Shown here: positions 1-64,000 of the stretch, in pieces | Layout of the letters: each line of letters starts with the position of its first letter | Numbering within the stretch: the first letter of the stretch is position 1 | Source of the DNA: Desulfosarcina sp. BuS5 | Lineage (GTDB): Bacteria; Desulfobacterota; Desulfobacteria; Desulfobacterales; BuS5 | Length of the DNA stretch: 64,000 nt | Direction: 5' to 3' | Assembly: GCF_028752835.1 (NCBI RefSeq) | Contig: NZ_CP087952.1 | Location: 1,345,041-1,409,040, forward strand | Position numbers and translations under genes: made by a program | The notes under the pieces: generated by a model | Seen by the model: the letters and a program-made list of their open reading frames with translations, nothing else | Database searches by the model: none | What the model was told of the DNA's origin: nothing

Positions 1-344
1 GAACTGGTAGATACATATAATGTAATATCGTTACCAGAAAGCTGATCCATTTCAGGGAAATACCCGTTCGCCTGTTTTTTTATTGCTTCAGCTTCACGTA
101 CCATACCTTTTTCACGTAACTGCGATTCCCTTAAAAGGTAAGCGCGGAAAATATAAATATTTACCTGTTCAGCCGAAGCGCCTTTTTTTAAAGCCATCTT
201 AAAATAATTTAAAGCTTTCCTGGGATTTTTGTTTGCAAGAAACTGTTTTCCCTGTGAAAGAAGCTGATCTAAATTCAGTTTTTTAAATTGCGGTTGAACC
301 TGTTTATCTTTATTACGTTGAGTTTTCTTTTTTTTTTTAGCCAT
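1..344 (-). CDS. TPR-like lysine-rich protein, N-terminal part (runs off left edge)
   Basis: A reading frame starts at ATG 344 on the minus strand and stays open to the window edge, giving 114 codons. It begins MAKKKKKTQRNKDK, a very basic head, followed by a helical segment (LSQGKQFLANKNPRKALNYF) of the kind seen in tetratricopeptide repeats, where one helix pair carries small and aromatic residues at fixed spacing. The C-terminal part is not in the window, so repeat number and function cannot be judged. There is a 92-base gap to the DUF2333 gene upstream on the same strand. The call of a TPR-type scaffold protein is inference from helix pattern only; the open frame and start are seen directly. 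Confidence 0.6.
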   Translation of the reverse strand, partial: MAKKKKKTQRNKDKQVQPQFKKLNLDQLLSQGKQFLANKNPRKALNYFKMALKKGASAEQVNIYIFRAYLLRESQLREKGMVREAEAIKKQANGYFPEMDQLSGNDITLYVSTS

Positions 345-436
345 TATATTTATCAGGATTATGAGATATTGTTTTATGGTTTAAGGTAGAGGTAAAATTT
401 TAATAAGTATTTGATACTGTTAGGGGCATGGTTGCC

Positions 437-1567
437 CTAAGTCGACAGTATTTTAATCAGCACCCCGATATAAAAACGGGCATGGCTTATTGAGGCCGCA
501 ATATTGGCACGATGATTGGCAAGAATCCCGTCCATATCGCCATTTGTAATTATCCAGGGTGAGATAGTTGAAGCTGTTTCACACATTGCATGGGCATGAT
601 GAAGAACTTCCAGACCGCTGCGGGATGCTATGATTACATGAAAATCCTTTTCAATAGCTTCCAGCATCGTAACCATGGCGCTTGCAACACCTTTGGCATA
701 AAAGAAATAGTCATCAGCCTGAAAGAAGCTTACCCGGGTTCCGTCATCCTCCTTTGATTTGATCAGGTTTTCATCACAACTTCCCAGCAAATCTTCATAT
801 GTCATCAGGAGAGGTAAAAGATTATCCGCCCTGTTATAAAAAAAAGCCCTGTGATTTTCCAGTTCATCCCGATACGCTGCCAGCTCTTTTAAGCCTGCAT
901 GATATTTTGATTCGGGTGAAGGGAACCAATATTTGTCCGCTTTTATCATGAACCAGTTCATGGCATGCTCAAGGTGAGCATTAAAAGCAGCGCTGGAGCC
1001 GGTGCGGGATATTCTTTCAGTAAGAATTACAACTGTTCGGCGTGTGATTTCAAGAACACCAAGCTGAAAATTATTAACATTATCTGTAATATTTATTATA
1101 TCATTAGGTCTCCAGCCCCAGAAGCGTTCATCAAGTTCATATGCAAGCGGTTTTATAACAGCAGAAATAAAAGCAACACCGTTGACCTGCGGCGATGATT
1201 TTAAAACCGATATAGGGGACTTTTTTGATAACTGTTTAGGCAGCGCAGTCGAATGCTGTGTTGACTGCTTAAATGTATCTCCATTCTTTTGGGTGGCCGC
1301 CACCGTTTTAATTACCTGGGTGTCGGGCTTATCTAAATGCCTGGCCGAGTTTGAATTTACGCTTGAATCTTGCTTTGTAGCAGGTCTTTGTTCCCCTGAT
1401 TTGAAATTATTATATGCAATAAGGTTATCAGATGTTTTGTATGTTTGAGCTTTATGTTCATAGGCATCCTTGTCAAAAAAACCTGATATAGCGGCGAAAA
1501 TCCATATTACTACGATCACTAATAACAGAACAACTGCTATGCCGGGAACACTTTTTAATTTTTCCAT
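437..1567 (-). CDS. DUF2333 family membrane-anchored protein
   Basis: The 376-residue product has an N-terminal hydrophobic segment at about residues 8-30 (GIAVVLLLVIVVIWIFAAI), so it is probably anchored in the inner membrane. A low-complexity Ser/Thr/Lys-rich linker runs from about 40 to 125. The C-terminal 240 residues contain the conserved-looking block around WGWRPNDIINITDN and the Trp-rich AMNWFMIKADKYWFPSPE stretch, which I recognise as the DUF2333 family of Proteobacteria. No enzymatic motif is visible and the family has no established function. It lies 14 bases downstream of selB on the same strand and may be cotranscribed with it. Confidence is good for the family and nil for a biochemical role. 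Confidence 0.8.
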   Translation of the reverse strand: MEKLKSVPGIAVVLLLVIVVIWIFAAISGFFDKDAYEHKAQTYKTSDNLIAYNNFKSGEQRPATKQDSSVNSNSARHLDKPDTQVIKTVAATQKNGDTFKQSTQHSTALPKQLSKKSPISVLKSSPQVNGVAFISAVIKPLAYELDERFWGWRPNDIINITDNVNNFQLGVLEITRRTVVILTERISRTGSSAAFNAHLEHAMNWFMIKADKYWFPSPESKYHAGLKELAAYRDELENHRAFFYNRADNLLPLLMTYEDLLGSCDENLIKSKEDDGTRVSFFQADDYFFYAKGVASAMVTMLEAIEKDFHVIIASRSGLEVLHHAHAMCETASTISPWIITNGDMDGILANHRANIAASISHARFYIGVLIKILST

Positions 1568-1581
1568 AAAATTTCTCCTGG

Positions 1582-3492
1582 TTATTTATGCCTGAGCTTG
1601 CGTATATCACCAATACGGATAGTAAGATTAATTGAGTCAAAATATTCAATTAACGGAATTAGATATTTTCTTGATACACCGGCCAGTTCCTTAAAATCCG
1701 GGGTGGTCAGCTCTTTGTTGGTTGCAAAAAAATCTACCAGCTTTTTTTTTAAAATATCTACACCCTCCCGGTCAAAATAGAGATCATCCTTTGCTTTAAT
1801 TATTATACTTTCTTCAATCAGAAGCATGAGCACATCTTTCGCTGACTGAGGATCGATATCCAGTTGCCTGGTGATGTCTCTGAAGTAGGGCGGCTTTAAT
1901 CCGGCCTTTTTATATATTTCGTGTATCTTTTTCTTTCGTTCAGCCTGATCAGCGCCCAGAAAAACAGAATGACCGGGCAGACGCACAGTATCATCCTCAG
2001 ATATTATTTCGCCCTTTTTTTCTATATGCATAATAATGATATTAAAGAGCCTGGAGCCCATTATTAATGGAAATTTGGTCTTCAGTTCCTCTTTGGACAT
2101 GCCGGTTTTAAGTGGATTGGTTTTATGGTAACTCTCTAAGGTCTGAAGGATTTTGCTTTTTATCTTTTCAAAAGTATTATTGTGAATATAAAGCTGATTA
2201 TCCTTGTCTGTACATATTAAAATTCTTTTTGATAAAAGACCGTCGATAATACTTTTAAGCTGCTTGTCCGCAAGGTTGGTCATGATTCTCAAATCAGAAT
2301 AATTAACGCCCTCATGGCCGGATTGATCCACACAATACTCAATAACCTCCCCAGGTGTGTTATCCATCAGGCCATTCAGACCTTTTATTATTTCAGGTTT
2401 AAAACCTTTATGTTTTTTCGGAATCGGGTTTAAAATCCGGCCGCCGCCAATAGTTCTGATTGGGGAATAACTTCTAATGACGAACCTGTCGTCCTTTACA
2501 ACAGTAACAGGTGAATCGAGACGTATCTGCACAACAGATGTTTCTCCGGGAGCTATTTCATCCTTTTCAAGTAACGCAATAATACCGAGTATTTCGCTGG
2601 TACCGGTATGGAATCTGACACGGGTACGATTTTTCATAGGTTTCTTGTTGGTGGCTAAAAATTGCAGCGATGCATCTATCATATAGCTCGATTTCAGTTC
2701 ACCAGGTTTCCCAAGAATTTCGCCCCTGTTAATAGATGCCTTTTCAAGCCCTTTAAAATTTATGGCAGTGCGCATACCTGCTTCAGCTATATTTACGCTA
2801 TTGTTATGCACCTGAATTCCGCGAACATTGGAACTGACCATAGATGGGTATATCATGACAGGGTCACCCACACTTATGCGGCCGGAAATAAGAGTTCCTG
2901 TAATTATTGTGCCGAAACCCTTCATGGAAAAGACCCTGTCCACAGGTAGCCTGAAAAGACTGGATATAGAACGTTCCGGAATTAGAGAGCTTAAATCGTC
3001 GAGTGTTTTTATAAATTCCCGGATACCCTGACCTGTTACTGATGAAACCGGTATCATGGGAGCGTCTTCCAGGAACGTTCCTTTTAAAAAATTAGCTGTA
3101 TCCTCTTTAACCAGTTCCAGCCATTCTTCATCTACAAGATCAGCCTTGCTTAGAACAACAAAACCGTGTTTTATATCCAGCAGAGAACAGATTTCCAGGT
3201 GTTCTCTTGTTTGAGGCATCACTCCTTCATCCGCCGCGATTACCATCACAACAATATCTATTCCGGTTGCACCGGCAACCATGTTTTTTACAAATTTTTC
3301 ATGCCCGGGCACATCGACAACACCAACATGCTGCCCGCCGGGAAGCTCCAGGGAAGCAAAGCCCAGTTCGATAGTTATTCCGCGCAGCTTTTCTTCTTTT
3401 AAACGATCTGTGTCTGTGCCTGTAACAGCCTTAATCAGTGAAGTTTTGCCGTGATCTATATGCCCCGCTGTACCAAGTATGATCTGTTTCAC
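1582..3492 (-). CDS. selB: Selenocysteine-specific elongation factor SelB
   Basis: This 636-residue protein is the dedicated elongation factor that carries selenocysteyl-tRNA to the ribosome at UGA codons followed by a SECIS hairpin. The N-terminal GTPase domain shows GHIDHGKT (residues 10-17), the [10 protein letters not shown] switch I block, DVPGHEKF and SKAD motifs. Middle beta-barrel domains follow ([11 protein letters not shown]), and the C-terminal third is made of winged-helix repeats that in this family bind the SECIS RNA. Length matches the family. The start is GTG at 3492, directly abutting the TAA of a small membrane-protein gene. No selA, selD or selC (tRNA-Sec) is seen in the window, but a candidate selenoprotein gene lies 4.3 kb away at 7811-8281. 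Confidence 0.96.
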
Positions 3493-3672
3493 TTATAACC
3501 GTTCCTTATTTTTGTTTCGTATATATTCTGAAAAATAGGATAGCCCGACAAGGATAATGCCAATTCCCACAATATATAAAATATTCGCTTTTGGGTAGAA
3601 AAAATGTGTCAGCACAACTGCCATTACAATTCCAAGTATTGCTCTGATTATGAAAATATGAAAACGGGTCAC
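3493..3672 (-). CDS. Small membrane protein translationally abutting selB
   Basis: A 59-residue protein starts at GTG 3672 with an AAGGA Shine-Dalgarno-like sequence several bases upstream. It begins MTRFHIFIIRAILGIVMAVV and contains two hydrophobic segments, about residues 5-24 and 29-47, separated by THFFYPKAN, with a basic tail (YIRNKNKERL). This is the layout of a two-helix inner-membrane hairpin with cytoplasmic termini. Its TAA stop (3495-3493) is immediately followed by the GTG start of selB, with no spacer, which points to coupled translation. I do not recognise the family. A different frame in the same stretch is also open (3506-3703), but it is rich in Cys, Asn and Trp and lacks a membrane pattern, so I take that one as the shadow. 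Confidence 0.6.
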   Translation of the reverse strand: MTRFHIFIIRAILGIVMAVVLTHFFYPKANILYIVGIGIILVGLSYFSEYIRNKNKERL

Positions 3673-3799
3673 AACAAAGATCCTTAATTATATGATTGAT
3701 CAATACAGATATTCTTATAGCAGAAGATAAATTCGGTCAATGACTAGTTTTTGTGTAATATTTTTCTGTTTGTGTTTATAAACCTCAATGTCACATTTA

Positions 3800-3925
3800 A
3801 AGGGTGTTGCAAGGATTGTTATTATCGGTAGTTAAAACAAGTAGTTACGCCATAATGGAAAAATGGGGCTTTTCTAGGTTAACTAATTGATTTTATTATA
3901 AAAGTTTTTACTTTGCAACACCCTT
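3800..3925. repeat. MITE-like element with 13-bp terminal inverted repeats
   Basis: The 312-base gap before the tRNA genes contains aagggtgttgcaa at 3800-3812 and its exact complement ttgcaacaccctt at 3913-3925. No coding frame lies between. Ends of this GGGTGTTGCAA type are common in insertion sequences, so this could be a small non-autonomous element or paired IS remnants. The rest of the gap (3673-3799 and 3926-4015) is AT-rich and shows nothing else I can support. Confidence 0.5.
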
Positions 3926-4015
3926 ATTTATTAATTCAGGATAATAATTTTTTGATTTAAAGAGAAATTGCACTTGAAATACCAAAATTAATCTGATAAA
4001 TAATACTTTTTTTGC

Positions 4016-4092
4016 GGTGGGTGTAGCTCAGATGGTAGAGCACTTGGTTGTGGCCCAAGTGGTCGAGGGTTCAAGTCCCTTCACTCACCCCA
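4016..4092 (+). tRNA. tRNA-His (anticodon GTG)
   Basis: The cloverleaf folds completely by eye. The acceptor arm GTGGGTG (4017-4023) pairs with CACTCAC (4082-4088). The characteristic extra G at position -1 (4016) faces discriminator C at 4089. The D arm is TAGCTCAG, the anticodon loop TTGTGGC places GTG, the T arm reads GGTTCAAGTCC, and CCA is encoded at 4090-4092. It is 10 bases upstream of a tRNA-Arg gene, so the two are probably cotranscribed. Confidence 0.97.
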
Positions 4093-4102
4093 TTAAACAT
4101 CA

Positions 4103-4179
<77 letters not shown>

Positions 4180-4187
4180 ATAAAATC

Positions 4188-4221
4188 AAAGGGTTAACCA
4201 GTTAATCGGTTAGCCCTTCTT
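4188..4221 (+). terminator. Hairpin following the tRNA pair
   Basis: The segment aaagggttaacc (4188-4199) pairs with ggttagccctt (4208-4218), with one G-U pair around an 8-base loop. It begins 8 bases after the tRNA-Arg CCA end. The run after the stem has only short T stretches, so it is a weak intrinsic terminator or an RNA-processing/decay hairpin. Confidence 0.5.
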
Positions 4222-4422
4222 TGATTGGGGGGCAATAAGGGGACATAAGGGGTATGTTTCATGCTATAACCTTTAACGTTCGATGACATGTTTACTTACA
4301 CCACATTCAATAACTATTTTTTAAGAGATTACAAATGAAAGGTTTTAAGCTCGCAATATCTGTTGCTTTATCCGTTTTGTTTCTCATCTCTTGTGGTTCG
4401 TTAAGTCAAAATGAAATTAGAA

Positions 4423-5973
4423 CTCGATGATCAAGTTTTTATGATTAGCTAAATTTAAAGTTTGATAGTATAATCACGACCATTAAAAATATTAACAACT
4501 TTGAAAGAGCCCATTCATAATGCTATTAACTGAATCTGCACCATTTATCAAACAGTACATTGAAGATCTCAACAATAGCCTGGAGCAATACCAACCTAGT
4601 GCGGGATTAACATTTACCCAGAAAGCATGGCTAAGCTTTTGTCTTACCGGTATATTAATGGTAAATGCTGTATGTTGGGCAAAATTTGAACGGGCGAGTC
4701 TGGGCAATTATAAATTAGCAGCTCTATCTTGGATGTTTCGTAAGGGTAAGATTTCATGGGACAATTTACTTGTTGGAAGCGTCAGGCGTATTTTGAAAAA
4801 ATATGGTATCACAAATGGTGTAATTGTTTTTGATGAGTCTGATCGTGCCCGTTCTAAGAATACAAAGCGAATATACAAGGCTCATAAGCAAAAACACAAA
4901 GCAAGCGGAGGTTATGTTAATGGGCAAACAGTTGTTTTGCTTCTTTTGGTCACAGACTCTATAACCGTACCTATTGGTTTTAAGTTTTACATGCCTGATC
5001 CAGTTGTTAGTGCCTGGAAAAAAGAAGAAGAGAGATTGAAAAAAAAGGGACTCCCGAAGAATAAGCGTCCTGTCAAACCAGCATTTAACCCTGAGTACCC
5101 GAAAAAAATTCAATTAGCCCTGCTCTTACTTGAAAATTTTAAAGAATATTATCCTAAAATTACTGTTAAATGTGTATTGGCTGACGCTTTATACGGTTCA
5201 AAAGAATTTATGAATGGAGCCTCTAATATTTTGGGAGGAGTGCAAGTTATCAGCCAATTAAAGTCAAATCAAAATATACGGTACAAAGGTAAAAAAAAGA
5301 CAATTACGGATTATTTCAACATGATTAACAAAGGTGTAAATTGCACCATTCGTGTGCGAGGCGGTGAAAAAGTCAATGCAACAGTGAGCAGTGCCCGCCT
5401 TAAGGTTGATGCACACGATGGCAATGTGCTTTTTGTGATAGCTCTTAAATATGAAGGGGAAGATGAATACCGTTACTTAGCTGCCACTGATGTGAGTTGG
5501 CGCACAGTTGACATTATTCAAGCATATTCTTTGAGATGGCTTGTAGAGGTTTTTTTTGAAGACTGGAAGCTTTATGAAGGATGGGGACAAGAGGCCAAAC
5601 AATATGACGAAGAAGGATCAAGCCGAGGCCTGATCTTGAGTCTGTTGCTAGACCATTGCCTCCTCCTTCACCCTGAGCAAAAGGCCTGCATAGAGAACAA
5701 AACTCCCGTGTTTACCGTGGGAAGTCTACAAAAAAGAGCTCAAATGGATGTTTTGATGGAATGTGTCAAATTTTTGCTGCAACAACAAGATCCCGGTGAA
5801 AAGCTTAAAGAAATGGGGCAAGTTATCAAAAAAGTTTTCCGACTTATGCCATCGGGAAAACATATGAGCGGAAGAACCATAGGTAGATTGGAGCCAACAC
5901 CCTCTCTATCACGTAAATATTGTCCTTGCTAAGTGCTTTTGGCAAGTTCGTCATCAAAAACTTGAACATCGAG
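4423..5973 (+). mobile_element. IS4-superfamily-like insertion sequence, 1551 bp, with 5-bp target duplication
   Basis: The left end ctcgatgatcaagtttttat (from 4423) matches the complement of the right end, ctcgatgttcaagtttttga (to 5973), over about 20 positions with few differences. TAGAA occurs directly outside both ends, at 4418-4422 and 5974-5978, as a 5-bp target-site duplication. The element carries one DDE transposase gene. The intact duplication and full-length transposase suggest a fairly recent insertion. Confidence 0.88.
4520..5932 (+). CDS. DDE transposase (IS4 superfamily, Transposase_11 type)
   Basis: This 470-residue protein catalyses cut-and-paste movement of the surrounding element. 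Candidate catalytic acidic residues are in VIVFDESDRARS (about residues 101-112), CVLADALYGSKEF (about 220-232) and the YSLRWLVEVFFEDWK block (about 337-351), matching the D, D and WxxExxxxxxK pattern of IS4-type enzymes. The KKEEERLKKKGLPKNKRP insert is basic and probably DNA-contacting. The frame is full length without breaks, so the element could be active. I cannot place it in a specific IS subgroup; the 5-bp duplication argues against groups that make 9-13 bp duplications. Confidence 0.88.
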   Translation: MLLTESAPFIKQYIEDLNNSLEQYQPSAGLTFTQKAWLSFCLTGILMVNAVCWAKFERASLGNYKLAALSWMFRKGKISWDNLLVGSVRRILKKYGITNGVIVFDESDRARSKNTKRIYKAHKQKHKASGGYVNGQTVVLLLLVTDSITVPIGFKFYMPDPVVSAWKKEEERLKKKGLPKNKRPVKPAFNPEYPKKIQLALLLLENFKEYYPKITVKCVLADALYGSKEFMNGASNILGGVQVISQLKSNQNIRYKGKKKTITDYFNMINKGVNCTIRVRGGEKVNATVSSARLKVDAHDGNVLFVIALKYEGEDEYRYLAATDVSWRTVDIIQAYSLRWLVEVFFEDWKLYEGWGQEAKQYDEEGSSRGLILSLLLDHCLLLHPEQKACIENKTPVFTVGSLQKRAQMDVLMECVKFLLQQQDPGEKLKEMGQVIKKVFRLMPSGKHMSGRTIGRLEPTPSLSRKYCPC

Positions 5974-6404
5974 TAGAAGGATAAAAAATAAGGATTTTTA
6001 TTTAAAAGCTCCTTTATGGTATGAAAATCCGGAAGCGATGACAACCGTTAATTACCAACGCGGAGTACGGATACCTATTGGAAGAAAGGTGCATATAACA
6101 GATTATACTTCTAAAAAAATAGTGTTTGTAACAAAAACAGGTTTTCGGGGTATATTGCATCGTTCAAAAAAATATTGCAAAATATCACAGCAAGAATTGT
6201 TTGATCGATATTTTTCTAAAAAAAACATAATGGAAGCGGGTGGAGAATTTTATAAATTGACAACACCTGAACAAGCAGGGATAAAAAAAGGTGAAGTTGA
6301 AATTGGCATGAGTAAGGACGCTGTTCTTATGGCATGCGGTTATCCCCCAAGTCATAAAACCCCAAATTTGAATTCTGATATTTGGATTTATTGGCTCAAA
6401 CGCA

Positions 6405-7762
6405 GGTAGTCCCTACAAAACAATGCAGGTGATTAAAAAGTGTCTCTGAAAACATGAATAAAAAAGATTTTTACTAAAAATTAAGATTGCTATAGACTAA
6501 AAGCAATATATTTTGTAGAGCACGGTTAAAACTCTATTCAAAGGATCGCAACCATGCAAAATACAGCAAATACAGCCCTAACACTTTTTCAGCAATTCCC
6601 GGACGGGTCTTAACTATCTGATATTATTATGTTATCAGACAAGAGTTTTTGCAAACTCTAAAATTGAAAGTTCAATGATTCCAATAAGTTAAGCTATTTA
6701 TGACCGGGAATTGCTGACACTTTTTTGTCCCAGGAAAAGCTGCAAATGTTATCAATCAACCGAGAACAAAATCACAAAGGATGGAGTTTACATAACAAAA
6801 TCCGATTTTGAGCCAAGACAAATGTTTTACTGCAATGGTGGCAAACATAGATTCTCAGAAACAGGATATTCCGATCTTTTTGGAAAGCATGGCAGTTTTA
6901 AAGAATATGAGCAAACGGCAAAGCTAAACTCTTACGGCCTTGGCACTGATGCAATTGCCGATGTACTTCAAAAAGATCGAAGGACAATTGAACAATGGCA
7001 AAAAGCTATTGGACAAAAAAGCCAGCAATTTCATCTATTTCTTTGTTTTACTATCGGACTTACCATTGTATTTCTCCAAATGGATGAACTATGGTCTTAC
7101 CTTAAAAATAAAAGTCAACAATTATGGGTTTGTATCGCTCTTGAATCAACAACAAAATTCTGGATCGGTTTCGAGTTGGGTTCAAGAACAACTTACACTG
7201 CAAACCGTTTAGTAAAGGGCATTAAAAAGTTGGGCAAATGGGGAAAAGATAATATATTAAAGGTCGCTACAGATAAATTAGCGGCTTACAAAAATGCGCT
7301 CGAAAACATTATGTCTGAAATTCCTTATGCTTACCTGCAAATTGTTAAGCGCCGAATAAAGCGTCGGCTTGTAACAGTTAAAAAATATTTTGTAAAAGGT
7401 ACTGTAAAAGATTTCCCCGGAAAAAGCCAAAACACCTCATTTATTGAGAGACTGAACCTTACCCTAAGGCAACATATCTCCTATCTTCAGAGAAAAACCC
7501 TGGGGTATTGCAAGAACAAGCTGAATTTTAGTAATGTAATGTGGATTAACTTATTCAACTATAATTACATACAATTTCATAAGAGCTTACGAATACGAAT
7601 TAACAATGAAAACGAGAAATTTATAAAAAAGTATAACCATAATACACCGGCAATGCAGATGGGACTTACGAATTCTTCACTAAACTGGAGATATCTCATT
7701 ACAGTCCCAATACCTTGTAAGTAGCTGATTTTTCGAACCTGCATTGTTTTGTAGGGACTACC
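6405..7762 (+). mobile_element. IS1-like insertion sequence, 1358 bp, perfect 26-bp terminal inverted repeats
   Basis: The left end begins ggtagtccctacaaaacaat at 6405 and continues to 6430. Its exact complement occupies 7737-7762. One transposase gene lies inside. No direct duplication is visible just outside the ends (left flank ...caaacgca, right flank caaattcaat...), so flanking DNA may have been deleted or rearranged after insertion. Positions 6431-6710 hold no gene I can support, only a 19-codon frame (6554-6613, MQNTANTALTLFQQF...) that may be a leader or a degraded N-terminus. Confidence 0.88.
6711..7724 (+). CDS. IS1-family-like transposase
   Basis: The frame opens at TTG 6711 and encodes 337 residues. 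The N-terminal part has a Cys-containing finger (FCPRKSCKC and FYCNGGKHRFSE), then a helix-turn-helix-like stretch (IADVLQKDRRTIEQWQK). The catalytic half shows QMDELWSYLKNK, an ATDKLAAYKNAL block and the distinctive IERLNLTLRQHISYLQRKTL signature, which in IS1-type DDE enzymes carries the Glu and Arg/Lys residues. A single gene replaces the InsA/InsB frameshift pair of classical IS1. The start is uncertain because only TTG is available at this point and the upstream 280 bases are unassigned. Confidence 0.82.
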   Translation: MLTLFCPRKSCKCYQSTENKITKDGVYITKSDFEPRQMFYCNGGKHRFSETGYSDLFGKHGSFKEYEQTAKLNSYGLGTDAIADVLQKDRRTIEQWQKAIGQKSQQFHLFLCFTIGLTIVFLQMDELWSYLKNKSQQLWVCIALESTTKFWIGFELGSRTTYTANRLVKGIKKLGKWGKDNILKVATDKLAAYKNALENIMSEIPYAYLQIVKRRIKRRLVTVKKYFVKGTVKDFPGKSQNTSFIERLNLTLRQHISYLQRKTLGYCKNKLNFSNVMWINLFNYNYIQFHKSLRIRINNENEKFIKKYNHNTPAMQMGLTNSSLNWRYLITVPIPCK

Positions 7763-7810
7763 CAAATTCAATCTGTTTGAATTGGCAAAGTGACATAACA
7801 AATCAATAGC

Positions 7811-8281
7811 TTAATTTTCCAACTGACCTATTATCAAATCATTGGCGGGTATATCTTTCATATTCTTTGAATAGTATGAGAATACGATTTTTCCCGCCCT
7901 GTTTATTATAAAAAGCGCAGGCATGAGTCCGAGTTTGGTGAGTTTCCACTGCTGTTTATATAAGTTGGCAATCTTATGATCAGGGTCCGGTATGCCGTAA
8001 AACGGGAGATTGTTTTTTGAAAAATATTTTAAGGTTTTTTCAGCATCGTGTGGAGTTATAACTACAACTGAAGCATTTTTAGCAATAAATTTATTGTAAT
8101 CCTGTTGCATCTGACCCAGATGCCTGCGCTCATATGGTCAGCTGAACCCGCGGATAAAAACAAGAACAACCTGGCCGACTTTTTGCAGTTTTGTGAGACT
8201 AACGCTATTGCCATTATATGTATTAGCAGTAAATTCGGGAGACTTATCACCTTTTTCAAGCGATTTTTTATTATTTGACAT
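7811..8281 (-). CDS. Peroxiredoxin-like selenoprotein with in-frame UGA (Sec48), free of cysteine
   Basis: Reading from ATG 8281, the frame is MSNNKKSLEKGDKSPEFTAN and continues through FIRGFS, a TGA at 8140-8138, then PYERRHLGQMQQDYNKF to the stop at 7811: 156 residues if UGA is read. Both halves share one frame. They form a single AhpC/TSA-like (PRX_like2 type) thioredoxin fold, with the UGA exactly where homologues have the peroxidatic Cys of RGxxCPFCR. The usual second Cys is Glu (U-P-Y-E), and no Cys codon occurs anywhere in the protein. A hairpin with a GGGUC loop follows the UGA at bacterial SECIS distance, and selB is encoded 4.3 kb away. It probably reduces peroxides through Sec. Alternatives are a nonsense mutation or a sequencing error. 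Without Sec reading, only a 99-residue fragment from an internal Met (8110) would be predicted. Confidence 0.85.
8107..8123 (-). promoter_or_regulatory. SECIS-like hairpin downstream of UGA48
   Basis: In the mRNA the sequence is GCAUCU-GGGUC-AGAUGC, a perfect 6-bp stem with a 5-base loop. The loop guanosines lie about 21-23 bases after the UGA, inside the 16-37 base window used for bacterial SECIS elements. It resembles the apical part of the E. coli fdhF element, which also exposes a GGUC loop. It lies within the coding sequence, as bacterial SECIS elements do. Confidence 0.75.
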
Positions 8282-8355
8282 GATAGAATAATCCTTAGAG
8301 TTCATTGTACTACACGCACAAATTCAACCTGAATCCGAGCGCCGATTCTTTAAAG

Positions 8356-9201
8356 TTATTTTTGCTCGAACCCTAAGGGCTCACAAAGAAGCTGTTTTAA
8401 TCTTTCGCTTAAAAACATGATCGATTCGATATCAAGATGGTTCAAAATACTCTCGTCAAACAAGAGTTTAACTTCAGCTTCGAAGTCATCATCTAAATTT
8501 TCATCCCAGAACATGAGTATTACCGGAATTCTGGGAAGGGGGCTGAATAAAAGTGCCAGATCTGCAGATCGGATTTCATCGGTCAGATCAAGCCCGCCAA
8601 GTTGTCTAGCCGCAATAAGCAATTCGCCGGACTTCCCTTTAAACCTTTCGATAAGAGGTTTTTCAACATGTTCTTTCATCGATTTTATCTTTGAGACAGT
8701 ATTGGGAAACTCTATAAATCCTTTCCATTTCCCGGTGGGGAGCTTGCTTCCTCCCTGGGCCATGTGATTATAGATAAAAACCTGTTCCCATCGGGTAAGC
8801 TCCGAACCATCTTTATTTGTGATGCTGTCTCGGGAAATGATGATGAAATCCGTAAAATATGGCAGTTCAAGAGAATACTTTTCTCTTTTTTTAATCAACT
8901 TGCCGCCGATCCTGTCCGGCAGGTCTTCTATTTTCATGGATGCAGACCGTTCCCTTGCCCATTTCAGCGCATCCTCAGCCATGTCTTTTTTGAGCCACTT
9001 GCCTGATGAATATTGTTTTTCAAGCTCGGTTTTGCATTTTTCTACAATATCCGCTGACAGGTGGGGGCAGTTTTCAATTGGATGCTTTTCAGATACCACC
9101 ATGCTTGCGAAGGCAAGGCAAGTAGAGAATCCACAATCTTTACAATTAGTTTTAGGCAGTATATCTCTATAAAGATCAACAACGGATAATGGCATTACCA
9201 T
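8356..9201 (-). CDS. DUF3786 protein with N-terminal iron-sulfur (CdhD/Fes-type) domain
   Basis: The 281-residue product opens with LPKTNCKDCGFSTCLAFA and HPIENCPHL, the Cys pattern CxxCxxxxC...C of the [4Fe-4S] domain also found in corrinoid/acetyl-CoA pathway proteins. From about residue 95 onward it matches my memory of DUF3786: SLELPYFTDFIIIS, WEQVFIYNHMAQGG and the PRIPVILMFWDENLDDDFEAE region. This type occurs in anaerobes and has no settled function; a redox or corrinoid-linked role is only inference. The start ATG 9201 has GGAGG close upstream, with a second in-frame ATG at 9195. A 22-codon frame overlaps this start. Confidence 0.82.
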   Translation of the reverse strand: MVMPLSVVDLYRDILPKTNCKDCGFSTCLAFASMVVSEKHPIENCPHLSADIVEKCKTELEKQYSSGKWLKKDMAEDALKWARERSASMKIEDLPDRIGGKLIKKREKYSLELPYFTDFIIISRDSITNKDGSELTRWEQVFIYNHMAQGGSKLPTGKWKGFIEFPNTVSKIKSMKEHVEKPLIERFKGKSGELLIAARQLGGLDLTDEIRSADLALLFSPLPRIPVILMFWDENLDDDFEAEVKLLFDESILNHLDIESIMFLSERLKQLLCEPLGFEQK

Positions 9202-9263
9202 ACCTCCGGATAGCCGATATTAAGTAAAGCCTTTTCCATTTTAAGCTTGTCTCCCTCTTCCAT
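9195..9263 (-). CDS. Possible 22-residue coupled leader peptide
   Basis: A short frame, MEEGDKLKMEKALLNIGYPEVW, begins at ATG 9263. Its TAA (9197-9195) overlaps the initiation region of the DUF3786 gene, where GAGGTATGGTAATG contains both starts and the stop. This arrangement would couple translation of the two. There is no strong ribosome binding site, and no family is recognisable, so it could equally be the untranslated leader. Confidence 0.25.
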   Translation of the reverse strand: MEEGDKLKMEKALLNIGYPEVW

Positions 9264-9313
9264 TGCAGCAAGATCAAAAAATACTTTTTTTTGAGTTAGT
9301 CCTTAGGGTTCAC

Positions 9314-10891
9314 TCAAACATAAGCCATATCTCCAGCACGGGGAACAAAGGCTGTAAAACCTTTATTTTCGAGATGCTTTGCAAAGGCAAGGGCTTGGTC
9401 TTCCTCTCCGTGCACAACGGCTATTTTTTTTATTTTTAAGTTTGAATTTGTCACAAAACGTATCAGTTCACTTTTGTCGGCATGAGCGCTGAACCCTCCT
9501 AAAGTTTCGATGTGTGCTTTAAGTGGGTAGACTTTGCTTAAAAATTTTAACATCGGCGGGTCGCCGCGTCTGCCTGATTCTTCATATTTCCTGCCTTGTT
9601 CCAGGATACGGCGACCAAGAGTATTTTTGGCCATATACCCGACGATAAGAACCGTATGTCTTGGATTATGGATTTTGTTACGCAAATGATGCAAAATTCT
9701 TCCTGCTTCGCACATTCCTGCAGATGCTATAACAATATGAGGAGTTTCTTCCCGCATAATCTCCATAGATTCTTCAACTGAACTGATAAAATGGATCTGA
9801 TTAAATAGAAAAGGATTTTTACCATGTTTCAGAAAGATGTTATTAGTTTTTTTATCGTACACTTCAGGATGTTCGCCGTAAACTTTTGTAAGTTGTATTG
9901 AAAGCGGGCTGTCCACGTATACCGGAAGATGCGGAACCGCGCCTTCATCATATAGTTCATGTATCACATATAAGAGCTCCTGGGTTCGACCAAAGGCAAA
10001 AGAAGGTATAAGAACCGTGCCTTTGCGCTCAAATGTGGCAAGTATGACATCTTTTAACTGTTTTTTTTGATCCTGCACCGGTTCATGCAAACGATTTCCG
10101 TATGTGCTTTCCATTATGAGCAAATCTACAACACGGTCTTCTTCCTGGAAAGTCAGGGTTGGGTCTTTGATAATGGGCGAGCCGAACCTCCCAATATCCC
10201 CTGTATAGCAAATATTATACAATCTGTCGTTTTCGCGGATTTTTATCATGGAGAACGCGGAACCTAGAATATGCCCCGCATCATAAAATGTGCATGTTGT
10301 ATCATGTCCTATTGTTACCGGACTTTTGTAAGGATAGCCGTTAAAAAAGCCAAGGGCTTGTTCCGCGGCACTGGTGGAATATAAGGGTTCGACGAATTCA
10401 AGATGATATTTTTCAATAAGTTCGTTAATCTTGTTTGTGTTTAGTTTATTGTGATCTGTTTTTAAGATCTTTTGAATGTTTTTATTCGAGCGTGCCGATG
10501 TATTTTTTCCTTTAGGCGTTGCTCTTAACTCCCGCAAAGTCGACCTCACGGTTTTATAATTCAAGTAATTAGCGTCGGATTCCTGGATGTGAGCGGAATC
10601 CAGCAGGAGATATTTACACGCGTCTGCAGTTGCACGCGTACAAAGAACCTGTCCTTGAAAATTTCGGTTTGTGAGCATTGGTATGCGGCCTGAATGATCT
10701 ATGTGTGCGTGTGAAAGCACGATGTTCCTGATGATATTCGGGTCGAACGGCAAGACATTGTTCTTTTGGGCAGTCTCTTTCCGACGTCCCTGAAACATAC
10801 CGCAATCCAGTAATATCCGGTCGGTTTCAGTAGTAATAAGATGCATCGAACCGGTAACTTCCCTTGCAGCGCCATAAAATGTAACATGCAT
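9314..10891 (-). CDS. MBL-fold / beta-CASP RNA-processing nuclease-like protein
   Basis: The 525-residue protein begins MHVTFYGAAREVTGSMHL and carries the metallo-beta-lactamase metal motif SHAHIDHSGRIP (about residues 60-71), the later DAGHILGSAF histidine motif and YTGDIG. These are followed by a beta-CASP domain (LLIMESTYGNRLHE, SFAFGRTQELLY) and the C-terminal RMMBL motif GGFSAHADKSELIRF. This is the architecture of CPSF/RNase J-like zinc enzymes that cut or trim RNA. Bacterial single-copy versions are often annotated as exonucleases of unknown substrate. All metal ligand motifs look intact. It is separated from DUF3786 by about 110 bases on the same strand. Confidence 0.88.
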   Translation of the reverse strand: MHVTFYGAAREVTGSMHLITTETDRILLDCGMFQGRRKETAQKNNVLPFDPNIIRNIVLSHAHIDHSGRIPMLTNRNFQGQVLCTRATADACKYLLLDSAHIQESDANYLNYKTVRSTLRELRATPKGKNTSARSNKNIQKILKTDHNKLNTNKINELIEKYHLEFVEPLYSTSAAEQALGFFNGYPYKSPVTIGHDTTCTFYDAGHILGSAFSMIKIRENDRLYNICYTGDIGRFGSPIIKDPTLTFQEEDRVVDLLIMESTYGNRLHEPVQDQKKQLKDVILATFERKGTVLIPSFAFGRTQELLYVIHELYDEGAVPHLPVYVDSPLSIQLTKVYGEHPEVYDKKTNNIFLKHGKNPFLFNQIHFISSVEESMEIMREETPHIVIASAGMCEAGRILHHLRNKIHNPRHTVLIVGYMAKNTLGRRILEQGRKYEESGRRGDPPMLKFLSKVYPLKAHIETLGGFSAHADKSELIRFVTNSNLKIKKIAVVHGEEDQALAFAKHLENKGFTAFVPRAGDMAYV

Positions 10892-11019
10892 GTATTAACA
10901 CCCTCTACAATAAATTGGCAATAAGTTAGCCAGATTATTGTACTCAATTTTATAAAAAACAGTATAATTATTTTATCACTTGTTCAAGTTAATATTTGGG
11001 GTCACCCATTAAAGGTTAA

Positions 11020-11259
11020 GTCAACCCTTGATTATTTCATTTAGCTTTTTGTAATTTTTTTTACTATTGCATCTCCTTATCTTCCATAAAAAATATAAAA
11101 TAACATCTCGCTGTTACGGTTATTTCCTGACACGGACAAGCCGGAACTGAACAAGTTTGAAGGAAAAAAATGATCACGAAAGCACGAAATCACGAAAGAC
11201 TGAATATTATTTTATTTCGTCCCCGTTCCTAAGCTTTATTATAATAATCAAGGTTTGAC
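11020..11259. repeat. Inverted-repeat-bounded intergenic element (MITE-like)
   Basis: The 507-base gap between 10892 and 11398 has no convincing gene. Within it, gtcaacccttgattatt (11020-11036) and aataatcaaggtttgac (11243-11259) are inverted copies with one mismatch, 206 bases apart. The interior includes the cacgaaa-type short repeat at 11174-11201 (acgaaagcacgaaatcacg). It could be a non-autonomous mobile element or degraded REP-type DNA; the GTCAA/TTGAC ends recall the palindrome at 18735-18766. Confidence 0.35.
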
Positions 11260-11398
11260 CCTATGTTTTATGTTCTCAAACTGATACAGCCAGGTGAAAT
11301 AGGGGGAAACAAACAACTGACAAATTATAAGTTTTTATTCTATTTTATATATGGTACGGAACAAAGACAAAATAACAGCCAACAACAAGGATTTAATA

Positions 11399-13183
11399 AT
11401 GAAATTTCCATATGGTGTATCTGATTTTAAAAAAATTAATACTCAGGGCTATTTTTACTGCGACAGAACAAATAAAATACCTCTGCTCGAACAATCAGAT
11501 TCTCAACTTTTTATCCGCCCCAGGCGTTTTGGCAAGAGTCTTGTTCTTTCAATGCTGGAAAATTATTATGATGTGGCAAAAAAAGACGAGTTTGAAGCTA
11601 TTTTCGGTAATTTAAAAATTGGAAAAAATCCCACAGACTTGCGCAATTCATATTTTATCTTGAAACTGGACTTTTCCTGCGTTGATCCAACAGGAAGTGC
11701 AAAAGAGGTAAAAAAAGCTCTATTTAACCACATTAATGGTTGTATTGAAGAATTTTATGCTTTTTATCAATATAAAGGTTATGAATTACCTAAAATAAAA
11801 ATTAATTTTGATGATGCTCTATACTCCTTAAAATCTTTAGTCAGCGCAGTCCGCATGACTCCATACCCTGTTTATCTTCTCATTGATGAATATGATAATT
11901 TTGCAAATACAATAATGATGGGGGTTCAAAGCACCGGAAAGAGATATGAAGCTCTTGTGCATGATGAAGGCATTCTGAGAACCCTGTTTAAGGCAATTAA
12001 ATCTTCCACCTCCGGTTCCATGTTTGACAGAGTATTTATAACAGGTGTCTCTCCTGTTGTTTTAAGTGATATTACAAGCGGCTATAATATCGCTAAAAAC
12101 ATTTATTTTCATCCAAAATTTAATGATTTATGTGGTTTTAGTGAAAACGAGGTACGCAAAGTAATTGAACAAATTGTGGCTGAATGTAACTTTGGCACAG
12201 AAAAAACAGATGAAGCTCTTACATTGATGAAAACATATTATAATGGATATCTTTTTGCGTTTGGGTCGGATGAATATATTTATAATCCCACATTATGCCT
12301 TTATTTTTTTGAGCAGTTCCATGAAATGTGCAGTTATCCAAGAGAGATGCTTGATGATAATCTTGCAACTGATGAATCCAAGCTGGAGTATATTGCACAA
12401 TTATCCAAAGGTCGGGATTTGCTTGTAAATTTGACGCAAAAAGCACATGAAATTGTTATCAGTAAAATAAGCAAACGTTTCGGTATCAAGGAAATGCTCT
12501 CTGACAACTCAAAGGACAATACATTTCTTGTTTCATTTCTTTATTATTTTGGAGTGTTAACACTTGCAGGCGAAACAGATGATTTAAAAGTAAAATTAAA
12601 AGTTCCAAACATGGTGATACAAAGTTTGTACGTCGGAAGAGTGCAGCAAATGCTTCTTCCTGACCCCGGCATTAGAGATGATGGAAAGCTGGCGGCTGAA
12701 AAAGTATACCAGAAAGGCGACATAAAACCATTGTGCGATTTTGTGGAAAATAGCTATTTTACTGTATTTAAAAATCGTGATTACAGATGGGCCAATGAAC
12801 TGACATTAAAAACCGCATTCCTGACCCTGCTTTACAACGATATTATCTATATCATGGATTATGAAATTGAGATTGACCGACGCTATGCAGATCTGACCAT
12901 GATCATCAGACCTGATAAAAGATATGGTAAAGTATTTGATGTTTTAATTGAGTTTAAATTTGTAAAGCTTAAAGATGCCGGAATGAGTGCTGATCAGGCA
13001 AAAAAACTTTCTCAAGATGAACTGAAAAAAATCCCTGAGATTGCAAAACAGATAAAAAATGGCGAAAAACAGGTGCAAGAGTACGGAAATAAGCTTGAAC
13101 GGAAATATGGAAATTTGAGATTGCAAAAATTTGTGGTCGTAGCCCTGGGGTTTGAAAGGGTATCTTTTAAAAAATTGGACTAA
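11399..13183 (+). CDS. AAA-ATPase-like / PD-(D/E)XK nuclease family protein
   Basis: I choose ATG 11399 because AAGGA lies 9 bases upstream and the family starts MKFPYGVSDF; an earlier ATG (11351) has no binding site. The 594-residue protein has a Walker A-like RPRRFGKSL (about 36-44), a Walker B-like VYLLIDEYDN (about 157-166), and C-terminal nuclease-like DLTMIIRP...VLIEFKFVK, the D-ExK pattern of the DUF1703/PDDEXK_9 module. Such proteins are abundant in anaerobes and are thought to act in defence or as mobile nucleases; the exact role is unproven. It lies 26 bases upstream of the Type III mod gene, but its base composition is much more AT-rich than mod, so it may be a separate acquisition. 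Confidence 0.85.
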   Translation: MKFPYGVSDFKKINTQGYFYCDRTNKIPLLEQSDSQLFIRPRRFGKSLVLSMLENYYDVAKKDEFEAIFGNLKIGKNPTDLRNSYFILKLDFSCVDPTGSAKEVKKALFNHINGCIEEFYAFYQYKGYELPKIKINFDDALYSLKSLVSAVRMTPYPVYLLIDEYDNFANTIMMGVQSTGKRYEALVHDEGILRTLFKAIKSSTSGSMFDRVFITGVSPVVLSDITSGYNIAKNIYFHPKFNDLCGFSENEVRKVIEQIVAECNFGTEKTDEALTLMKTYYNGYLFAFGSDEYIYNPTLCLYFFEQFHEMCSYPREMLDDNLATDESKLEYIAQLSKGRDLLVNLTQKAHEIVISKISKRFGIKEMLSDNSKDNTFLVSFLYYFGVLTLAGETDDLKVKLKVPNMVIQSLYVGRVQQMLLPDPGIRDDGKLAAEKVYQKGDIKPLCDFVENSYFTVFKNRDYRWANELTLKTAFLTLLYNDIIYIMDYEIEIDRRYADLTMIIRPDKRYGKVFDVLIEFKFVKLKDAGMSADQAKKLSQDELKKIPEIAKQIKNGEKQVQEYGNKLERKYGNLRLQKFVVVALGFERVSFKKLD

Positions 13184-13209
13184 TGAAGGATGCCAAAAAA
13201 GGCATGTAG

Positions 13210-15336
13210 ATGAAACTGACGAATAATGAGATAAGAGATATTAACCGCTATCTGGAAAAAGGCAAGCCCCTGCCGGAGAAGTACCGTTTTTTGCTGTTTG
13301 GGGACAAGCGGGAGGTGGAGCTGGTCTGGAATGGCAAAACCAGCGAGGTTTGCAATGTGGTGCTGCCGTTTCAGGTGATCGAGCAGGTTGACGAGCCGCG
13401 CGCGGAAGAAGCCGTCAAATTGCAGATGGATCTCTTTGACCGGCAATCCGGCCGGCAGATCAAGGGCTGGAACAACAAACTGATCTGGGGCGATAACAAG
13501 CTGATTCTATCCTCACTCAAAAACGGGTCATTTAGAGAAGAGATCGAGGCTCAGGGCGGCATCAAGATGATCTATATTGATCCGCCGTTTGATGTAGGGG
13601 CTGATTTTTCCATGAATGTTGAAATCGGCGGCGAGACGCTCACCAAAAAGCCGGGCATACTGGAAGAAATTGCCTACCGGGATACATGGGGCAAGGGCGC
13701 GGATTCCTTTATTGCCATGATATATGAGCGGCTGGTGCTGATGCGGGATTTGCTGGCGGATGATGGGAGTATTTTTGTCCATGTTGATTGGAGAGTTATT
13801 CATTTAATTAGAATTGTCTTAGATGAAATTTTTGGAAAAAATAAATTTGTTAATGAGATAATCTGGCATTTTTCAGATAATTTTCAAGGAAATGTAAAAG
13901 GTTTCGCTACAAATCATAATAATATTGTATGGTATACAAAAACACCAAATTATATTGCAAATAAGGTAATGATTCCTTTGGGTAAGCCAACAAAAAGAGA
14001 CAAGAGAATTTGGTCTAAAGAGCTTGGAAAACTTATTTCAGCTCGTGACGCGAATGGCAAACTTATTTATGAGATGTATTACGATAAAAAAGCAGATGAT
14101 GTTTGGCGTATTGGTCAGAGTTCTACAACAAAAAAAGCAAGTAAAGAATTTTTAGGCTATCCCACCCAAAAACCCGAAGCCCTTCTCGACCGCATCATCA
14201 AAGCCTCATCCAACGAAAATGACCTGATCGCCGACTTCTTCTGCGGCTCAGGCACCACGCTTGCCGTAGCCGAAAAACTAAACCGCAAGTGGATAGGCTC
14301 CGACCTCGGCAAATTTGCCATCCACACAACTAGAAAGCGCATGATCGGGGTGCAGCGGCAGCTCAGAAAAGAGAACAAATCCTGGCGCGCCTTTGAAATC
14401 CTCAATCTGGGAAAATATGAACGACAGCATTACATCGGGGTCAACCCCAATCTCAGGGAGCAGGAAAAGCAGAAACAACTGGAAGCCAAGGAAAAAGATT
14501 TCCTTAATCTTATTCTTCACGCCTATCGCGCAGAAGCGGTCAGCCAGTTCAAAACCTTTCAGGGCAAAAAGTCTGGTCGTCTGGTGGCGGTTGGGCCGGT
14601 GAATCTGCCCGTCACCCGCCTGTTTGTGGAAGAAATCATTCTGGAATGCCGCCAGAAACGTATCACCCGCGTGGATATTCTCGGGTTTGAGTTTGAGATG
14701 GGGCTGTTTCCCAATATTCTGGATGAGGCCAGGACCAAGGGGATTGATCTGGCAATGAAATACATCCCTCAGGATGTGTTTGACAAGCGGGCCGTGGAGA
14801 AAAATCAGGTGGTGTTTCATGATGTTTCGTTTATTGAAGTTAAACCGCATTTTGGCAAGGGTAAAAACAAACATAGTATTGCTGTGGAACTGACCGATTT
14901 TTCCGTCTTTTATTCACAGGATGCCAAGGGTGCAGATGAAAGCCTGAAAAAAGGCAAGAGCAAGGTGATTGTGGACAGGGGACAGGTGGTCAAGATCAGC
15001 AAAGACAAAAACGGTATTGTCAACCGCGAGGTGTTGACGCAAAATTGGACCGACTGGATAGACTACTGGGCCGTGGATTTTGACTTTGAATCCAGGCGGG
15101 AGATTGTGCGGGTACTGAATGAAGAAACAGGCGAAACAGAAGAAGTCTGGACCGGCGATTATGTGTTTGAAAACGAGTGGCAGTCCTTCCGCACCAAAAA
15201 GGACCGCTCGCTGGAATTTAAAAGCATATTTCGGGAATGCCCGCCGGGTCGGCGCAAGATCGCGGTAAAAGTGGTTGATATCTTCGGCAATGATACCATG
15301 AAGATAGTTGAAGTGACTATAGGAGGAACAAGATGA
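13210..15336 (+). CDS. Type III restriction-modification DNA methyltransferase (Mod subunit)
   Basis: The 708-residue protein methylates the recognition sequence and gives the Type III complex its specificity. Motif IV DPPF is at about residues 124-127 and precedes motif I, DFFCGSGTT, at about 342-350, the beta-class order shared with EcoP15I-like adenine methyltransferases. Between them, residues about 198-317 are the expected target-recognition region. That stretch of DNA (13801-14160) is about 29% G+C by hand count, whereas sampled flanks are 53-60%, which points to a swapped domain. The stop overlaps the next gene by 4 bases (ATGA). It is part of a four-gene overlapping operon with MNT, HEPN and res. 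Confidence 0.93.
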   Translation: MKLTNNEIRDINRYLEKGKPLPEKYRFLLFGDKREVELVWNGKTSEVCNVVLPFQVIEQVDEPRAEEAVKLQMDLFDRQSGRQIKGWNNKLIWGDNKLILSSLKNGSFREEIEAQGGIKMIYIDPPFDVGADFSMNVEIGGETLTKKPGILEEIAYRDTWGKGADSFIAMIYERLVLMRDLLADDGSIFVHVDWRVIHLIRIVLDEIFGKNKFVNEIIWHFSDNFQGNVKGFATNHNNIVWYTKTPNYIANKVMIPLGKPTKRDKRIWSKELGKLISARDANGKLIYEMYYDKKADDVWRIGQSSTTKKASKEFLGYPTQKPEALLDRIIKASSNENDLIADFFCGSGTTLAVAEKLNRKWIGSDLGKFAIHTTRKRMIGVQRQLRKENKSWRAFEILNLGKYERQHYIGVNPNLREQEKQKQLEAKEKDFLNLILHAYRAEAVSQFKTFQGKKSGRLVAVGPVNLPVTRLFVEEIILECRQKRITRVDILGFEFEMGLFPNILDEARTKGIDLAMKYIPQDVFDKRAVEKNQVVFHDVSFIEVKPHFGKGKNKHSIAVELTDFSVFYSQDAKGADESLKKGKSKVIVDRGQVVKISKDKNGIVNREVLTQNWTDWIDYWAVDFDFESRREIVRVLNEETGETEEVWTGDYVFENEWQSFRTKKDRSLEFKSIFRECPPGRRKIAVKVVDIFGNDTMKIVEVTIGGTR

Positions 15337-15626
15337 TAAGCAGCAAATATGCCCTTGAAATATTAAGACAATTTATGCAGGAATCAGGCGATCGTTATGG
15401 GATTCTGGAACTGGGAGTTTTTGGCTCTGTTGCAAGAGATGAGGCAAAAGATGGCAGTGATGTGGATGTGGTTATCAGTCTAAAAACGCCTGATCCCTAT
15501 TTTATTGTTCACATTAAAGAAGCTCTTGAACAACGCCTGGGTTGTCATGTGGATATTGTAAGGTTAAGGGATAAAATGAACTCTTTTCTAAAACAGCGTA
15601 TAGAAAGAGAGGCTTTTTATGTATGA
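15333..15626 (+). CDS. mntA: MNT-type nucleotidyltransferase antitoxin
   Basis: The 97-residue protein shows the full minimal nucleotidyltransferase motif: Gly31-Ser32, ten residues, then Asp43-x-Asp45 (FGSVARDEAKDGSDVDVV). In characterised HEPN-MNT systems this enzyme silences the partner toxin by transferring AMP to a tyrosine near the HEPN active site. The required tyrosine is present in the neighbour. It overlaps mod by 4 bases and the HEPN gene by 8 bases, so all three are likely translated together. The family call is secure; the modification activity here is inferred from family knowledge. Confidence 0.9.
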   Translation: MISSKYALEILRQFMQESGDRYGILELGVFGSVARDEAKDGSDVDVVISLKTPDPYFIVHIKEALEQRLGCHVDIVRLRDKMNSFLKQRIEREAFYV

Positions 15627-16002
15627 CATAAATCTGGCAATTGATCTTCTTGAGCAGATTTACGGCGCAACCAAAACAATACAAAGACGTTTCAGAGCGA
15701 TTAATAGCGTTGATGATTTTACAGATACACAAGGTGGCATGGATATGCTTGATGGCATTTGTATGCTGTTGATAGCTATTGGTGAGAGTTTGAAAAGGAT
15801 AGACAAGATTACAGATAAAAAGCTGCTATCGCATTATCCTGAAATAGACTGGAAAGGGGCAAAAGGAGTTAGAGATATTATTTCACATCATTATTTTGAT
15901 ATTGATGCTGGAGAAATTTTTTGGATTTGTTCCCATCATTTAGAACCATTACGAAGTACAATAAAAAAAATAATTGAGGATTTAGAAAATGGCGCTGCAT
16001 AA
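15619..16002 (+). CDS. hepT: HEPN-domain toxin (DUF86 type)
   Basis: The 127-residue helical protein carries Arg85-x4-His90-x-Tyr92 (RDIISHHY), the ribonuclease and AMPylation motif of HepT toxins. Family members cleave tRNA or mRNA unless held inactive by the MNT partner. It overlaps the MNT gene by 8 bases upstream and the res gene by 14 bases downstream. Because the toxin is nested between the two restriction-modification subunits, loss or silencing of the operon could release it; that consequence is inference. No truncation or missing motif residue is seen. Confidence 0.9.
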   Translation: MYDINLAIDLLEQIYGATKTIQRRFRAINSVDDFTDTQGGMDMLDGICMLLIAIGESLKRIDKITDKKLLSHYPEIDWKGAKGVRDIISHHYFDIDAGEIFWICSHHLEPLRSTIKKIIEDLENGAA

Positions 16003-18739
16003 AAACTTTCCAAAATCCCCCCATGCAATCCTCAACCCGGATATCCGCTGGTTTCCGGCAGATGAAGCCCTCCGTGAGTCAAGCTATGAAAAGCTGCTGC
16101 CACCCCTGGTGCATGAGCTGCGTAAAAAGGTAAGGGCATGGCGGGATAACGGCTATGAAGGGGCAACAGATACCAGTATCGCCTTGCTGAACTGGTGGTT
16201 TAATCAAGAACATTTTTTGCCGAAATCAGACGGCACGATGGAAGAATTTCAATATTACTTTGCCCAGCAAGAGGCGGTTGAAAGCATCATCTACCTTTAT
16301 GATCTGGTTAAGGTAAAGGATAAATATGATCTGCTTCGTTTTGATTCATCCGGCGCTGTTTCCGCCGGGATGTTTGATGAATCCTGGCGACGCTTTGTTG
16401 TCAAAATGGCGACCGGCACCGGCAAGACCAAGGTGATGAGCCTGGTGCTGGCGTGGTCTTATTTCCATAAACTTTATGAGCCTGATTCGGATCTGGCGCG
16501 TAACTTTCTGCTGATTACACCCAATATCATTGTACTGGATAGAATCCGCAGCGACTTTGACGGGTTGCGGATATTCTTTAAAGACCCGGTACTGCCGCAT
16601 AATGGATATTCAGGCGGTTTTGAGGGACGAAACTGGCGCGATGATTTTCAACTGACCCTGCATATTCAGGATGAGGTTAATGTTATCCGCAAGACAGGCA
16701 ATATATTTTTAACCAATATTCATCGTGTTTATTCCGGAAATGATGTGGAGCCGTCCCCTGATGATGAAGATACAATGGATTATTTTCTGGGCAAACGTCC
16801 CACTGGCGCTACCACGGATTCCAAAGTCGATCTTGGGGATATTGTCCGCGATATTGATGAACTGGTAGTTTTAAATGACGAAGCCCACCATATTCATGAT
16901 CCTGAAATGGCGTGGTTTAAAGCGGTTGAGGATATTCACAACAAGCTGAAACAGAAGGATAAATTTCTTTCCCTGCAAGTGGATATGACAGCCACACCCA
17001 GGCACAATAATGGCGCAATTTTTGTACAGACGGTTTCGGATTACCCTTTGGTAGAGGCCATTTCGCAAAATATAGTCAAACATCCTGTACTGCCGGATTC
17101 CGCCAGTCGCGCCAAGCTCCGTGAACGGCAAAGTTCAAAATATACGGAAAAATATGCCGATTACCTGAACCTGGGTGTTGAAGAGTGGCGCAGTGCATAT
17201 AAAGAACATGAAAAGATGGGCAAAAAAGCCATTCTCTTTGTGATGACGGACGATACAAAAAACTGTGATGATGTGGCTGAATATCTCGAGGCAACCTATC
17301 CTGATTTTAAAGATGCCGTGCTGGTGATTCATACAAAAAATAACGGTGAAATCAGTGAGGCGAAAAGCGGCAAAAAAAAGGAGGAGCTGGAAAAGCTGCG
17401 CAGACAGTCCAATGAGATTGATAGCTGGGACAACCCTTTTAAGGCTATCGTCTCGGTGATGATGCTCAAAGAGGGCTGGGATGTAAAAAACGTAACCACC
17501 ATCGTGGGCTTGCGTCCCTATTCCGCTAAAAGTAATATTTTACCGGAGCAGACCCTGGGACGGGGCTTGCGTAAGATGTATTCCGGCTATGATGCGGAAG
17601 AATACGTCAGCGTTGTGGGGACGGATGCTTTTATAAGTTTTGTGGAGTCCATCCGGTCCGAAGGTGTTGAGCTTGAGCACAGGGCAATGGGTGAAGGCAC
17701 CAGGCCGAACACACCGATTGTCGTTGAAATTGATAATGAAAACAGAAAAAAGGATATCGATAATCTTGATATCGAGATTCCGGTATTAACTCCGAGGGTC
17801 TATCGGGAATACAAGAATCTTGACAGTCTAAACACAGGGAATTTTGGCCACAAAAAAGTAGAATACAAGACGTTCACCATCGAAGAACAGCGTGAGATTA
17901 TATTTAAGGATATAACTACAGGCGAGATCAATCATGCAACCATTCTGGATTCAGGAGCGGTTACCGACTATCGCTCTGTGGTGGGATACTTCACCCGGGT
18001 TATTATGAAGGATTTAAGGCTGGTCAGCGGTTATGATGTGCTGTACGGAAAAGTAAAATATTTTATTCAGGATGACTTATTTGAAAAACCGGTTGACCTT
18101 GAGAATCTGAATACCTTGCGAAATCTGTCCGAACTTGAAGCAAACAAAACTTTGGTGGAAATATTTAAAAAGCAGATTAATGATTTAACTGTGCAGAACA
18201 AGGGAGACGCAAAAATTCATGATACGATCAAGTTGACAAAGACACGCCCGTTTATTGCTAAAGAGCAGGGATATATCGTACCGAAGAAAAGTGTTTTTAA
18301 TAAAATCATTGGCGACAGTAATCTGGAATTACAGTTTGCCGCATTTCTTGAAGAGTGCGACGACATTATTTCCTATGTGAAAAACTATATGGCCGTTCAT
18401 TTCAAGATTGATTATGTTAACGCAAAGGGCGATATATCCAACTATTATTCGGATTTTATTGTCAAAAAATCAGCAAAAGAAATTTTTATTGTTGAAACCA
18501 AAGGCCTGGAAGATCTTGATGTGCCTTTGAAAATGGAAAGGTTGAAGCAGTGGTGCATTGATATCAACAAAGCACAACCAGAAATCAAGTATGATTATAT
18601 TTTTGTAGATGAGGAGAGTTTCGATAAATTCAAGCCAAAAAGTTTTGAGGAATTAATCAGAAACTTTACAAAATACAGGTGGCCGCATCTTTATCCTGAA
18701 TCGACACCAGCCTTTTTAAAACCTAAATTGAAAAAATAA
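15989..18739 (+). CDS. Type III restriction enzyme Res subunit (helicase-nuclease)
   Basis: The 916-residue protein uses ATP to translocate or switch along DNA and cuts when two complexes meet. Superfamily 2 helicase motifs are visible: a Q-like FAQQEAV, Walker A MATGTGKT (about 138-145), NDEAHH (about 295-300), TATPRH and the LPEQTLGRGLRKM motif VI. The C-terminal nuclease shows SDFIVKKSA...FIVETKG, the D...ExK pattern. Length is typical for Res. It overlaps the HEPN gene by 14 bases and ends in a hairpin terminator. With Mod it should make a complete Type III system. Confidence 0.93.
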   Translation: MALHKNFPKSPHAILNPDIRWFPADEALRESSYEKLLPPLVHELRKKVRAWRDNGYEGATDTSIALLNWWFNQEHFLPKSDGTMEEFQYYFAQQEAVESIIYLYDLVKVKDKYDLLRFDSSGAVSAGMFDESWRRFVVKMATGTGKTKVMSLVLAWSYFHKLYEPDSDLARNFLLITPNIIVLDRIRSDFDGLRIFFKDPVLPHNGYSGGFEGRNWRDDFQLTLHIQDEVNVIRKTGNIFLTNIHRVYSGNDVEPSPDDEDTMDYFLGKRPTGATTDSKVDLGDIVRDIDELVVLNDEAHHIHDPEMAWFKAVEDIHNKLKQKDKFLSLQVDMTATPRHNNGAIFVQTVSDYPLVEAISQNIVKHPVLPDSASRAKLRERQSSKYTEKYADYLNLGVEEWRSAYKEHEKMGKKAILFVMTDDTKNCDDVAEYLEATYPDFKDAVLVIHTKNNGEISEAKSGKKKEELEKLRRQSNEIDSWDNPFKAIVSVMMLKEGWDVKNVTTIVGLRPYSAKSNILPEQTLGRGLRKMYSGYDAEEYVSVVGTDAFISFVESIRSEGVELEHRAMGEGTRPNTPIVVEIDNENRKKDIDNLDIEIPVLTPRVYREYKNLDSLNTGNFGHKKVEYKTFTIEEQREIIFKDITTGEINHATILDSGAVTDYRSVVGYFTRVIMKDLRLVSGYDVLYGKVKYFIQDDLFEKPVDLENLNTLRNLSELEANKTLVEIFKKQINDLTVQNKGDAKIHDTIKLTKTRPFIAKEQGYIVPKKSVFNKIIGDSNLELQFAAFLEECDDIISYVKNYMAVHFKIDYVNAKGDISNYYSDFIVKKSAKEIFIVETKGLEDLDVPLKMERLKQWCIDINKAQPEIKYDYIFVDEESFDKFKPKSFEELIRNFTKYRWPHLYPESTPAFLKPKLKK

Positions 18740-18766
18740 GGGTCAAGTCTACGTTTGACCCTTATT
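18735..18766 (+). terminator. Perfect hairpin at the end of the restriction operon
   Basis: The arm aataagggtcaa (18735-18746) pairs perfectly with ttgacccttatt (18755-18766) around an 8-base loop, gtctacgt. The stem contains the res stop codon TAA (18737-18739). It could act as a bidirectional terminator. It resembles the palindrome at 18957-18979, so it may also be one copy of a REP-like sequence. Confidence 0.6.
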
Positions 18767-18910
18767 GATACTGTCTTGTATTTTACCTATCCGTTTTTTA
18801 ATTTTTCCGTCATATTTTTTAAGCCTCGAAACTCTTCGTAACATGCTGCTTACAGTACTGTATGCTTTAATATTAAACAACTCACCTATGTTGTTAAGAT
18901 TTTCGCCTCT
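18749..18910 (-). pseudogene. C-terminal remnant of a REP-associated (Y1-type) transposase
   Basis: A 53-codon minus-strand frame reads RGENLNNIGELFNIKAYSTV, then SSMLRRVSRLKKYDGKIKKR, to TAG at 18751-18749. This resembles the DnaA-C-like helix-turn-helix tail of REP-associated tyrosine transposases (a GxSSVS-type recognition helix followed by a basic tail). It has no start and no catalytic domain. It is in the same frame as the preceding PEP-CTERM-like gene, separated only by that gene's TAG stop (18913-18911). REP-like palindromes lie at both sides (18735-18766 and 18957-18979), consistent with debris of one element. Confidence 0.5.
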
Positions 18911-19579
18911 CTAAGTGGACGTGATATGTTGTAATATATAACATTTTATATTCCATGGGTCAACAGTAGACTTGATCCCATTTTTACTTATACCGGCAAG
19001 ACCTATAAGTCCGGAAGCAAGAAGAAAGAGTGTGGGGGGGATGGGAACGCAAGTTACTTCCATATCAGCGAACTCAAGAAATTTCGCATAGTCACCCTTG
19101 GCGTTACCAAATTCCAAGCTGTGAGTTACTCCAGGTAAAAAGCTGGATTCTGGAATGGTTAGTGCTATCCCGCTAACCAAGAGACCATTTTGCAAGGGAG
19201 ATGAACTGTTTCCCCATTCTGTAGAAAATTCTCTATAGATATTTTGTTGATTTGCAACAGCACCACCCATCTTTATCCCCCATCCTGTTACAGCTGGTCC
19301 ATAGGATAGTTCAGCAGAAAGTATTGGGCTAAACTCTACTAAACCCTCTGAGGCTACCAAATCAAATTGCAATTCGAATATACCATCGTCACCAGGGTCA
19401 ATTCCACTAACCATTAATGAAATGTCGTAGGTTCCGGGTGTGGGGATGACAACTTTATCCATGTCAGCACTGTCGAATGTATCCTCCCATGCTACTGATA
19501 TAAGTGCTGCGTTTGCAAAAGGTATTAACCCTAGCATTATGAGTGCCAAAGCAACTGATACTACTATAAATTTTTTCAT
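18911..19579 (-). CDS. Exported PEP-CTERM-like protein with altered C-terminus
   Basis: The 222-residue protein has a signal peptide (MKKFIVVSVALALIMLGLIPFANA, cleavage after ANA), a beta-rich body with alternating hydrophobics, and near the C-terminus VPIPPTLFLLASGLIGLAGI. This is the Pro-rich plus hydrophobic sorting element of PEP-CTERM-type proteins, normally processed by an exosortase and followed by a few basic residues. Here a 25-residue tail (KNGIKSTVDPWNIKCYILQH...) follows instead. The DNA for that tail contains a REP-like palindrome and runs in frame into a transposase remnant, so the natural end was probably replaced by an insertion. The sorting signal itself is intact. The ligand or role is unknown. 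Confidence 0.72.
   Translation of the reverse strand: MKKFIVVSVALALIMLGLIPFANAALISVAWEDTFDSADMDKVVIPTPGTYDISLMVSGIDPGDDGIFELQFDLVASEGLVEFSPILSAELSYGPAVTGWGIKMGGAVANQQNIYREFSTEWGNSSSPLQNGLLVSGIALTIPESSFLPGVTHSLEFGNAKGDYAKFLEFADMEVTCVPIPPTLFLLASGLIGLAGISKNGIKSTVDPWNIKCYILQHITST
18957..18979. repeat. REP-like imperfect palindrome inside the 3' end of the PEP-CTERM-like gene
   Basis: The sequence gggtcaacagtagacttgatccc is an imperfect palindrome. Its complement closely matches the loop and inner stem of the hairpin at 18740-18761 (gggtcaagtctacgtttgaccc). The two bracket the transposase remnant, the arrangement expected for a REP/transposase pair. Confidence 0.5.
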
Positions 19580-19594
19580 AGTCCTATTCCTCTA

Positions 19595-20323
19595 TTATTG
19601 AAATACCTTATCTCTTATAGACGTTACATCCGAAATGTTTACATCACCGTCATTATTGCAGTCAGCATAGCAGGTTTTTGGAATTTGATTGAAAACCATT
19701 TTTCTTATTTCAGTTACGTCTGAAATATTTATGCTTCCATCCGCATTCGCATCCCCACGTTCGTAAATTTCAGTAACCGGTGTAAACGATACAGCCGTAT
19801 CATCCAGAACGTTCGCATCAGTATCCACAAAATTCTTGAAGCTGTATTCCGTGGGGTTACTCCCGGGAATCTCCGTGCCGCGCTTGCCGTAAGTGAGATT
19901 CAATTCAGGGTTTTCAGGATCAAATTGGCCTGATATGCGGTTGAATTTTACTACTCCAAGAAGCACTCTTTCTCCGCTAACCCCGGCAGATGTATCATCA
20001 GGGTCGAGCTTGCCCAGGATAATCACCACTTCGCCGGGAGTGCTTGTTTCCGGATTCATGTATTCTTCACCCCCAAGTGACCAGACGGCTTCGTTTTTGT
20101 CGGCGCTGACGGCTGCTAATTGCGAAGCATTATATGTAAGCTTCACTCCTGCGCTTCTCAGGACGGTCAGACCTTCAACGTTGGTGTTGGCATAGATATA
20201 TATCGCCAGGTCGTCGTCTGTATAGGCACCTTCTGCAAAAACATTAACGCCGGCCAGCGTGGAATGGGCCGCGATAAGCATTGAAAAAAGTATCACTGCT
20301 AAACAAACTATTTTATTTTTCAT
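19595..20323 (-). CDS. Exported protein with cohesin-like N-terminal and type I dockerin C-terminal domains
   Basis: The 242-residue product has a signal peptide (to about residue 24, STLA|GVNVF). The region at about 25-165 has a cohesin-like jelly-roll pattern (GVKLTYNASQLAAV, ERVLLGVVKFNRIS). The C-terminal 55 residues contain two calcium-binding F-hand repeats, GDANADGSINISDVTEIRKM and ADCNNDGDVNISDVTSIRDK, the duplicated unit of type I dockerins. In cellulosomes these modules are partners on separate proteins; here both appear in one chain, so self-assembly or a non-cellulosomal surface role is possible. The dockerin call is strong, the cohesin call moderate. It lies between two PEP-CTERM-like genes, all on the minus strand. 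Confidence 0.8.
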   Translation of the reverse strand: MKNKIVCLAVILFSMLIAAHSTLAGVNVFAEGAYTDDDLAIYIYANTNVEGLTVLRSAGVKLTYNASQLAAVSADKNEAVWSLGGEEYMNPETSTPGEVVIILGKLDPDDTSAGVSGERVLLGVVKFNRISGQFDPENPELNLTYGKRGTEIPGSNPTEYSFKNFVDTDANVLDDTAVSFTPVTEIYERGDANADGSINISDVTEIRKMVFNQIPKTCYADCNNDGDVNISDVTSIRDKVFQ

Positions 20324-20364
20324 TTCCCTTTTACTCCGTTTTTATTGATAACGGTTTAAATTTT

Positions 20365-20916
20365 TTACTTTCTTCTGATACAAATCAAACCCAACAAACC
20401 TGACCCAAAAAGCAGCAAAGCTCCGGGAATCGGCACCATGGAACCGCTAAAGATGTTGCCGTCCATTGAACCTGATATTAACATCTGTTCACCTTCTTTG
20501 CCTAACACTTCGTTGATGCCGTTCAGGGTAAGATTTACCTCCCCAAAATCCGGAAAGAGTTCAAGGCTGGTTAGAAGTCCAAGTTTGAAATCACATCCGC
20601 AGCCTAAAGGGTCAAACACCCAATGGCCGATATACGTCCCATCCCAATCTTCATTAATAGGCGTTTTTTGAGCATTAATAGACAAATCACCTAGTATCAA
20701 ATCTCCATCGGAAACTTCCAGCAAACCTAGAGCATTAAGCGGATAACCTATCGGTCCTAAAAAATAAAGGCCATCAAGATCGAACGTAAGCTCTCCTGTA
20801 AAAACCAGGCCTTTAGAATCCGGCTGCGTTTGTTGGCCGGCGGACGTCACGTTGGTAAACGGCATAGCAATAAATAGAGCCAATAGGAACATCGTAATAA
20901 AAAATTTTTTACCCAT
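20365..20916 (-). CDS. PEP-CTERM-like exported protein
   Basis: The 183-residue protein has a signal peptide (MGKKFFITMFLLALFIAMPF... to about residue 26) and a C-terminal sorting signal, VPIPGALLLFGSGLLGLICI followed by RRK. This VPxP-hydrophobic-basic layout is typical of PEP-CTERM-type proteins, which an exosortase is expected to cleave; no exosortase gene is in this window. The middle 100 residues (LTFDLDGLYFLGPIGYPLNA, GHWVFDPLGCGCDFKLG) show no family I recognise. It precedes the dockerin gene by 41 bases on the same strand and may be cotranscribed. Confidence 0.82.
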   Translation of the reverse strand: MGKKFFITMFLLALFIAMPFTNVTSAGQQTQPDSKGLVFTGELTFDLDGLYFLGPIGYPLNALGLLEVSDGDLILGDLSINAQKTPINEDWDGTYIGHWVFDPLGCGCDFKLGLLTSLELFPDFGEVNLTLNGINEVLGKEGEQMLISGSMDGNIFSGSMVPIPGALLLFGSGLLGLICIRRK

Positions 20917-21389
20917 TTGTTTCCCCTTTTTTTTTCTTCTTGATAGGTTTGTATCAAAAAACTATCATTATTAAAAAGTTTCACATTTTTCTTATGCGCG
21001 TAAGGAAAATGCTTATTATGAAGCCGGATCCAAGGAATAACACCGCGGAAGTCACTATTGTAAAGGTGGCTTTTGCATTATCAATAAAAACCGTGCTGAA
21101 TTGGCTCGCCCTCATTTTTTTCGCTATAGATACTATGTAATTTGAAAACGCAAAAAATATGCCAAGCCGACCATGTTCCATAGTTGAGAAACAACTTCTT
21201 TGATTTATTGTATTTGTATAAAAAAATAATATTTATTATATTAAAATTTGTTTTTAAAGTAAAACATAAAATGTATAATTTATGTAATAAGTTTTACAAC
21301 AATGTGTAATGAATTACATAATATAAGTCGTTTATGTCTTTTGCCGACACGCTGCTCACACTATTTAGACTTTGTTCAAGAGACGCGCA
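20917..21389. other. Intergenic region upstream of the exported-protein genes
   Basis: This 473-base stretch is AT-rich. Open frames exist on both strands around 20940-21181, but they mirror each other and have no clear binding site or recognisable protein. The minus-strand frame ends with a hydrophobic SAVLFLGSGFIISIFLTRIRK, faintly like a decayed PEP-CTERM sorting signal. Nothing further is supportable. Confidence 0.3.
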
Positions 21390-24300
21390 TTAAACGCAGG
21401 CCATAAATCCGGGCATTAAAGCTGTGCCCAGTCTGTTCATCATATCTTTGCTCGGCAAGTCGAAGTATATACCGTAATCATGGCCGCAGGCAGGATCGAC
21501 TCCCCTGATAAAAACATAAAATATCCCGCCGAAATCCTTGGTGTAACTATATCCTCTTACCCTTGTGCCCAGGTACTGGTGCAGTGCGAGTGCATAAAGG
21601 TGGTATTGGAGTATATAATAATCAGCCTTCATTACTCTCAGCATTGAATCCTGATCATAGTTATTAATTTTTTCCCCGAGAAAGTTTGACTTCCAATCTA
21701 TGAGGTAATATTTGTTGCCGGCCCTGAAGACCATGTCAATATAGCCCTTCATGAAACCTTTGGCGGGCATGAAAGTCAGTTTTTCAATATAATCCGGAAA
21801 ATCGCCGGAAAGATCCGTTTCGGCATAATCGGCAAATATAGACCCCAGCATTTCTACGGAAACAGGATTTAAGGCAAAATAGAACTCCATCTCATTTATT
21901 CGTTCCGTTGATGCAACTGTTGATAGGGGAAACCTGCTTTCTCCGCTTGCCAAAGGAATGGCGAGAACCCTGTTTATCATCCCACAAACAGCATCCTTCC
22001 ATGACGCATCGAAACTGTATTCAAGTAATTTTTTTTCAACCAGCGCTTCCGGATATCCGGAGGCATCCATCTCAAAATCAAGGTGTTCAAATATATCATG
22101 GAAAAAAAGACCCGCATGTGCTCCCTTGGGAAAAGATGCAATGCTTCCTTTATCAAGGGCTGCCTTGTCAGACGATCCTGAATATGAATATGCCGGTTCA
22201 CCGGTCTGGTTATGAACTGCGTTAAGGGCTCTTTGGGATATAAGTGACGAATAGCTGGATATTTTCCAGTCAGTATCTATCTTCCTCGAAAAATGCCTGT
22301 AATGAAGATTCTGTTCATCCTTAGCCAGGGGAATTGGCTTTGTTTTACCCGCGGCAGGCAGAGGAACTACTTTGATGGTTCCTTCTGATTTATCCGCCAA
22401 GTCATTTAAATCCTTTATAAGGTCAACATCGTTTTTTTTCTTAAAGGTCTCTTTGAGTGTTGATACTATGTTTTCCGGGTCTGTGGTATTTCTATTATGC
22501 AAAATATAGGAGAGCGCAGATGTTTCGGCGGTATTAATCCTGCCACACACAAAATAGCATAAAGATTTTGCCCTTGTCAAGGCCACATACAGCAGCCTGA
22601 TATTCTCGGCCAGAAGTTCATTGCAGGCCTGGAGTGAATTGCTGCTGAAATCGTCGGAACCGAGATCGAGTACAAGAGATCTGTTATCGTTGTTATCATG
22701 GAACATTACCTCTTTATCGCTCCGTAATGACCCCTCCCATGTATAAGGGCAAAATACTATTCTGTATTCGAGACCTTTGCTTTTATGCATAGTTACAATC
22801 CTGACTGATTGCTCGTCGCTTTCAAGGCGTATCTGGTCTTCCTCAAGCCTTGTGATGGTAGTATCGCGCTGAGCTGAAAACCATTTAATCAGCTCTGAAA
22901 TGTTGAGTTTAAGGGACTTATGATGAAGAATCTCCGCCAGGTGAAGTATATTTGTTACTCTCCGTTCGCCATCCTGAAGTTTTAAGAGCCTCTCCTTTAC
23001 TCTTTCTAAAGCCATAAACCTTCCGAACATCCGCATAAAACCATGTTTGTTCCATAAACCATAATATTCGCTAAAGCTTGCTATCCTGGTTTCCCACCAT
23101 TGTTGATCACCTTCCACAGATTTTAAAAAGTCGCCTGTGACGCCCATGATATCCGTTACAAGGGCTGCTCTTAAAGGTCTGTCACGGCCGGGAGCAGCAA
23201 TCCCTTTCAGAATTTGCTCCATTTCAAATGCTTCGTGGGAGTCGAATATATTTCCGGTATAATAGAGCGCCGAGGGTATATTTTTTCCGGATAGAGATTC
23301 TTTTATTATACGCGCCTGGCGGTTTGTTCTGACAAGGACGGCAATATCGCCTTCGTGAATATTATCCGACAGAACCAGTTCTGCGATTTTACAGGAAACA
23401 GCTTCCGCAATCAGATAAAGAGCATCGTTCTTGTTTACGGGTTTATCCTGCGCGTTAATTTTCCGGGATGATAAATACCAGAGTTCCAGGGGCGCCTCGA
23501 ATATTCGGTCTGCGCAGTCTGGGGAGCCGGGCTTTACCTTGTTAAATCCGATTTCTTTATATACAAAAGGTGCCTTGATACCGGAAAAAATCGTATTTAC
23601 AGCAGTTATAAGCCGTGGATTTGAACGCCAGTTTTCGGTAAGGGTGTATTTGTAATCGGCTTTTAAAGCAGCATTTATATATGAAAAGATGTCTGCTCCC
23701 CTGAAACTGTAGATGGACTGTTTGGGGTCGCCGATCATAAAAAGCAGGTGCTGTTCCGAATTAAAAATCCTGGAAAAAATTTTGAACTGCACAGGATCAG
23801 TATCCTGAAATTCATCTAAAAGAGCTGCACGGTAGCGACCTCTAACAGCCTGCAAAAGAAGATCATCGCGCCCGTCTTGTTTAAGGGTATCATGCACCCT
23901 TGTGAGAAGATCGTCAAAAAACCGTATGTTGCTGTTTTTTTTTCTTTTTAACAGCTCAGTTCCGGCATAACGAAAAAAATCCGTTTTAAGGTATAATAAA
24001 TACTCATCAACTTGCTTTTCTATAAGTTTAAAGGAAATAAGAAGTTCATTGCATATATCGAAAAATTCGTCAGCCGGCGGGCTCAAATTCTTTTTGGTCG
24101 ATTTTTGAATTTTTGTTGCAGTAAAGTTTTCAAATCCTTTAAAAACCGGGATACCGATATTATTTTCAGTTGTATATTTGTCCATGGCCCCGGCCAGTTC
24201 AGCAATCTTTGCTTCTCTGTTGGTAAAACCGTGAACTGCGTAAGAAGGTTTCAGGTTACCGTAAACATTAGCGTAAAGAACAGGATCGTTCAATAAATCA

Positions 24301-24986
24301 ATAACCCTGCGCCTTGCAGATGGCCAGATGTTCTTAATTTTTTTTAAATTTTTTTTAAAAGGTATGATATCTACAGGGGCAGGTTCCGTAACTTCAGGTA
24401 CTATCCTGACTTCCGGATTTTTTATTTTATTGAGCAATGCCGCATAATATTCAGGGCTGGATGTTTTTTTTAGTGCGATTCCTAAAAACTCCGGAGATTT
24501 TTTATAATAATGCTTTCTCCAGAAATCATCGGCTATTTCCTGAATAATACTACTCTGGTCAACGATCAGTTCCGTATCAAACAAAATTCCGGTTTCAAAA
24601 GCATTCTCATGCAGGATTCTCTGGCAGAAACCGTGGATTGTGAATATTGCGGCCCTGTCAAAGTCTAAAAGAGCGTTTTCTATCAACCTGACAGCCTGTG
24701 GTTGATTTTCATGCCTATTAACAAGAGCATTCAAAAAAGGATCGTCCGTGGAGCCGCTTAAAAACGCCTCTTTCGCCTCCACCAGTCTTTTGCGAATCCG
24801 GTCCTTAAGTTCTTCAGTGGCAGCTTTGGTAAAGGTGACTACCAGGATCTCTTCAGACGGAATTTTTTTCTCCACAACAAGGCGCAGAAAGATCCCGGCT
24901 ATTGTGTATGTTTTACCTGTTCCGGCGCTGGCTTCTATAAGATTTTTACCCGCAAGGGGCGTATTTATTTGGTCAAATTTTTCCAT
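21390..24986 (-). CDS. recB: Exodeoxyribonuclease V beta subunit (RecB-like helicase-nuclease)
   Basis: The 1198-residue protein is the size of RecB and has UvrD-type helicase motifs: Walker A ASAGTGKTYTIAG (about 18-30), VTFTKAATEELKDRI, LLDEFQDTDPVQFKIF (motif II, about 391-406), GDPKQSIYSFRGAD, TMHKSKGLEYRIVF and LLYVALTRAKSL. The C-terminal nuclease domain shows GYIDMVFRAG...YLIDWKSN, the D-DxK pattern. RecB pairs with RecC and RecD to process double-strand ends; neither partner is in the window. The gene begins 3 bases after the stop of an exported FnIII-like protein gene, an odd grouping that suggests simple readthrough transcription. Confidence 0.93.
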   Translation of the reverse strand: MEKFDQINTPLAGKNLIEASAGTGKTYTIAGIFLRLVVEKKIPSEEILVVTFTKAATEELKDRIRKRLVEAKEAFLSGSTDDPFLNALVNRHENQPQAVRLIENALLDFDRAAIFTIHGFCQRILHENAFETGILFDTELIVDQSSIIQEIADDFWRKHYYKKSPEFLGIALKKTSSPEYYAALLNKIKNPEVRIVPEVTEPAPVDIIPFKKNLKKIKNIWPSARRRVIDLLNDPVLYANVYGNLKPSYAVHGFTNREAKIAELAGAMDKYTTENNIGIPVFKGFENFTATKIQKSTKKNLSPPADEFFDICNELLISFKLIEKQVDEYLLYLKTDFFRYAGTELLKRKKNSNIRFFDDLLTRVHDTLKQDGRDDLLLQAVRGRYRAALLDEFQDTDPVQFKIFSRIFNSEQHLLFMIGDPKQSIYSFRGADIFSYINAALKADYKYTLTENWRSNPRLITAVNTIFSGIKAPFVYKEIGFNKVKPGSPDCADRIFEAPLELWYLSSRKINAQDKPVNKNDALYLIAEAVSCKIAELVLSDNIHEGDIAVLVRTNRQARIIKESLSGKNIPSALYYTGNIFDSHEAFEMEQILKGIAAPGRDRPLRAALVTDIMGVTGDFLKSVEGDQQWWETRIASFSEYYGLWNKHGFMRMFGRFMALERVKERLLKLQDGERRVTNILHLAEILHHKSLKLNISELIKWFSAQRDTTITRLEEDQIRLESDEQSVRIVTMHKSKGLEYRIVFCPYTWEGSLRSDKEVMFHDNNDNRSLVLDLGSDDFSSNSLQACNELLAENIRLLYVALTRAKSLCYFVCGRINTAETSALSYILHNRNTTDPENIVSTLKETFKKKNDVDLIKDLNDLADKSEGTIKVVPLPAAGKTKPIPLAKDEQNLHYRHFSRKIDTDWKISSYSSLISQRALNAVHNQTGEPAYSYSGSSDKAALDKGSIASFPKGAHAGLFFHDIFEHLDFEMDASGYPEALVEKKLLEYSFDASWKDAVCGMINRVLAIPLASGESRFPLSTVASTERINEMEFYFALNPVSVEMLGSIFADYAETDLSGDFPDYIEKLTFMPAKGFMKGYIDMVFRAGNKYYLIDWKSNFLGEKINNYDQDSMLRVMKADYYILQYHLYALALHQYLGTRVRGYSYTKDFGGIFYVFIRGVDPACGHDYGIYFDLPSKDMMNRLGTALMPGFMACV

Positions 24987-24989
24987 AAA

Positions 24990-25481
24990 TCACAGATCAT
25001 CATCCGGAACCGGCGCTCCGGCCTGACCGGGAGGATTTATGCTAAAATTAATGACATCGCTAATATCACTCTCATTTCCGTCAAAATCGTAGGCTGTTAA
25101 AATCAGATAATACTTCTTGTTATCTGCTGCCGGATATGGAGGTAAATAAAAACGATAGGTTCCTTCCCAATATGTTTTTTCGAATCCGGGATAAGGATAT
25201 ACTTTCAATCCCTGTGGAAGATCAATTTGAAGCATGGGGGTCTGGGGAGTTCCCACAGCATCGAATGCCTCAAGTTCTATAAACCCATCATAATCTGTTA
25301 CTGAAACAGGCTGATCAGGCACTTCGCCGTCAGCATGAACCGCATAATAGATCCTCCACCCCTTAATATCGCTCTCTCTGGCCTGATTCCAGGTAATCAG
25401 CATAAAGTCAGCGAAAGCATGAAAGGAGAATATCATTAAAAAGGCAATATTTATAAAAAGGATAAGGATACTTTTTTTCAT
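24990..25481 (-). CDS. Exported FnIII-like domain protein
   Basis: The 163-residue product has a signal peptide (MKKSILILFINIAFLMIFSFHAFA) and one domain that reads like a fibronectin type III fold: the opening LITWNQARESDIKGWRIYYA, the late KKYYLILTAYDFDGNESDIS, with Trp, Tyr and Leu at typical strand positions. There are no catalytic motifs. The C-terminus is Pro/Asp-rich (PPGQAGAPVPDDD). It sits between a PKD/dockerin-like gene (28 bases upstream) and recB (3 bases downstream), and probably works with the former at the cell surface or outside the cell; that is inference from context. Confidence 0.72.
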   Translation of the reverse strand: MKKSILILFINIAFLMIFSFHAFADFMLITWNQARESDIKGWRIYYAVHADGEVPDQPVSVTDYDGFIELEAFDAVGTPQTPMLQIDLPQGLKVYPYPGFEKTYWEGTYRFYLPPYPAADNKKYYLILTAYDFDGNESDISDVINFSINPPGQAGAPVPDDDL

Positions 25482-25509
25482 CTTAATACTCCGGAATAAT
25501 TATCAAATT

Positions 25510-26709
25510 TTAATTTTGAATTACTATTTTGCCGTAACAACCGGTTGTCATCATCAGATCGTTTTTATCGATCCGCAGGTTCCGGTCGAAATCATATTCC
25601 TTTTTATAAGTATCAAGACCTTTTTGGGAATTGAATGATAATGCCAAAGCCGCCAGGTCTATTCCGTCGATATCTCCATCATCATCCTGATCCGATATTG
25701 AACAATCTGTACAACCATGGTCAATATCCTGATAATAAAGGCTTCCGACTTCGGCCTCGTCGTAAACCGATACAAAAGTAATTTTTGATGAAAAATCGTG
25801 TTCCGCGGTTACCGTCAACTGAAAAGCATAAGTGCCTGTTGTCTGAGGTGTAAAAGATGCAACCGGCTGATCCGAATTCTGAATGTCAACGGTTTTATTC
25901 AACGCCTCCCATTTGTAATAAACTGTTTCGGAAGTTGCCGAGGAAAGGCTCCCGTCAAGGATTACATTTCCCCCCAAAGGGATACTTTTAGGTGAACCGG
26001 GATTCGCTATAACATAGTCTGCAATATCATTGACTGCATTTACAGCAACATACCGTACGGGACTCCGGTTAAATGAAACATCCGCCGCAGTATCAGCGAT
26101 ATACAGCCTGAAATAGTAAGTGCCTTCTTTTGCAGGAGTAAAAACAGGATTCACAGCATTCTGATCGGAGAGTGTAATTTCTCCATCCCCGGGCCAAGCA
26201 TAACATTCCCAGTAATATAAAATAGAAGCTTTGTCATTATAAAAAAAATCATAGCTGTCTCCGGCATCAAGAGATACTTCATTACCGACCTGCGCAAGTT
26301 GATCCGGACCTGGATCAGCTATCGGCACTGTGACGGCTGAACAATCCGAGGTCGTAAAATTTGAGATTAAGTTATCCGAAACTACAGATGCTGCTCCTTG
26401 ATAGCCATGGCTGTCGTATGCTGTTGCTTGAAAGGAATAGGTTTTTCCGTAGCGGGGGAAATATTGAAAAAGATAGTCCGCATCCTTTGTGTAAGCGGGT
26501 ATTGCTGTAAAATAGACGGCTTCATCGTCATTTATTTTTACATTTACATCATAATAATATGATTTTCCATCAGACGCAGCCGATCCACCCATGGCGATCC
26601 CCCTGCGGTTTAAATCATAAGCATGCGCATCGGACATAACCGGAATAATGGCAATGTAAAAAAGCATATAAGAAAAAAATAACAGAACCTGGTTTATTAA
26701 TATTTTCAT
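25510..26709 (-). CDS. Exported PKD-domain protein with dockerin-like calcium-binding C-terminus
   Basis: The 399-residue protein has a signal peptide (to about residue 30, DAHA). Then come an N-terminal region of unknown type and two PKD-like domains at about 117-210 (PIADPGPDQLAQVGNEVSLD, GTYYFRLYIADTA) and 220-315 (GSPKSIPLGGNVILDGSLSS, GTYAFQLTV). The C-terminus carries two EF-loop sequences, DQDDDGDIDGID and DFDRNLRIDKND, spaced like a dockerin. PKD domains commonly mediate binding to proteins or polysaccharides. No catalytic domain is present, so a scaffold or adhesive role is more likely than an enzyme. Confidence 0.75.
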   Translation of the reverse strand: MKILINQVLLFFSYMLFYIAIIPVMSDAHAYDLNRRGIAMGGSAASDGKSYYYDVNVKINDDEAVYFTAIPAYTKDADYLFQYFPRYGKTYSFQATAYDSHGYQGAASVVSDNLISNFTTSDCSAVTVPIADPGPDQLAQVGNEVSLDAGDSYDFFYNDKASILYYWECYAWPGDGEITLSDQNAVNPVFTPAKEGTYYFRLYIADTAADVSFNRSPVRYVAVNAVNDIADYVIANPGSPKSIPLGGNVILDGSLSSATSETVYYKWEALNKTVDIQNSDQPVASFTPQTTGTYAFQLTVTAEHDFSSKITFVSVYDEAEVGSLYYQDIDHGCTDCSISDQDDDGDIDGIDLAALALSFNSQKGLDTYKKEYDFDRNLRIDKNDLMMTTGCYGKIVIQN

Positions 26710-26927
26710 AGCACATCCAATCTAAATTTGAGCGCCAATTCTTTATTTTTTTTTGATTTAACTTCTAAGTTTATATGGCGCTTGACAGTGAAATTGTGAA
26801 AAACTTGAATCTGAAATAATTTGTTTACAGATAAAGCAATATGTGTGCCAATTACGGCAATGAGAAAAATATGTAACGATATTAAAAGGTTGCGTTTGAA
26901 AGAGGGAAACCGGAAAGCTTTAATTGG

Positions 26928-27013
26928 ATGGTTTATAATGCAAAAAAACTGAACTGTATGGTTTATAATGCAAAAAAACTGAACTGTATGGTTTATAATG
27001 CAAAAAAACTGAA
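26928..27013. repeat. Tandem repeat, about 2.9 copies of a 30-bp unit
   Basis: The unit atggtttataatgcaaaaaa followed by actgaactgt starts at 26928, 26958 and 26988; the first two copies are identical and the third is 26 bases long before diverging. It is the only organised feature in the 528-base gap 26710-27237, which is otherwise AT-rich. No coding frame spans it convincingly. Confidence 0.9.
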
Positions 27014-27237
27014 TGGATTTTACTCCAAAAAAACTACCTAAATTTATTATAACACATAACTATCTGTATTTTTATCATTTTTAATGTATACAATTTCATG
27101 CACATATAACCTCTATTAATTAATGATATTGATAATAGATAATTAATATTGTACAGGTACAATATGAAAAAGTTATTTTACCTTCGTTTCCAGGCTCTGC
27201 CTTACACACCAAAACTTACTAAAATATAATATTTTTT

Positions 27238-27744
27238 ATGGGAAGAAGCAGATATAAAATTATTGAGAGCGGTAAAACATATTTTATAACAAGCAGTGTT
27301 ATAAACTGGCTTTCTTTGTTTGCCCTGCCCGCGCCAGCCGGAATTGTCATTGATTCGTTGAATTTTCTGCAGCAACAGCAAAGAATCAAAATTCATGCCC
27401 GGGTTTTAATGGAGACTCATTTTTATCTTGTTGTAACATCTACAAATATATCCAGTGAAATGAGAAAAATTAAATCATATACAGCAAGATCTATTGTCGA
27501 TTATCCGGAAGTCAATGGACCGAAATTTTTCCTGGAGCAGTTAAAGTTTTATAAAAAAAAGCATGAAAATGATTAAATCTATCAGGTCTGGCAAGAAGGT
27601 CTTCATCCAAAGCTCATTCCGGATGAAAAAAATGCTGATCGGAACTATAGAAACCGCTGATCTAAAAAAGGCAGAGCCTTGTGGTATGCAATAATGGATT
27701 ATCCGGAATTTGAACATTACCGTCATTATCTTGACACACGTTGA
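27238..27744 (+). pseudogene. Degraded REP-associated tyrosine transposase (IS200/Y1-like)
   Basis: The first 112 codons read MGRSRYKIIESGKTYFITSS, HARVLMETHFYLVV and EMRKIKSYTARSIVDY, matching the Y1 transposase family that mobilises REP sequences. The HUH-type motif is degraded: HFY where HFH is usual. A TAA at 27574 interrupts the expected KHExDxxYQVWQEG block, which continues in the same frame afterwards as IYQVWQEGLHPKLIPDEKNA. A TGA and an apparent internal deletion follow, before a C-terminal DYPEFEHYRHYLDTR. It is therefore a dead gene with in-frame stops rather than frameshifts. Confidence 0.82.
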
Positions 27745-27774
27745 CCAAAGGGCTGAATACGGAGAATATGTCAG

Positions 27775-28920
27775 ATGAAGTTTGACGACTATCGCTCATT
27801 ATTTCCTGTTACAGAGAAAAATATTTTTCTAAATCATGCAGCCGCATCCCCTGCGTCCCTGCGTGTTTTAAATGCAGTAACTGGATTTTACAGGGAATGC
27901 GTAGAGCAGGCGAGCAGGAATTATTTCAAATGGATGAAAAGGGTAGAAAAAACCCGAAGAAGGGCTGCCCATCTTATTAATGCGGAAACAAATGAGATTG
28001 CATTTACGGGGAACACTTCAGACGGGATAAGTGCGGTTGCATGGGGTTTCAAATGGAAGCGGAACGATGGTGTTATTGTAGCAGCGCCGGACTTTCCCTC
28101 CAATATCTATCCCTGGATGTATCTGGAGCAGCGTGGTGTTAATGTACATTTTTCCCAGCGTAAAGAGAATCGTTTTGGTGTAAAGGAGGTGGAAAAAGCT
28201 TTAAAACCGGATACAAAAATGATTGCTGTAAGTTCTGTGGACTATGCTTCCGGTTTTGCCGCAAATATTGAGGAGCTTGGAGATTTCTGCAAAAAAAAGG
28301 GGATTCTGTTATGCCTTGACGCGATTCAAAGCCTTGGCGTTATACCGATTGACGTGAAAAAAAGCGGGGTTCATTTTTTAGCTTCAGGAGGACACAAGTG
28401 GCTGACAGGGCCTATGGGCATAGGGATTCTTTTTATAGACAAAAGTGTAAATAATCTTGTTATTCCTGTGCGCACCGGATGGAAGAGTGTTATTAATGAA
28501 GAAGATTTTAATATAGACTTTACCCTGAAACCTGATGCTCTCCGGTTTGAGACAGGCACCATGAATCTTGCGGGTATTTTCGGACTTGATGCGGCCCTTG
28601 CCCTGCTGCAGGAAGTTGGGATATCCGAAATTTACAAAAAGGTTCTGGCAGTCATCGATCTCTTTATTGAAAGGCTTGAGGAACGAAAACTGGAGATAAC
28701 ATCTCCGTTGAAGAACCACGAAAGATCGGGGATTTTAACATTCAGGCCAAAGGGCGACCCGGAGGCTTGCTATAAGTTCCTTGTTAAAAGAGATATCATG
28801 CTATCCCTGCGGAACAACATGATCAGGCTTGCCCCGCACTTTTATAACAACGAATCGGATGTTGACGGTTTTTTTCATGAACTTGACATGTTTGATCAAA
28901 AAGCCCCCCATCTTTCCTGA
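27775..28920 (+). CDS. Class V aminotransferase (cysteine desulfurase-like PLP enzyme)
   Basis: The 381-residue protein has the fold-type I features of class V aminotransferases: FLNHAAASPASLRVL near the N-terminus, AFTGNTSDGISAVAWG, the substrate loop, SSVDYASGFAANIEEL, LCLDAIQSLGVIPIDVKK with the PLP-contacting Asp, and SGGHKWLTGPMGIG with the Schiff-base Lys. There is no obvious catalytic Cys loop of the SufS type, so the reaction could be transamination, desulfuration or selenocysteine lyase-like; I cannot decide. The start ATG has no strong binding site. Its 3' end overlaps the convergent kinase-like gene by 25 bases. Confidence 0.85.
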   Translation: MKFDDYRSLFPVTEKNIFLNHAAASPASLRVLNAVTGFYRECVEQASRNYFKWMKRVEKTRRRAAHLINAETNEIAFTGNTSDGISAVAWGFKWKRNDGVIVAAPDFPSNIYPWMYLEQRGVNVHFSQRKENRFGVKEVEKALKPDTKMIAVSSVDYASGFAANIEELGDFCKKKGILLCLDAIQSLGVIPIDVKKSGVHFLASGGHKWLTGPMGIGILFIDKSVNNLVIPVRTGWKSVINEEDFNIDFTLKPDALRFETGTMNLAGIFGLDAALALLQEVGISEIYKKVLAVIDLFIERLEERKLEITSPLKNHERSGILTFRPKGDPEACYKFLVKRDIMLSLRNNMIRLAPHFYNNESDVDGFFHELDMFDQKAPHLS

Positions 28921-31325
28921 AACATACCGGAATAAACAATCTTGAACATTAGCTCCAGCAAAGTGCCGGCCGGAATTTCTATACCATGCGGCTCTATACT
29001 TTTACTTAACTGTGCAAACTCCTTTGAATGCTCTTTTAAACATTTCAAATCCTGGAGTAATTTTTTAATCTTTACTTTATCATCGGGATTAAGTTCTTTT
29101 GTCCAGGCTCCTTGTTCCCATTTTGAATTTAACTCTCTAATTTTTACAGGCGACGCAACAAGAAGCTGCCTGCGAATCTTTTGGCTATTAAAAACCTTTT
29201 GAGATTCTATTAAATTTTTAATCGATTTTTCGATATTATCCCTGGCTGATTTAATTTCTTCACATAGCATTTTTTGAGCCTGTTCCGGCAGAATAATATT
29301 GATGCCTTTCAATATTCTTTTTTTTTTATCGGTTTTTTCTTTAAACTCCGCAACCGCGTTGCGCCAAAACAACTGACTGATTTCATAAATAAGAACTGAT
29401 GATTTCTTCTTTGCATTTAAGGGAGCCTGTATTTTTTTCAATATAATAGGAAACAATCTGACAGTTTTTTTAAAGAGTTGTTCTCCGGTAATCACCTGGA
29501 AGATGATAACTGTCGTTGCAAACCAGTCCTGCAGGTGTAAAATCCGGGGTAAATCTCTAAAAGTAGAAATCAACATCTCGTTGGTCAGCAATTGGGAAGG
29601 GGTAGCATAATATGGTGTTCCGCCCAGCTGCGGTTGAGCGATTTCAGAATTATCTTTTTCTTTAAAACAAACTGATGTTTCCACATCAATCAGCCCAATC
29701 GAGAATTCTTTCGGTGATCTTAAAAATCGGGGATAATGCGCCTGCTCTCCGGCTACAATCAAATTATCCGGTTTAAGATCCCGCATGGCGACGCCTTTTT
29801 TTTTTAACCAGGATAACAGGTCAAGCATGTTGGTAACAATTCCCTCAATTTGATATTTGTTTTGAAAAAATGATATCTCTATAATATATTTTCTGATTAT
29901 TTTTCTATATGCTTCGACATCCTTGATGTTGGCTTCAAAAATTATTTCAAACGATTTGTTTAAATCATCCGTCAATTCAGGTGGTATGCCTTCCTCGTTT
30001 TTTGAGATGGAATTTCCGGACAGATGCAGCAGGAACCACTTGCGAAGCTGGTATGCAGGAATTGATAACCTGGCATGCCCGGCTGTGAATTCTCTGACCT
30101 CCTTTTCACATTTAGTATATAAAATCTGTATCCCGGCACAAACAGGAGGGGTGGAGATCCCATATTTACCTTCAAATTCGTGCAGATCCCAGATAACGCC
30201 CGGTTGTTCATTTATTTCCTGTTCCATTTTGCCTTTAACAGCATGCATGTTTTTCAAGATATGTCCCAGGAAAAAATATTTTGACAAATTCATAAAATAT
30301 ACAAAGGAACCGCCGATTTTCAAATATTCCTGATACTTTGGATATCTCCCTACCCATTGAATATATTTTTCTTCAAGTTCTTCAGCAGTCAAAAGAGATT
30401 CTCCCTGAAAAGAATGGGTCTGTTTCATAATAACTGAAATCATTGGTATAATGCATTCCCTGGGAGCCAGGATATCTATAATATCCTTTTCCTTCTTGAT
30501 GCTTTCTATGTACAACCCAAAATCATCAATGGGCTCAGGGGGAACCTTGATAACCATGTGGATATCATAAATCACATAAAAACATCTGCTTTTGCTGCTG
30601 CTATCCTGACCTATTTGACCAATTGTGACCCGTCTTTTTGACCACGCTTTGTTTTGCCTTACGCGTAGTTCAAAAATTGAATTTGGAGCGGCTTGTTCTG
30701 CATCAGCCAGGTAAAAATTCGCAGGTGCGTCTTCCGGAGCGTTTAACTGCTTTTTGTACAATTTTAAAAAATAATATACTATCCTTTCATTCTCATTTAA
30801 TTCCTTTTCATTAATTTTAAAAAGCTTGATATTCTCTTCAGCACCTTCAATCTCATCTTTTTTGTTTTTTCCTGATCTCTTTAAATTATATAATAACACG
30901 GCAAACATTTTATAAGCAGATACCAGCAGAATAAGAACAATAATACTCGGCAAAACTTTTGTTAACCCGAAAAAGATTAAAGTTGCAAACTCCTGATTTT
31001 CTTGTTTCTTTAACGCCAAAGAATCAAAGAGTTGCTCCTTTTTTTTATAATAATATTTTATGACGGCCTTTTTATACGATATGGTCTCCTGATAAGCACT
31101 ATTTTTAATATGATCTATATCTACCCTTAAAATCATATCTGCTTTATTATTATTTTTATAATAAACTATTTCACCATTCCCCCACACATCATCTGCAAGT
31201 ATAAAATTTCCATTTTTTAAATATACGATATCCTTTTCGATTAACATTTCCCGATTAAAAAATTGAATGCCGCCAACAACAATCAATATAGTTAGCAGAA
31301 TTATCAATATTATTATTTTTTTCAT
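28896..31325 (-). CDS. Membrane-anchored protein kinase-like protein
   Basis: The 809-residue protein begins with a membrane segment (about 3-20), then a short extracytoplasmic-looking region with KNGNFILADDVWGNGEIVYY (about 37-56), a second membrane segment (about 118-145), and a long cytoplasmic part. The kinase-like core shows MVIKVPPEP for the ATP-binding Lys, MRDLKPDNLIV for the catalytic loop (Met replaces the usual His), IDVETSV where DFG is expected (the Asp is kept) and GGTPYYATPSQ for the activation segment. A large insertion separates the N-lobe Lys from the catalytic loop. A coiled, Lys-rich C-terminal region follows. It is either a divergent active Ser/Thr kinase or a regulatory pseudokinase. 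Confidence 0.7.
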   Translation of the reverse strand: MKKIIILIILLTILIVVGGIQFFNREMLIEKDIVYLKNGNFILADDVWGNGEIVYYKNNNKADMILRVDIDHIKNSAYQETISYKKAVIKYYYKKKEQLFDSLALKKQENQEFATLIFFGLTKVLPSIIVLILLVSAYKMFAVLLYNLKRSGKNKKDEIEGAEENIKLFKINEKELNENERIVYYFLKLYKKQLNAPEDAPANFYLADAEQAAPNSIFELRVRQNKAWSKRRVTIGQIGQDSSSKSRCFYVIYDIHMVIKVPPEPIDDFGLYIESIKKEKDIIDILAPRECIIPMISVIMKQTHSFQGESLLTAEELEEKYIQWVGRYPKYQEYLKIGGSFVYFMNLSKYFFLGHILKNMHAVKGKMEQEINEQPGVIWDLHEFEGKYGISTPPVCAGIQILYTKCEKEVREFTAGHARLSIPAYQLRKWFLLHLSGNSISKNEEGIPPELTDDLNKSFEIIFEANIKDVEAYRKIIRKYIIEISFFQNKYQIEGIVTNMLDLLSWLKKKGVAMRDLKPDNLIVAGEQAHYPRFLRSPKEFSIGLIDVETSVCFKEKDNSEIAQPQLGGTPYYATPSQLLTNEMLISTFRDLPRILHLQDWFATTVIIFQVITGEQLFKKTVRLFPIILKKIQAPLNAKKKSSVLIYEISQLFWRNAVAEFKEKTDKKKRILKGINIILPEQAQKMLCEEIKSARDNIEKSIKNLIESQKVFNSQKIRRQLLVASPVKIRELNSKWEQGAWTKELNPDDKVKIKKLLQDLKCLKEHSKEFAQLSKSIEPHGIEIPAGTLLELMFKIVYSGMFQERWGAF

Positions 31326-31410
31326 CTTCTGTTAATATATTTGCTTGGGGAAGGTGTTTTTGGATATGAAAAAACAGTCATTGCCGGATAGGCATTTTTC
31401 AAAGGTCTAT

Positions 31411-31453
31411 ATGTAAATAAAGTTTTTATGCAAATAAAGTCTCTATGCAAATA
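31411..31453. repeat. 17-bp tandem repeat, 2.5 copies, across a gene end
   Basis: The units atgtaaataaagttttt (31411-31427) and atgcaaataaagtctct (31428-31444) and a partial atgcaaata (31445-31453) are in tandem. The repeat runs into the last codons and stop of the VIT-like gene at 31443, so slippage here could change that protein's last residues. Confidence 0.75.
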
Positions 31454-31922
31454 TTGCGTCTATCCATTGGCCTGTTAAGCATGTGAGTATGATTACAAGT
31501 GCGGCTATTAAGAGGTGTTCTGCAATTACGGCCCACGGGTTTGAGCCGCTGTCCGACGCCATTTTATAACTTAGCAGAACCAGAACCGCAGTCCCCCATG
31601 CAATATTGACAAAAATGGCTGTTTGGAGTTGAAAAATCAGAACCGGTAGTAAAAAAGTCAACGCAAATAGAAACTTCGATAAAAAGGTTGATATGGTAGC
31701 CGCCCATATCTCTTTTATGCTATGTATGTTTTCCGACTCTTCAGAAATGTGTATGCCAAGCGCATCGGAAAGGGCATCTGCGATAGCTATGGTGCATATA
31801 CCGCCTATCACGACAAGTCTGGAGTGTGTGCCTGCATTCAAGCCCACCATAAGCCCCAGGGTTGTAATAACACCCGACGTAAGACCAAAAAAAATCCCTT
31901 TTTTGACAGATTTACTTACCAT
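31443..31922 (-). CDS. VIT/CCC1-like integral membrane protein
   Basis: The 159-residue protein is almost wholly membrane-embedded, with about four or five hydrophobic segments. The N-terminal block, GIFFGLTSGVITTLGLMVGL then AIADALSDALGIHISEESEN, matches the first part of the VIT1/CCC1 family, which moves iron or manganese out of the cytosol. Acidic residues in ADALSDAL and SEESE resemble metal-pathway positions. It is shorter than canonical VIT proteins (about 230-250) and lacks the cytoplasmic metal-binding insert, so it may be a reduced homologue. It lies 15 bases downstream of the PPi-PFK gene on the same strand. Confidence 0.75.
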   Translation of the reverse strand: MVSKSVKKGIFFGLTSGVITTLGLMVGLNAGTHSRLVVIGGICTIAIADALSDALGIHISEESENIHSIKEIWAATISTFLSKFLFALTFLLPVLIFQLQTAIFVNIAWGTAVLVLLSYKMASDSGSNPWAVIAEHLLIAALVIILTCLTGQWIDAIFA

Positions 31923-31937
31923 ATTTTGTGGACCCGA

Positions 31938-34031
31938 TCATGGTATTGCATTCAAAACCAATGTGATAGGTCTATCCTCCTCGCTCTTGCCAGTAAAACG
32001 TATAGGGCCGGGGTTTCTGTATTGATCGGCGCCGGGCTCAGCTGCAAGCCATTTATCCCTTAGAGCCTTGACTACCTTGAAAGCTGCTGAATTAATATCT
32101 ACGACACTCTTCTCCATCACAAGAGCCAGCCTGCCCTTTCTTTCTTCAAGATGCATAAGTGGAGCAATGGGAATTCCGATGGGCTTCCAATCAGCAAAGT
32201 TTTGATCAAGATTCATGATTGCGGCCATATAGCCGGTCACGCCGCCGGCTATCAGGCTAAAAACCGTTAAACCGAGATTATATGTATAATTACAGTCAAA
32301 CCTTGTTGGATCAGTCCCCCTGCCATCATAGCCGTAAAAATGTGATTGTGTTTTAAAATCGGGAACGGACTTATTATATATTTTTTTCACTGATGCAGGA
32401 ATATCTTCCTTTTCTGTTATAACACCACCTTTTGTCATGGAACTCTTAAGTATTTTAGTTGATGTAATTTTTTCTTTGACAAGCAGCAGTGCAGAGCCGT
32501 CATCATAGTTTCTGAAAATTACAGGCCCGAAAGAATCAGGATCAACTCCGTCCTTTTTCAAAGTCTTAACAAAATAATCTCTGTCTATTCCTATTTTGTA
32601 GACTCCCTTTTCTTTCAAAATATTCAGATAATCCTGAACAATTTCCATCAGAACTTTATCCGTCTCCACCTGGGAAAAGGGGAAATTCCCATGGCTGTCA
32701 CGCTCCATCAGCAACCCTTCCTTGAAGAAATCGGGAATATCACTAAACAGATCATCATCCCTTCTGTTCCAGCATGACATTTTATTCTCTTCCTCACAAA
32801 GCCTTGCCAGCCTCCTTAAATATTCAAGTTTATTCTCAAGAAAGGGAAATTCTGTATGAAAGTCAGTATCGTGAATTTCGTTATATTCCGCAATAATCGT
32901 ATTCAGCTTGATTATAAAGGTTTGAATCTCATTAATAAATTCAAGCACGCCCTCGGGTAGTACTATGACACCGTAGTTTTTGCCTGCAGCAGCTCTTTGC
33001 ACTATACAGTCACAAATTACCCTGGAAAGATGCCTGAGCGTCATACCGTATGCTATATAGTCTATTCTGTTTTCCTTCCGAGCCTTCTCGAGTCGCGACT
33101 CATCTATGTAGTCGGCAAGGTCCTCTCCTATAAGGGTCAAATTTGCATGAGTCTGAAGCGCTACCTCCAAAGCCAAATGGCTTGCAACCCTTCCCATTAC
33201 CTTGCAAATGTGCCAGTATTTTACATCGGAACTGCAATCTGTGCAAAGGTTGCTTATTGAACCTGCAAAAGCTCTGGCAGCAGAATGGAAACCAAAGGAT
33301 ATTGCGCATAAAACATTTCCGTCGGCATCCCTTACCTGTACATCGCCGTCTATTGTTTTGGGGACACCAATGACTTGAATTCCGTCATCAAACATATCCT
33401 GGGCCAGAAAAGCCGCATTTGTATTAGAATCATCCCCTCCTACGATAACCAGAGCATCGAGATCAAGCTTGCTGCATGTTTCTTTTGACAGTGCCATTTT
33501 TTCCTGTGTATCGATTTTTGTACGGCCTGTCTTTATCATTGAAAAGCCTCCGAGATTCCTGTAGGCATTTATAATATTGTCTGTAAGCTCAACAGCTTCA
33601 CTTTCAATAATACCGTCCGGGCCCATAAGAAAACCATATATTATGCTTTCAGGGTTGGCTTTTTTTGCGGCATCATAAATACCTGCAATTACATTATGCC
33701 CACCGGGAGCCGGGCCTCCTGAGAAAACAACGCCGATAATCCGTTTTGTGGAATATTCTCTTTTCCGGGATTCATCCGGGTAATCGATTCCTTCAATATC
33801 CTGCGCCTTATTATCGATAATCTTCGGCAAATGCTTAGCCGCTTCACTATGAATTTTAAAATTGAAATTATTATTTTCCTTTAAAGCCGTAAGGGGCTTG
33901 GTGAACGCTTTGCATACCGGGGGTATGTATCCTCTTCTTTCAATAATCTCCTGATTAATATTTCCGGTTATTTTCTTAACTTCCGGATTTGACAAAAGGT
34001 CTTCAGCGCTGACACTCCTTTTTTTCTGCAT
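31938..34031 (-). CDS. pfp: Pyrophosphate-dependent 6-phosphofructokinase (PFP, long form)
   Basis: The 697-residue enzyme interconverts fructose 6-phosphate and fructose 1,6-bisphosphate using pyrophosphate. Signature blocks are VVFSGGPAPGGHNVIAG (about 101-117), the GGDDSNTNAAFLAQ phosphate-donor motif, where GGDD rather than GGDG marks PPi use, and PKTIDGDV, the catalytic segment with Asp as proton acceptor. The length, above 500, fits the plant-like/long group of anaerobes. A reversible PPi-PFK can serve both glycolysis and gluconeogenesis. It is divergent from the NIL/ferredoxin gene, with about 100 bases between the starts. Confidence 0.92.
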   Translation of the reverse strand: MQKKRSVSAEDLLSNPEVKKITGNINQEIIERRGYIPPVCKAFTKPLTALKENNNFNFKIHSEAAKHLPKIIDNKAQDIEGIDYPDESRKREYSTKRIIGVVFSGGPAPGGHNVIAGIYDAAKKANPESIIYGFLMGPDGIIESEAVELTDNIINAYRNLGGFSMIKTGRTKIDTQEKMALSKETCSKLDLDALVIVGGDDSNTNAAFLAQDMFDDGIQVIGVPKTIDGDVQVRDADGNVLCAISFGFHSAARAFAGSISNLCTDCSSDVKYWHICKVMGRVASHLALEVALQTHANLTLIGEDLADYIDESRLEKARKENRIDYIAYGMTLRHLSRVICDCIVQRAAAGKNYGVIVLPEGVLEFINEIQTFIIKLNTIIAEYNEIHDTDFHTEFPFLENKLEYLRRLARLCEEENKMSCWNRRDDDLFSDIPDFFKEGLLMERDSHGNFPFSQVETDKVLMEIVQDYLNILKEKGVYKIGIDRDYFVKTLKKDGVDPDSFGPVIFRNYDDGSALLLVKEKITSTKILKSSMTKGGVITEKEDIPASVKKIYNKSVPDFKTQSHFYGYDGRGTDPTRFDCNYTYNLGLTVFSLIAGGVTGYMAAIMNLDQNFADWKPIGIPIAPLMHLEERKGRLALVMEKSVVDINSAAFKVVKALRDKWLAAEPGADQYRNPGPIRFTGKSEEDRPITLVLNAIP

Positions 34032-34133
34032 CTGCGTTCTCCCTGCAATTATTGATTGTTGACATGCTGCCTGATAAAATTTAAATTGACATTTTCTTTG
34101 AAAAAAATAAAGATTTTTTTTGGAGGTTTTTTT

Positions 34134-34571
34134 GTGTATTCTAAAATACTGGTTCTTCGCTTTTCAAACAAGGTAGTGCATAATCCCGTAGTCTGCACCC
34201 TTGCAAAAGAATTTGATCTTACTTTCACTATACTTAATGCCACCATACTTCCCAGGAAAGAGGGGGTTATGGTGCTTGAGCTTTCAGGATCAAAAAATAA
34301 TTTTAAAAACGGCGTGAAGTATCTTAAAGATCAGGGAGTTAATGTAAAGAATGCTTCCCAGGAAATAAAGCGTGACGATAAAAAATGCACCCACTGCGGT
34401 GCATGCATCGCAGTCTGCCCCACAGGTGCCCTATATATTCAACGTCCTGAAATGCTGGTTGTTTTCGATCAACAAAAATGCAGTGTATGCGAGCTTTGTA
34501 TCCCGGCATGTCCCCCCAGGGCAATGAAAGTTCGCCCCAAAACCGGGATGATTTTTGATTTTCAATCATGA
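34134..34571 (+). CDS. NIL-domain ferredoxin-like protein
   Basis: I choose GTG 34134 because TTGGAGG lies 8 bases upstream; an earlier ATG at 34056 has no binding site. The 145-residue protein has an N-terminal NIL domain (about 1-72, LRFSNKVVHNPVVCTLAKEF), seen elsewhere in methionine-related proteins and putative sulfur-transfer ferredoxins. Two [4Fe-4S] clusters follow, CTHCGACIAVCPTGAL and CSVCELCIPACPPRAM. This pair of domains occurs in anaerobes, where it has been linked to homocysteine biosynthesis and sulfur incorporation; the role here is inference. It is followed by the oxidoreductase operon 560 bases downstream. Confidence 0.85.
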   Translation: MYSKILVLRFSNKVVHNPVVCTLAKEFDLTFTILNATILPRKEGVMVLELSGSKNNFKNGVKYLKDQGVNVKNASQEIKRDDKKCTHCGACIAVCPTGALYIQRPEMLVVFDQQKCSVCELCIPACPPRAMKVRPKTGMIFDFQS

Positions 34572-34611
34572 TAAGGGTTCGGATAGGTAATCAAAATTTT
34601 ATGGATCATAG

Positions 34612-34744
34612 CGGATTATTGTGGAGATTCTATTTATTGAGCATATACTAATTAAACTTATGCCATCAGCTATTAGCTTTTAGCAGTTAATACCTAACAG
34701 CTAAAAGCTAATAGCTGTTCATCATGGATTACCACAATAATCCG
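34612..34744. repeat. Nested inverted repeats (13-bp outer, 18-bp inner)
   Basis: Outer arms cggattattgtgg (34612-34624) and ccacaataatccg (34732-34744) are perfect complements. Inside, cagctattagcttttagc (34667-34684) pairs perfectly with gctaaaagctaatagctg (34700-34717). The inner right arm with its flank (34688-34716) is 26/29 identical to 43751-43779, so this is a dispersed family. It is probably a non-autonomous mobile element or composite hairpin. Confidence 0.8.
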
Positions 34745-34794
34745 TGATGAACCAATTTTATTATCTTATTGAAGAGATAAGGCAAAATTGCATA

Positions 34795-35094
34795 ATGAGC
34801 AAATTAGAAAAAAAAATATGTGTCCTCGCGATCATATTTATAGTGCTGTACCTTGGGGCAATCTTTATTACCCTTAATTCCCGGGAAGAAAGAAAAGTTA
34901 AAACAACCAAGATTGAATCCGTAGATCTTAAACCGGAAGAAAGAACCTTTATGATGGCCGAATTGCTTCTCCCTATGGCCATTCTTTCAGCGCTTACAAT
35001 CTGTTTTATTATAGCAAGAAAAAGAAGGGCCCGGAAAATAAAATTACTTGACGATGATCTTGAAGATACTAATGATGTTAAAGAGGGTTTATAA
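34795..35094 (+). CDS. Small two-helix membrane protein, unknown function
   Basis: The 99-residue protein MSKLEKKICVLAIIFIVLYL has one membrane helix at about 8-27, a charged loop (NSREERKVKTTKIESVDLKP), a second helix at about 55-73 (LLLPMAILSALTICFIIA) and a basic then acidic tail (RKRRARKIKLLDDDLED). In-frame starts at 34744 and 34747 are possible, but they fall inside the palindrome arm; 34795 has AAGG 12 bases before it. I do not recognise the family. It is 34 bases upstream of the oxidoreductase gamma gene and could be cotranscribed. Confidence 0.55.
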   Translation: MSKLEKKICVLAIIFIVLYLGAIFITLNSREERKVKTTKIESVDLKPEERTFMMAELLLPMAILSALTICFIIARKRRARKIKLLDDDLEDTNDVKEGL

Positions 35095-35128
35095 CAGTTG
35101 GTTTAATCAAAAAACAACAGGAAACAGC

Positions 35129-35683
35129 ATGCTGGAAATACGTTTTCACGGACGCGGTGGCCAAGGGGCTGTGGTTGCATCGATACTTATGTCAAAGGCC
35201 TTTTTCCAGGCAGGATATTATGTCCAGAGTTTTCCTTTTTTTGGAATTGAAAGAAGGGGAGCTCCCATTGAGGCATATTTAAGGATAAGTCACAGCAAAA
35301 TTTTTATCAGAACCAATGTTTATACTCCTGATCATATTATAGTGCTGGATAATACCCTGCTCGGCAGTATAGATATAACGCGAGGCCTTAAACCAGGCGG
35401 AATAATATTAATTAACGCAACAAAAGACTTGAAAGAGCTGTCACAATTTCCAGGTTATAGAATAGCGGTTGTTGATGCTACACGAATAGCATTAAGAAAC
35501 CATATAGGCTCCAGGACTAATCCGATTGTCAACACATCTCTTATGGGCGCCATGTCTAAAATTTTGGAGATACCACCCATGGATGCGGTTGAGAAGGCTG
35601 TAATGGAAGAGGCGCCTGCCAAACAGCATGAAAATGTTAAAGCAGCAAAAGAAGCTTTTGATGCAGTGGAATTCTATGAATAA
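35129..35683 (+). CDS. 2-oxoacid:ferredoxin oxidoreductase gamma subunit
   Basis: The start is ATG 35129 (MLEIRFHGRGGQGAVVAS); the frame also opens upstream, but the family begins here. The 184-residue protein has the gamma-subunit signature GRGGQGAVVASILMSKAFFQ, FPFFGIERRGAPIEAYLRIS and INTSLMGAMSK-like blocks. It is one of four genes in order gamma, GltD-like/ferredoxin fusion, alpha, beta, with overlaps of 8, 4 and 20 bases, a tightly coupled operon. The complex oxidises or makes a 2-oxoacid, most likely pyruvate, with CoA and ferredoxin. Confidence 0.9.
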   Translation: MLEIRFHGRGGQGAVVASILMSKAFFQAGYYVQSFPFFGIERRGAPIEAYLRISHSKIFIRTNVYTPDHIIVLDNTLLGSIDITRGLKPGGIILINATKDLKELSQFPGYRIAVVDATRIALRNHIGSRTNPIVNTSLMGAMSKILEIPPMDAVEKAVMEEAPAKQHENVKAAKEAFDAVEFYE

Positions 35684-37424
35684 AAATGTAAGTCAAACCA
35701 AATTTCCGGTTTATATTGCCCGCTCCCGCCAAACTACCGAAGTGAACAAAACAGGAAGTTGGCGTGTTATGTGTCCTGAGTATGAAGAAAAGACATCTCC
35801 CTGCAGCGCAGCCTGCCCTGCAGGAGAAGATATCGCTTTAATTCAGATGTTTACAACCAGAGGTCTTTTTAAAAAAGCATGGGAAAAGATATTGATGGAG
35901 AATCCTTTTCCAGCAGTATGCGGCCGCGTCTGCTATCATCCATGTGAAACCGTTTGCAACAGGAAACAGTTTGATGAACCTGTGGCTATTAATTCAATAG
36001 AACGCTTTCTGTCAGACACGGCTGATAAAAATGGATACAGGCCTTCTTTTGAGAAACCTGAAACGAAAAAAGAAAAAATCGCCATTATAGGCGCAGGCCC
36101 AGCCGGTCTTTCTGCAGCATGGTTTCTCTCGCGCATGGGTTACCCATGTGACATATTTGAAGAAAAATCCGAACCAGGCGGTATTCTTCGCTGGGGAATT
36201 CCTCCTTATCGGCTGCCTGCAGGGGTTCTGCAAGGGGAAATAGATCTTATTGCGGCTGCAGGCGCTGAAATTCATTGCAACCGGCCTGTTTCCGCTTTAT
36301 TTTTGACTGATATAAAAAAGAAATATAATGCCGTTTTTATGGGATGCGGCCATGGTCAAAGCGAGTCTCTTAATATTGAGGGTGAGAACCTGGCGGTAGA
36401 TGGTTTGAATTTTTTATCCGAATTGCGACAGGGCAAAACCCGGCGGTTGCATGGCAGGGTAGTTGTTTTAGGAGGAGGTAATACTGCAGTCGATGTTGCT
36501 CGTTCCGTGCTGCGGCTGGGCGGAACTCCCCTGGTTATATATCGCAGACGCAGAGAAGATATGCCTGCTTTTCCGCAAGATGTGAATATGGCCCTGGAGG
36601 AAGGGATCGAACTTCTGGAGTTATATGGACCGGCAAAGATAGAAAAAAACAATAAAGACTACCTGCTGACTTTGCAAAAAATGCATGTTGCCGGTTTGGA
36701 AGATGGTAAAAGGGCAGCTATTGAACCTGACGTCGGGAAGACAAAAAAAATAAGCGCTCAAATGGTAGTAAAAGCCATAGGCGCCGGACCAGCCGAAACC
36801 TGGCATAAGCCTCCTGTCGCCGGGAAAGATATATTACACTTAAGTAACGCTATATTAAGCTTTGATAATGCCGGTTTTCCTGTTATTTTTGGCGGCGATC
36901 TTGCTTCGGAGATCGAAAGTGTTGTGCATGCTGTTGCTTCGGGAAAACATGCAGCCATAGCGCTCGATATTCTTTTTAACAAAGGCAGAAACAAGATTAC
37001 GAAAAAGATGGAGATTTGCTCTGTGGGCAATGGATCCTCTTTTTCGTTTGAAACATATTTGAACCGGAACCACCGGCCTCGCAGACCTGAAATAGTCAGT
37101 TACGAGCAGATTAATACCGATTATTTCAGCAAAGCTCAAAGAATAACAGTTCAGCGGCTTCCCAAAGAGGAAGCGATTAACAGTTTTGCCGAAACAGCGC
37201 TGAATATTCCTGAAAACTTTGCGGTACAGGAAGCAGCACGCTGCTTTAATTGCGGAATTTGTACTCAATGTGACAATTGTTTTATTTTTTGTCCTGATGT
37301 GGCGGTTATACATGATAAATCAAAGCAGGGACGTCATATAAATTATGATTACTGCAAAGGATGCGGTCTCTGTGTTGCGGAATGCCCAAGAAGCGCAATG
37401 ACTTTAAAGGGGGAACATCAATGA
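35676..37424 (+). CDS. GltD-like NAD(P)H flavoprotein fused to a dicluster ferredoxin (POR delta-like)
   Basis: The start is ATG 35676, overlapping the gamma stop by 8 bases. The 582-residue protein has a Cys-rich N-terminal Fer4_20 domain (CSAACPAGED, CGRVCYHPCETVC), an FAD-binding GAGPAGLSAAWFL at about 133-145, an NAD(P)H-binding VVLGGGNTAVDVARS at about 262-276, and at the C-terminus two clusters, CFNCGICTQCDNCFIFCP and CKGCGLCVAECPRSAM, the layout of the delta (ferredoxin) subunit. It replaces a separate delta subunit. It may connect the oxidoreductase to NAD(P)H; that coupling is inferred from fusion and operon position. Confidence 0.88.
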   Translation: MNKNVSQTKFPVYIARSRQTTEVNKTGSWRVMCPEYEEKTSPCSAACPAGEDIALIQMFTTRGLFKKAWEKILMENPFPAVCGRVCYHPCETVCNRKQFDEPVAINSIERFLSDTADKNGYRPSFEKPETKKEKIAIIGAGPAGLSAAWFLSRMGYPCDIFEEKSEPGGILRWGIPPYRLPAGVLQGEIDLIAAAGAEIHCNRPVSALFLTDIKKKYNAVFMGCGHGQSESLNIEGENLAVDGLNFLSELRQGKTRRLHGRVVVLGGGNTAVDVARSVLRLGGTPLVIYRRRREDMPAFPQDVNMALEEGIELLELYGPAKIEKNNKDYLLTLQKMHVAGLEDGKRAAIEPDVGKTKKISAQMVVKAIGAGPAETWHKPPVAGKDILHLSNAILSFDNAGFPVIFGGDLASEIESVVHAVASGKHAAIALDILFNKGRNKITKKMEICSVGNGSSFSFETYLNRNHRPRRPEIVSYEQINTDYFSKAQRITVQRLPKEEAINSFAETALNIPENFAVQEAARCFNCGICTQCDNCFIFCPDVAVIHDKSKQGRHINYDYCKGCGLCVAECPRSAMTLKGEHQ

Positions 37425-38599
37425 AGCAGGTTCTGGAAGGAAGTCAGGCGGTGGCGGAAGCTGTCAGGCTGGCCAGAGTCAAAGTAATATCCGCCTATCC
37501 TATAACTCCGCAAACACATATAGTGGAATTTTTATCCGATATTTGTGCCACCGGCAGACTTAAGGCTAAATATATTCATGTTGAGAGTGAACATTCCGCC
37601 ATGGCAGCTTTAATCGGCGCTGCAGCAGCAGGAGTGCGTACCTTTACAGCCTCATCATCCCAGGGTCTTGCCTTGATGCACGAACTGCTCCACTGGACTG
37701 CCGGAGCAAGGCTTCCGGTAGTTATGGCGGAAGTAAATCGCGCCCTGGGGGCTCCCTGGAATGTATGGACTGAACAGACAGACAGCCTCGCCCAGAGAGA
37801 TACTGGATGGATACAGCTATACTGTGAAAATAGCCAGGAAGCCCTGGACACTACAATTCAGGCATTTTATCTGGCGGAATTGGTAAATCTGCCGGTTATG
37901 ATTGTTCTGGATGCCTTTTATCTTTCTCATACATATGAACCTGTCGATCTGCCTGATCAGGACCAGGTGGATCAATTTCTTCCCGGTTTTACCCCCAAGT
38001 TTCAGATGGATACCAAAAATCCCTGCGCCTTTAATCAACTCTCTCCTCCGAATGTTTTGATGGAAATGCGCTATAATATGCAACTGGCAATGGAGCATAC
38101 CATAAAAAATTTTCCTGATATGGAGGATAAATTTTTTGAAATATTCGGACGACGTTACGGCGCTGTTGAACCTGTTATGTGTGATGATGCAGATATAATA
38201 CTTGTAACTTCCGGAACCGTCACAAGTACATCCAGAAATATTATACAAAAATTGCGCGACCAAGGAGAAAAGGTCGGCCTGCTGAAGATTAAAATGTTCA
38301 GACCTTTTCCGGTTGAGGAGATACGACGGATTTTAGGCCGGGCAGATAAAGTAGCTGTTGTTGACCGTAATTTTTCCTTCGGAGCAAGCGGGATATTTGC
38401 ACAGGAAATACGCGCGGCCATAAGCGGAATGCCCGGATGCCCTGCTGTTTTCGGATATATCGCCGGTCTTGGAGGCAGAGATATTACATTCGATACGTTA
38501 CAAGAGATTTACAGGTTAACTAAAAAAGATGAAAAGCCTAAGCTTGACAGCCACTGGATGGAACTACGGGAGGTGGATTATGAAATTGAATGTTGCTGA
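37421..38599 (+). CDS. porA: 2-oxoacid:ferredoxin oxidoreductase alpha subunit (PorA-like)
   Basis: The start is ATG 37421, preceded by GGGGG and overlapping the previous stop as ATGA. The 392-residue subunit shows SAYPITPQTHIVEFLSD, VESEHSAMAALIGAAAAG, TASSSQGLALMHELLHW and LGAPWNVWTEQTDSLAQRDT, the pattern of pyruvate-type PorA proteins that bind part of the thiamine site and CoA. The match to pyruvate rather than branched-chain or 2-oxoglutarate enzymes is by eye and moderate. The C-terminal domain (FSFGASGIFAQEI) is complete. Confidence 0.85.
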   Translation: MKQVLEGSQAVAEAVRLARVKVISAYPITPQTHIVEFLSDICATGRLKAKYIHVESEHSAMAALIGAAAAGVRTFTASSSQGLALMHELLHWTAGARLPVVMAEVNRALGAPWNVWTEQTDSLAQRDTGWIQLYCENSQEALDTTIQAFYLAELVNLPVMIVLDAFYLSHTYEPVDLPDQDQVDQFLPGFTPKFQMDTKNPCAFNQLSPPNVLMEMRYNMQLAMEHTIKNFPDMEDKFFEIFGRRYGAVEPVMCDDADIILVTSGTVTSTSRNIIQKLRDQGEKVGLLKIKMFRPFPVEEIRRILGRADKVAVVDRNFSFGASGIFAQEIRAAISGMPGCPAVFGYIAGLGGRDITFDTLQEIYRLTKKDEKPKLDSHWMELREVDYEIECC

Positions 38600-39470
38600 A
38601 AATGAATTTCTGCATTCAGGCCATACCGCCTGTCCCGGATGCGGAGCAGCGATTGCCATGCGTTTTTTTTTAAGAGCTCTCGGAAATAAGACCATGATGG
38701 TTATTCCAGCCTGCTGCTGGTCAATAATCGCCGGCGCATATCCGCAATCCAGCCTGCAAGTGCCGCTTATTCATGCAGCTTTTGAAACCGGAGCATCTGT
38801 TGCCACAGGGGTTCGCGCTGCGCTTGATATGAAGGGCGATACAGAAACCACAGTGGTCGCCTGGGCAGGTGACGGGGGCACATTCGATATAGGTTTTCAG
38901 GCATTAAGCGGCGCAGTTGAGCGCAATGAAAATATAATTTATGTATGTTATGATAACGAAGCTTATATGAATACGGGTATCCAGCGAAGCTCATCCACCC
39001 CGTACGGAGCCTGGACTACCACAACGCCGCGAAACGCATGGAAAAAAAAGGCCAAAAAAAATATCGTGGCGATCCTGGCAGCTCATAATATTCCTTACGC
39101 AGCCACTGCAAGCATAGCCTTTCCTGGGGATATGATGACAAAGGTGGAAAAAGCCAAAAAAATCAAAGGAACCCGATTTCTGCATGTTTTCGCCAGTTGC
39201 CCCGCAGGCTGGCAGATCCCTTCGGAAATATCTATTAAAACAGCGCGTCAGGCTGTTCAAACCAGAATTTTTCCTTTGTATGAAGTGTTTGACGGAGTCT
39301 CCTGGATAATAAACCGGATGCCTGATAAAATCCCGGTAGATGAATACTTCAAATCCCAGGGACGATTTAAGCACCTCGCAGAGGAAGATCTCCGTGTAAT
39401 CCAGAATATGGTGGACGACAACTGGAAACTGCTGACGCAAAAAGCTGATATTGCCGACTCGGTAGTATAA
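38580..39470 (+). CDS. porB: 2-oxoacid:ferredoxin oxidoreductase beta subunit (TPP-binding)
   Basis: The start is ATG 38580, with GGAGGTGG just upstream, 20 bases inside the alpha gene. The 296-residue subunit carries HTACPGCGAAIAMRF, the cluster-ligand CPGCG block, AWAGDGGTFDIGFQALSGAV with the thiamine diphosphate GDGG motif, and YDNEAYMNTGIQRSSSTPYG, typical of PorB. With alpha, gamma and the fused delta-like protein it completes a heterotetramer-type enzyme. No gene for the next step is adjacent; pncB follows after 200 bases. Confidence 0.9.
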   Translation: MKLNVAENEFLHSGHTACPGCGAAIAMRFFLRALGNKTMMVIPACCWSIIAGAYPQSSLQVPLIHAAFETGASVATGVRAALDMKGDTETTVVAWAGDGGTFDIGFQALSGAVERNENIIYVCYDNEAYMNTGIQRSSSTPYGAWTTTTPRNAWKKKAKKNIVAILAAHNIPYAATASIAFPGDMMTKVEKAKKIKGTRFLHVFASCPAGWQIPSEISIKTARQAVQTRIFPLYEVFDGVSWIINRMPDKIPVDEYFKSQGRFKHLAEEDLRVIQNMVDDNWKLLTQKADIADSVV

Positions 39471-39539
39471 TAACAAATGCCGGCGTCTTTCACTGAGGCG
39501 TCAAAGTAGTTAACACTTTCCCCATGTTAGAAGCGGTAT

Positions 39540-39627
39540 TTTCACCGCAGGGGACGCAGAAAGCACAAGGGAACTGCTTAATTTTTAATGTAATATCTCA
39601 GCGAACTCTGCGTTCTCCGCGGTGAAA
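39540..39627. repeat. Imperfect 21-bp inverted repeat of the CACCGCAGAGACGC type
   Basis: tttcaccgcaggggacgcag (39540-39559) and tctgcgttctccgcggtgaa (39607-39626) are inverted copies with three mismatches. Sequences of this kind recur as intergenic elements in Desulfobacterota and related genomes, from general knowledge. It lies between porB and pncB and may form a long hairpin in RNA. Confidence 0.65.
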
Positions 39628-39671
39628 TCCAGTTTTTTATACAAAGTAAATGTAAACTGCAAGGCGCCCAA

Positions 39672-40874
39672 ATGCTTGCCTCAATATTAGATAATGATTT
39701 CTACAAGTTCACAATGCAAAATGCTATTGTGAAACTTTTCCCGCGCGCCAAGGTACGATATAATTTTATTAATAGAGGAAAAAACAGATTCCCCGATGGT
39801 TTTGATAAATATCTGCAGGAAAACATCAACAAGCTGACGGAGCTGAAACTCACCTCTTCAGAACTATTTTTTTTAAAAGAAAAATGTTCATATCTTGATC
39901 CTACTTATATAGATTTTCTCCAAGGTTACAGGTTCGACAGTAACGAAGTAAAGATAGCTTTAAAAGATGGAACTTTAGAAGTAACAATTGCGGGATACTG
40001 GTATCGTACTATCCTCTGGGAAGTTCCTTTGCTGGCAATAATTTCTGAGTTATTTTTCAGGTTGACCGGCAGAAAGACATACTCTCAAAAAGATATATTG
40101 CTAATTGCCCAAAAAAAGGCTTTAAAATATAATCAACTTGGAGTTAAAATAGCCGAGTTCGGCACCAGACGAAGATATTCATACAAAAATCAGGATATTG
40201 TTGTAAATGTACTATCACAATACGGATCTTCCTCATTTATAGGCACAAGCAATGTTCATTTTGCTATGAAATACAGTCTCATTCCTATTGGAACTCACGC
40301 CCATGAATGGTTTATGTTTCATGGAGCAAAATACGGTTATAAAATGGCAAACAGATTGGCCATGGAGCATTGGGTCGATATTTATCGGGGGAATCTTGGA
40401 ATAGCATTATCAGATACTTATACTTCAAAAATTTTTTTCAAGGATTTTGATATAAAATTTGCCAAACTTTTTGACGGCGTGCGGCACGATTCAGGTGATC
40501 CGATCGAATTTGCAAACAGGACAATAGCGCATTATAAAAAATTTAATATAAATCCGAATTCAAAAACGATAATTTTTTCTGATGGATTAAATCCGGATAA
40601 AGTAGAGGAAATTGCTGATTTTTGCCGCAACAAAATTAATATTTCTTTTGGAATCGGCACTGATTTTACAAATGATGTCGGAGTTGAGCCATTAAATATC
40701 GTCATAAAGATGGTTGAGGCAAAACCTGAATGTCATGAGTGGACACCAACAGTTAAATTGTCTGATACCGTTGAAAAATATATCGGCGGACGCAGACCTA
40801 TTCAATTATGCAAGGACATTTTGAATATAAGATCCTTAGAAGATAATCAATCAAAAGAGGTTACAAAATGTTAG
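39672..40874 (+). CDS. pncB: Nicotinate phosphoribosyltransferase
   Basis: The 400-residue enzyme makes nicotinate mononucleotide from nicotinate and PRPP with ATP, the first step of NAD salvage. It begins MLASILDNDFYKFTMQNAIV and shows the family blocks YNFINRGKNRFPDGF, IAEFGTRRRYSYKNQD, GTSNVHFAMKYSLIPIGTHA with the His that is phosphorylated, and FDGVRHDSGDPIEFA. The ending VEKYIGGRRPIQLCKDI is close to the expected C-terminus. The stop overlaps a CBS-domain gene start by 7 bases, hinting that the two are regulated together. Confidence 0.93.
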   Translation: MLASILDNDFYKFTMQNAIVKLFPRAKVRYNFINRGKNRFPDGFDKYLQENINKLTELKLTSSELFFLKEKCSYLDPTYIDFLQGYRFDSNEVKIALKDGTLEVTIAGYWYRTILWEVPLLAIISELFFRLTGRKTYSQKDILLIAQKKALKYNQLGVKIAEFGTRRRYSYKNQDIVVNVLSQYGSSSFIGTSNVHFAMKYSLIPIGTHAHEWFMFHGAKYGYKMANRLAMEHWVDIYRGNLGIALSDTYTSKIFFKDFDIKFAKLFDGVRHDSGDPIEFANRTIAHYKKFNINPNSKTIIFSDGLNPDKVEEIADFCRNKINISFGIGTDFTNDVGVEPLNIVIKMVEAKPECHEWTPTVKLSDTVEKYIGGRRPIQLCKDILNIRSLEDNQSKEVTKC

Positions 40875-41551
40875 TTAAAAACTGGATGGGTACAGAGATA
40901 AGATCAATCAACGCCGATGAGACCATAGAGCGTGCTGCGAAGCTTCACAAGGATAACAATACCGGAGTGCTGCTCGTATTTGATAACAGCAAACTGGTGG
41001 GAATTGTGGCCGACAAGGATTTTGCCAAAGCATCGGTCTCCGAATTCCTCACCATGGATAAAAGAGAAGTTCAACATCTTCTTTCTACGATTAAAGTTAG
41101 ACAGATAATGTCACATCATCCATTGACGGTTACTCGTGAGCATACGATGGATGAGACTGCCGAAATCCTCTTGAAACACAAGGTATCCGCAGCTCCGGTA
41201 TTAGATGATGACGGAAAAGTAGTGGGAATTATCAACCGCAACGATATCCTGCAGTTCCTGAAGTCGGTCACAGGAGGAGATCAAATAGGCTACCAGCTTA
41301 ACTTCAGTGTGCCGGATAAAGCTAATTGTATCACCGAAATTATCAATATAATAAAAGATTATACTGGAAGGATCTGGAATATAGTATGTTCCTACCATGG
41401 AGTCTCATATGGTTTTCGCAGAGTATCCATACGTGTTTATAATGTAGATCCCGATAATATACTAGAACTGTTGAAGCGTGTGAAGGAGAAGACGCCTGAA
41501 CTCTATGTTATAGATTATATTCAAAACACTAGAGGCGTCTTTAAAGATTGA
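40868..41551 (+). CDS. CBS-domain protein with C-terminal ACT-like region
   Basis: The 227-residue protein has two CBS motifs at about 8-60 (DNNTGVLLVFDNSKLVGIVA) and 80-135 (HPLTVTREHTMDETAEILLK, VSAAPVLDDDGKVVGIINR), which together form an adenylate-sensing module. Residues 145-220 look like an ACT-type fold (LNFSVPDKANCITEIINIIK), seen in CBS-ACT proteins. It overlaps pncB by 7 bases, so sensing adenine nucleotides to modulate NAD salvage is a reasonable inference. No DNA-binding or catalytic domain is present. Confidence 0.82.
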   Translation: MLVKNWMGTEIRSINADETIERAAKLHKDNNTGVLLVFDNSKLVGIVADKDFAKASVSEFLTMDKREVQHLLSTIKVRQIMSHHPLTVTREHTMDETAEILLKHKVSAAPVLDDDGKVVGIINRNDILQFLKSVTGGDQIGYQLNFSVPDKANCITEIINIIKDYTGRIWNIVCSYHGVSYGFRRVSIRVYNVDPDNILELLKRVKEKTPELYVIDYIQNTRGVFKD

Positions 41552-41584
41552 AAAACAAAGATTTAATAATTTTTGTTTGCACCT

Positions 41585-42208
41585 ATGAATTCCTATCAGA
41601 AAGAACAATCAGAGGCCATTTCCATGGTCTGGAGACATCTTATTGCTTTGGATACAGCAGCAATAGATGGTCTTAAAAATATGATTGCGGATTATCTACT
41701 ATTTCGTAATAAAGTAAGCGAATTTCTTTCTGAACATTTCAGTGCCATATGCAATAGAAAATGTTATGAAAGCAAGCTAAGCGCATGTTGCTCCCGAGAA
41801 GGGATAATAACTTTTTTCGGAGATGTGGTCGTTAATCTTATTGAATCACAAGATTATGAAATAATATCCCTTCTTGCGGCACTTGAACAACCCAACATGG
41901 GCTTCAAATGTATATACCTTGGAAAGAATGGATGTATGTGGCGTGTAAAACCGATTGTATGCGAGATGTTCTTATGTAAAACTGCCAAACAGGAAGTATT
42001 CAATGCCAATCCCCGTCCGGGTGAAATGTGGGATGAATTCAAAAGATGGGAAAAACTGTATAAATGGCCTGACAGGCCGGTGCTTTTCGATGATCTTGAA
42101 ACTTATTTTATCAATGCTGGTTTTTCATCAACATTAATGTACCTGCACAATAATCCCGGCCTTTTGAATGTTAAGCGAAAGGCTCAAATTTTAAAAAAAC
42201 ATGAGTAA
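41585..42208 (+). CDS. Cys-rich protein resembling YkgJ zinc/iron-chelating domain
   Basis: The start is ATG 41585; TTG at 41573 is also in frame. The 207-residue product has conserved-looking cysteines in CNRKCYESKLSACCSREGI, CIYLGKNGCMWRVKPIVCEM and FLC. The spacing resembles the YkgJ/CxxCxxxC metal-chelating family, although the first block is unusual. The C-terminal third includes WDEFKRWEKLYKWPDRPV. The function is unknown. It overlaps the next gene by 8 bases and follows the CBS gene by about 33 bases, so it may belong to the same transcript. Confidence 0.6.
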   Translation: MNSYQKEQSEAISMVWRHLIALDTAAIDGLKNMIADYLLFRNKVSEFLSEHFSAICNRKCYESKLSACCSREGIITFFGDVVVNLIESQDYEIISLLAALEQPNMGFKCIYLGKNGCMWRVKPIVCEMFLCKTAKQEVFNANPRPGEMWDEFKRWEKLYKWPDRPVLFDDLETYFINAGFSSTLMYLHNNPGLLNVKRKAQILKKHE

Positions 42209-42689
42209 GTTTATTGTAGGAGTTATGGGTCCTGGTGACAGGGCCCGGACAGAGGATATTGCCGCTGCCTACAAATTGGGGCGCCTTATCGCCAAAGAAG
42301 AATGGGCGTTGCTTAGCGGAGGAAGAAATGCAGGGGTTATGGATGCGGCAAGCAGGGGAGCCAAGGAGGTCGGCGGTCTTACTATAGGCATAATGCCGGC
42401 ACTCGATAAGGAATCAGTATCCCCTTCTGTTGAGATCCCCATTTTTACAGGTATGGGGAGCGCGAGAAACAGCATTAATGTTCTAACGAGTGATGTGGTG
42501 ATTGCATGCGGTATGGGTATAGGCACAGCGTCGGAAGTCGCCCTTGCCTTTAAAGCAGGCAAACATGTGGTACTGCTTAATTCAACGGTAGAAAGCAAAA
42601 AGTTTTTCAAGAGTTTGGGATATGATGCATTGTATTTTGCAGATACACCAAAGGAGACAATCAGAATAATAAAAGAATTAAAAAAATAA
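42201..42689 (+). CDS. TIGR00725/LOG-like Rossmann-fold protein
   Basis: The 162-residue protein shows the SLOG-type nucleotide fold: VGVMGPGDRARTEDIAAAYK, LLSGGRNAGVMDAASRGAKE with the PGG-type loop, TGMGSARNSINVLTSDVVIA and GIGTASEVALAFKAGKHVVL. These match the TIGR00725 group related to LOG phosphoribohydrolases. The canonical PGGxGTxxE motif of cytokinin LOG enzymes appears altered to GMGIGTASE, so true nucleotide cleavage is uncertain. It overlaps the upstream Cys-rich gene by 8 bases. Confidence 0.8.
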   Translation: MSKFIVGVMGPGDRARTEDIAAAYKLGRLIAKEEWALLSGGRNAGVMDAASRGAKEVGGLTIGIMPALDKESVSPSVEIPIFTGMGSARNSINVLTSDVVIACGMGIGTASEVALAFKAGKHVVLLNSTVESKKFFKSLGYDALYFADTPKETIRIIKELKK

Positions 42690-42824
42690 AATATTCCCGG
42701 TTTTATTCTAAAGTTTACGGCAAAACTGCCGATAAGTGCTTCAGGGAAAATTAAAATTGTTTAGGTGGAAATCTATAGACCGTCAGATAATTACCCGATT
42801 TTGAAATTTGGCACAAGGCGATAG

Positions 42825-42858
42825 GGAGTAGGGGATCAAAATCTTGAACCCCTACTCC
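42825..42858. other. Perfect 10-bp intergenic hairpin
   Basis: ggagtagggg (42825-42834) pairs with cccctactcc (42849-42858) around a 14-base loop. It is 136 bases after the LOG-like gene stop and 65 bases before the next start. It could be a weak terminator or a leader hairpin; there is no T-run. Confidence 0.4.
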
Positions 42859-42922
42859 GACGACCGATAACGCAGTGAAATTATTTATGTGACGTTCTAT
42901 ATGTAGTGCAGGGAAGAGGGCC

Positions 42923-43303
42923 ATGCATATACCTGGATATCAAATGCGGAATGTGTTAAATATTTACACTAGACAGCTAAGGAATAACAAAAAATCCGCA
43001 AAGGAAAAACAGCACAACCGGGAAATGACTTTTGACCGTATCAGTATCTCGGCTGCGGGAAAACAGAAGGCGATCCTGGAAAAGATAACATCTAATATAG
43101 TTAAAAAAATTTTTAATTTTAACTTCGATAAATATATGGAATATAATGTGACAGCTCATCCTCGGGGAGAATTGAGCGGTAACGTTTCAGTTGAAAATAA
43201 TGATAATAAAAAACTGGTATTTCATACAATCGACAGCAATAATATCAAATACAGAGAAACTCTTGAAATAAACGAATCAGACTTTCTTGTTGAAGATGTC
43301 TAA
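42923..43303 (+). CDS. Small protein resembling DVU0524-type FlgM-associated proteins
   Basis: The 126-residue protein has a GGAAGAGGG binding site near its ATG. Its start MHIPGYQMRNVLNIYTRQLR and the RISISAAGKQKAILEKITSN segment resemble short proteins found beside the anti-sigma factor FlgM in sulfate reducers. No flagellar genes are visible nearby, so the link rests on sequence memory alone. The C-terminal half (YNVTAHPRGELSGNVSVENN) looks beta-rich. I am moderately sure that it is a real gene and unsure of the family. Confidence 0.5.
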   Translation: MHIPGYQMRNVLNIYTRQLRNNKKSAKEKQHNREMTFDRISISAAGKQKAILEKITSNIVKKIFNFNFDKYMEYNVTAHPRGELSGNVSVENNDNKKLVFHTIDSNNIKYRETLEINESDFLVEDV

Positions 43304-43567
43304 AAGGATATCAAGCACAGGCTTGCTTTATTTTTTGTGTTCCCCCTTTTTTTTGCCCCGTTAAATATAGCCTGAACAAAAATTATTGGATGAAAAATAA
43401 TAAGTTTAATTAGCAGTGCCTGAACGAAAATACTATTAATCAAAATAAAACAAGGCGTTATTGTTTGTTTATTTAAACAGAAATTTACCAACTCATTTTG
43501 CCTCATTCTATCTATCTGATATTTAAGGTAAAAAATTGGTCAACAATCAATATTTTCCAATACTTTT

Positions 43568-43660
43568 TGGCGGATTCGCTTCGTTTAATCCACCCTACAA
43601 ACTACCAACTTTTATATAAAATTGTAGGGTGGATTAAGGAGCGTAGCGACGAATCCACCA
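43568..43660. repeat. Long inverted repeat of the GGTGGATTCGTCGC / AATCCACCCTAC type
   Basis: tggcggattcgcttcgttta (from 43568, to 43600) is the imperfect complement of attaaggagcgtagcgacga and its flanks (43622-43660). Both arms include the aatccaccctac core, perfect over about 15 bases next to the loop. Copies of this sequence are widespread in proteobacterial intergenic DNA, from general knowledge. It dominates the 566-base gap 43304-43869. Confidence 0.75.
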
Positions 43661-43712
43661 AAGTCAACAATATCAAACAGTTATTCAGTTCGTAAATTTC
43701 TATTAAATGAAG

Positions 43713-43779
43713 TTTTAGGTGTTAAGGAAAAAATAGAACGTTTTTAGAGCTAATACCTAACGCCTAAAAGCTAATCGCT
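43713..43779. repeat. Inverted repeat containing the dispersed TAATACCTAAC motif
   Basis: ttttaggtgttaag (43713-43726) is a two-mismatch complement of cctaacgcctaaaa (43756-43769). The right part, 43751-43779, is 26/29 identical to 34688-34716. It is a second member of the palindromic family seen beside the NIL/ferredoxin gene. Confidence 0.6.
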
Positions 43780-43869
43780 TTAAATCTTCGTTGAGAAAAA
43801 AAGCTGGAAATACTTATTTTATCAACATGATAGATAGTTTTCGTTCTGGTACAATTAGTGAGTTTAGTA

Positions 43870-45381
43870 ATGAAAAAAAAGATTCTTGTAGTCGATGATA
43901 ATCGTGTACTGCTAAATTTTATTGACAGGATGCTGAGAAAGGAAGGGCATGAGGTGGCTATCGCAGGCGACGCTTTTGCAGCTCTGAACATCCTGACTGA
44001 TTTTGTTCCTGATGTAATGTTTATAGATTTTATAATGCCCACAATTGATGGTGATAAACTCTGCCAGATTGTTCGGAAAATGCGGCATATGGAGAATTGT
44101 TATATCGTTTTCATTACAGCAGCAGCAGCAGAGCTGGATTTTGACTATACAAAGGTAGGCGCGAATGCCTGCATTGCCAAAGGTTCTTTTGAATCTGTTG
44201 CCGGATATATCAAGGATGCAATCAGGGAGTCCGACATGACGCATAGAAACAGCATTCCCAAGGCAATTATGGGTCTTGAGTCTATAAATGCAAGGCAGAT
44301 GACAAAAGAACTCCTTTCACGGCACCGCCATTTGCAGACGATTCTTGAAAGAATGGCCCAGGGAATCCTGGAAATTCAGTTCGATAAAGTCGTTTATGCA
44401 AATTCTGCCGCAATCGCCTTTTTCGAGATGTCATATGAAGATATCATTGCATCATATCCACCTGATTTATTTGAAGACGGTGTGCGATCTGACATTGAAG
44501 CCATCATGAATCTTAACAACAGTTTGTCAGAGTTTCATAACCGTGATTTAAACACGGAACTGAACGGCCGGCAAGTATTAATCGAGTCTTTTCCCGTGGG
44601 AACAGAACCTACAGCAATCCTTCTGATCACTGATGTTACCCATAGAAAACGTCTTGAAACCAAATTTAATGAATTCAGAAGACTGGAAGCCATAGGGACC
44701 CTGGCAGGGGGGGTTGCCCATGATATAAATAATCTGCTTATGGGAATACAGGGCAACACTTCACTAATGCTGCTTGAAATAGAAAAAGATGATATTCACT
44801 TTAATTCTGTTAAAAGTATTGAAAGATGTGTAAAAAAGGGCTCCAAGCTTACAAAAGAGCTCCTCGGTTTTGCCAGAGGTGGTAAATATCTTGTTCGGTA
44901 TATAGCTTTAAACGACCTTATCGAAAAGAATATATATATATTTGATGATACAAACAGAATTATAAATCTCAATAAAGAGTATCAGGATGACTTATGGGCC
45001 ATAGAAGCCGATGAGAAACAGATAGAGCAAGTGCTGGAAACTATCTTCGTGAACGCATCCCAGGCAATTGGGACAAAAAGAGGAGAGATCAGCATAAAAA
45101 CAGAGAACATTTCCTTAACAAAAAATTTTACTGAACAATTTGAGGTTGAAGAGGGGGACTATGTAAAGATGTCTTTGGCGGATAACGGCATCGGCATAGA
45201 TAATTCGGATAAGGATAGAATTTTTGAGCCATTTTTTACAACCAAAGAAATCGGCACCGGCTTGGGACTTGCGGCTGCTTTTGGTATAATAAAAAATCAT
45301 TATGGTATCATAAACTTTTCAAGTAAAAAAGGCCAAGGTACTACTTTTAATATTTACTTGCCGGCGATTACCCAGGAGTAA
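43870..45381 (+). CDS. Receiver-PAS-histidine kinase
   Basis: I take ATG 43870 (MKKKILVVDDN) rather than GTG 43858. The 503-residue protein starts with a receiver domain (about 1-125, with DD near the start, VMFIDFIMP for the phosphoacceptor Asp and CIAKGS for the Lys). It continues with a PAS-like region (about 160-260) and ends in a kinase core: EAIGTLAGGVAHDINNLLMG for the phosphorylated His, then an ATPase domain (VFVNASQAIG, SLADNGIGIDN, TKEIGTGLGLAAAFGII). No membrane segment is present. It is followed by a hybrid kinase 9 bases later, so it opens a phosphorelay operon. Confidence 0.88.
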   Translation: MKKKILVVDDNRVLLNFIDRMLRKEGHEVAIAGDAFAALNILTDFVPDVMFIDFIMPTIDGDKLCQIVRKMRHMENCYIVFITAAAAELDFDYTKVGANACIAKGSFESVAGYIKDAIRESDMTHRNSIPKAIMGLESINARQMTKELLSRHRHLQTILERMAQGILEIQFDKVVYANSAAIAFFEMSYEDIIASYPPDLFEDGVRSDIEAIMNLNNSLSEFHNRDLNTELNGRQVLIESFPVGTEPTAILLITDVTHRKRLETKFNEFRRLEAIGTLAGGVAHDINNLLMGIQGNTSLMLLEIEKDDIHFNSVKSIERCVKKGSKLTKELLGFARGGKYLVRYIALNDLIEKNIYIFDDTNRIINLNKEYQDDLWAIEADEKQIEQVLETIFVNASQAIGTKRGEISIKTENISLTKNFTEQFEVEEGDYVKMSLADNGIGIDNSDKDRIFEPFFTTKEIGTGLGLAAAFGIIKNHYGIINFSSKKGQGTTFNIYLPAITQE

Positions 45382-45390
45382 AGGTTCGGG

Positions 45391-47991
45391 ATGACTAATA
45401 AAATAAAGAAACATAGTACAGGTTTGATGGACCGTATGGTTTTTATAGGATGCGGTCTGGCAGCTATTTATTGGATTCTTGAATCTTTGATGACTACCTT
45501 GCAGAATGAAGGGACATCATTTCTATACAATTTTATTGGGTATAGTGCCGATGAAATTTTTGCTCGCCTGCTGGTATTCTGTTTTTTCCTGATATTCGGT
45601 TCCCACGCTCAGTATACAATCAACCAGCGCAGAAAGCTTGACGAGGCACTGGTAAAAAGCGAGGAAAAATATAGAACAATTATTGAGAACATTGAAGATG
45701 GTTATTATGAAGCTGATCTTGAAGGCTTTTTTTCTTTTGTAAATGATTCCATGAGCAGGATTACAGGATATTCCAAAGAAAAGTTGAGGACTGCCGATTT
45801 CAGGCTTTTTACGGATGATAATAATTTTATAAAACTAAATGATACTTTTAAAAACATATTACAAAATGTCATAGATACTGCTTTAATAGATTTGACATTT
45901 ATAAAACCTGAAGGAACGGAATCTTTTGTTGAGGCATCAGTTTATTTAAAAAAAGATTCCAGAGGCAGAGCAAAAGAATTCAGAGGGCTGATAAGGGATG
46001 TTACAAGACGCAGACAAACAGAAGCTTTAAAGCAGGAAAAAGCCGCGGCAGAGGCGGCCAGCAGGGCAAAGAGCGAATTTCTTGCAAACATGAGCCATGA
46101 GATAAGAACACCGCTAAATTCAATAATAGGCCTCATTGAGTTAATGTCTGATTCAAATCTTGATGCTGAACAAAAAGAAGATCTGGATGTTGTGCTGTCT
46201 GCGGCCTATGCGCTTCTTTCCATAATTAATGATATACTGGATTTTTCAAAAATTGAAGCCGGAAGACTGGAACTTGAGAACATAGCTGTAAACCTCAGGA
46301 ACATGATCGGAGATTCTTTAAAAATAATTGCAAAAAATGCTCATGAAAAAGGGCTTGAACTTGCCTACCGGGTGGCACCTGACGTTCCTGATTACATATT
46401 GGGAGACTCTGCCCGATTAAGGCAGGTACTTTTAAACCTGGCGGGTAATGCAGTAAAATTCACTGAAAAAGGGGAGGTTATAGTCTCGGTTGAAGCGGCA
46501 ATGTTTACAGAGACTAAAGTTGATCTTGTTTTTTCTGTTATAGATACTGGGATAGGTATTGCCGAAGATAAACTGGATAAGGTATTCAGCCCGTTTGAAC
46601 AGGCGGACAGCGGCACATCAAGAAGGTTTGGAGGCACAGGACTCGGTCTGGCAGTATCTGCGCGGCTTGTGGAATTGATGGGTGGAACAATCCGGCTGGA
46701 AAGCGCCCCCGGCAAAGGGAGCAACTTTTATTTTAGCATTTCTTTTGATGTGTCGACAGACGAAAAGCCAGATTTTCAGTCTAATGATTTAAGCGGCGTC
46801 AGGGCCTTGGTAGTTGACGATAATGCTTCAAGCTGCAACATCATAACGGAGATGCTGGAAAGCTGGAATATTTCCGCAAAAAGTTCATTATTAACTGGGG
46901 AGGCAAAAAAAATATTAATAGATGCCGCTAACCATGGTGAACCCTTTGATATTGTGATAATCGATTTTGATTTGGTGAATTCTGAAAAAAGCAGTTTGCC
47001 GGAATGGATAAAAAGAGATGATATGGTTAGTGCAAACATAATCATGATGCTCACATCATCATGTCATCGTAACTGCAAGGATCTGCTCGACTCCTATGCA
47101 AAGACCAGAATCAACAAACCTGTAATGCCCTCAGATCTGCTCGATGCGGTAATGATTGCTCTCGATTTAAAAAAAATCGAATTTGGAACGGAGAAAAAAG
47201 CTTTTTACCCCGATCCCCAGGTTAGTCATGTGTTATTACATTTTCTTGTTGCCGAAGATACCCCCTTTAATCAGAAATTTATCCACCGTCTTCTTGATCG
47301 CTGGGGTTTTAATGCAGATATAGTTGAAAACGGTTATGAAGTCCTGGAGGCTTTGAAAAAAAAGAGTTACGACCTTCTGCTGATGGATATTCAAATGCCG
47401 GAGATGGATGGATTGGAAGCTGCCAGGGCTGTCAGGAAGATTGAGAAAGAAAAAGGCGGACATATACCGATTATTGCTATGACCGCACATACAATGAAAG
47501 GTGACCGTGAATTATGCATAAACGCGGGTATGGATGATTATGTATCAAAGCCCATCTCTTCTGAAATACTTTATCAAGCAATAAAAGCACTTTTGCCGGG
47601 AAGGTTGTCTGAAACAAATCCATCTTACAAAAAAGCAGAAAAGGATGTTATATTTGATAAAGAGAGACTCCTGGAAATATTTGATAACGACTGGAATTTT
47701 TTTAAAGAATCTGTAGATATGTTTCAGGCAGACTATCCTGATATGATCGTGGCTGTAAAAAATGCGTTAAAGGAAAGTAATTCCAATGCCCTTAGACGTT
47801 CGGCGCATGCGTTAAAAGGAATCTTGGGCAATTTTCAGGCGGAATCAGCTGTAGAAGCAGCTTATCATCTTGAACAAATGGGTACCAACGGAGACTTCTG
47901 CGAAGCAGAAAACAAATTCAGGCAACTTGAATACGTAGTAGATAAATTTTCAAAAGAACTGTCCGGGTTTGTTGAGGATATAAAGGTTTGA
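45391..47991 (+). CDS. Membrane hybrid histidine kinase (PAS-HisKA-HATPase-REC-REC-HPt)
   Basis: The 866-residue protein has two membrane helices near the N-terminus (about 13-35 and 50-70), a PAS domain (about 92-210) and a dimerisation His in KSEFLANMSHEIRTPLNSII (about 227-246). The ATPase domain (NLAGNAVKFTEKGEV, DTGIGIAEDKL, GGTGLGLAVSA) is followed by a first receiver (about 468-590, IDFDL), a second receiver (about 613-735, LLMDIQMPEMDGLEA), and a C-terminal HPt domain (RRSAHALKGILGNFQ). Every phosphotransfer residue I can locate is present. The stop overlaps the next gene's TTG start as TTGA. Confidence 0.9.
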   Translation: MTNKIKKHSTGLMDRMVFIGCGLAAIYWILESLMTTLQNEGTSFLYNFIGYSADEIFARLLVFCFFLIFGSHAQYTINQRRKLDEALVKSEEKYRTIIENIEDGYYEADLEGFFSFVNDSMSRITGYSKEKLRTADFRLFTDDNNFIKLNDTFKNILQNVIDTALIDLTFIKPEGTESFVEASVYLKKDSRGRAKEFRGLIRDVTRRRQTEALKQEKAAAEAASRAKSEFLANMSHEIRTPLNSIIGLIELMSDSNLDAEQKEDLDVVLSAAYALLSIINDILDFSKIEAGRLELENIAVNLRNMIGDSLKIIAKNAHEKGLELAYRVAPDVPDYILGDSARLRQVLLNLAGNAVKFTEKGEVIVSVEAAMFTETKVDLVFSVIDTGIGIAEDKLDKVFSPFEQADSGTSRRFGGTGLGLAVSARLVELMGGTIRLESAPGKGSNFYFSISFDVSTDEKPDFQSNDLSGVRALVVDDNASSCNIITEMLESWNISAKSSLLTGEAKKILIDAANHGEPFDIVIIDFDLVNSEKSSLPEWIKRDDMVSANIIMMLTSSCHRNCKDLLDSYAKTRINKPVMPSDLLDAVMIALDLKKIEFGTEKKAFYPDPQVSHVLLHFLVAEDTPFNQKFIHRLLDRWGFNADIVENGYEVLEALKKKSYDLLLMDIQMPEMDGLEAARAVRKIEKEKGGHIPIIAMTAHTMKGDRELCINAGMDDYVSKPISSEILYQAIKALLPGRLSETNPSYKKAEKDVIFDKERLLEIFDNDWNFFKESVDMFQADYPDMIVAVKNALKESNSNALRRSAHALKGILGNFQAESAVEAAYHLEQMGTNGDFCEAENKFRQLEYVVDKFSKELSGFVEDIKV

Positions 47992-49013
47992 ATATACTTG
48001 CCGTAGATGATGAGGCAGTAACGCTGAGCCGTGTTAAACATTATCTGAAAAAGTGGGGTTATAATATCTTGACCGCCGGAAATGGTGTTGAGGCGCTGGA
48101 AAAATTTTTATCCGAAGATATTGATATTATACTTACAGACTGGATAATGCCTGAAATGGATGGGCCCGAGTTGATAAGAGAAATACATAATAACAGTAAA
48201 CGCTATGTATATATAATTTTATTAACATCAAAGAGGGAGACTGACGATCTTGTAAGTGCTCTTTCGGAAGCTGGAGCGGACGATTATATTGTCAAACCCT
48301 TTAATCCCGAAGAGTTGCAGGCACGGGTAAGGGTGGGTGAACGTACGGTTTTGCTGGAGAGAAAACTACGGGAGTACAATAATGACCTGGAAAATACAGT
48401 CCGAATGCAGACTCGAATTATTCGTCAGACCCAGGAAGAAACAATTTTCAGATTGCTTAGTGCCCTCGAAGCAAGAGATAAAGAAACAGGCGGTCATGTT
48501 AGAAGGATAGGACTTTACAGCGCCAGGTTAGCAAAAGCTGCGGGATGGACACAGGATAAGATTGATGATATTCTCATTGCCGCATCCATGCATGACATTG
48601 GCAAGATAGGAGTTTCCGATTCAATTTTATGCAAAAAGGGGAGGCTGACCGAAGCTGAGTTTGAGATTATAAAATCACATACAATAATCGGTGGACGGAT
48701 TTTAGGTAATTCAAAACTTCCCATGCTTCAGATAGCGCATGATATTGCATTGTACCATCATGAAAAATGGGATGGATCCGGTTATCCTTGCGGACTAATC
48801 GGCGAGCAGATTCCTGAAGCAGTCTGTATCGTGGCTCTGGTTGATGTTTATGATGCCCTTGGACAGGGACGTATTTATCGCAAGGCTTTGAGTGAGGAAG
48901 CAGTTCTTGCCAAGATGTATGAAGAAAGAGAATCACATTTTAATCCGGATTTATTTAACATATTCACTGAATTAATACCTGAATTCAGAGATATTGCAAA
49001 GAATAACCCGTAA
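47988..49013 (+). CDS. Response regulator with HD-GYP phosphodiesterase output
   Basis: The start is TTG 47988, overlapping the kinase stop. The 341-residue protein has a receiver domain (about 1-120, ILTDWIMPEMDGPEL, with Lys in YIVKPFNPEEL), a short coiled linker, then an HD-GYP domain: GGHVRRIGLYSARL, ASMHDIGKIGVSDSIL, DIALYHHEKWDGSGYPCG and ALVDVYDALGQGRIYRK. HD-GYP enzymes hydrolyse cyclic di-GMP, so the three-gene system probably ends in control of that messenger. The likely path is kinase, receivers, HPt, then this regulator, inferred from domain order and gene overlap. Confidence 0.92.
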   Translation: MNILAVDDEAVTLSRVKHYLKKWGYNILTAGNGVEALEKFLSEDIDIILTDWIMPEMDGPELIREIHNNSKRYVYIILLTSKRETDDLVSALSEAGADDYIVKPFNPEELQARVRVGERTVLLERKLREYNNDLENTVRMQTRIIRQTQEETIFRLLSALEARDKETGGHVRRIGLYSARLAKAAGWTQDKIDDILIAASMHDIGKIGVSDSILCKKGRLTEAEFEIIKSHTIIGGRILGNSKLPMLQIAHDIALYHHEKWDGSGYPCGLIGEQIPEAVCIVALVDVYDALGQGRIYRKALSEEAVLAKMYEERESHFNPDLFNIFTELIPEFRDIAKNNP

Positions 49014-49033
49014 TTTTTAAAAGGAGCTTATAA

Positions 49034-50215
49034 ATGGCAGGACCTTTAAAAGGATTAAAAATAATAGATTTTTCAACTTTATTACCAGGGCCTTATGCAA
49101 CAATGGCGCTGGCAGATCTCGGGGCTGATGTTTTGCGTATTGTATCTGGTTCCAGACCGGATCTTACCGATTTTATGCCCCCGATACTTCCAAATACAAA
49201 AATTTCAGCAAACGGAGCCTGGATGGGGCGTGGCAAACGTTCCATCACTCTTAATCTTAAAGATAAAAGGGCGATAAAAATAGTGCATCAGCTGCTTGCA
49301 GATTACGATATAATTGTTGAGCAGTTTCGGCCCGGTGTCATGGATAGATTGGGATTAGGTTATTCCGATCTGAAAAAGGTTAACCCGGCAATTATATACG
49401 GTTCACTCACAGGGTACGGTCAGACCGGCCCCTTGAGCAAGAAAGCCGGCCATGATATAAATTACATCTCCCGCTCAGGACTAATGAGCTATTCCGGTCG
49501 CAACGATACAGGGCCAAGCCTGACAGGCATGCAGATAGCAGATGTAGCATCCGGTTCAAACAACATGATTATTGCCATTCTTTCTGCAGTCTACTACAGG
49601 AGCAATACCGGGAAGGGGCAGCATCTTGACATCTCGATGATGGACGGTGTCGTCGCCTTTAATGCTATGACAGGTGCGGCATTTCTCGCTGGTGGAGATG
49701 AACCCTTAAGAGAATCGGAATTTTTGAATGGCGGCTGTCTTTATGATTTTTATCAGACTGAAGATAATAAGTATCTTAGTTTCGGAGGGCTGGAGTCTAA
49801 GTTTTTTTCAGCATTCTGCAAGGCAATCGGTTGCGATGATTTTATCGAAGGAGGTGTAAACCCTGAAGGGGTGCAAAACATCAAGAAGAGGGTTCGAAAA
49901 ATTATCAGTCAAAAGAGACTTGATGACTGGATGAAAATTTTTGATCAAGTCGATGCGTGCGTTGAGCCTGTTTTTACACTTGAAGAAGCTTTCAGCGATC
50001 CCCATATAATTGAGCGGGGGCTGATCATAGATGTTGAAATTCCTGGAGGCGGCACTGTAAAACAGATTGCAAATCCGATCAAGTTTTCCGAGACTCAGCC
50101 TGAGTATAACACCATCGGCCAACCGGCAGGTACACACACAAAAGATGTTTTGAAGTCACTTGGATATTCTGAAAATGATGTGGAAGAATTTGAAAAGACA
50201 GGTCTTTTTTCTTAG
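49034..50215 (+). CDS. Family III CoA-transferase (CaiB/BaiF type)
   Basis: The 393-residue enzyme moves CoA between carboxylic acids through a Glu/Asp-linked mechanism. It shows [60 protein letters not shown] and [20 protein letters not shown], where the conserved Asp of the DxS motif is the predicted nucleophile. The C-terminal half with [14 protein letters not shown] is complete. The substrate is unknown; related enzymes act on carnitine, bile acid, oxalyl or benzylsuccinyl CoA esters. A GGAG site precedes the ATG. Confidence 0.88.
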
Positions 50216-51000
50216 TGCCTCAAAAAACTGAACCCCGATATTTTATCCGCACAATCACCGGGAGGTTCTTTGGAAAGCTGAAAGAAGCCGGCCGAGACCT
50301 GTTGCCTATAATCCTGGTCATCGTCTTTTTTCAGCTTGCCATACTTCGCCAGCCGTTTCCGGACCTCCTTGAGGTGCTTATGGGCACGACCTTAGTGGTA
50401 ATCGGCCTCATGCTGTTTGTTCAGGGCCTTGAAATGGGCCTGTTTCCGATCGGGGAGAATCTTGCCGTCGCTTTTGCACAAAAAGGGAGTCTGGTCTGGT
50501 TGCTGCTCTTTGGATTCGGCTTAGGGTTTTCCACCACCGTGGCCGAGCCCGCCCTGATTGCCATCACCCAGGAAGCCGCAAAAGTGGCGGCTCAAGCGGA
50601 CATTATCGCGCCTGGCGCAAACGACAGGGCATACTATGCCCTGGGCTTGCGCTTTACGGTGGCTGTCTCAGTGGGGCTGGCTATCGCAATTGGCATAATA
50701 CGTATCCTGCGCGGCTGGCCTGTTCATTATCTGATTATCGCCGGCTACATGATTGTCGTTTTGATGACTTTAATAGCACCTAAGGAAATTGTGGGTATTG
50801 CCTATGACTCCGGAGGCGTCACCACTTCCACGATCACAGTGCCCCTTGTCACCGCCCTGGGGGTCGGCCTTGCTTCATCTATCCGGGGTCGCAACCACAT
50901 GATGGACGGTTTTGGCATGATTGCCTTTGCCTCACTGCTTCCTGTGATTTTTGTTCTTGGCTTTGGTATGATAGTATTTGGTGTTAAAGTGCCATGGTAG
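50215..51000 (+). CDS. DUF1538 membrane protein, first copy
   Basis: The 261-residue protein starts at GTG 50215, whose G is the last base of the CoA-transferase stop. It has about seven hydrophobic segments and the family signature [20 protein letters not shown], plus [20 protein letters not shown] and [23 protein letters not shown]1538 proteins are presumed transporters of unknown substrate. The next gene encodes a second, similar copy, adjacent with no gap, and a PII-like protein follows. Confidence 0.85.
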
Positions 51001-51786
51001 ATGGATATGCTGATTGAAATTGCACAGACATTTATGGTTACATGCAGGGATTTTTTTCCGGTTCTGGCGCTTATAGCTGGTTTCCAGTATATCGTTCTGC
51101 GCCAGCCCATCCCGCACTTGCGTAAGGTGATTGTGGGCTTCTGTTGTGTGCTGGCAGGTCTATCTTTGTTCCTTGTGGGATTGGAGAAGGCCCTTTTTCC
51201 GGTGGGAAAAATTATGGCCAAACAGCTGTCTGCCCAGGAGTTTTTGTTCGGAAGCGATATGGTACCTGATAATCCTGAATGGCGGGATTATGTCTGGGTT
51301 TATCTGTTTGCCGCCCTGATCGGTTTTACCACAACTATAGCAGAACCTGCGCTCATGGCTGTTGCTTATAAGGCGTATCATGTATCCGGCGGCACCATCA
51401 GCCAATGGGGGTTTCGGCTTGTCGTCGCCTTTGGAGTAGCGCTCGGGATTGCAATCGGCACATTCCGGATAATTACAGGGACTCCTCTCTTTTTATATAT
51501 CGCGGCCGGATACCTTATAGTGGTGGTGCAGACTATCTTTGCTCCAAAAACCATCATCCCCCTAGCTTACGATTCCGGAGGGGTAACCACATCTACCGTG
51601 ACAGTTCCATTAGTTGCGGCCTTAGGCCTGGGTCTTTCAGCAACCATCCCGGGACGCAATCCGGCCCTGGACGGCTTTGGCCTGATCGCGTTTGCAAGTT
51701 TATTCCCAATTATAACTGTGCTGGGTTATGCCCAGGTTGTTGAATTGTGGGCAAGAATACGTTTGAAGTTCAACAGGGAGGGATAA
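51001..51786 (+). CDS. DUF1538 membrane protein, second copy
   Basis: The ATG directly follows the TAG of the first copy. The 261-residue protein repeats the same landmarks: [60 protein letters not shown] and GFGLIAFASLFPIITVLGYA. Related genomes often fuse the two halves into one protein, from family knowledge. Together the copies probably form one transporter made from two homologous subunits. A PII-like gene starts 1 base after the stop. Confidence 0.85.
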   Translation: MDMLIEIAQTFMVTCRDFFPVLALIAGFQYIVLRQPIPHLRKVIVGFCCVLAGLSLFLVGLEKALFPVGKIMAKQLSAQEFLFGSDMVPDNPEWRDYVWVYLFAALIGFTTTIAEPALMAVAYKAYHVSGGTISQWGFRLVVAFGVALGIAIGTFRIITGTPLFLYIAAGYLIVVVQTIFAPKTIIPLAYDSGGVTTSTVTVPLVAALGLGLSATIPGRNPALDGFGLIAFASLFPIITVLGYAQVVELWARIRLKFNREG

Positions 51787-51787
51787 A

Positions 51788-52126
51788 ATGCGCTTTAAGT
51801 TAATCATTACAACAGTGAAAACCGATTTGACCGACAGCGTCATAGATGCGGCAAAAAAGGCAGGGGCCACTGGTGCTACGTGCATTACAGCGCGCGGCAC
51901 AGGCATTCATGAGGCAAAGACATTTTTTGGCTTAACTCTCGAAACACAAACAAATTTGATCATATTCCTGTTGGAGGAACACCTCGTGGAAGCGGTTATG
52001 AAAGCAATCTACGAAGCCGGGCACTTTGAAAAACCCGGCACCGGTATTGCTTTCGTTTTGCCGGTGGACCAAGTGGCCGGCCTGGAGAGCCAGATGGAGC
52101 ATTTTAAGAAGGAAGAGGTTCTATAA
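51788..52126 (+). CDS. PII-family signalling protein
   Basis: The 112-residue protein has the PII ferredoxin-like fold: MRFKLIITTVKTDLTDSVID, GATGATCITARGTGIHEAKT matching the T-loop region (truncated relative to GlnB, and with no uridylylation Tyr at the usual place), and a C-terminal EAGHFEKPGTGIAFVLPVDQ. PII proteins usually bind ATP/ADP and control a transporter. With the two DUF1538 genes immediately before it, it is most likely the regulator of that transporter. GGGA precedes the ATG. Confidence 0.88.
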   Translation: MRFKLIITTVKTDLTDSVIDAAKKAGATGATCITARGTGIHEAKTFFGLTLETQTNLIIFLLEEHLVEAVMKAIYEAGHFEKPGTGIAFVLPVDQVAGLESQMEHFKKEEVL

Positions 52127-52167
52127 TAGTGCTTTGGAACCTCGAAATCAGGAGACGGGGATCCGAT

Positions 52168-52353
52168 TCAAACCTTGTTATTATCTTCAATTGGTTCTGA
52201 AGACTTGTTGTCCGCCTCTGATGAGGCGCTTTTGAAATTTTTTATAGCTTTTCCGATTCCTGAACCTATTTCAGGAAGCTTGCCGGCTCCAAAAATAATC
52301 AGAACAATAACAAGAATAATGGAAAGCTCCCAAATACTGATTCCACCGAACAT
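52168..52353 (-). CDS. tatA: Twin-arginine translocase subunit TatA/TatE
   Basis: I start at ATG 52353, preceded by AAGGAGAG. The 61-residue protein begins [20 protein letters not shown], one membrane helix, then the FGAGKLPE hinge and an amphipathic helix ([16 protein letters not shown]) with a charged tail. This is the TatA/E pattern for exporting folded proteins. No tatB or tatC is adjacent. The gene is on the minus strand, convergent with the PII gene. Confidence 0.93.
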
Positions 52354-52580
52354 GATTGATTCTCTCCTTTTGAGTTTACTTTTTAAAAAACATATATCTT
52401 TATAACATCGTGTACATTTTACTGTCAATCTTTAAACCACACAAAAAGACCAGGCTGTCCTATGAAGTAAATATATATTTCTCGATTGACGCATACTTTT
52501 TTTTGAAATACTTCATTAAACCAATAAAAAATGTTATAAATATTTTTTAGTGTTTTTCGTAATAATGCAGGAGATTTTTT

Positions 52581-54332
52581 GTGGATATATTTTTTTGCAA
52601 AGGCAGGCTTTATAAGTTTCTTTTTTTCTTGTTTTTTATTTATGTTATAGATGTTTCTTTTTTTGCCATTGTATCTTCGGCCGCTGCTGATGGAGCTGAA
52701 TCCGACAAGATTCAGATTACCGCTGATAACCTTAATATCAATAATGCGGAAAATTATGCTGAATTTATTGGTACCGTAAAGGCTGTGCACAAGGATATGA
52801 CTATCGATTCCGACAGGTTAAAGATTTACTATGACAAAGGACCTGAAAATAGCGGGCCTTCCGCACAAGGTGAGGAATCTATAAAAAAAATTATCGCTGA
52901 AGGTAACGTTACAATCGTGTCTGAAGGTAGAATCGCCAATGCTGAAAAAGCAGACTACATGACCAAAACCGGAGTGCTGATATTAACCGGCAAGGATGCA
53001 AGGATCACTAATGGAAAGAATTCTATTACCGGCGGCAAGATAATTTTTAATAGATCCTTAGGCAATGTCAAAGTTGTCGCTGATCCTCAAAAACGTGTGA
53101 AAGCCATATTTTTTGCCAATAAGAAATCATCTGAATTTAATATATTGAAAAGCAGTAAGGATGATTTAAACAAGGCGGTTGTAAAAGATGGTTCCACAAA
53201 GGAACCGGAGAGTGATATTACTGCAACTGCAACACAGGTTGCTGTTGCTGATGTTGTACAGGATGAGGTTGGGGAAGAGCCGGCTTTTGATGAGTCCGGG
53301 GAACCGGATGCGGAGCAGGCAACGACGATCGAGGTGACTGAGGAATCTGATAAAGTAGAAGTTGAAGGTTTAGCAGATGGGGATGATGCTTCTACTATGG
53401 TAGCGGCTTTAACAGTTCCTGATCACGGGATAAAGATAGTCCCAAAATTAGGGGCCATTGGAGATCCGGTTTTAGTGTCTGAAGAGATCGAGATAGGAAA
53501 TTTAAAGAATAAAATAGGCATTATTTTTATTGATCAAAAAGAGAAGTTCGGAGTCAGTAATTATAATACTCTTTTAAATGATTATCTCATGAAATTATCT
53601 ATTAAAGAATTTGATGACATAATTTTTTTAAAACTGAACCAAGATACTTATTCATCGGCCAACAACAATTTTTCCGGAAATGAGGTCAGCCAATTTGATA
53701 GCCAATTTGATAGCCAATTTGATAATAGCAGTGGCTTGTTAAAAATAGGCAGAGAGATGGGGCTTAATGCAATTGTCATAGCTACTATATCTGATATATC
53801 TACGGAAAATGAGACAAGAGGCATGCTTTGGTTTCGAGATAACTATAATGTTTTAAGTATCAATGTAATTGTTGATGGTTATGATACTGAAACCGGCGCA
53901 AAAATCTTTTCCGAAAATTTGACGAGTAAATTTGATGTTGATGAAGCTAATTTTAAAAGGTTTGCTTCTGAAAAAACAATTGATAACGCCCTTTTAACAA
54001 AACAGTTAAAAGGGATTGCCAAAGAGTCTGTCGCCAGGATAGGTGATATATTAACAGCTCAGTGCTGGACAGGTTTTTTTAAATCAATGAATAAAGATAA
54101 TATTATAATATCATCCGGCCGGACCACAGGTCTTAAACTCGGCAATGTATTGGAAGTTTATGACACAAAAACAATTAAAGGTTATCAAGGCAAAAGTTTT
54201 TTCTTGCCTGACAATAAAATAGGACTAATACAGGTTACCGAAATAGGACCTGAAACCTCCCAAGCTGTTCTGGTGGCAGGCACAACAATAGGGGATGGTT
54301 GCCTTTTAAAACCCAGGCAACCGGTTAGATAG
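52581..54332 (+). CDS. LptA/OstA-like protein fused to a FlgT-like periplasmic region
   Basis: The start is GTG 52581, with AGGAG 9 bases before it. The 583-residue protein has a signal anchor (about 8-35, FLFFLFFIYVIDVSFFAIVS), then an LptA-type domain at about 40-190 (KIQITADNLNINNAENYAEF, NAEKADYMTKTGVLILTGKD), the beta-jellyroll that bridges lipopolysaccharide to the outer membrane. A linker rich in acidic residues follows (about 200-290). The C-terminal part, with ALLTKQLKGIAKESVARIGD and GRTTGLKLGNVLEVYD, recalls a FlgT/CsgG-like assembly domain. The fusion is unusual. No other lpt genes are near. The last codon is supplied by a repeat element. Confidence 0.7.
   Translation: MDIFFCKGRLYKFLFFLFFIYVIDVSFFAIVSSAAADGAESDKIQITADNLNINNAENYAEFIGTVKAVHKDMTIDSDRLKIYYDKGPENSGPSAQGEESIKKIIAEGNVTIVSEGRIANAEKADYMTKTGVLILTGKDARITNGKNSITGGKIIFNRSLGNVKVVADPQKRVKAIFFANKKSSEFNILKSSKDDLNKAVVKDGSTKEPESDITATATQVAVADVVQDEVGEEPAFDESGEPDAEQATTIEVTEESDKVEVEGLADGDDASTMVAALTVPDHGIKIVPKLGAIGDPVLVSEEIEIGNLKNKIGIIFIDQKEKFGVSNYNTLLNDYLMKLSIKEFDDIIFLKLNQDTYSSANNNFSGNEVSQFDSQFDSQFDNSSGLLKIGREMGLNAIVIATISDISTENETRGMLWFRDNYNVLSINVIVDGYDTETGAKIFSENLTSKFDVDEANFKRFASEKTIDNALLTKQLKGIAKESVARIGDILTAQCWTGFFKSMNKDNIIISSGRTTGLKLGNVLEVYDTKTIKGYQGKSFFLPDNKIGLIQVTEIGPETSQAVLVAGTTIGDGCLLKPRQPVR
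53688..53723 (+). repeat. In-frame 12-bp microsatellite (SQFD x3)
   Basis: The unit agccaatttgat is repeated three times in tandem at 53688-53723, encoding SQFDSQFDSQFD in the LptA-like protein's linker. A 12-bp unit keeps the frame, so copy number can change without breaking the gene. Confidence 0.92.
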
Positions 54333-54473
54333 TGCCCACCCATAAATGGCTATTTCGCCCGATATCTGCGTTGCGCTAAAATTTTAATCCTCAAAATACT
54401 CAATGTATTCCTGCGGTTAAAATTTTAGAGCACCTTGATCTCGAACGAACTATCCTATTTATGGACGGACACT
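54331..54473. repeat. MITE-like element supplying a stop codon
   Basis: Ends agtgcccacccataaat (54331-54347) and atttatggacggacact (54457-54473) are inverted with three mismatches. Inside, ctaaaattttaa (54376-54387) and ttaaaattttag (54417-54428) are perfect complements. The first two bases (AG) complete the TAG stop of the LptA-like gene. It is a 143-base non-autonomous element by structure; from general knowledge, similar sequences recur in Desulfobacteraceae genomes. Confidence 0.75.
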
Positions 54474-54484
54474 ATATAAAATTT

Positions 54485-54973
54485 TTAGCAGATTCTTGGA
54501 CCGCTTGGACTATTTGGGCTGCTTGAACAACTATTACACTTATTTTTTTTATGATATTCAAAGAGTTTTTTGCAGTCGTATGATTCGGGTTTTTTGGTAA
54601 GAATATTTTCTAATTTAGGCTTTTCATATTCAATATTCGAATCACGTCCGATTGTTTCCCTGTATACAGCAAGACAATAATTTATAGCGCCCTGTGATAT
54701 TTTTTTCTGAAATTTAATAATATTGCTGATATTGCTGGTATCAATATCATGATCCCCATTCTGGGTTATGTATATTTTTGTTACAATATCAAGAATTTCA
54801 GGGTCAAATTGGATGTTATGAATTTTTTCGGAAGTTGAATCCGAAAGGGCAACCTGGTCAAGAAAATCGTTTACTTTCAGGCCAATATAGGCCAAGAGTT
54901 TAGGTGTTAAGACCTGGGGTAAGAAATTTGTAATATCCGTAGTCTCCAATTCTTTTTTTATTGAAAATGCCAT
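54485..54973 (-). CDS. Hypothetical protein with Cys-rich tail
   Basis: I use ATG 54973, which has AAAGGA 9 bases upstream; the frame is open to 55039 but without a site. The 162-residue protein is helical and acidic in the middle (LTPKLLAYIGLKVNDFLDQV, DPEILDIVTKIYITQNGDHD) and ends KCNSCSSSPNSPSGPRIC, with a preceding CKKLF, giving four clustered cysteines that could bind metal. No signal peptide or membrane segment is seen, and no family is recognised. A MITE-like element lies just after its stop. Confidence 0.5.
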   Translation of the reverse strand: MAFSIKKELETTDITNFLPQVLTPKLLAYIGLKVNDFLDQVALSDSTSEKIHNIQFDPEILDIVTKIYITQNGDHDIDTSNISNIIKFQKKISQGAINYCLAVYRETIGRDSNIEYEKPKLENILTKKPESYDCKKLFEYHKKNKCNSCSSSPNSPSGPRIC

Positions 54974-55236
54974 AAGATTATCCTTTAAAATTTTGAAAAC
55001 GCTTTCAAAAGTATCAAATTTTAAACTTGATACAAACAAACACGATTTTTAATATCTGCGCGTATCTGTGAAAATCTGTGTTCCAAAATGTTGTTTTAAA
55101 AAATATAATATATCATAAAAATTTCGGTTTTGTAAATCGTTAACCCGGCCCTCCTTCAAAAAAACTTGAGAATTAACCTGTTAAGTGTTACTTATTTTTT
55201 AAAAAAATAAAATTATACTTTTGAAAAGGAGGGGAT

Positions 55237-55734
55237 ATGTTGGGAAAAAAGGGGATGTTTCTGACGATAGCTATAGTTATAATTTGTGGTGCTATATTAC
55301 AGGGATTGTTTTACCTGGTAGACGGAAAGGATTCGCCGCAAAAGGCCGCCATTGAATTTGCCAAAGCATATTACGGTCTGAATGTAGCAATGGCAGACAG
55401 GCTCTGCGAGGAACGAAAAACAGTAGATGATGTGGATATCGTAAATAAATATATAGATAGTGTAGCTGCTGAAGCGGTAAAAAGAGGCTTTGGAACTGAT
55501 TATCTCAGATATGGTCTGTTTAACATAGGAACAAGTGTCATAAGCAAAGATGTTGACAATGCAGTAATAAGGATAACCGGCAAAAAAAAGGTTGAAATTA
55601 ATCCGCTTTATATGCTTGTCTCAAAATTATTTAATATTGGTGAGACCACGCATGTCGATGAAACTATTAATCTTGTAAAAGAAGATGGTATTTGGAAAGT
55701 ATGCGGCAATCTATTTGCGCTTCCCTGTTACTAA
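55237..55734 (+). CDS. Exported or membrane-anchored protein, NTF2-like body
   Basis: The ATG is preceded by GGAGGGG. The 165-residue protein has one N-terminal hydrophobic segment (about 7-29, FLTIAIVIICGAILQGLFYL) and a soluble part with KAAIEFAKAYYGLNVAMADR and a final INLVKEDGIWKVCGNLFALP strand pattern, similar to small NTF2-like or DUF4878-type lipoproteins. The family assignment is weak. Its 3' end overlaps the convergent DUF167 gene by 24 bases. Confidence 0.62.
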   Translation: MLGKKGMFLTIAIVIICGAILQGLFYLVDGKDSPQKAAIEFAKAYYGLNVAMADRLCEERKTVDDVDIVNKYIDSVAAEAVKRGFGTDYLRYGLFNIGTSVISKDVDNAVIRITGKKKVEINPLYMLVSKLFNIGETTHVDETINLVKEDGIWKVCGNLFALPCY

Positions 55735-56043
55735 TAACGATTCAATCAATCCCGCTAATCTCTTACGTTCGGGTTGAGAATCATCGCCGTCTTTATATTT
55801 GATTAAAACTGATTTTTTGCGGCTCGTCTGCCCGGATATAATCTCCAAAGAGGATCGGGGTATCTTAAGGCGCTTTGCAAGATACTGAACACACATCTTG
55901 TTTGCGGCACCACCCACAGGAGGCGCTGTCAGCTTGATTTTGAGAGCATCGCCATGCAGCCCTATGATTATATTTTTTGATGATCTCGGCTGGATCAAGA
56001 CCTTCAATACAAATCCGAGTCGGTTTTCATGAAAAACAGGCAT
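55711..56043 (-). CDS. yggU: DUF167 (YggU-like) protein
   Basis: The 110-residue protein shows the DUF167 core VLIQPRSSKNIIIGLHGDAL, KIKLTAPPVGGAANKMCVQY and LEIISGQTSRKKSVLIK. The family is small, conserved and of unknown function. It is the last gene of a minus-strand set (aminotransferase, hom, thrH, hldE, yggU) and starts 6 bases after the hldE stop. Confidence 0.9.
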   Translation of the reverse strand: MPVFHENRLGFVLKVLIQPRSSKNIIIGLHGDALKIKLTAPPVGGAANKMCVQYLAKRLKIPRSSLEIISGQTSRKKSVLIKYKDGDDSQPERKRLAGLIESLLVTGKRK

Positions 56044-56049
56044 ACTTGC

Positions 56050-57495
56050 TCAACCATTCCTGATATTGTTGATAATGCCTGTGGATGAGATTTTATCTGT
56101 AACCGGAATCAATGCAACCCGGCCTCCTGATTGTTCCACCAGTTCACGGCCGTACACTTCTTGTGATGAATAATTGCTCCCCTTGGCGAGTATATCAGGC
56201 TGAATTTGTTTTATCAGGTTCTCCAATTCTCCGGCAGAGAAAATTGTAACATAATCCACACTGTCCAGCGCACATAGAATCTGAACCCTTTCCTTTTCAT
56301 TTATCACAGGCCGGCCCCGGCCTTTAAGTCTTCTTACAGACTCATCATTGTCAAGAGCAACAATCAGCGCGTCTCCAAGTCTCCTGGACTCTGAAAAAAG
56401 TTTTATATGACCGGAATGCAGAAGGTCAAAACATCCGTTTGCAAAAACAACTTTCTTCCCCCTTTTTTTTAACTCCTTAACCAGATCAACCAGTTCCGGC
56501 AGATTTTTCCGTTTCAGTGAATGCCGATCCTGGCGAGGATTGAGCGCGCATGACAATTCTTCTTGTGAAACAGTCGCCGTTCCCATCTTGCCTACTACGA
56601 TTCCGGCGGCTTTGTTTGCTATATATGCACTATTTTCAAATGATTCACCAATCGCCGTTGCAAGACCAAACACAGCCAGCACAGTATCCCCGGCTCCGGA
56701 TACATCATAGACCTGCCTTGCTTCAGCCATTATTTTATGCGGTTTTTTGTCTCTGTCAAACAGGACCATGCCGTCTTTTCCACATGTTATCAATAGCCGC
56801 TCTACTGCTATTCTTTCGAGTATCTTTTCTCCGGCTTCATAAAGGGTGGGCTCATCAACAATTTCCAGGCCGGCTACAAGCGCAGCTTCTTTTTTATTGG
56901 GTGTTATCAATGACATTCCGGAATATTTTGAATAGTCCAGGCCCTTTGGATCGGCAATTACAATCTTTCTGTGTTTTTTTGCAACTGAAAGCAGACCGGA
57001 CAGCAAACCCCGGGTAATGATTCCTTTCCCGTAATCGGATATTAGTACCACATCCACATCCGGAATTTTCTCCTCTATAAATGCAGCAATAAATCCGGCC
57101 GTATTATCCGAAAGTTTTTCTTTGGTCTCCCTGTCAATTCTAAGAACATGCTGATTTGCGGCAATAATCCTGGTCTTTTTGGTTGTAGTCCGGCCTTTTT
57201 GCTGGACGATGCCCGATATATCGACCCCAAGCTCTTCGAATTGTTTTAAAAGAAGATAGCCGTCAGGGCCCGTTCCGACTACTCCAATCACAGATACTTT
57301 GGCTCTGAGAGAGACTATGTTATTAACAACATTCCCTGCGCCGCCAAGGGTAAACTCCTTCTTCGTAACCGTGACAACCTGTACCGGCGCCTCCGGTGAT
57401 ATACGATCCACCTTGCCCCACAAGTATTCATCTATCATCAAGTCGCCGATGACCAGTGCCCGGCACCTGTTAAATGCTTCAATATCGATTAACAT
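56050..57495 (-). CDS. hldE: Bifunctional heptose-7-phosphate kinase / heptose-1-phosphate adenylyltransferase
   Basis: The 481-residue enzyme makes ADP-activated heptose for the lipopolysaccharide core. Residues about 1-315 are a PfkB/ribokinase domain (VIGDLMIDEYLWGKVDRISP, GGAGNVVNNI, VSGAGDTVLAVFGLA with the catalytic Asp). Residues about 345-481 are a nucleotidyltransferase with NGCFDLLHSGHIKLF (GxFDxxHxGH) and KGRGRPVINEKERVQ. Both halves look complete. It starts 6 bases after thrH. Its presence supports a Gram-negative outer membrane. Confidence 0.94.
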   Translation of the reverse strand: MLIDIEAFNRCRALVIGDLMIDEYLWGKVDRISPEAPVQVVTVTKKEFTLGGAGNVVNNIVSLRAKVSVIGVVGTGPDGYLLLKQFEELGVDISGIVQQKGRTTTKKTRIIAANQHVLRIDRETKEKLSDNTAGFIAAFIEEKIPDVDVVLISDYGKGIITRGLLSGLLSVAKKHRKIVIADPKGLDYSKYSGMSLITPNKKEAALVAGLEIVDEPTLYEAGEKILERIAVERLLITCGKDGMVLFDRDKKPHKIMAEARQVYDVSGAGDTVLAVFGLATAIGESFENSAYIANKAAGIVVGKMGTATVSQEELSCALNPRQDRHSLKRKNLPELVDLVKELKKRGKKVVFANGCFDLLHSGHIKLFSESRRLGDALIVALDNDESVRRLKGRGRPVINEKERVQILCALDSVDYVTIFSAGELENLIKQIQPDILAKGSNYSSQEVYGRELVEQSGGRVALIPVTDKISSTGIINNIRNG

Positions 57496-57501
57496 AAAAA
57501 G

Positions 57502-58128
57502 CTATGAGGCTTTTGGCCTACCGTCCTCCTCCATAATTCCCGTAATAATTTTTTTCATCTCTTTATATGTGTATGATACTGAAAGTTCAGGATACTCGTT
57601 TTTTACATTATCAGGCGGATTAAAAAGCATCCCCTTGTCTGCTTTCTGTAACATGTCTATATCATTATATGAATCGCCACAAGCTATGACGTTGTAATTT
57701 AACCCCTTAAAAGCCTGCACAATCTTTTTCTTACCATCTTTCTGCCGCAGATTGTACCCGGAAACCGAGCCGTCGGCATCTATAGTCAGAGAATGGCAAA
57801 GCAAGGTCGGACGTCCTAGCTTTAACATAAGAGGCTCTGCAAATTGAATAAATGTATCTGAAACAATTACCACCTGGGTGACAGACCTAAGCCAGTCAAG
57901 AAATTCCACAGCTCCTTCAAGCGGTTCCATGCCGGCAATAACCTCTTGGATATCTTGAATTTTAAGCCGATTGGCATGCAGGATGGAAAGACGTTTTTTC
58001 ATCAAAACATCGTAGTCGGATATATCGCGCGTTGTAAGCCTGAGCTCTTTTATGCCTGTTTTTTCAGCAACATTAATCCAGATTTCCGAAACAAAAACTC
58101 CTTCAAGATCAGAACAAACTATATACAT
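57502..58128 (-). CDS. thrH: ThrH-type phosphoserine phosphatase / homoserine phosphotransferase
   Basis: The 208-residue HAD-family enzyme begins MYIVCSDLEGVFVSEIW, in which the DLEGV motif supplies the nucleophile Asp. VVIVSDTFIQFAEP carries the second motif, and VIACGDSYNDIDML carries the acidic magnesium site. ThrH can hydrolyse phosphoserine or pass its phosphate to homoserine. It overlaps the homoserine dehydrogenase start by 10 bases, so the pair fits threonine/serine metabolism. The start is ATG 58128. Confidence 0.9.
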   Translation of the reverse strand: MYIVCSDLEGVFVSEIWINVAEKTGIKELRLTTRDISDYDVLMKKRLSILHANRLKIQDIQEVIAGMEPLEGAVEFLDWLRSVTQVVIVSDTFIQFAEPLMLKLGRPTLLCHSLTIDADGSVSGYNLRQKDGKKKIVQAFKGLNYNVIACGDSYNDIDMLQKADKGMLFNPPDNVKNEYPELSVSYTYKEMKKIITGIMEEDGRPKAS

Positions 58129-59465
58129 CTTTCCTCCTTTTTTGCTTCTTCCTCTTCTTCCAGATCATCCTCTATCCTTATTAAAACAGGAATATCCGTT
58201 ACAACATCAAGAGCGCTGATTTCCGACAAAGCTTTTTTTACATCCGCCTCTTTAGCAAGATGAGTAAACATTACTATTGTTATGGAGCCGTTCGACCTTA
58301 ATCCTTTCTGGTTAACATACTTCAGGCTGATGGAATAAGCGCCCAGTATGCCTGCGATTTTTGCCAGCACCCCGGCCCTGTCCAGTACGGAAAACCTGAA
58401 ATAATAATAAGTATGAATCTCATCAATCGGCAGCACGGGAATATTCCTTATCTTGTCGGACCGGCAGGAGAGAATCGGGATTCTCCCTGTGACATGGGAT
58501 AAAAGGTTGCGGGCGACATCAACGATATCACTAACAACTGCGCCGGCAGTCGGCATCATGCCTGCCCCATGCCCGTACAGTACCATGCTGCCCACCGCAT
58601 CACCGGTAATTTCAACGGCATTCATGGAACCGTTTACACTTGATACAAGATTATCAAATGAAATCATGGCAGGATGTACTCTTGCCTCAACCGTGCCGCC
58701 CCTGTTTTTACTTATGGCAAACAATTTTATTTTAAAACCGAACTCTTTGGCGCACTCAATATCTATCGAAGAAATCCTGGAGATACCCTCTATATAGATA
58801 TCTTCAAGATTAATTTCCATTCCGTAAGCAAGGGATGATATTATTGCGAGTTTGTGCGCAGTATCATATCCTTCAATATCGAGGGTCGGATCAGCTTCAG
58901 CAAATCCGATGGCCTGAGCCTGTTCAAGAGCTTCTTTAAAAGTGCTTCCGTCATCGTCTATTTTCGTTAAAATATAATTACAGGTGCCGTTCAGAATGCC
59001 GGTCATTGATCTTATCCGATCTCCGACCAAAGACTCACGAATGGTCTTGACAATCGGGATGCAGCCACCCACACTGGCCTCAAAAGCAAGATCCACACCT
59101 TTAGCCTCGGCTGTTTTGATTAAAGTATTCCCATGATCTGCTATCAGAGCCTTATTTGCAGTTACGACCTGTTTGTCATTTTCAATTGCTTCCAGTATCA
59201 GTTCTTTTGCGATACCTTTCCCACCAATCATTTCTACTATAATATCAATCTCGGGATCAGAGACAATCTCACGGGCATCTTTAATAAAAACGCCGTCATC
59301 AAATACTATTCCCCGCTCTTTTTTTATATCTATATCCGCAATCCGCTTCAGAACCAGTTCCGCACCAACCCGGGATGCAATCAGTTCTCTATTTTCAATC
59401 AGAATTTTTGCCACACCGGTTCCAACTGTGCCGCATCCGAGCAGTCCCACATTGATTTTTTCCAT
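58119..59465 (-). CDS. hom: Homoserine dehydrogenase with ACT domain
   Basis: The 448-residue enzyme reduces aspartate semialdehyde to homoserine. It has a Rossmann NAD(P) site (NVGLLGCGTVGTGVAKIL), the catalytic Lys region (SVGGCIPIVKTIRESLVGDR, TGILNGTCNYILTKI), EADPTLDIEGYDTAHKLAII, and a C-terminal ACT domain (about 355-435, YYYFRFSVLDRAGVLAKIAG) that usually binds threonine for feedback control. The last residues are Glu-rich. It overlaps thrH. It lies 124 bases downstream of the aminotransferase gene. Confidence 0.94.
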   Translation of the reverse strand: MEKINVGLLGCGTVGTGVAKILIENRELIASRVGAELVLKRIADIDIKKERGIVFDDGVFIKDAREIVSDPEIDIIVEMIGGKGIAKELILEAIENDKQVVTANKALIADHGNTLIKTAEAKGVDLAFEASVGGCIPIVKTIRESLVGDRIRSMTGILNGTCNYILTKIDDDGSTFKEALEQAQAIGFAEADPTLDIEGYDTAHKLAIISSLAYGMEINLEDIYIEGISRISSIDIECAKEFGFKIKLFAISKNRGGTVEARVHPAMISFDNLVSSVNGSMNAVEITGDAVGSMVLYGHGAGMMPTAGAVVSDIVDVARNLLSHVTGRIPILSCRSDKIRNIPVLPIDEIHTYYYFRFSVLDRAGVLAKIAGILGAYSISLKYVNQKGLRSNGSITIVMFTHLAKEADVKKALSEISALDVVTDIPVLIRIEDDLEEEEEAKKEERCI

Positions 59466-59498
59466 CAGGCAGATATCCCCCCTTGTTTAAACTCTATC

Positions 59499-59579
59499 CC
59501 TCAAGCAAAGCACCCCTAAAGTCCGAAGGACGCGTTCCTCAAGCGCAGCGTACCTAACTTCTATAGTCCAAAGGACGCT
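59499..59579. repeat. Imperfect direct repeat between hom and aminotransferase genes
   Basis: Two copies of roughly 40 bases, both starting cctcaagc and ending with aaggacgc (59499-59533 and 59537-59579), lie in tandem between the two genes. They share cctcaagc, acct/cccctaa and agtcc-aaggacgc. The function is unknown; the region could fold into leader RNA for hom. Confidence 0.45.
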
Positions 59580-59589
59580 CCCATACAAT

Positions 59590-60756
59590 TCACATAACAT
59601 TTCTGATCCCCCTGATCCCCTGATTAATACGCATGCTGTTTTCTATTAGTGCAAACCGGACGTATTCATCACCATACTCACCGAATCCCAAACCGGGAGC
59701 AACAGCAATTTTTGCCTCCTTGATAAGAAATTTGGAAAATTCCACAGATCCCATCTTAATAAATTGATCAGGTATTTTCGCCCATACAAACATGGTTCCC
59801 TTGGGACTGGGTACACTCCAACCTGCGCGATTAAGACCTGAAATCAGAGTGTCACGCCGTTCCTTGTAGATTGTGCGTATCTCTTCCACACAATCCTGGG
59901 GGCCGTTCAATGCTATAATGGCAGCTATCTGAATCGGCTGAAAAACCCCATAATCGAGATAGCTTTTAATACGCCTCAGAGCAGCTATAACTTCAGGGTT
60001 GCCTACACAAAATCCCACACGCCATCCCGGCATATTGTAGCTTTTGGATACTGAAAAAAATTCTACGCCCACATCCCCGGCTCCCTTGACTTGCAAAAAA
60101 CTCGGTGCCTTATAACCGTCAAAAACAAGATCTGCATAAGCAAAATCATGGATAACCATTATATTATGCTCTTTAGCATAACTCACGATTTTTTCAAAAA
60201 ATTCAAGATCGACTACTTCTGTTGTCGGATTATGAGGATAACTGATTATGAGGACCTTCGGTTTAGGCCATGTCTGCTTGGTTGCCTCCACGAGATTTTT
60301 AAAAAAATCTGAGTCAGGGCCAACCGGTATTCCTCGAACATTACCTCCTGAAATAATTGCAGAATAAGGATGGATGGGATAAGTAGGATTAGGTGTAAAA
60401 ACAATATCTCCCGGGCGTATGGTAACTAATATCAGGTGTGATATCCCCTCTTTTGCACCGATTGTGACAATAGCCTCGCTTTCCGGATCAATATCCACAT
60501 CATATCTTCGTTTATACCAGCTTGAAATTGCCATCCTGAGCTTTTTTATGCCCATGGAGGCCGAATAGCGATGATTATGTGGTTTTTGAACAGCCTCAAT
60601 CATCTTATCTACAATATGTTTCGGAGTTCCTTGGTCAGGATTTCCCATGCCTAGATCAATAATATCTTCTCCAGCATGTCTGGCATCCATTTTTATCTTG
60701 TTTACAGTTGCAAATACATAAGGAGGCAGACGATATAGCCTGGCAAACGGTGTCAT
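59590..60756 (-). CDS. alaC: Class I/II aminotransferase (AlaC/LL-DAP-type)
   Basis: I choose ATG 60756 ([20 protein letters not shown]); the frame is also open upstream to 60798. The 388-residue PLP enzyme shows [76 protein letters not shown] and [15 protein letters not shown] with the PLP Lys. The pattern is close to AlaC and to LL-diaminopimelate aminotransferases; the specificity is not decided by eye. It is the first gene of the minus-strand amino-acid block. Confidence 0.85.
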
Positions 60757-60942
60757 AATTATAACCTCATCGTGAAAATTTAATTCGTAACTTCTCAATA
60801 ACTACTGGAGCTCTATGGAGCGAATCTTTTATCATATAATTCCCCTGACCTTATTGAAAACAGGATTTTATTGAAAAGTTACTTCAATTACATTAAACAT
60901 TACCAATTATAATACAAAGGCACTTAAGTCAAAAAAATTGTT

Positions 60943-60971
60943 TTGACTTTTATCATGAATAAGACTATTTT
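60943..60971 (+). promoter_or_regulatory. Possible sigma-70-like promoter upstream of purM
   Basis: TTGACT (60943-60948) is followed, after a 17-base spacer, by TATTTT (60966-60971), with A-rich DNA just before it. It is about 78 bases before purM ATG. The -10 box is imperfect, so this is only a plausible site in the 292-base divergent region. Confidence 0.35.
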
Positions 60972-61048
60972 TTTTAAGTTTGATAAGCTTTAAGGAATGA
61001 GGATGAAATAACATCCACATTGCAACTGTATTATTTCAGGAGATTAAC

Positions 61049-62092
61049 ATGAACAAACCCTTAACTTATGCGGGCGCTGGGGTTGATATCGACAAGGCGG
61101 ACAGGTTCGTCAATATCATAAAAAAAATTTCAAAGGAAACGCCGCGCTCAGGTGTAATGGGTGAAATAGGTGGATTCGGAGGCTTGTTTTCCCTTAACCT
61201 TACCCATCTTGAAAGACCTGTTCTTGTTAGTTCTACTGATGGAGTCGGTACAAAGTTGAAAATAGCCGGCATGATGAATATACACAACACAATCGGTATA
61301 GATCTTGTTGCCATGTGCGTTAATGATATAGCCGTGCAAGGGGCCAAACCGCTTTTTTTCCTGGACTACCTCTCCATGGGAACATTAAAGACCAGGACCG
61401 CTACTGATATAATTAAGGGAATAGCAAACGGATGCATAGAAGCAAACTGCGCCTTAATAGGCGGCGAAACCGCCGAAATGCCGGGTATGTATAAAAAAAA
61501 TGAATATGACCTGGCAGGGTTTGTTGTAGGTATAGTCGATAACAGCAAAATTGTCGACGGTTCAGGGATCGGAGTTGGTCATAAACTTATCGGAGTTGCA
61601 TCCAGCGGCCTTCACAGCAACGGATATTCCCTGGTGCGGAAGCTATGTTTTAATATTCTTAAAATGAAAATCGATACTTATGTTCCGGAAATAGGCAAAA
61701 CCATAGGAGAGGAGCTTCTTATACCCACAAAAATATATTCAGAAATCATTCACAGCTTTATTAAAGATTTGCCGATTCATGGACTTGCCCACATAACCGG
61801 CGGGGGGATTGCAGAGAATGTGGTTCGTGTTCTTCCTGAGACTTGCCAGGCAGTCATACAAACAGATTCATGGGATGTGCCTCCTATTTTTCATTTTCTT
61901 AAAGATGCAGGCAAAATATCAGCCAGAGAGATGCGGCGTACATTTAATAACGGCATCGGACTGGTGGGCATTCTCCCGGAGGATACTGCCCAGGAACTCC
62001 TGGAGCGTTTAAATGCCATGGATGAGAAGGCCTTTCTGATAGGGGAAATAGTAGAACGAAAAGAGACAGACGATAGAATTATATGGGTTTAG
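61049..62092 (+). CDS. purM: Phosphoribosylformylglycinamidine cyclo-ligase
   Basis: The 347-residue enzyme closes the imidazole ring of AIR in purine synthesis using ATP. It begins MNKPLTYAGAGVDIDKADRF and shows GGFGGLFSL, VSSTDGVGTKLKIA, DLVAMCVNDIAVQGAKPLFF, LIGGETAEMPGMY and ITGGGIAENVVRVLP, all PurM hallmarks. CAGGAGA lies 8 bases before ATG 61049. It is followed by tsaD after 15 bases. Confidence 0.96.
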   Translation: MNKPLTYAGAGVDIDKADRFVNIIKKISKETPRSGVMGEIGGFGGLFSLNLTHLERPVLVSSTDGVGTKLKIAGMMNIHNTIGIDLVAMCVNDIAVQGAKPLFFLDYLSMGTLKTRTATDIIKGIANGCIEANCALIGGETAEMPGMYKKNEYDLAGFVVGIVDNSKIVDGSGIGVGHKLIGVASSGLHSNGYSLVRKLCFNILKMKIDTYVPEIGKTIGEELLIPTKIYSEIIHSFIKDLPIHGLAHITGGGIAENVVRVLPETCQAVIQTDSWDVPPIFHFLKDAGKISAREMRRTFNNGIGLVGILPEDTAQELLERLNAMDEKAFLIGEIVERKETDDRIIWV

Positions 62093-62107
62093 GGTTCGGA
62101 ATTATCT

Positions 62108-63121
62108 GTGATAATACTCGGCATTGAAACATCATGTGACGAAACTGCCGCATCCCTGGTTTCGGAAGGAACTAAAATTTTATCTTCCGTAATCTCATCC
62201 CAGATCGGAGTGCATCATCCCTATGGAGGCGTTGTTCCGGAACTTGCCTCGCGCAAACATATAGAAGCAATCGATTATGTTGTTAACGATGCTATCAATC
62301 AATCCGGCATCAGCTTGAACCGGATAGATGCAGTGGCTGTTACACAGGGACCTGGGCTGGTGGGATCTCTGCTGGTGGGTTTCTGCTTTGCTAAAGGCTT
62401 TGCCTATGCCCTTGATCTGCCATGGATAGGCATTAACCATCTTGAGGGCCATATAAACTCAGTATTCCTGACCGATACCCCCCCACCATTTCCTTTTGTT
62501 GCGCTGCTGGTGTCAGGCGGACATACAAGCATATACCACGTTAAATCCCATACAGAATCCGTACTTATGGGACAAACACGCGATGACGCAGCCGGAGAGG
62601 CTTTTGACAAAGTCTCCAAAATGCTTGGATTAGGGTATCCCGGAGGAGTCATAATAGACCGGCTCGCAAAACAAGGCAATTGTCAAAGCATTCGATTTCC
62701 AAGATCATATCTTGATAAATCCGCATTCGATTTCAGCTTCAGCGGGATTAAAACATCAGTAAACCGTTATATTCAGACTCATGGTGATATATATAAAGAA
62801 CAAGTACCGGATATTGTAGCGAGTTTCCAGGAGGCGGTAGTCGACGTACTGACTTATAAAATAATAAACGCCGCCAAAAAAAAAGAATGCCGCCATATAG
62901 CCCTTGTAGGCGGTGTTGCGGCAAACAGCAGGTTACGCGCAAGACTCATGCAAGATGCTTCTGCTGAAGGTTTCCATGTTCATATCCCGCCCCATATCCC
63001 GCCTATGGACCTTTGCGGGGACAACGCAGCCATGATTGCCGCCACAGGTTACCACTACCTGATAAAAGGAATAACCTCGGACATCAATCAGGACGTATAT
63101 TCAAGATCGATAAATTCGTAA
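62108..63121 (+). CDS. tsaD: tRNA threonylcarbamoyladenosine transferase TsaD
   Basis: The 337-residue enzyme adds threonylcarbamoyl to A37 of ANN-reading tRNAs. The start is GTG 62108 (MIILGIETSCDETAASLVSE). It shows the metal-binding HxxxH block in PELASRKHIEAIDYV, GPGLVGSLLVGFCFAKGFAY, INHLEGHINSVF, LVSGGHTSIY and VGGVAANSRLRARL. Its stop is 1 base from the convergent nagZ stop. Confidence 0.96.
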   Translation: MIILGIETSCDETAASLVSEGTKILSSVISSQIGVHHPYGGVVPELASRKHIEAIDYVVNDAINQSGISLNRIDAVAVTQGPGLVGSLLVGFCFAKGFAYALDLPWIGINHLEGHINSVFLTDTPPPFPFVALLVSGGHTSIYHVKSHTESVLMGQTRDDAAGEAFDKVSKMLGLGYPGGVIIDRLAKQGNCQSIRFPRSYLDKSAFDFSFSGIKTSVNRYIQTHGDIYKEQVPDIVASFQEAVVDVLTYKIINAAKKKECRHIALVGGVAANSRLRARLMQDASAEGFHVHIPPHIPPMDLCGDNAAMIAATGYHYLIKGITSDINQDVYSRSINS

Positions 63122-63122
63122 A

Positions 63123-64000
63123 TCAAAATAAAAAATTCTTTTTTTGCCGCATTATTCTTGAAACAGATTCCATTCCCGCTCCTGCAACAGCCCGAGACGT
63201 TCCAATGGAACGTAAGATTTCGTCAAAGGCGTTCTCAATCCACGGCCCTTTATGACAAATAAGAACTAGGTCGATATCTGCCAAAAGAATCTGTTTAATA
63301 ATTGTTTTGATATCATAACGCCCTGCGATTGATCCCATATCAAGATCATCCGTCATGACTAGGCCGTCAAACCCCATTTTTGCCCTCAGCAAATCTTTTG
63401 CAATAACGGGGGAAAGACTTGCAGGCCATTCTGTGTCAATTCCGCTGTAAAGTATATGGGAGAGCATTATACCGGCAACACCGTTTCTGATTGCTGCTTC
63501 GAAAGGGGGCAAGTCAAAAGCAAAAAGCGCTTCAGAATCGACTTCCAGAAAAGGCATATCAATATGCGAATCGAGTGTTGTGCGGCCAATGCCTGGAAAA
63601 TGCTTTGCAACAGCCATAATGCCGTTACCCTGCAAATGCTTTATTACTGTGATCCCCATTTTTGACACCCACGCCGGATTATCACCAAAAGCCCTGCCCT
63701 TTATAACACTTTCAACACCTCTATAAGCCACATCCATAACAGGCGCCATATTCATGTTGATCCTGACGCCGGAAAGTTCTTTCGCAGAAATAACGGCAAA
63801 CTCTTCCGCATCCTTTTCAGATTTTATATACGGATTTCCAGGAAATTGAGTAAATGGCTTCTTTAATCTGGCAACCTCCCCACCTTCCTGATCGATTGCA
63901 ATAAATAAGGGTGGCTGCCCGCAGGATGCAGCATACGCCTGGGTAGATGAACAAAGCTCTTTGATCTGTTCGGGATCAGATAAATTCCCTGAAAAGAGAA
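63123..64000 (-). CDS. nagZ: Beta-N-acetylhexosaminidase, GH3 (NagZ-like), partial at right edge
   Basis: The frame is open from the stop at 63123 to the window edge; the start is outside. Visible blocks include FIAIDQEGGEVARL, NMAPVMDVAYRG, KHFPGIGRTTLDSHIDMPFL (the His and Asp catalytic loop of NagZ), GVAGIMLSHILYSG and GLVMTDDLDMGSIAGRYDI. NagZ removes GlcNAc from muropeptides in cell-wall recycling. At least 291 residues are present, near the family's full length of about 340. Confidence 0.9.
   Translation of the reverse strand, partial: LFSGNLSDPEQIKELCSSTQAYAASCGQPPLFIAIDQEGGEVARLKKPFTQFPGNPYIKSEKDAEEFAVISAKELSGVRINMNMAPVMDVAYRGVESVIKGRAFGDNPAWVSKMGITVIKHLQGNGIMAVAKHFPGIGRTTLDSHIDMPFLEVDSEALFAFDLPPFEAAIRNGVAGIMLSHILYSGIDTEWPASLSPVIAKDLLRAKMGFDGLVMTDDLDMGSIAGRYDIKTIIKQILLADIDLVLICHKGPWIENAFDEILRSIGTSRAVAGAGMESVSRIMRQKKNFLF

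Follow-up and report, generated by a model that had tools for sequence, protein, structure and literature searches.

A predicted cysteine-free Prx-like selenoprotein with a UxxE motif in the sulfate-reducing bacterium Desulfosarcina sp. BuS5

The genome of Desulfosarcina sp. BuS5, a marine sulfate-reducing bacterium (GCA_028752835.1; PMC12013277), contains a gene that is well supported as a selenoprotein gene: its in-frame UGA is conserved, homologues carry Cys at the same position, a SECIS hairpin follows the codon, and selA, selB, selC and selD are all present. Insertion of Sec in the cell is what we infer from these features. As judged by alignment, the product is a 'Prx-like' Trx-fold protein in which the usual UxxC motif reads UxxE. 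It is most likely a one-Sec, thiol-dependent reductase and probably a peroxidase, its substrate, reductant and activity all being putative. The selenoprotein claim, made earlier in a sequence-only reading of the locus, is thus upheld, with a different placement of the Sec residue in the active site.

The locus and its product

The gene is present in a single copy in the BuS5 genome (4,175,088 bases, 2 contigs), and its nearest records outside BuS5 come from Desulfobacteraceae and Candidatus Desulfaltia MAGs. Positions refer to the window, the whole stretch of 64,000 nucleotides that was analysed (Table 1). The frame, start, stop, lone TGA and residue order RGFS-U-PYERRHL given by the sequence-only reading proved exact on re-checking; likewise, there is no Cys codon (0 in 156 codons), and selB does lie inside the window, Pfam finding all SelB domains. 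The same reading had the second Cys of a CPFC motif replaced by Glu. Glu51 is indeed present, but the nearest relatives that retain this Cys have UPFC or UPYC, not CPFC. The read-through product matches Pfam AhpC-TSA (PF00578) over residues 11-134, spanning the UGA (9.7e-21; 74.4 bits, above the curated cut-off of 26).

Table 1. Features of the selenoprotein locus and its surroundings in the BuS5 window
Feature	Position	Strand	Remarks
Selenoprotein gene (well supported), AhpC-TSA (PF00578), UPYE active-site motif	7811..8281	-	156 aa + TAA stop, zero Cys
In-frame UGA, codon 48, predicted Sec reading	8138..8140	-	UGA in 11/11 clade relatives, also in the sister clade with UPxC; Cys in L086, L088-L090
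Glu51	8129..8131	-	place of the second Cys in UxxC and of the peroxidatic Cys in true peroxiredoxins
Pro121	7919..7921	-	column of the ResA Pro and of the Prx catalytic Arg
AAGGA, likely ribosome-binding site	8292..8296	-	found by eye; 10 nt 5' of the ATG
bSECIS-type hairpin GCAUCUG-GGU-CAGAUGC	8107..8123	-	7 bp; GGU loop (8116-8114) begins 21 nt past the UGA
selB, Sec-specific elongation factor, 636 aa	1582..3492	-	Pfam domains
Fe-S + DUF3786 protein, upstream neighbour	8356..9201	-	same strand, 74 bp apart
Two transposase genes, DDE and IS1 type	4520-5932 and 6711-7724	+	between selB and the selenoprotein gene

Conservation of the UGA codon and loss of the second Cys

TGA is retained in every close full-length homologue within the order, and all of the clade relatives of the BuS5 protein (11/11) have UGA at this position. 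Four homologues free of stop codons (L086, L088, L089 and L090) have Cys at the Sec48 column, with motifs such as RGFACKQSQWHL; a search for Cys48 homologues, which the sequence-only reading had proposed as a check, therefore finds them, with the UGA column aligned to Cys. One of the four, L086, has as its nearest relative (support 100/98) L087, from the same family, with UGA at that column (RGFAUKQSQWHL), and the two form a Cys/Sec pair.

Among 61 relatives placed in a tree, the clade of the BuS5 protein comprises 12 rows (support 97/93) whose motifs are UPYE, UPYA, UPYT or UPFA throughout and none of which contains any Cys (12/12). Neighbouring groups are of the UPFC/UPYC type, or have Uxx[AS]/Cxx[ST]. 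Of the 61 relatives, 22 lack the second Cys, its presence or absence changing four times on the best tree and at least three times when well supported branches alone are considered, the direction of each change depending on the root. This distribution suggests that the second Cys has been lost repeatedly.

The SECIS hairpin

According to bSECISearch-type criteria, a bacterial hairpin lies 16-37 nt past the UGA and has G in the first two loop positions. The BuS5 hairpin, with its GGU loop at 21 nt, has both properties; its energy of -7.8 kcal/mol is matched by 1.8% of 1000 synonymous recodings of the gene. Its core stem is kept in 12/12 clade members, all of which keep CAT CTG ... ATG, CTG making up 46/162 of the Leu codons elsewhere in the same genes. 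The sister clade has another hairpin, GGCGC-AGUU-GCGCC, four nt further on, for which the synonymous-recoding fractions are mostly 0.001-0.03. Base-pair covariation is weak, as there is next to no variation in the five codons. Synonymous recoding was therefore taken as the main test of the hairpin, and covariation, for which nearly invariant codons are unsuitable, was dropped as a proof.

A rival fold, in which the UGACC that contains the Sec codon pairs with GGUCA around the SECIS loop (8112-8140, minus strand), has the minimum energy among the structures of a 52-nt segment of the window mRNA and counts against the mechanism proposed below. The same fold was found in L003 and L004.

Genes of this kind are easily overlooked. 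On Thermomicrobium roseum plasmid NC_011961.1 (L091 504-632), for example, a UPYC homologue has been deposited as a 'hypothetical protein' of 129 bp, cut off at the UGA. It carries the hairpin GGCGC-AGUU-GCGCC; selB was not found on that plasmid.

Fold and register of the active site

The AF2 model (pLDDT 91, pTM 0.88) has Bcp4 (Z 22.9) and the 1-Cys AhpE (Z about 22.5-22.8) as top structural matches, and the matches to Bcp4, AhpE and PrxQ obtained with Foldseek and VIA (Z 20-23) indicate a Trx fold of the peroxiredoxin type. The register of the active site was taken from profile alignments to the PrxQ/Bcp chains 2cx3 and 2ywn and to ResA, and from a MAFFT alignment with Sec-Bcp and Cys-Bcp proteins of the same order. 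In the PrxQ/Bcp alignments, U48 shares a column with the Thr/Ser of PxxxTxxC, Glu51 with the peroxidatic Cys, R44 with the Pro of this motif and Pro121 with the Prx Arg. In the ResA alignment, U48 lines up with the first Cys of CxxC, and Pro121 with the Pro of the facing loop, a column which we take to be that of the cis-Pro of the fold. These registers place Sec48 at the Trx/ResA nucleophile site and not at the peroxiredoxin site. The earlier claim, which put the UGA exactly on the peroxidatic Cys of AhpC/TSA-like proteins, is consequently not upheld, and a canonical peroxiredoxin site at U48 is ruled out: the PxxxT/SxxC(U) motif of true peroxiredoxins, in which the nucleophile comes last, is replaced by R44, U48 and E51 at its Pro, Thr and Cys, and the column of the active-site Arg holds Pro121.

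The residue three positions past Sec, which is Cys or Sec in the UxxC/UxxU subfamily, is Glu51 in BuS5 and Ala or Thr in the clade relatives. NCBIfam gives weak matches to a SelL-related redox protein and to ResA, the former (SelL_rel_redox, NF040769) at 63.2 bits, under its curated cut-off of 120. Invariant residues across 22 homologues include R44, F46, U48, P49, H54, G96, P98, D99, Y108, Q110, P121, M141, D143 and I144. Bcp-type peroxiredoxins from the same order, L019 (G053) and L017 (G018), have TxxU and TxxC, respectively, with the Sec at +3 relative to that of the BuS5 protein.

Proposed function

The explanation that we consider rather likely as a whole combines a SelB-decoded Sec48 without an internal partner, resolution by external thiols and a substrate that is most likely a peroxide. 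The reading frame, the UGA, the SECIS, the Sec machinery, the conserved Cys/Sec column, the loss of the second Cys and the fold are established computationally. In the proposed scheme, SelB would decode the UGA as Sec with the aid of the hairpin just 3' of it. Sec48 would stand where the Trx CxxC motif has its N-terminal nucleophile, a site that ResA-type enzymes also use. The usual partner Cys being replaced by Glu51, no internal Se-S bond would be possible. An oxidised substrate, for which H2O2 and organic hydroperoxides are the likeliest candidates, would be attacked by the selenolate, which would become a selenenic acid. As the protein has a lone selenolate and lacks thiols, its oxidised form would have to be resolved from outside: two external thiols, from a small thiol or from thioredoxin, may restore the selenolate, much as in glutathione peroxidases with a single Sec or in 1-Cys peroxiredoxins. 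This agrees in part with the sequence-only reading, which had suggested a single-Sec peroxidase dependent on an external partner. The single Sec and the lack of Cys stand; the peroxidase and its partner stay conjectural, helped by the PerR-type context in sister genomes and by the 1-Cys Prx-like fold. Since both the PxxxTxxC motif and the catalytic Arg are absent, the sequence does not by itself imply peroxidase activity.

The main alternative is a selenoprotein of another kind, a monothiol-type reductase in which the Trx N-terminal nucleophile would act by itself and whose substrates would be mixed disulfides, persulfides or other oxidised small molecules. Such compounds are abundant in sulfate reducers, and both the position of Sec48 at the first Cys of Trx/ResA, with Pro occupying the cis-Pro column of ResA, and the weak NCBIfam matches would suit such an activity. 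The structural match to 1-Cys peroxidases speaks against it, as do the operator of PerR type and the oxidative-stress genes that sister genomes have near the locus, and we regard this alternative as unlikely, though plausible enough to be kept in mind.

The genomic evidence comes mainly from relatives. In G170, whose orthologue is 81% identical, the selenoprotein gene has as its divergent neighbour a Fur-family gene with PerR as its best NCBIfam match, under the cut-off of that model. Beyond the PerR-like gene lies a flavin reductase-rubredoxin fusion gene, and a UspA gene is found on the downstream side. A perfect palindrome, TTAGAATGATTCTAA, separates the selenoprotein gene from the PerR-like gene. 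This palindrome lies upstream of the gene in G170 and G224, against 0/500 shuffles; it also occurs upstream of a remnant gene in G123, and it is absent from all other loci examined. Its core, GAATGATTC, is the same as that of the predicted PerR site of D. vulgaris ahpC (PMC545781). The putative PerR-like operator and its setting in G170 point to peroxide defence in that lineage. A rubrerythrin-like gene near the locus in G019 also fits the proposed function. UspA genes are found near the selenoprotein gene in three relatives.

This regulation is not transferable to BuS5, because an operator of the TTAGAATGATTCTAA type, with up to one mismatch, is absent from its genome; among inverted repeats, the 75 bases upstream of the BuS5 gene contain only a short TTTAAA-type palindrome. 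No operon partner is conserved across the clade, the Fe-S/DUF3786 neighbour being common to BuS5 and G019 only. Both the variable neighbourhood and the lack of an operator in BuS5 count against the peroxide-reducing mechanism proposed above. Downstream of the BuS5 gene lies an IS1-family transposase, and the two transposase genes between selB and the selenoprotein gene suggest a rearrangement.

Decoding of the UGA codon

Apart from selA, selB, selC (tRNA-Sec) and selD, the BuS5 genome contains a second tRNASec-like gene (L052 1497-1588), located beside a second selB (L116 4127-6013; C1:1778.1-1780.2 kb). With its tRNASec-like body, UCA anticodon, U73 and adjacent selB*, this tRNA has the characters of a selC* tRNA-Cys, and selC*/selB* systems have been described from Desulfobacterales (PMC7609411). 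The UGA might therefore be read wholly or partly as Cys by a selC*-type tRNA-Cys, residue 48 switching between Sec and Cys with the selenium supply, and the existence of Cys48 homologues implies that Cys would be tolerated at this residue. Against this stand the complete tRNASec, selA and selD, together with three observations which lead us to consider Cys insertion possible but not favoured. The selB* frame enters unrelated sequence where the last C-terminal winged helix should be, and so lacks it; the tRNA has G1:C72, not the A1:U72 of the Desulfobacterales type; and the BuS5 genome contains a single full cysS and no second one. Switching of residue 48 by such a tRNA is, in our estimation, quite improbable. 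A slightly better, though still slim, chance is given to a broader proposal, in which the clade would be a selenium-only one that repeatedly lost the second Cys and kept Sec, and residue 48 of the BuS5 protein would be toggled between Sec and Cys by two UGA readers.

The selD gene of BuS5 (L060; genome C1:3173716-3174642) has an in-frame TGA of its own, and the selenophosphate synthetase is probably itself a selenoprotein.

Codons 3' of the UGA have dN/dS values of 0.09-0.24 against four orthologues, as expected under purifying selection. A decayed orthologue is found in the G123 MAG (Candidatus Desulfaltia bathyphila; L048 4874-5222), where the upstream palindrome is intact and an internal deletion has taken out the UGA region, although an assembly error may be the source of this deletion. 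Gene decay thus exists, and a 99-aa ORF from an internal ATG is the likely entry of a gene caller; but that the BuS5 gene should be a pseudogene or contain a sequencing error at the UGA, its product being a 47-residue fragment or this 99-aa ORF, is hardly credible and is ruled out by the identical TGA in dozens of genomes, by purifying selection 3' of the codon and by the SECIS hairpin.

Relation to known selenoproteins

The Prx-like thiol:disulfide oxidoreductase selenoproteins share with the BuS5 protein the Pfam domain, a Sec placed first in the motif and a predicted bacterial SECIS, and the UPFC/UPYC sister clade is of this type. The BuS5 protein differs from these UxxC/UxxU proteins in that the second Cys is replaced by Glu, or by Ala/Thr in its relatives, and in that it has no Cys at all. 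The Sec-peroxiredoxins with TxxU (Bcp/PrxQ, PF00578) belong to the same superfamily and have the same fold, whereas the BuS5 Sec precedes theirs by three residues, coinciding with the Thr of PxxxTxxU, and the Prx Arg is replaced by Pro121. The closest fold class is that of the 1-Cys AhpE (PDB 1xxu, 4x0x; rmsd 1.8 over about 148 residues), which like the BuS5 protein has one chalcogen nucleophile and requires an external reductant. We take AhpE to be a true peroxiredoxin with PxxxTxxC, and the BuS5 nucleophile is located at the other position. As in BuS5, the GPX-like selenoproteins (UxxT; PMC13188914) have a single N-terminal Sec and a second position that is not Cys, but they belong to another Pfam family, PF00255, which the BuS5 protein does not match. 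Similarly, the AhpC/TSA selenoproteins of PF13911 (UxxS) carry a Sec without a Cys three residues on, but the BuS5 protein matches PF00578 and not PF13911.

The family tables of PMC9312934 and PMC13188914 list UxxC, UxxU, TxxU and UGC among PF00578 selenoproteins, and the cysteine-free UxxA/T/E branch is absent from both. A literature search for a UxxA or UxxE Prx-like type returned no occurrence of either string. For BuS5, deep-Sep arrived at 15 known and 3 new selenoproteins (PMC12013277), and the gene described here may be among the 15 known. The Prx-like selenoprotein family is thus already known, and the cysteine-free branch is to be seen as an unusual variant of it, not as a new family.

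Oxidised Sec can be resolved by the Cys partner of UxxC, which is retained in many predicted Trx-fold selenoproteins. In the present clade, all members have dispensed with Cys altogether but not with Sec, and selenium chemistry without an internal thiol therefore seems to suffice in the cell. In so small a protein with a single chalcogen, the insertion of Sec or Cys, the chemistry of the selenenic acid and the outside reductant could be read without interference. If the toggling between Sec and Cys were true, the BuS5 protein would offer a clean natural readout of which of the two is inserted.
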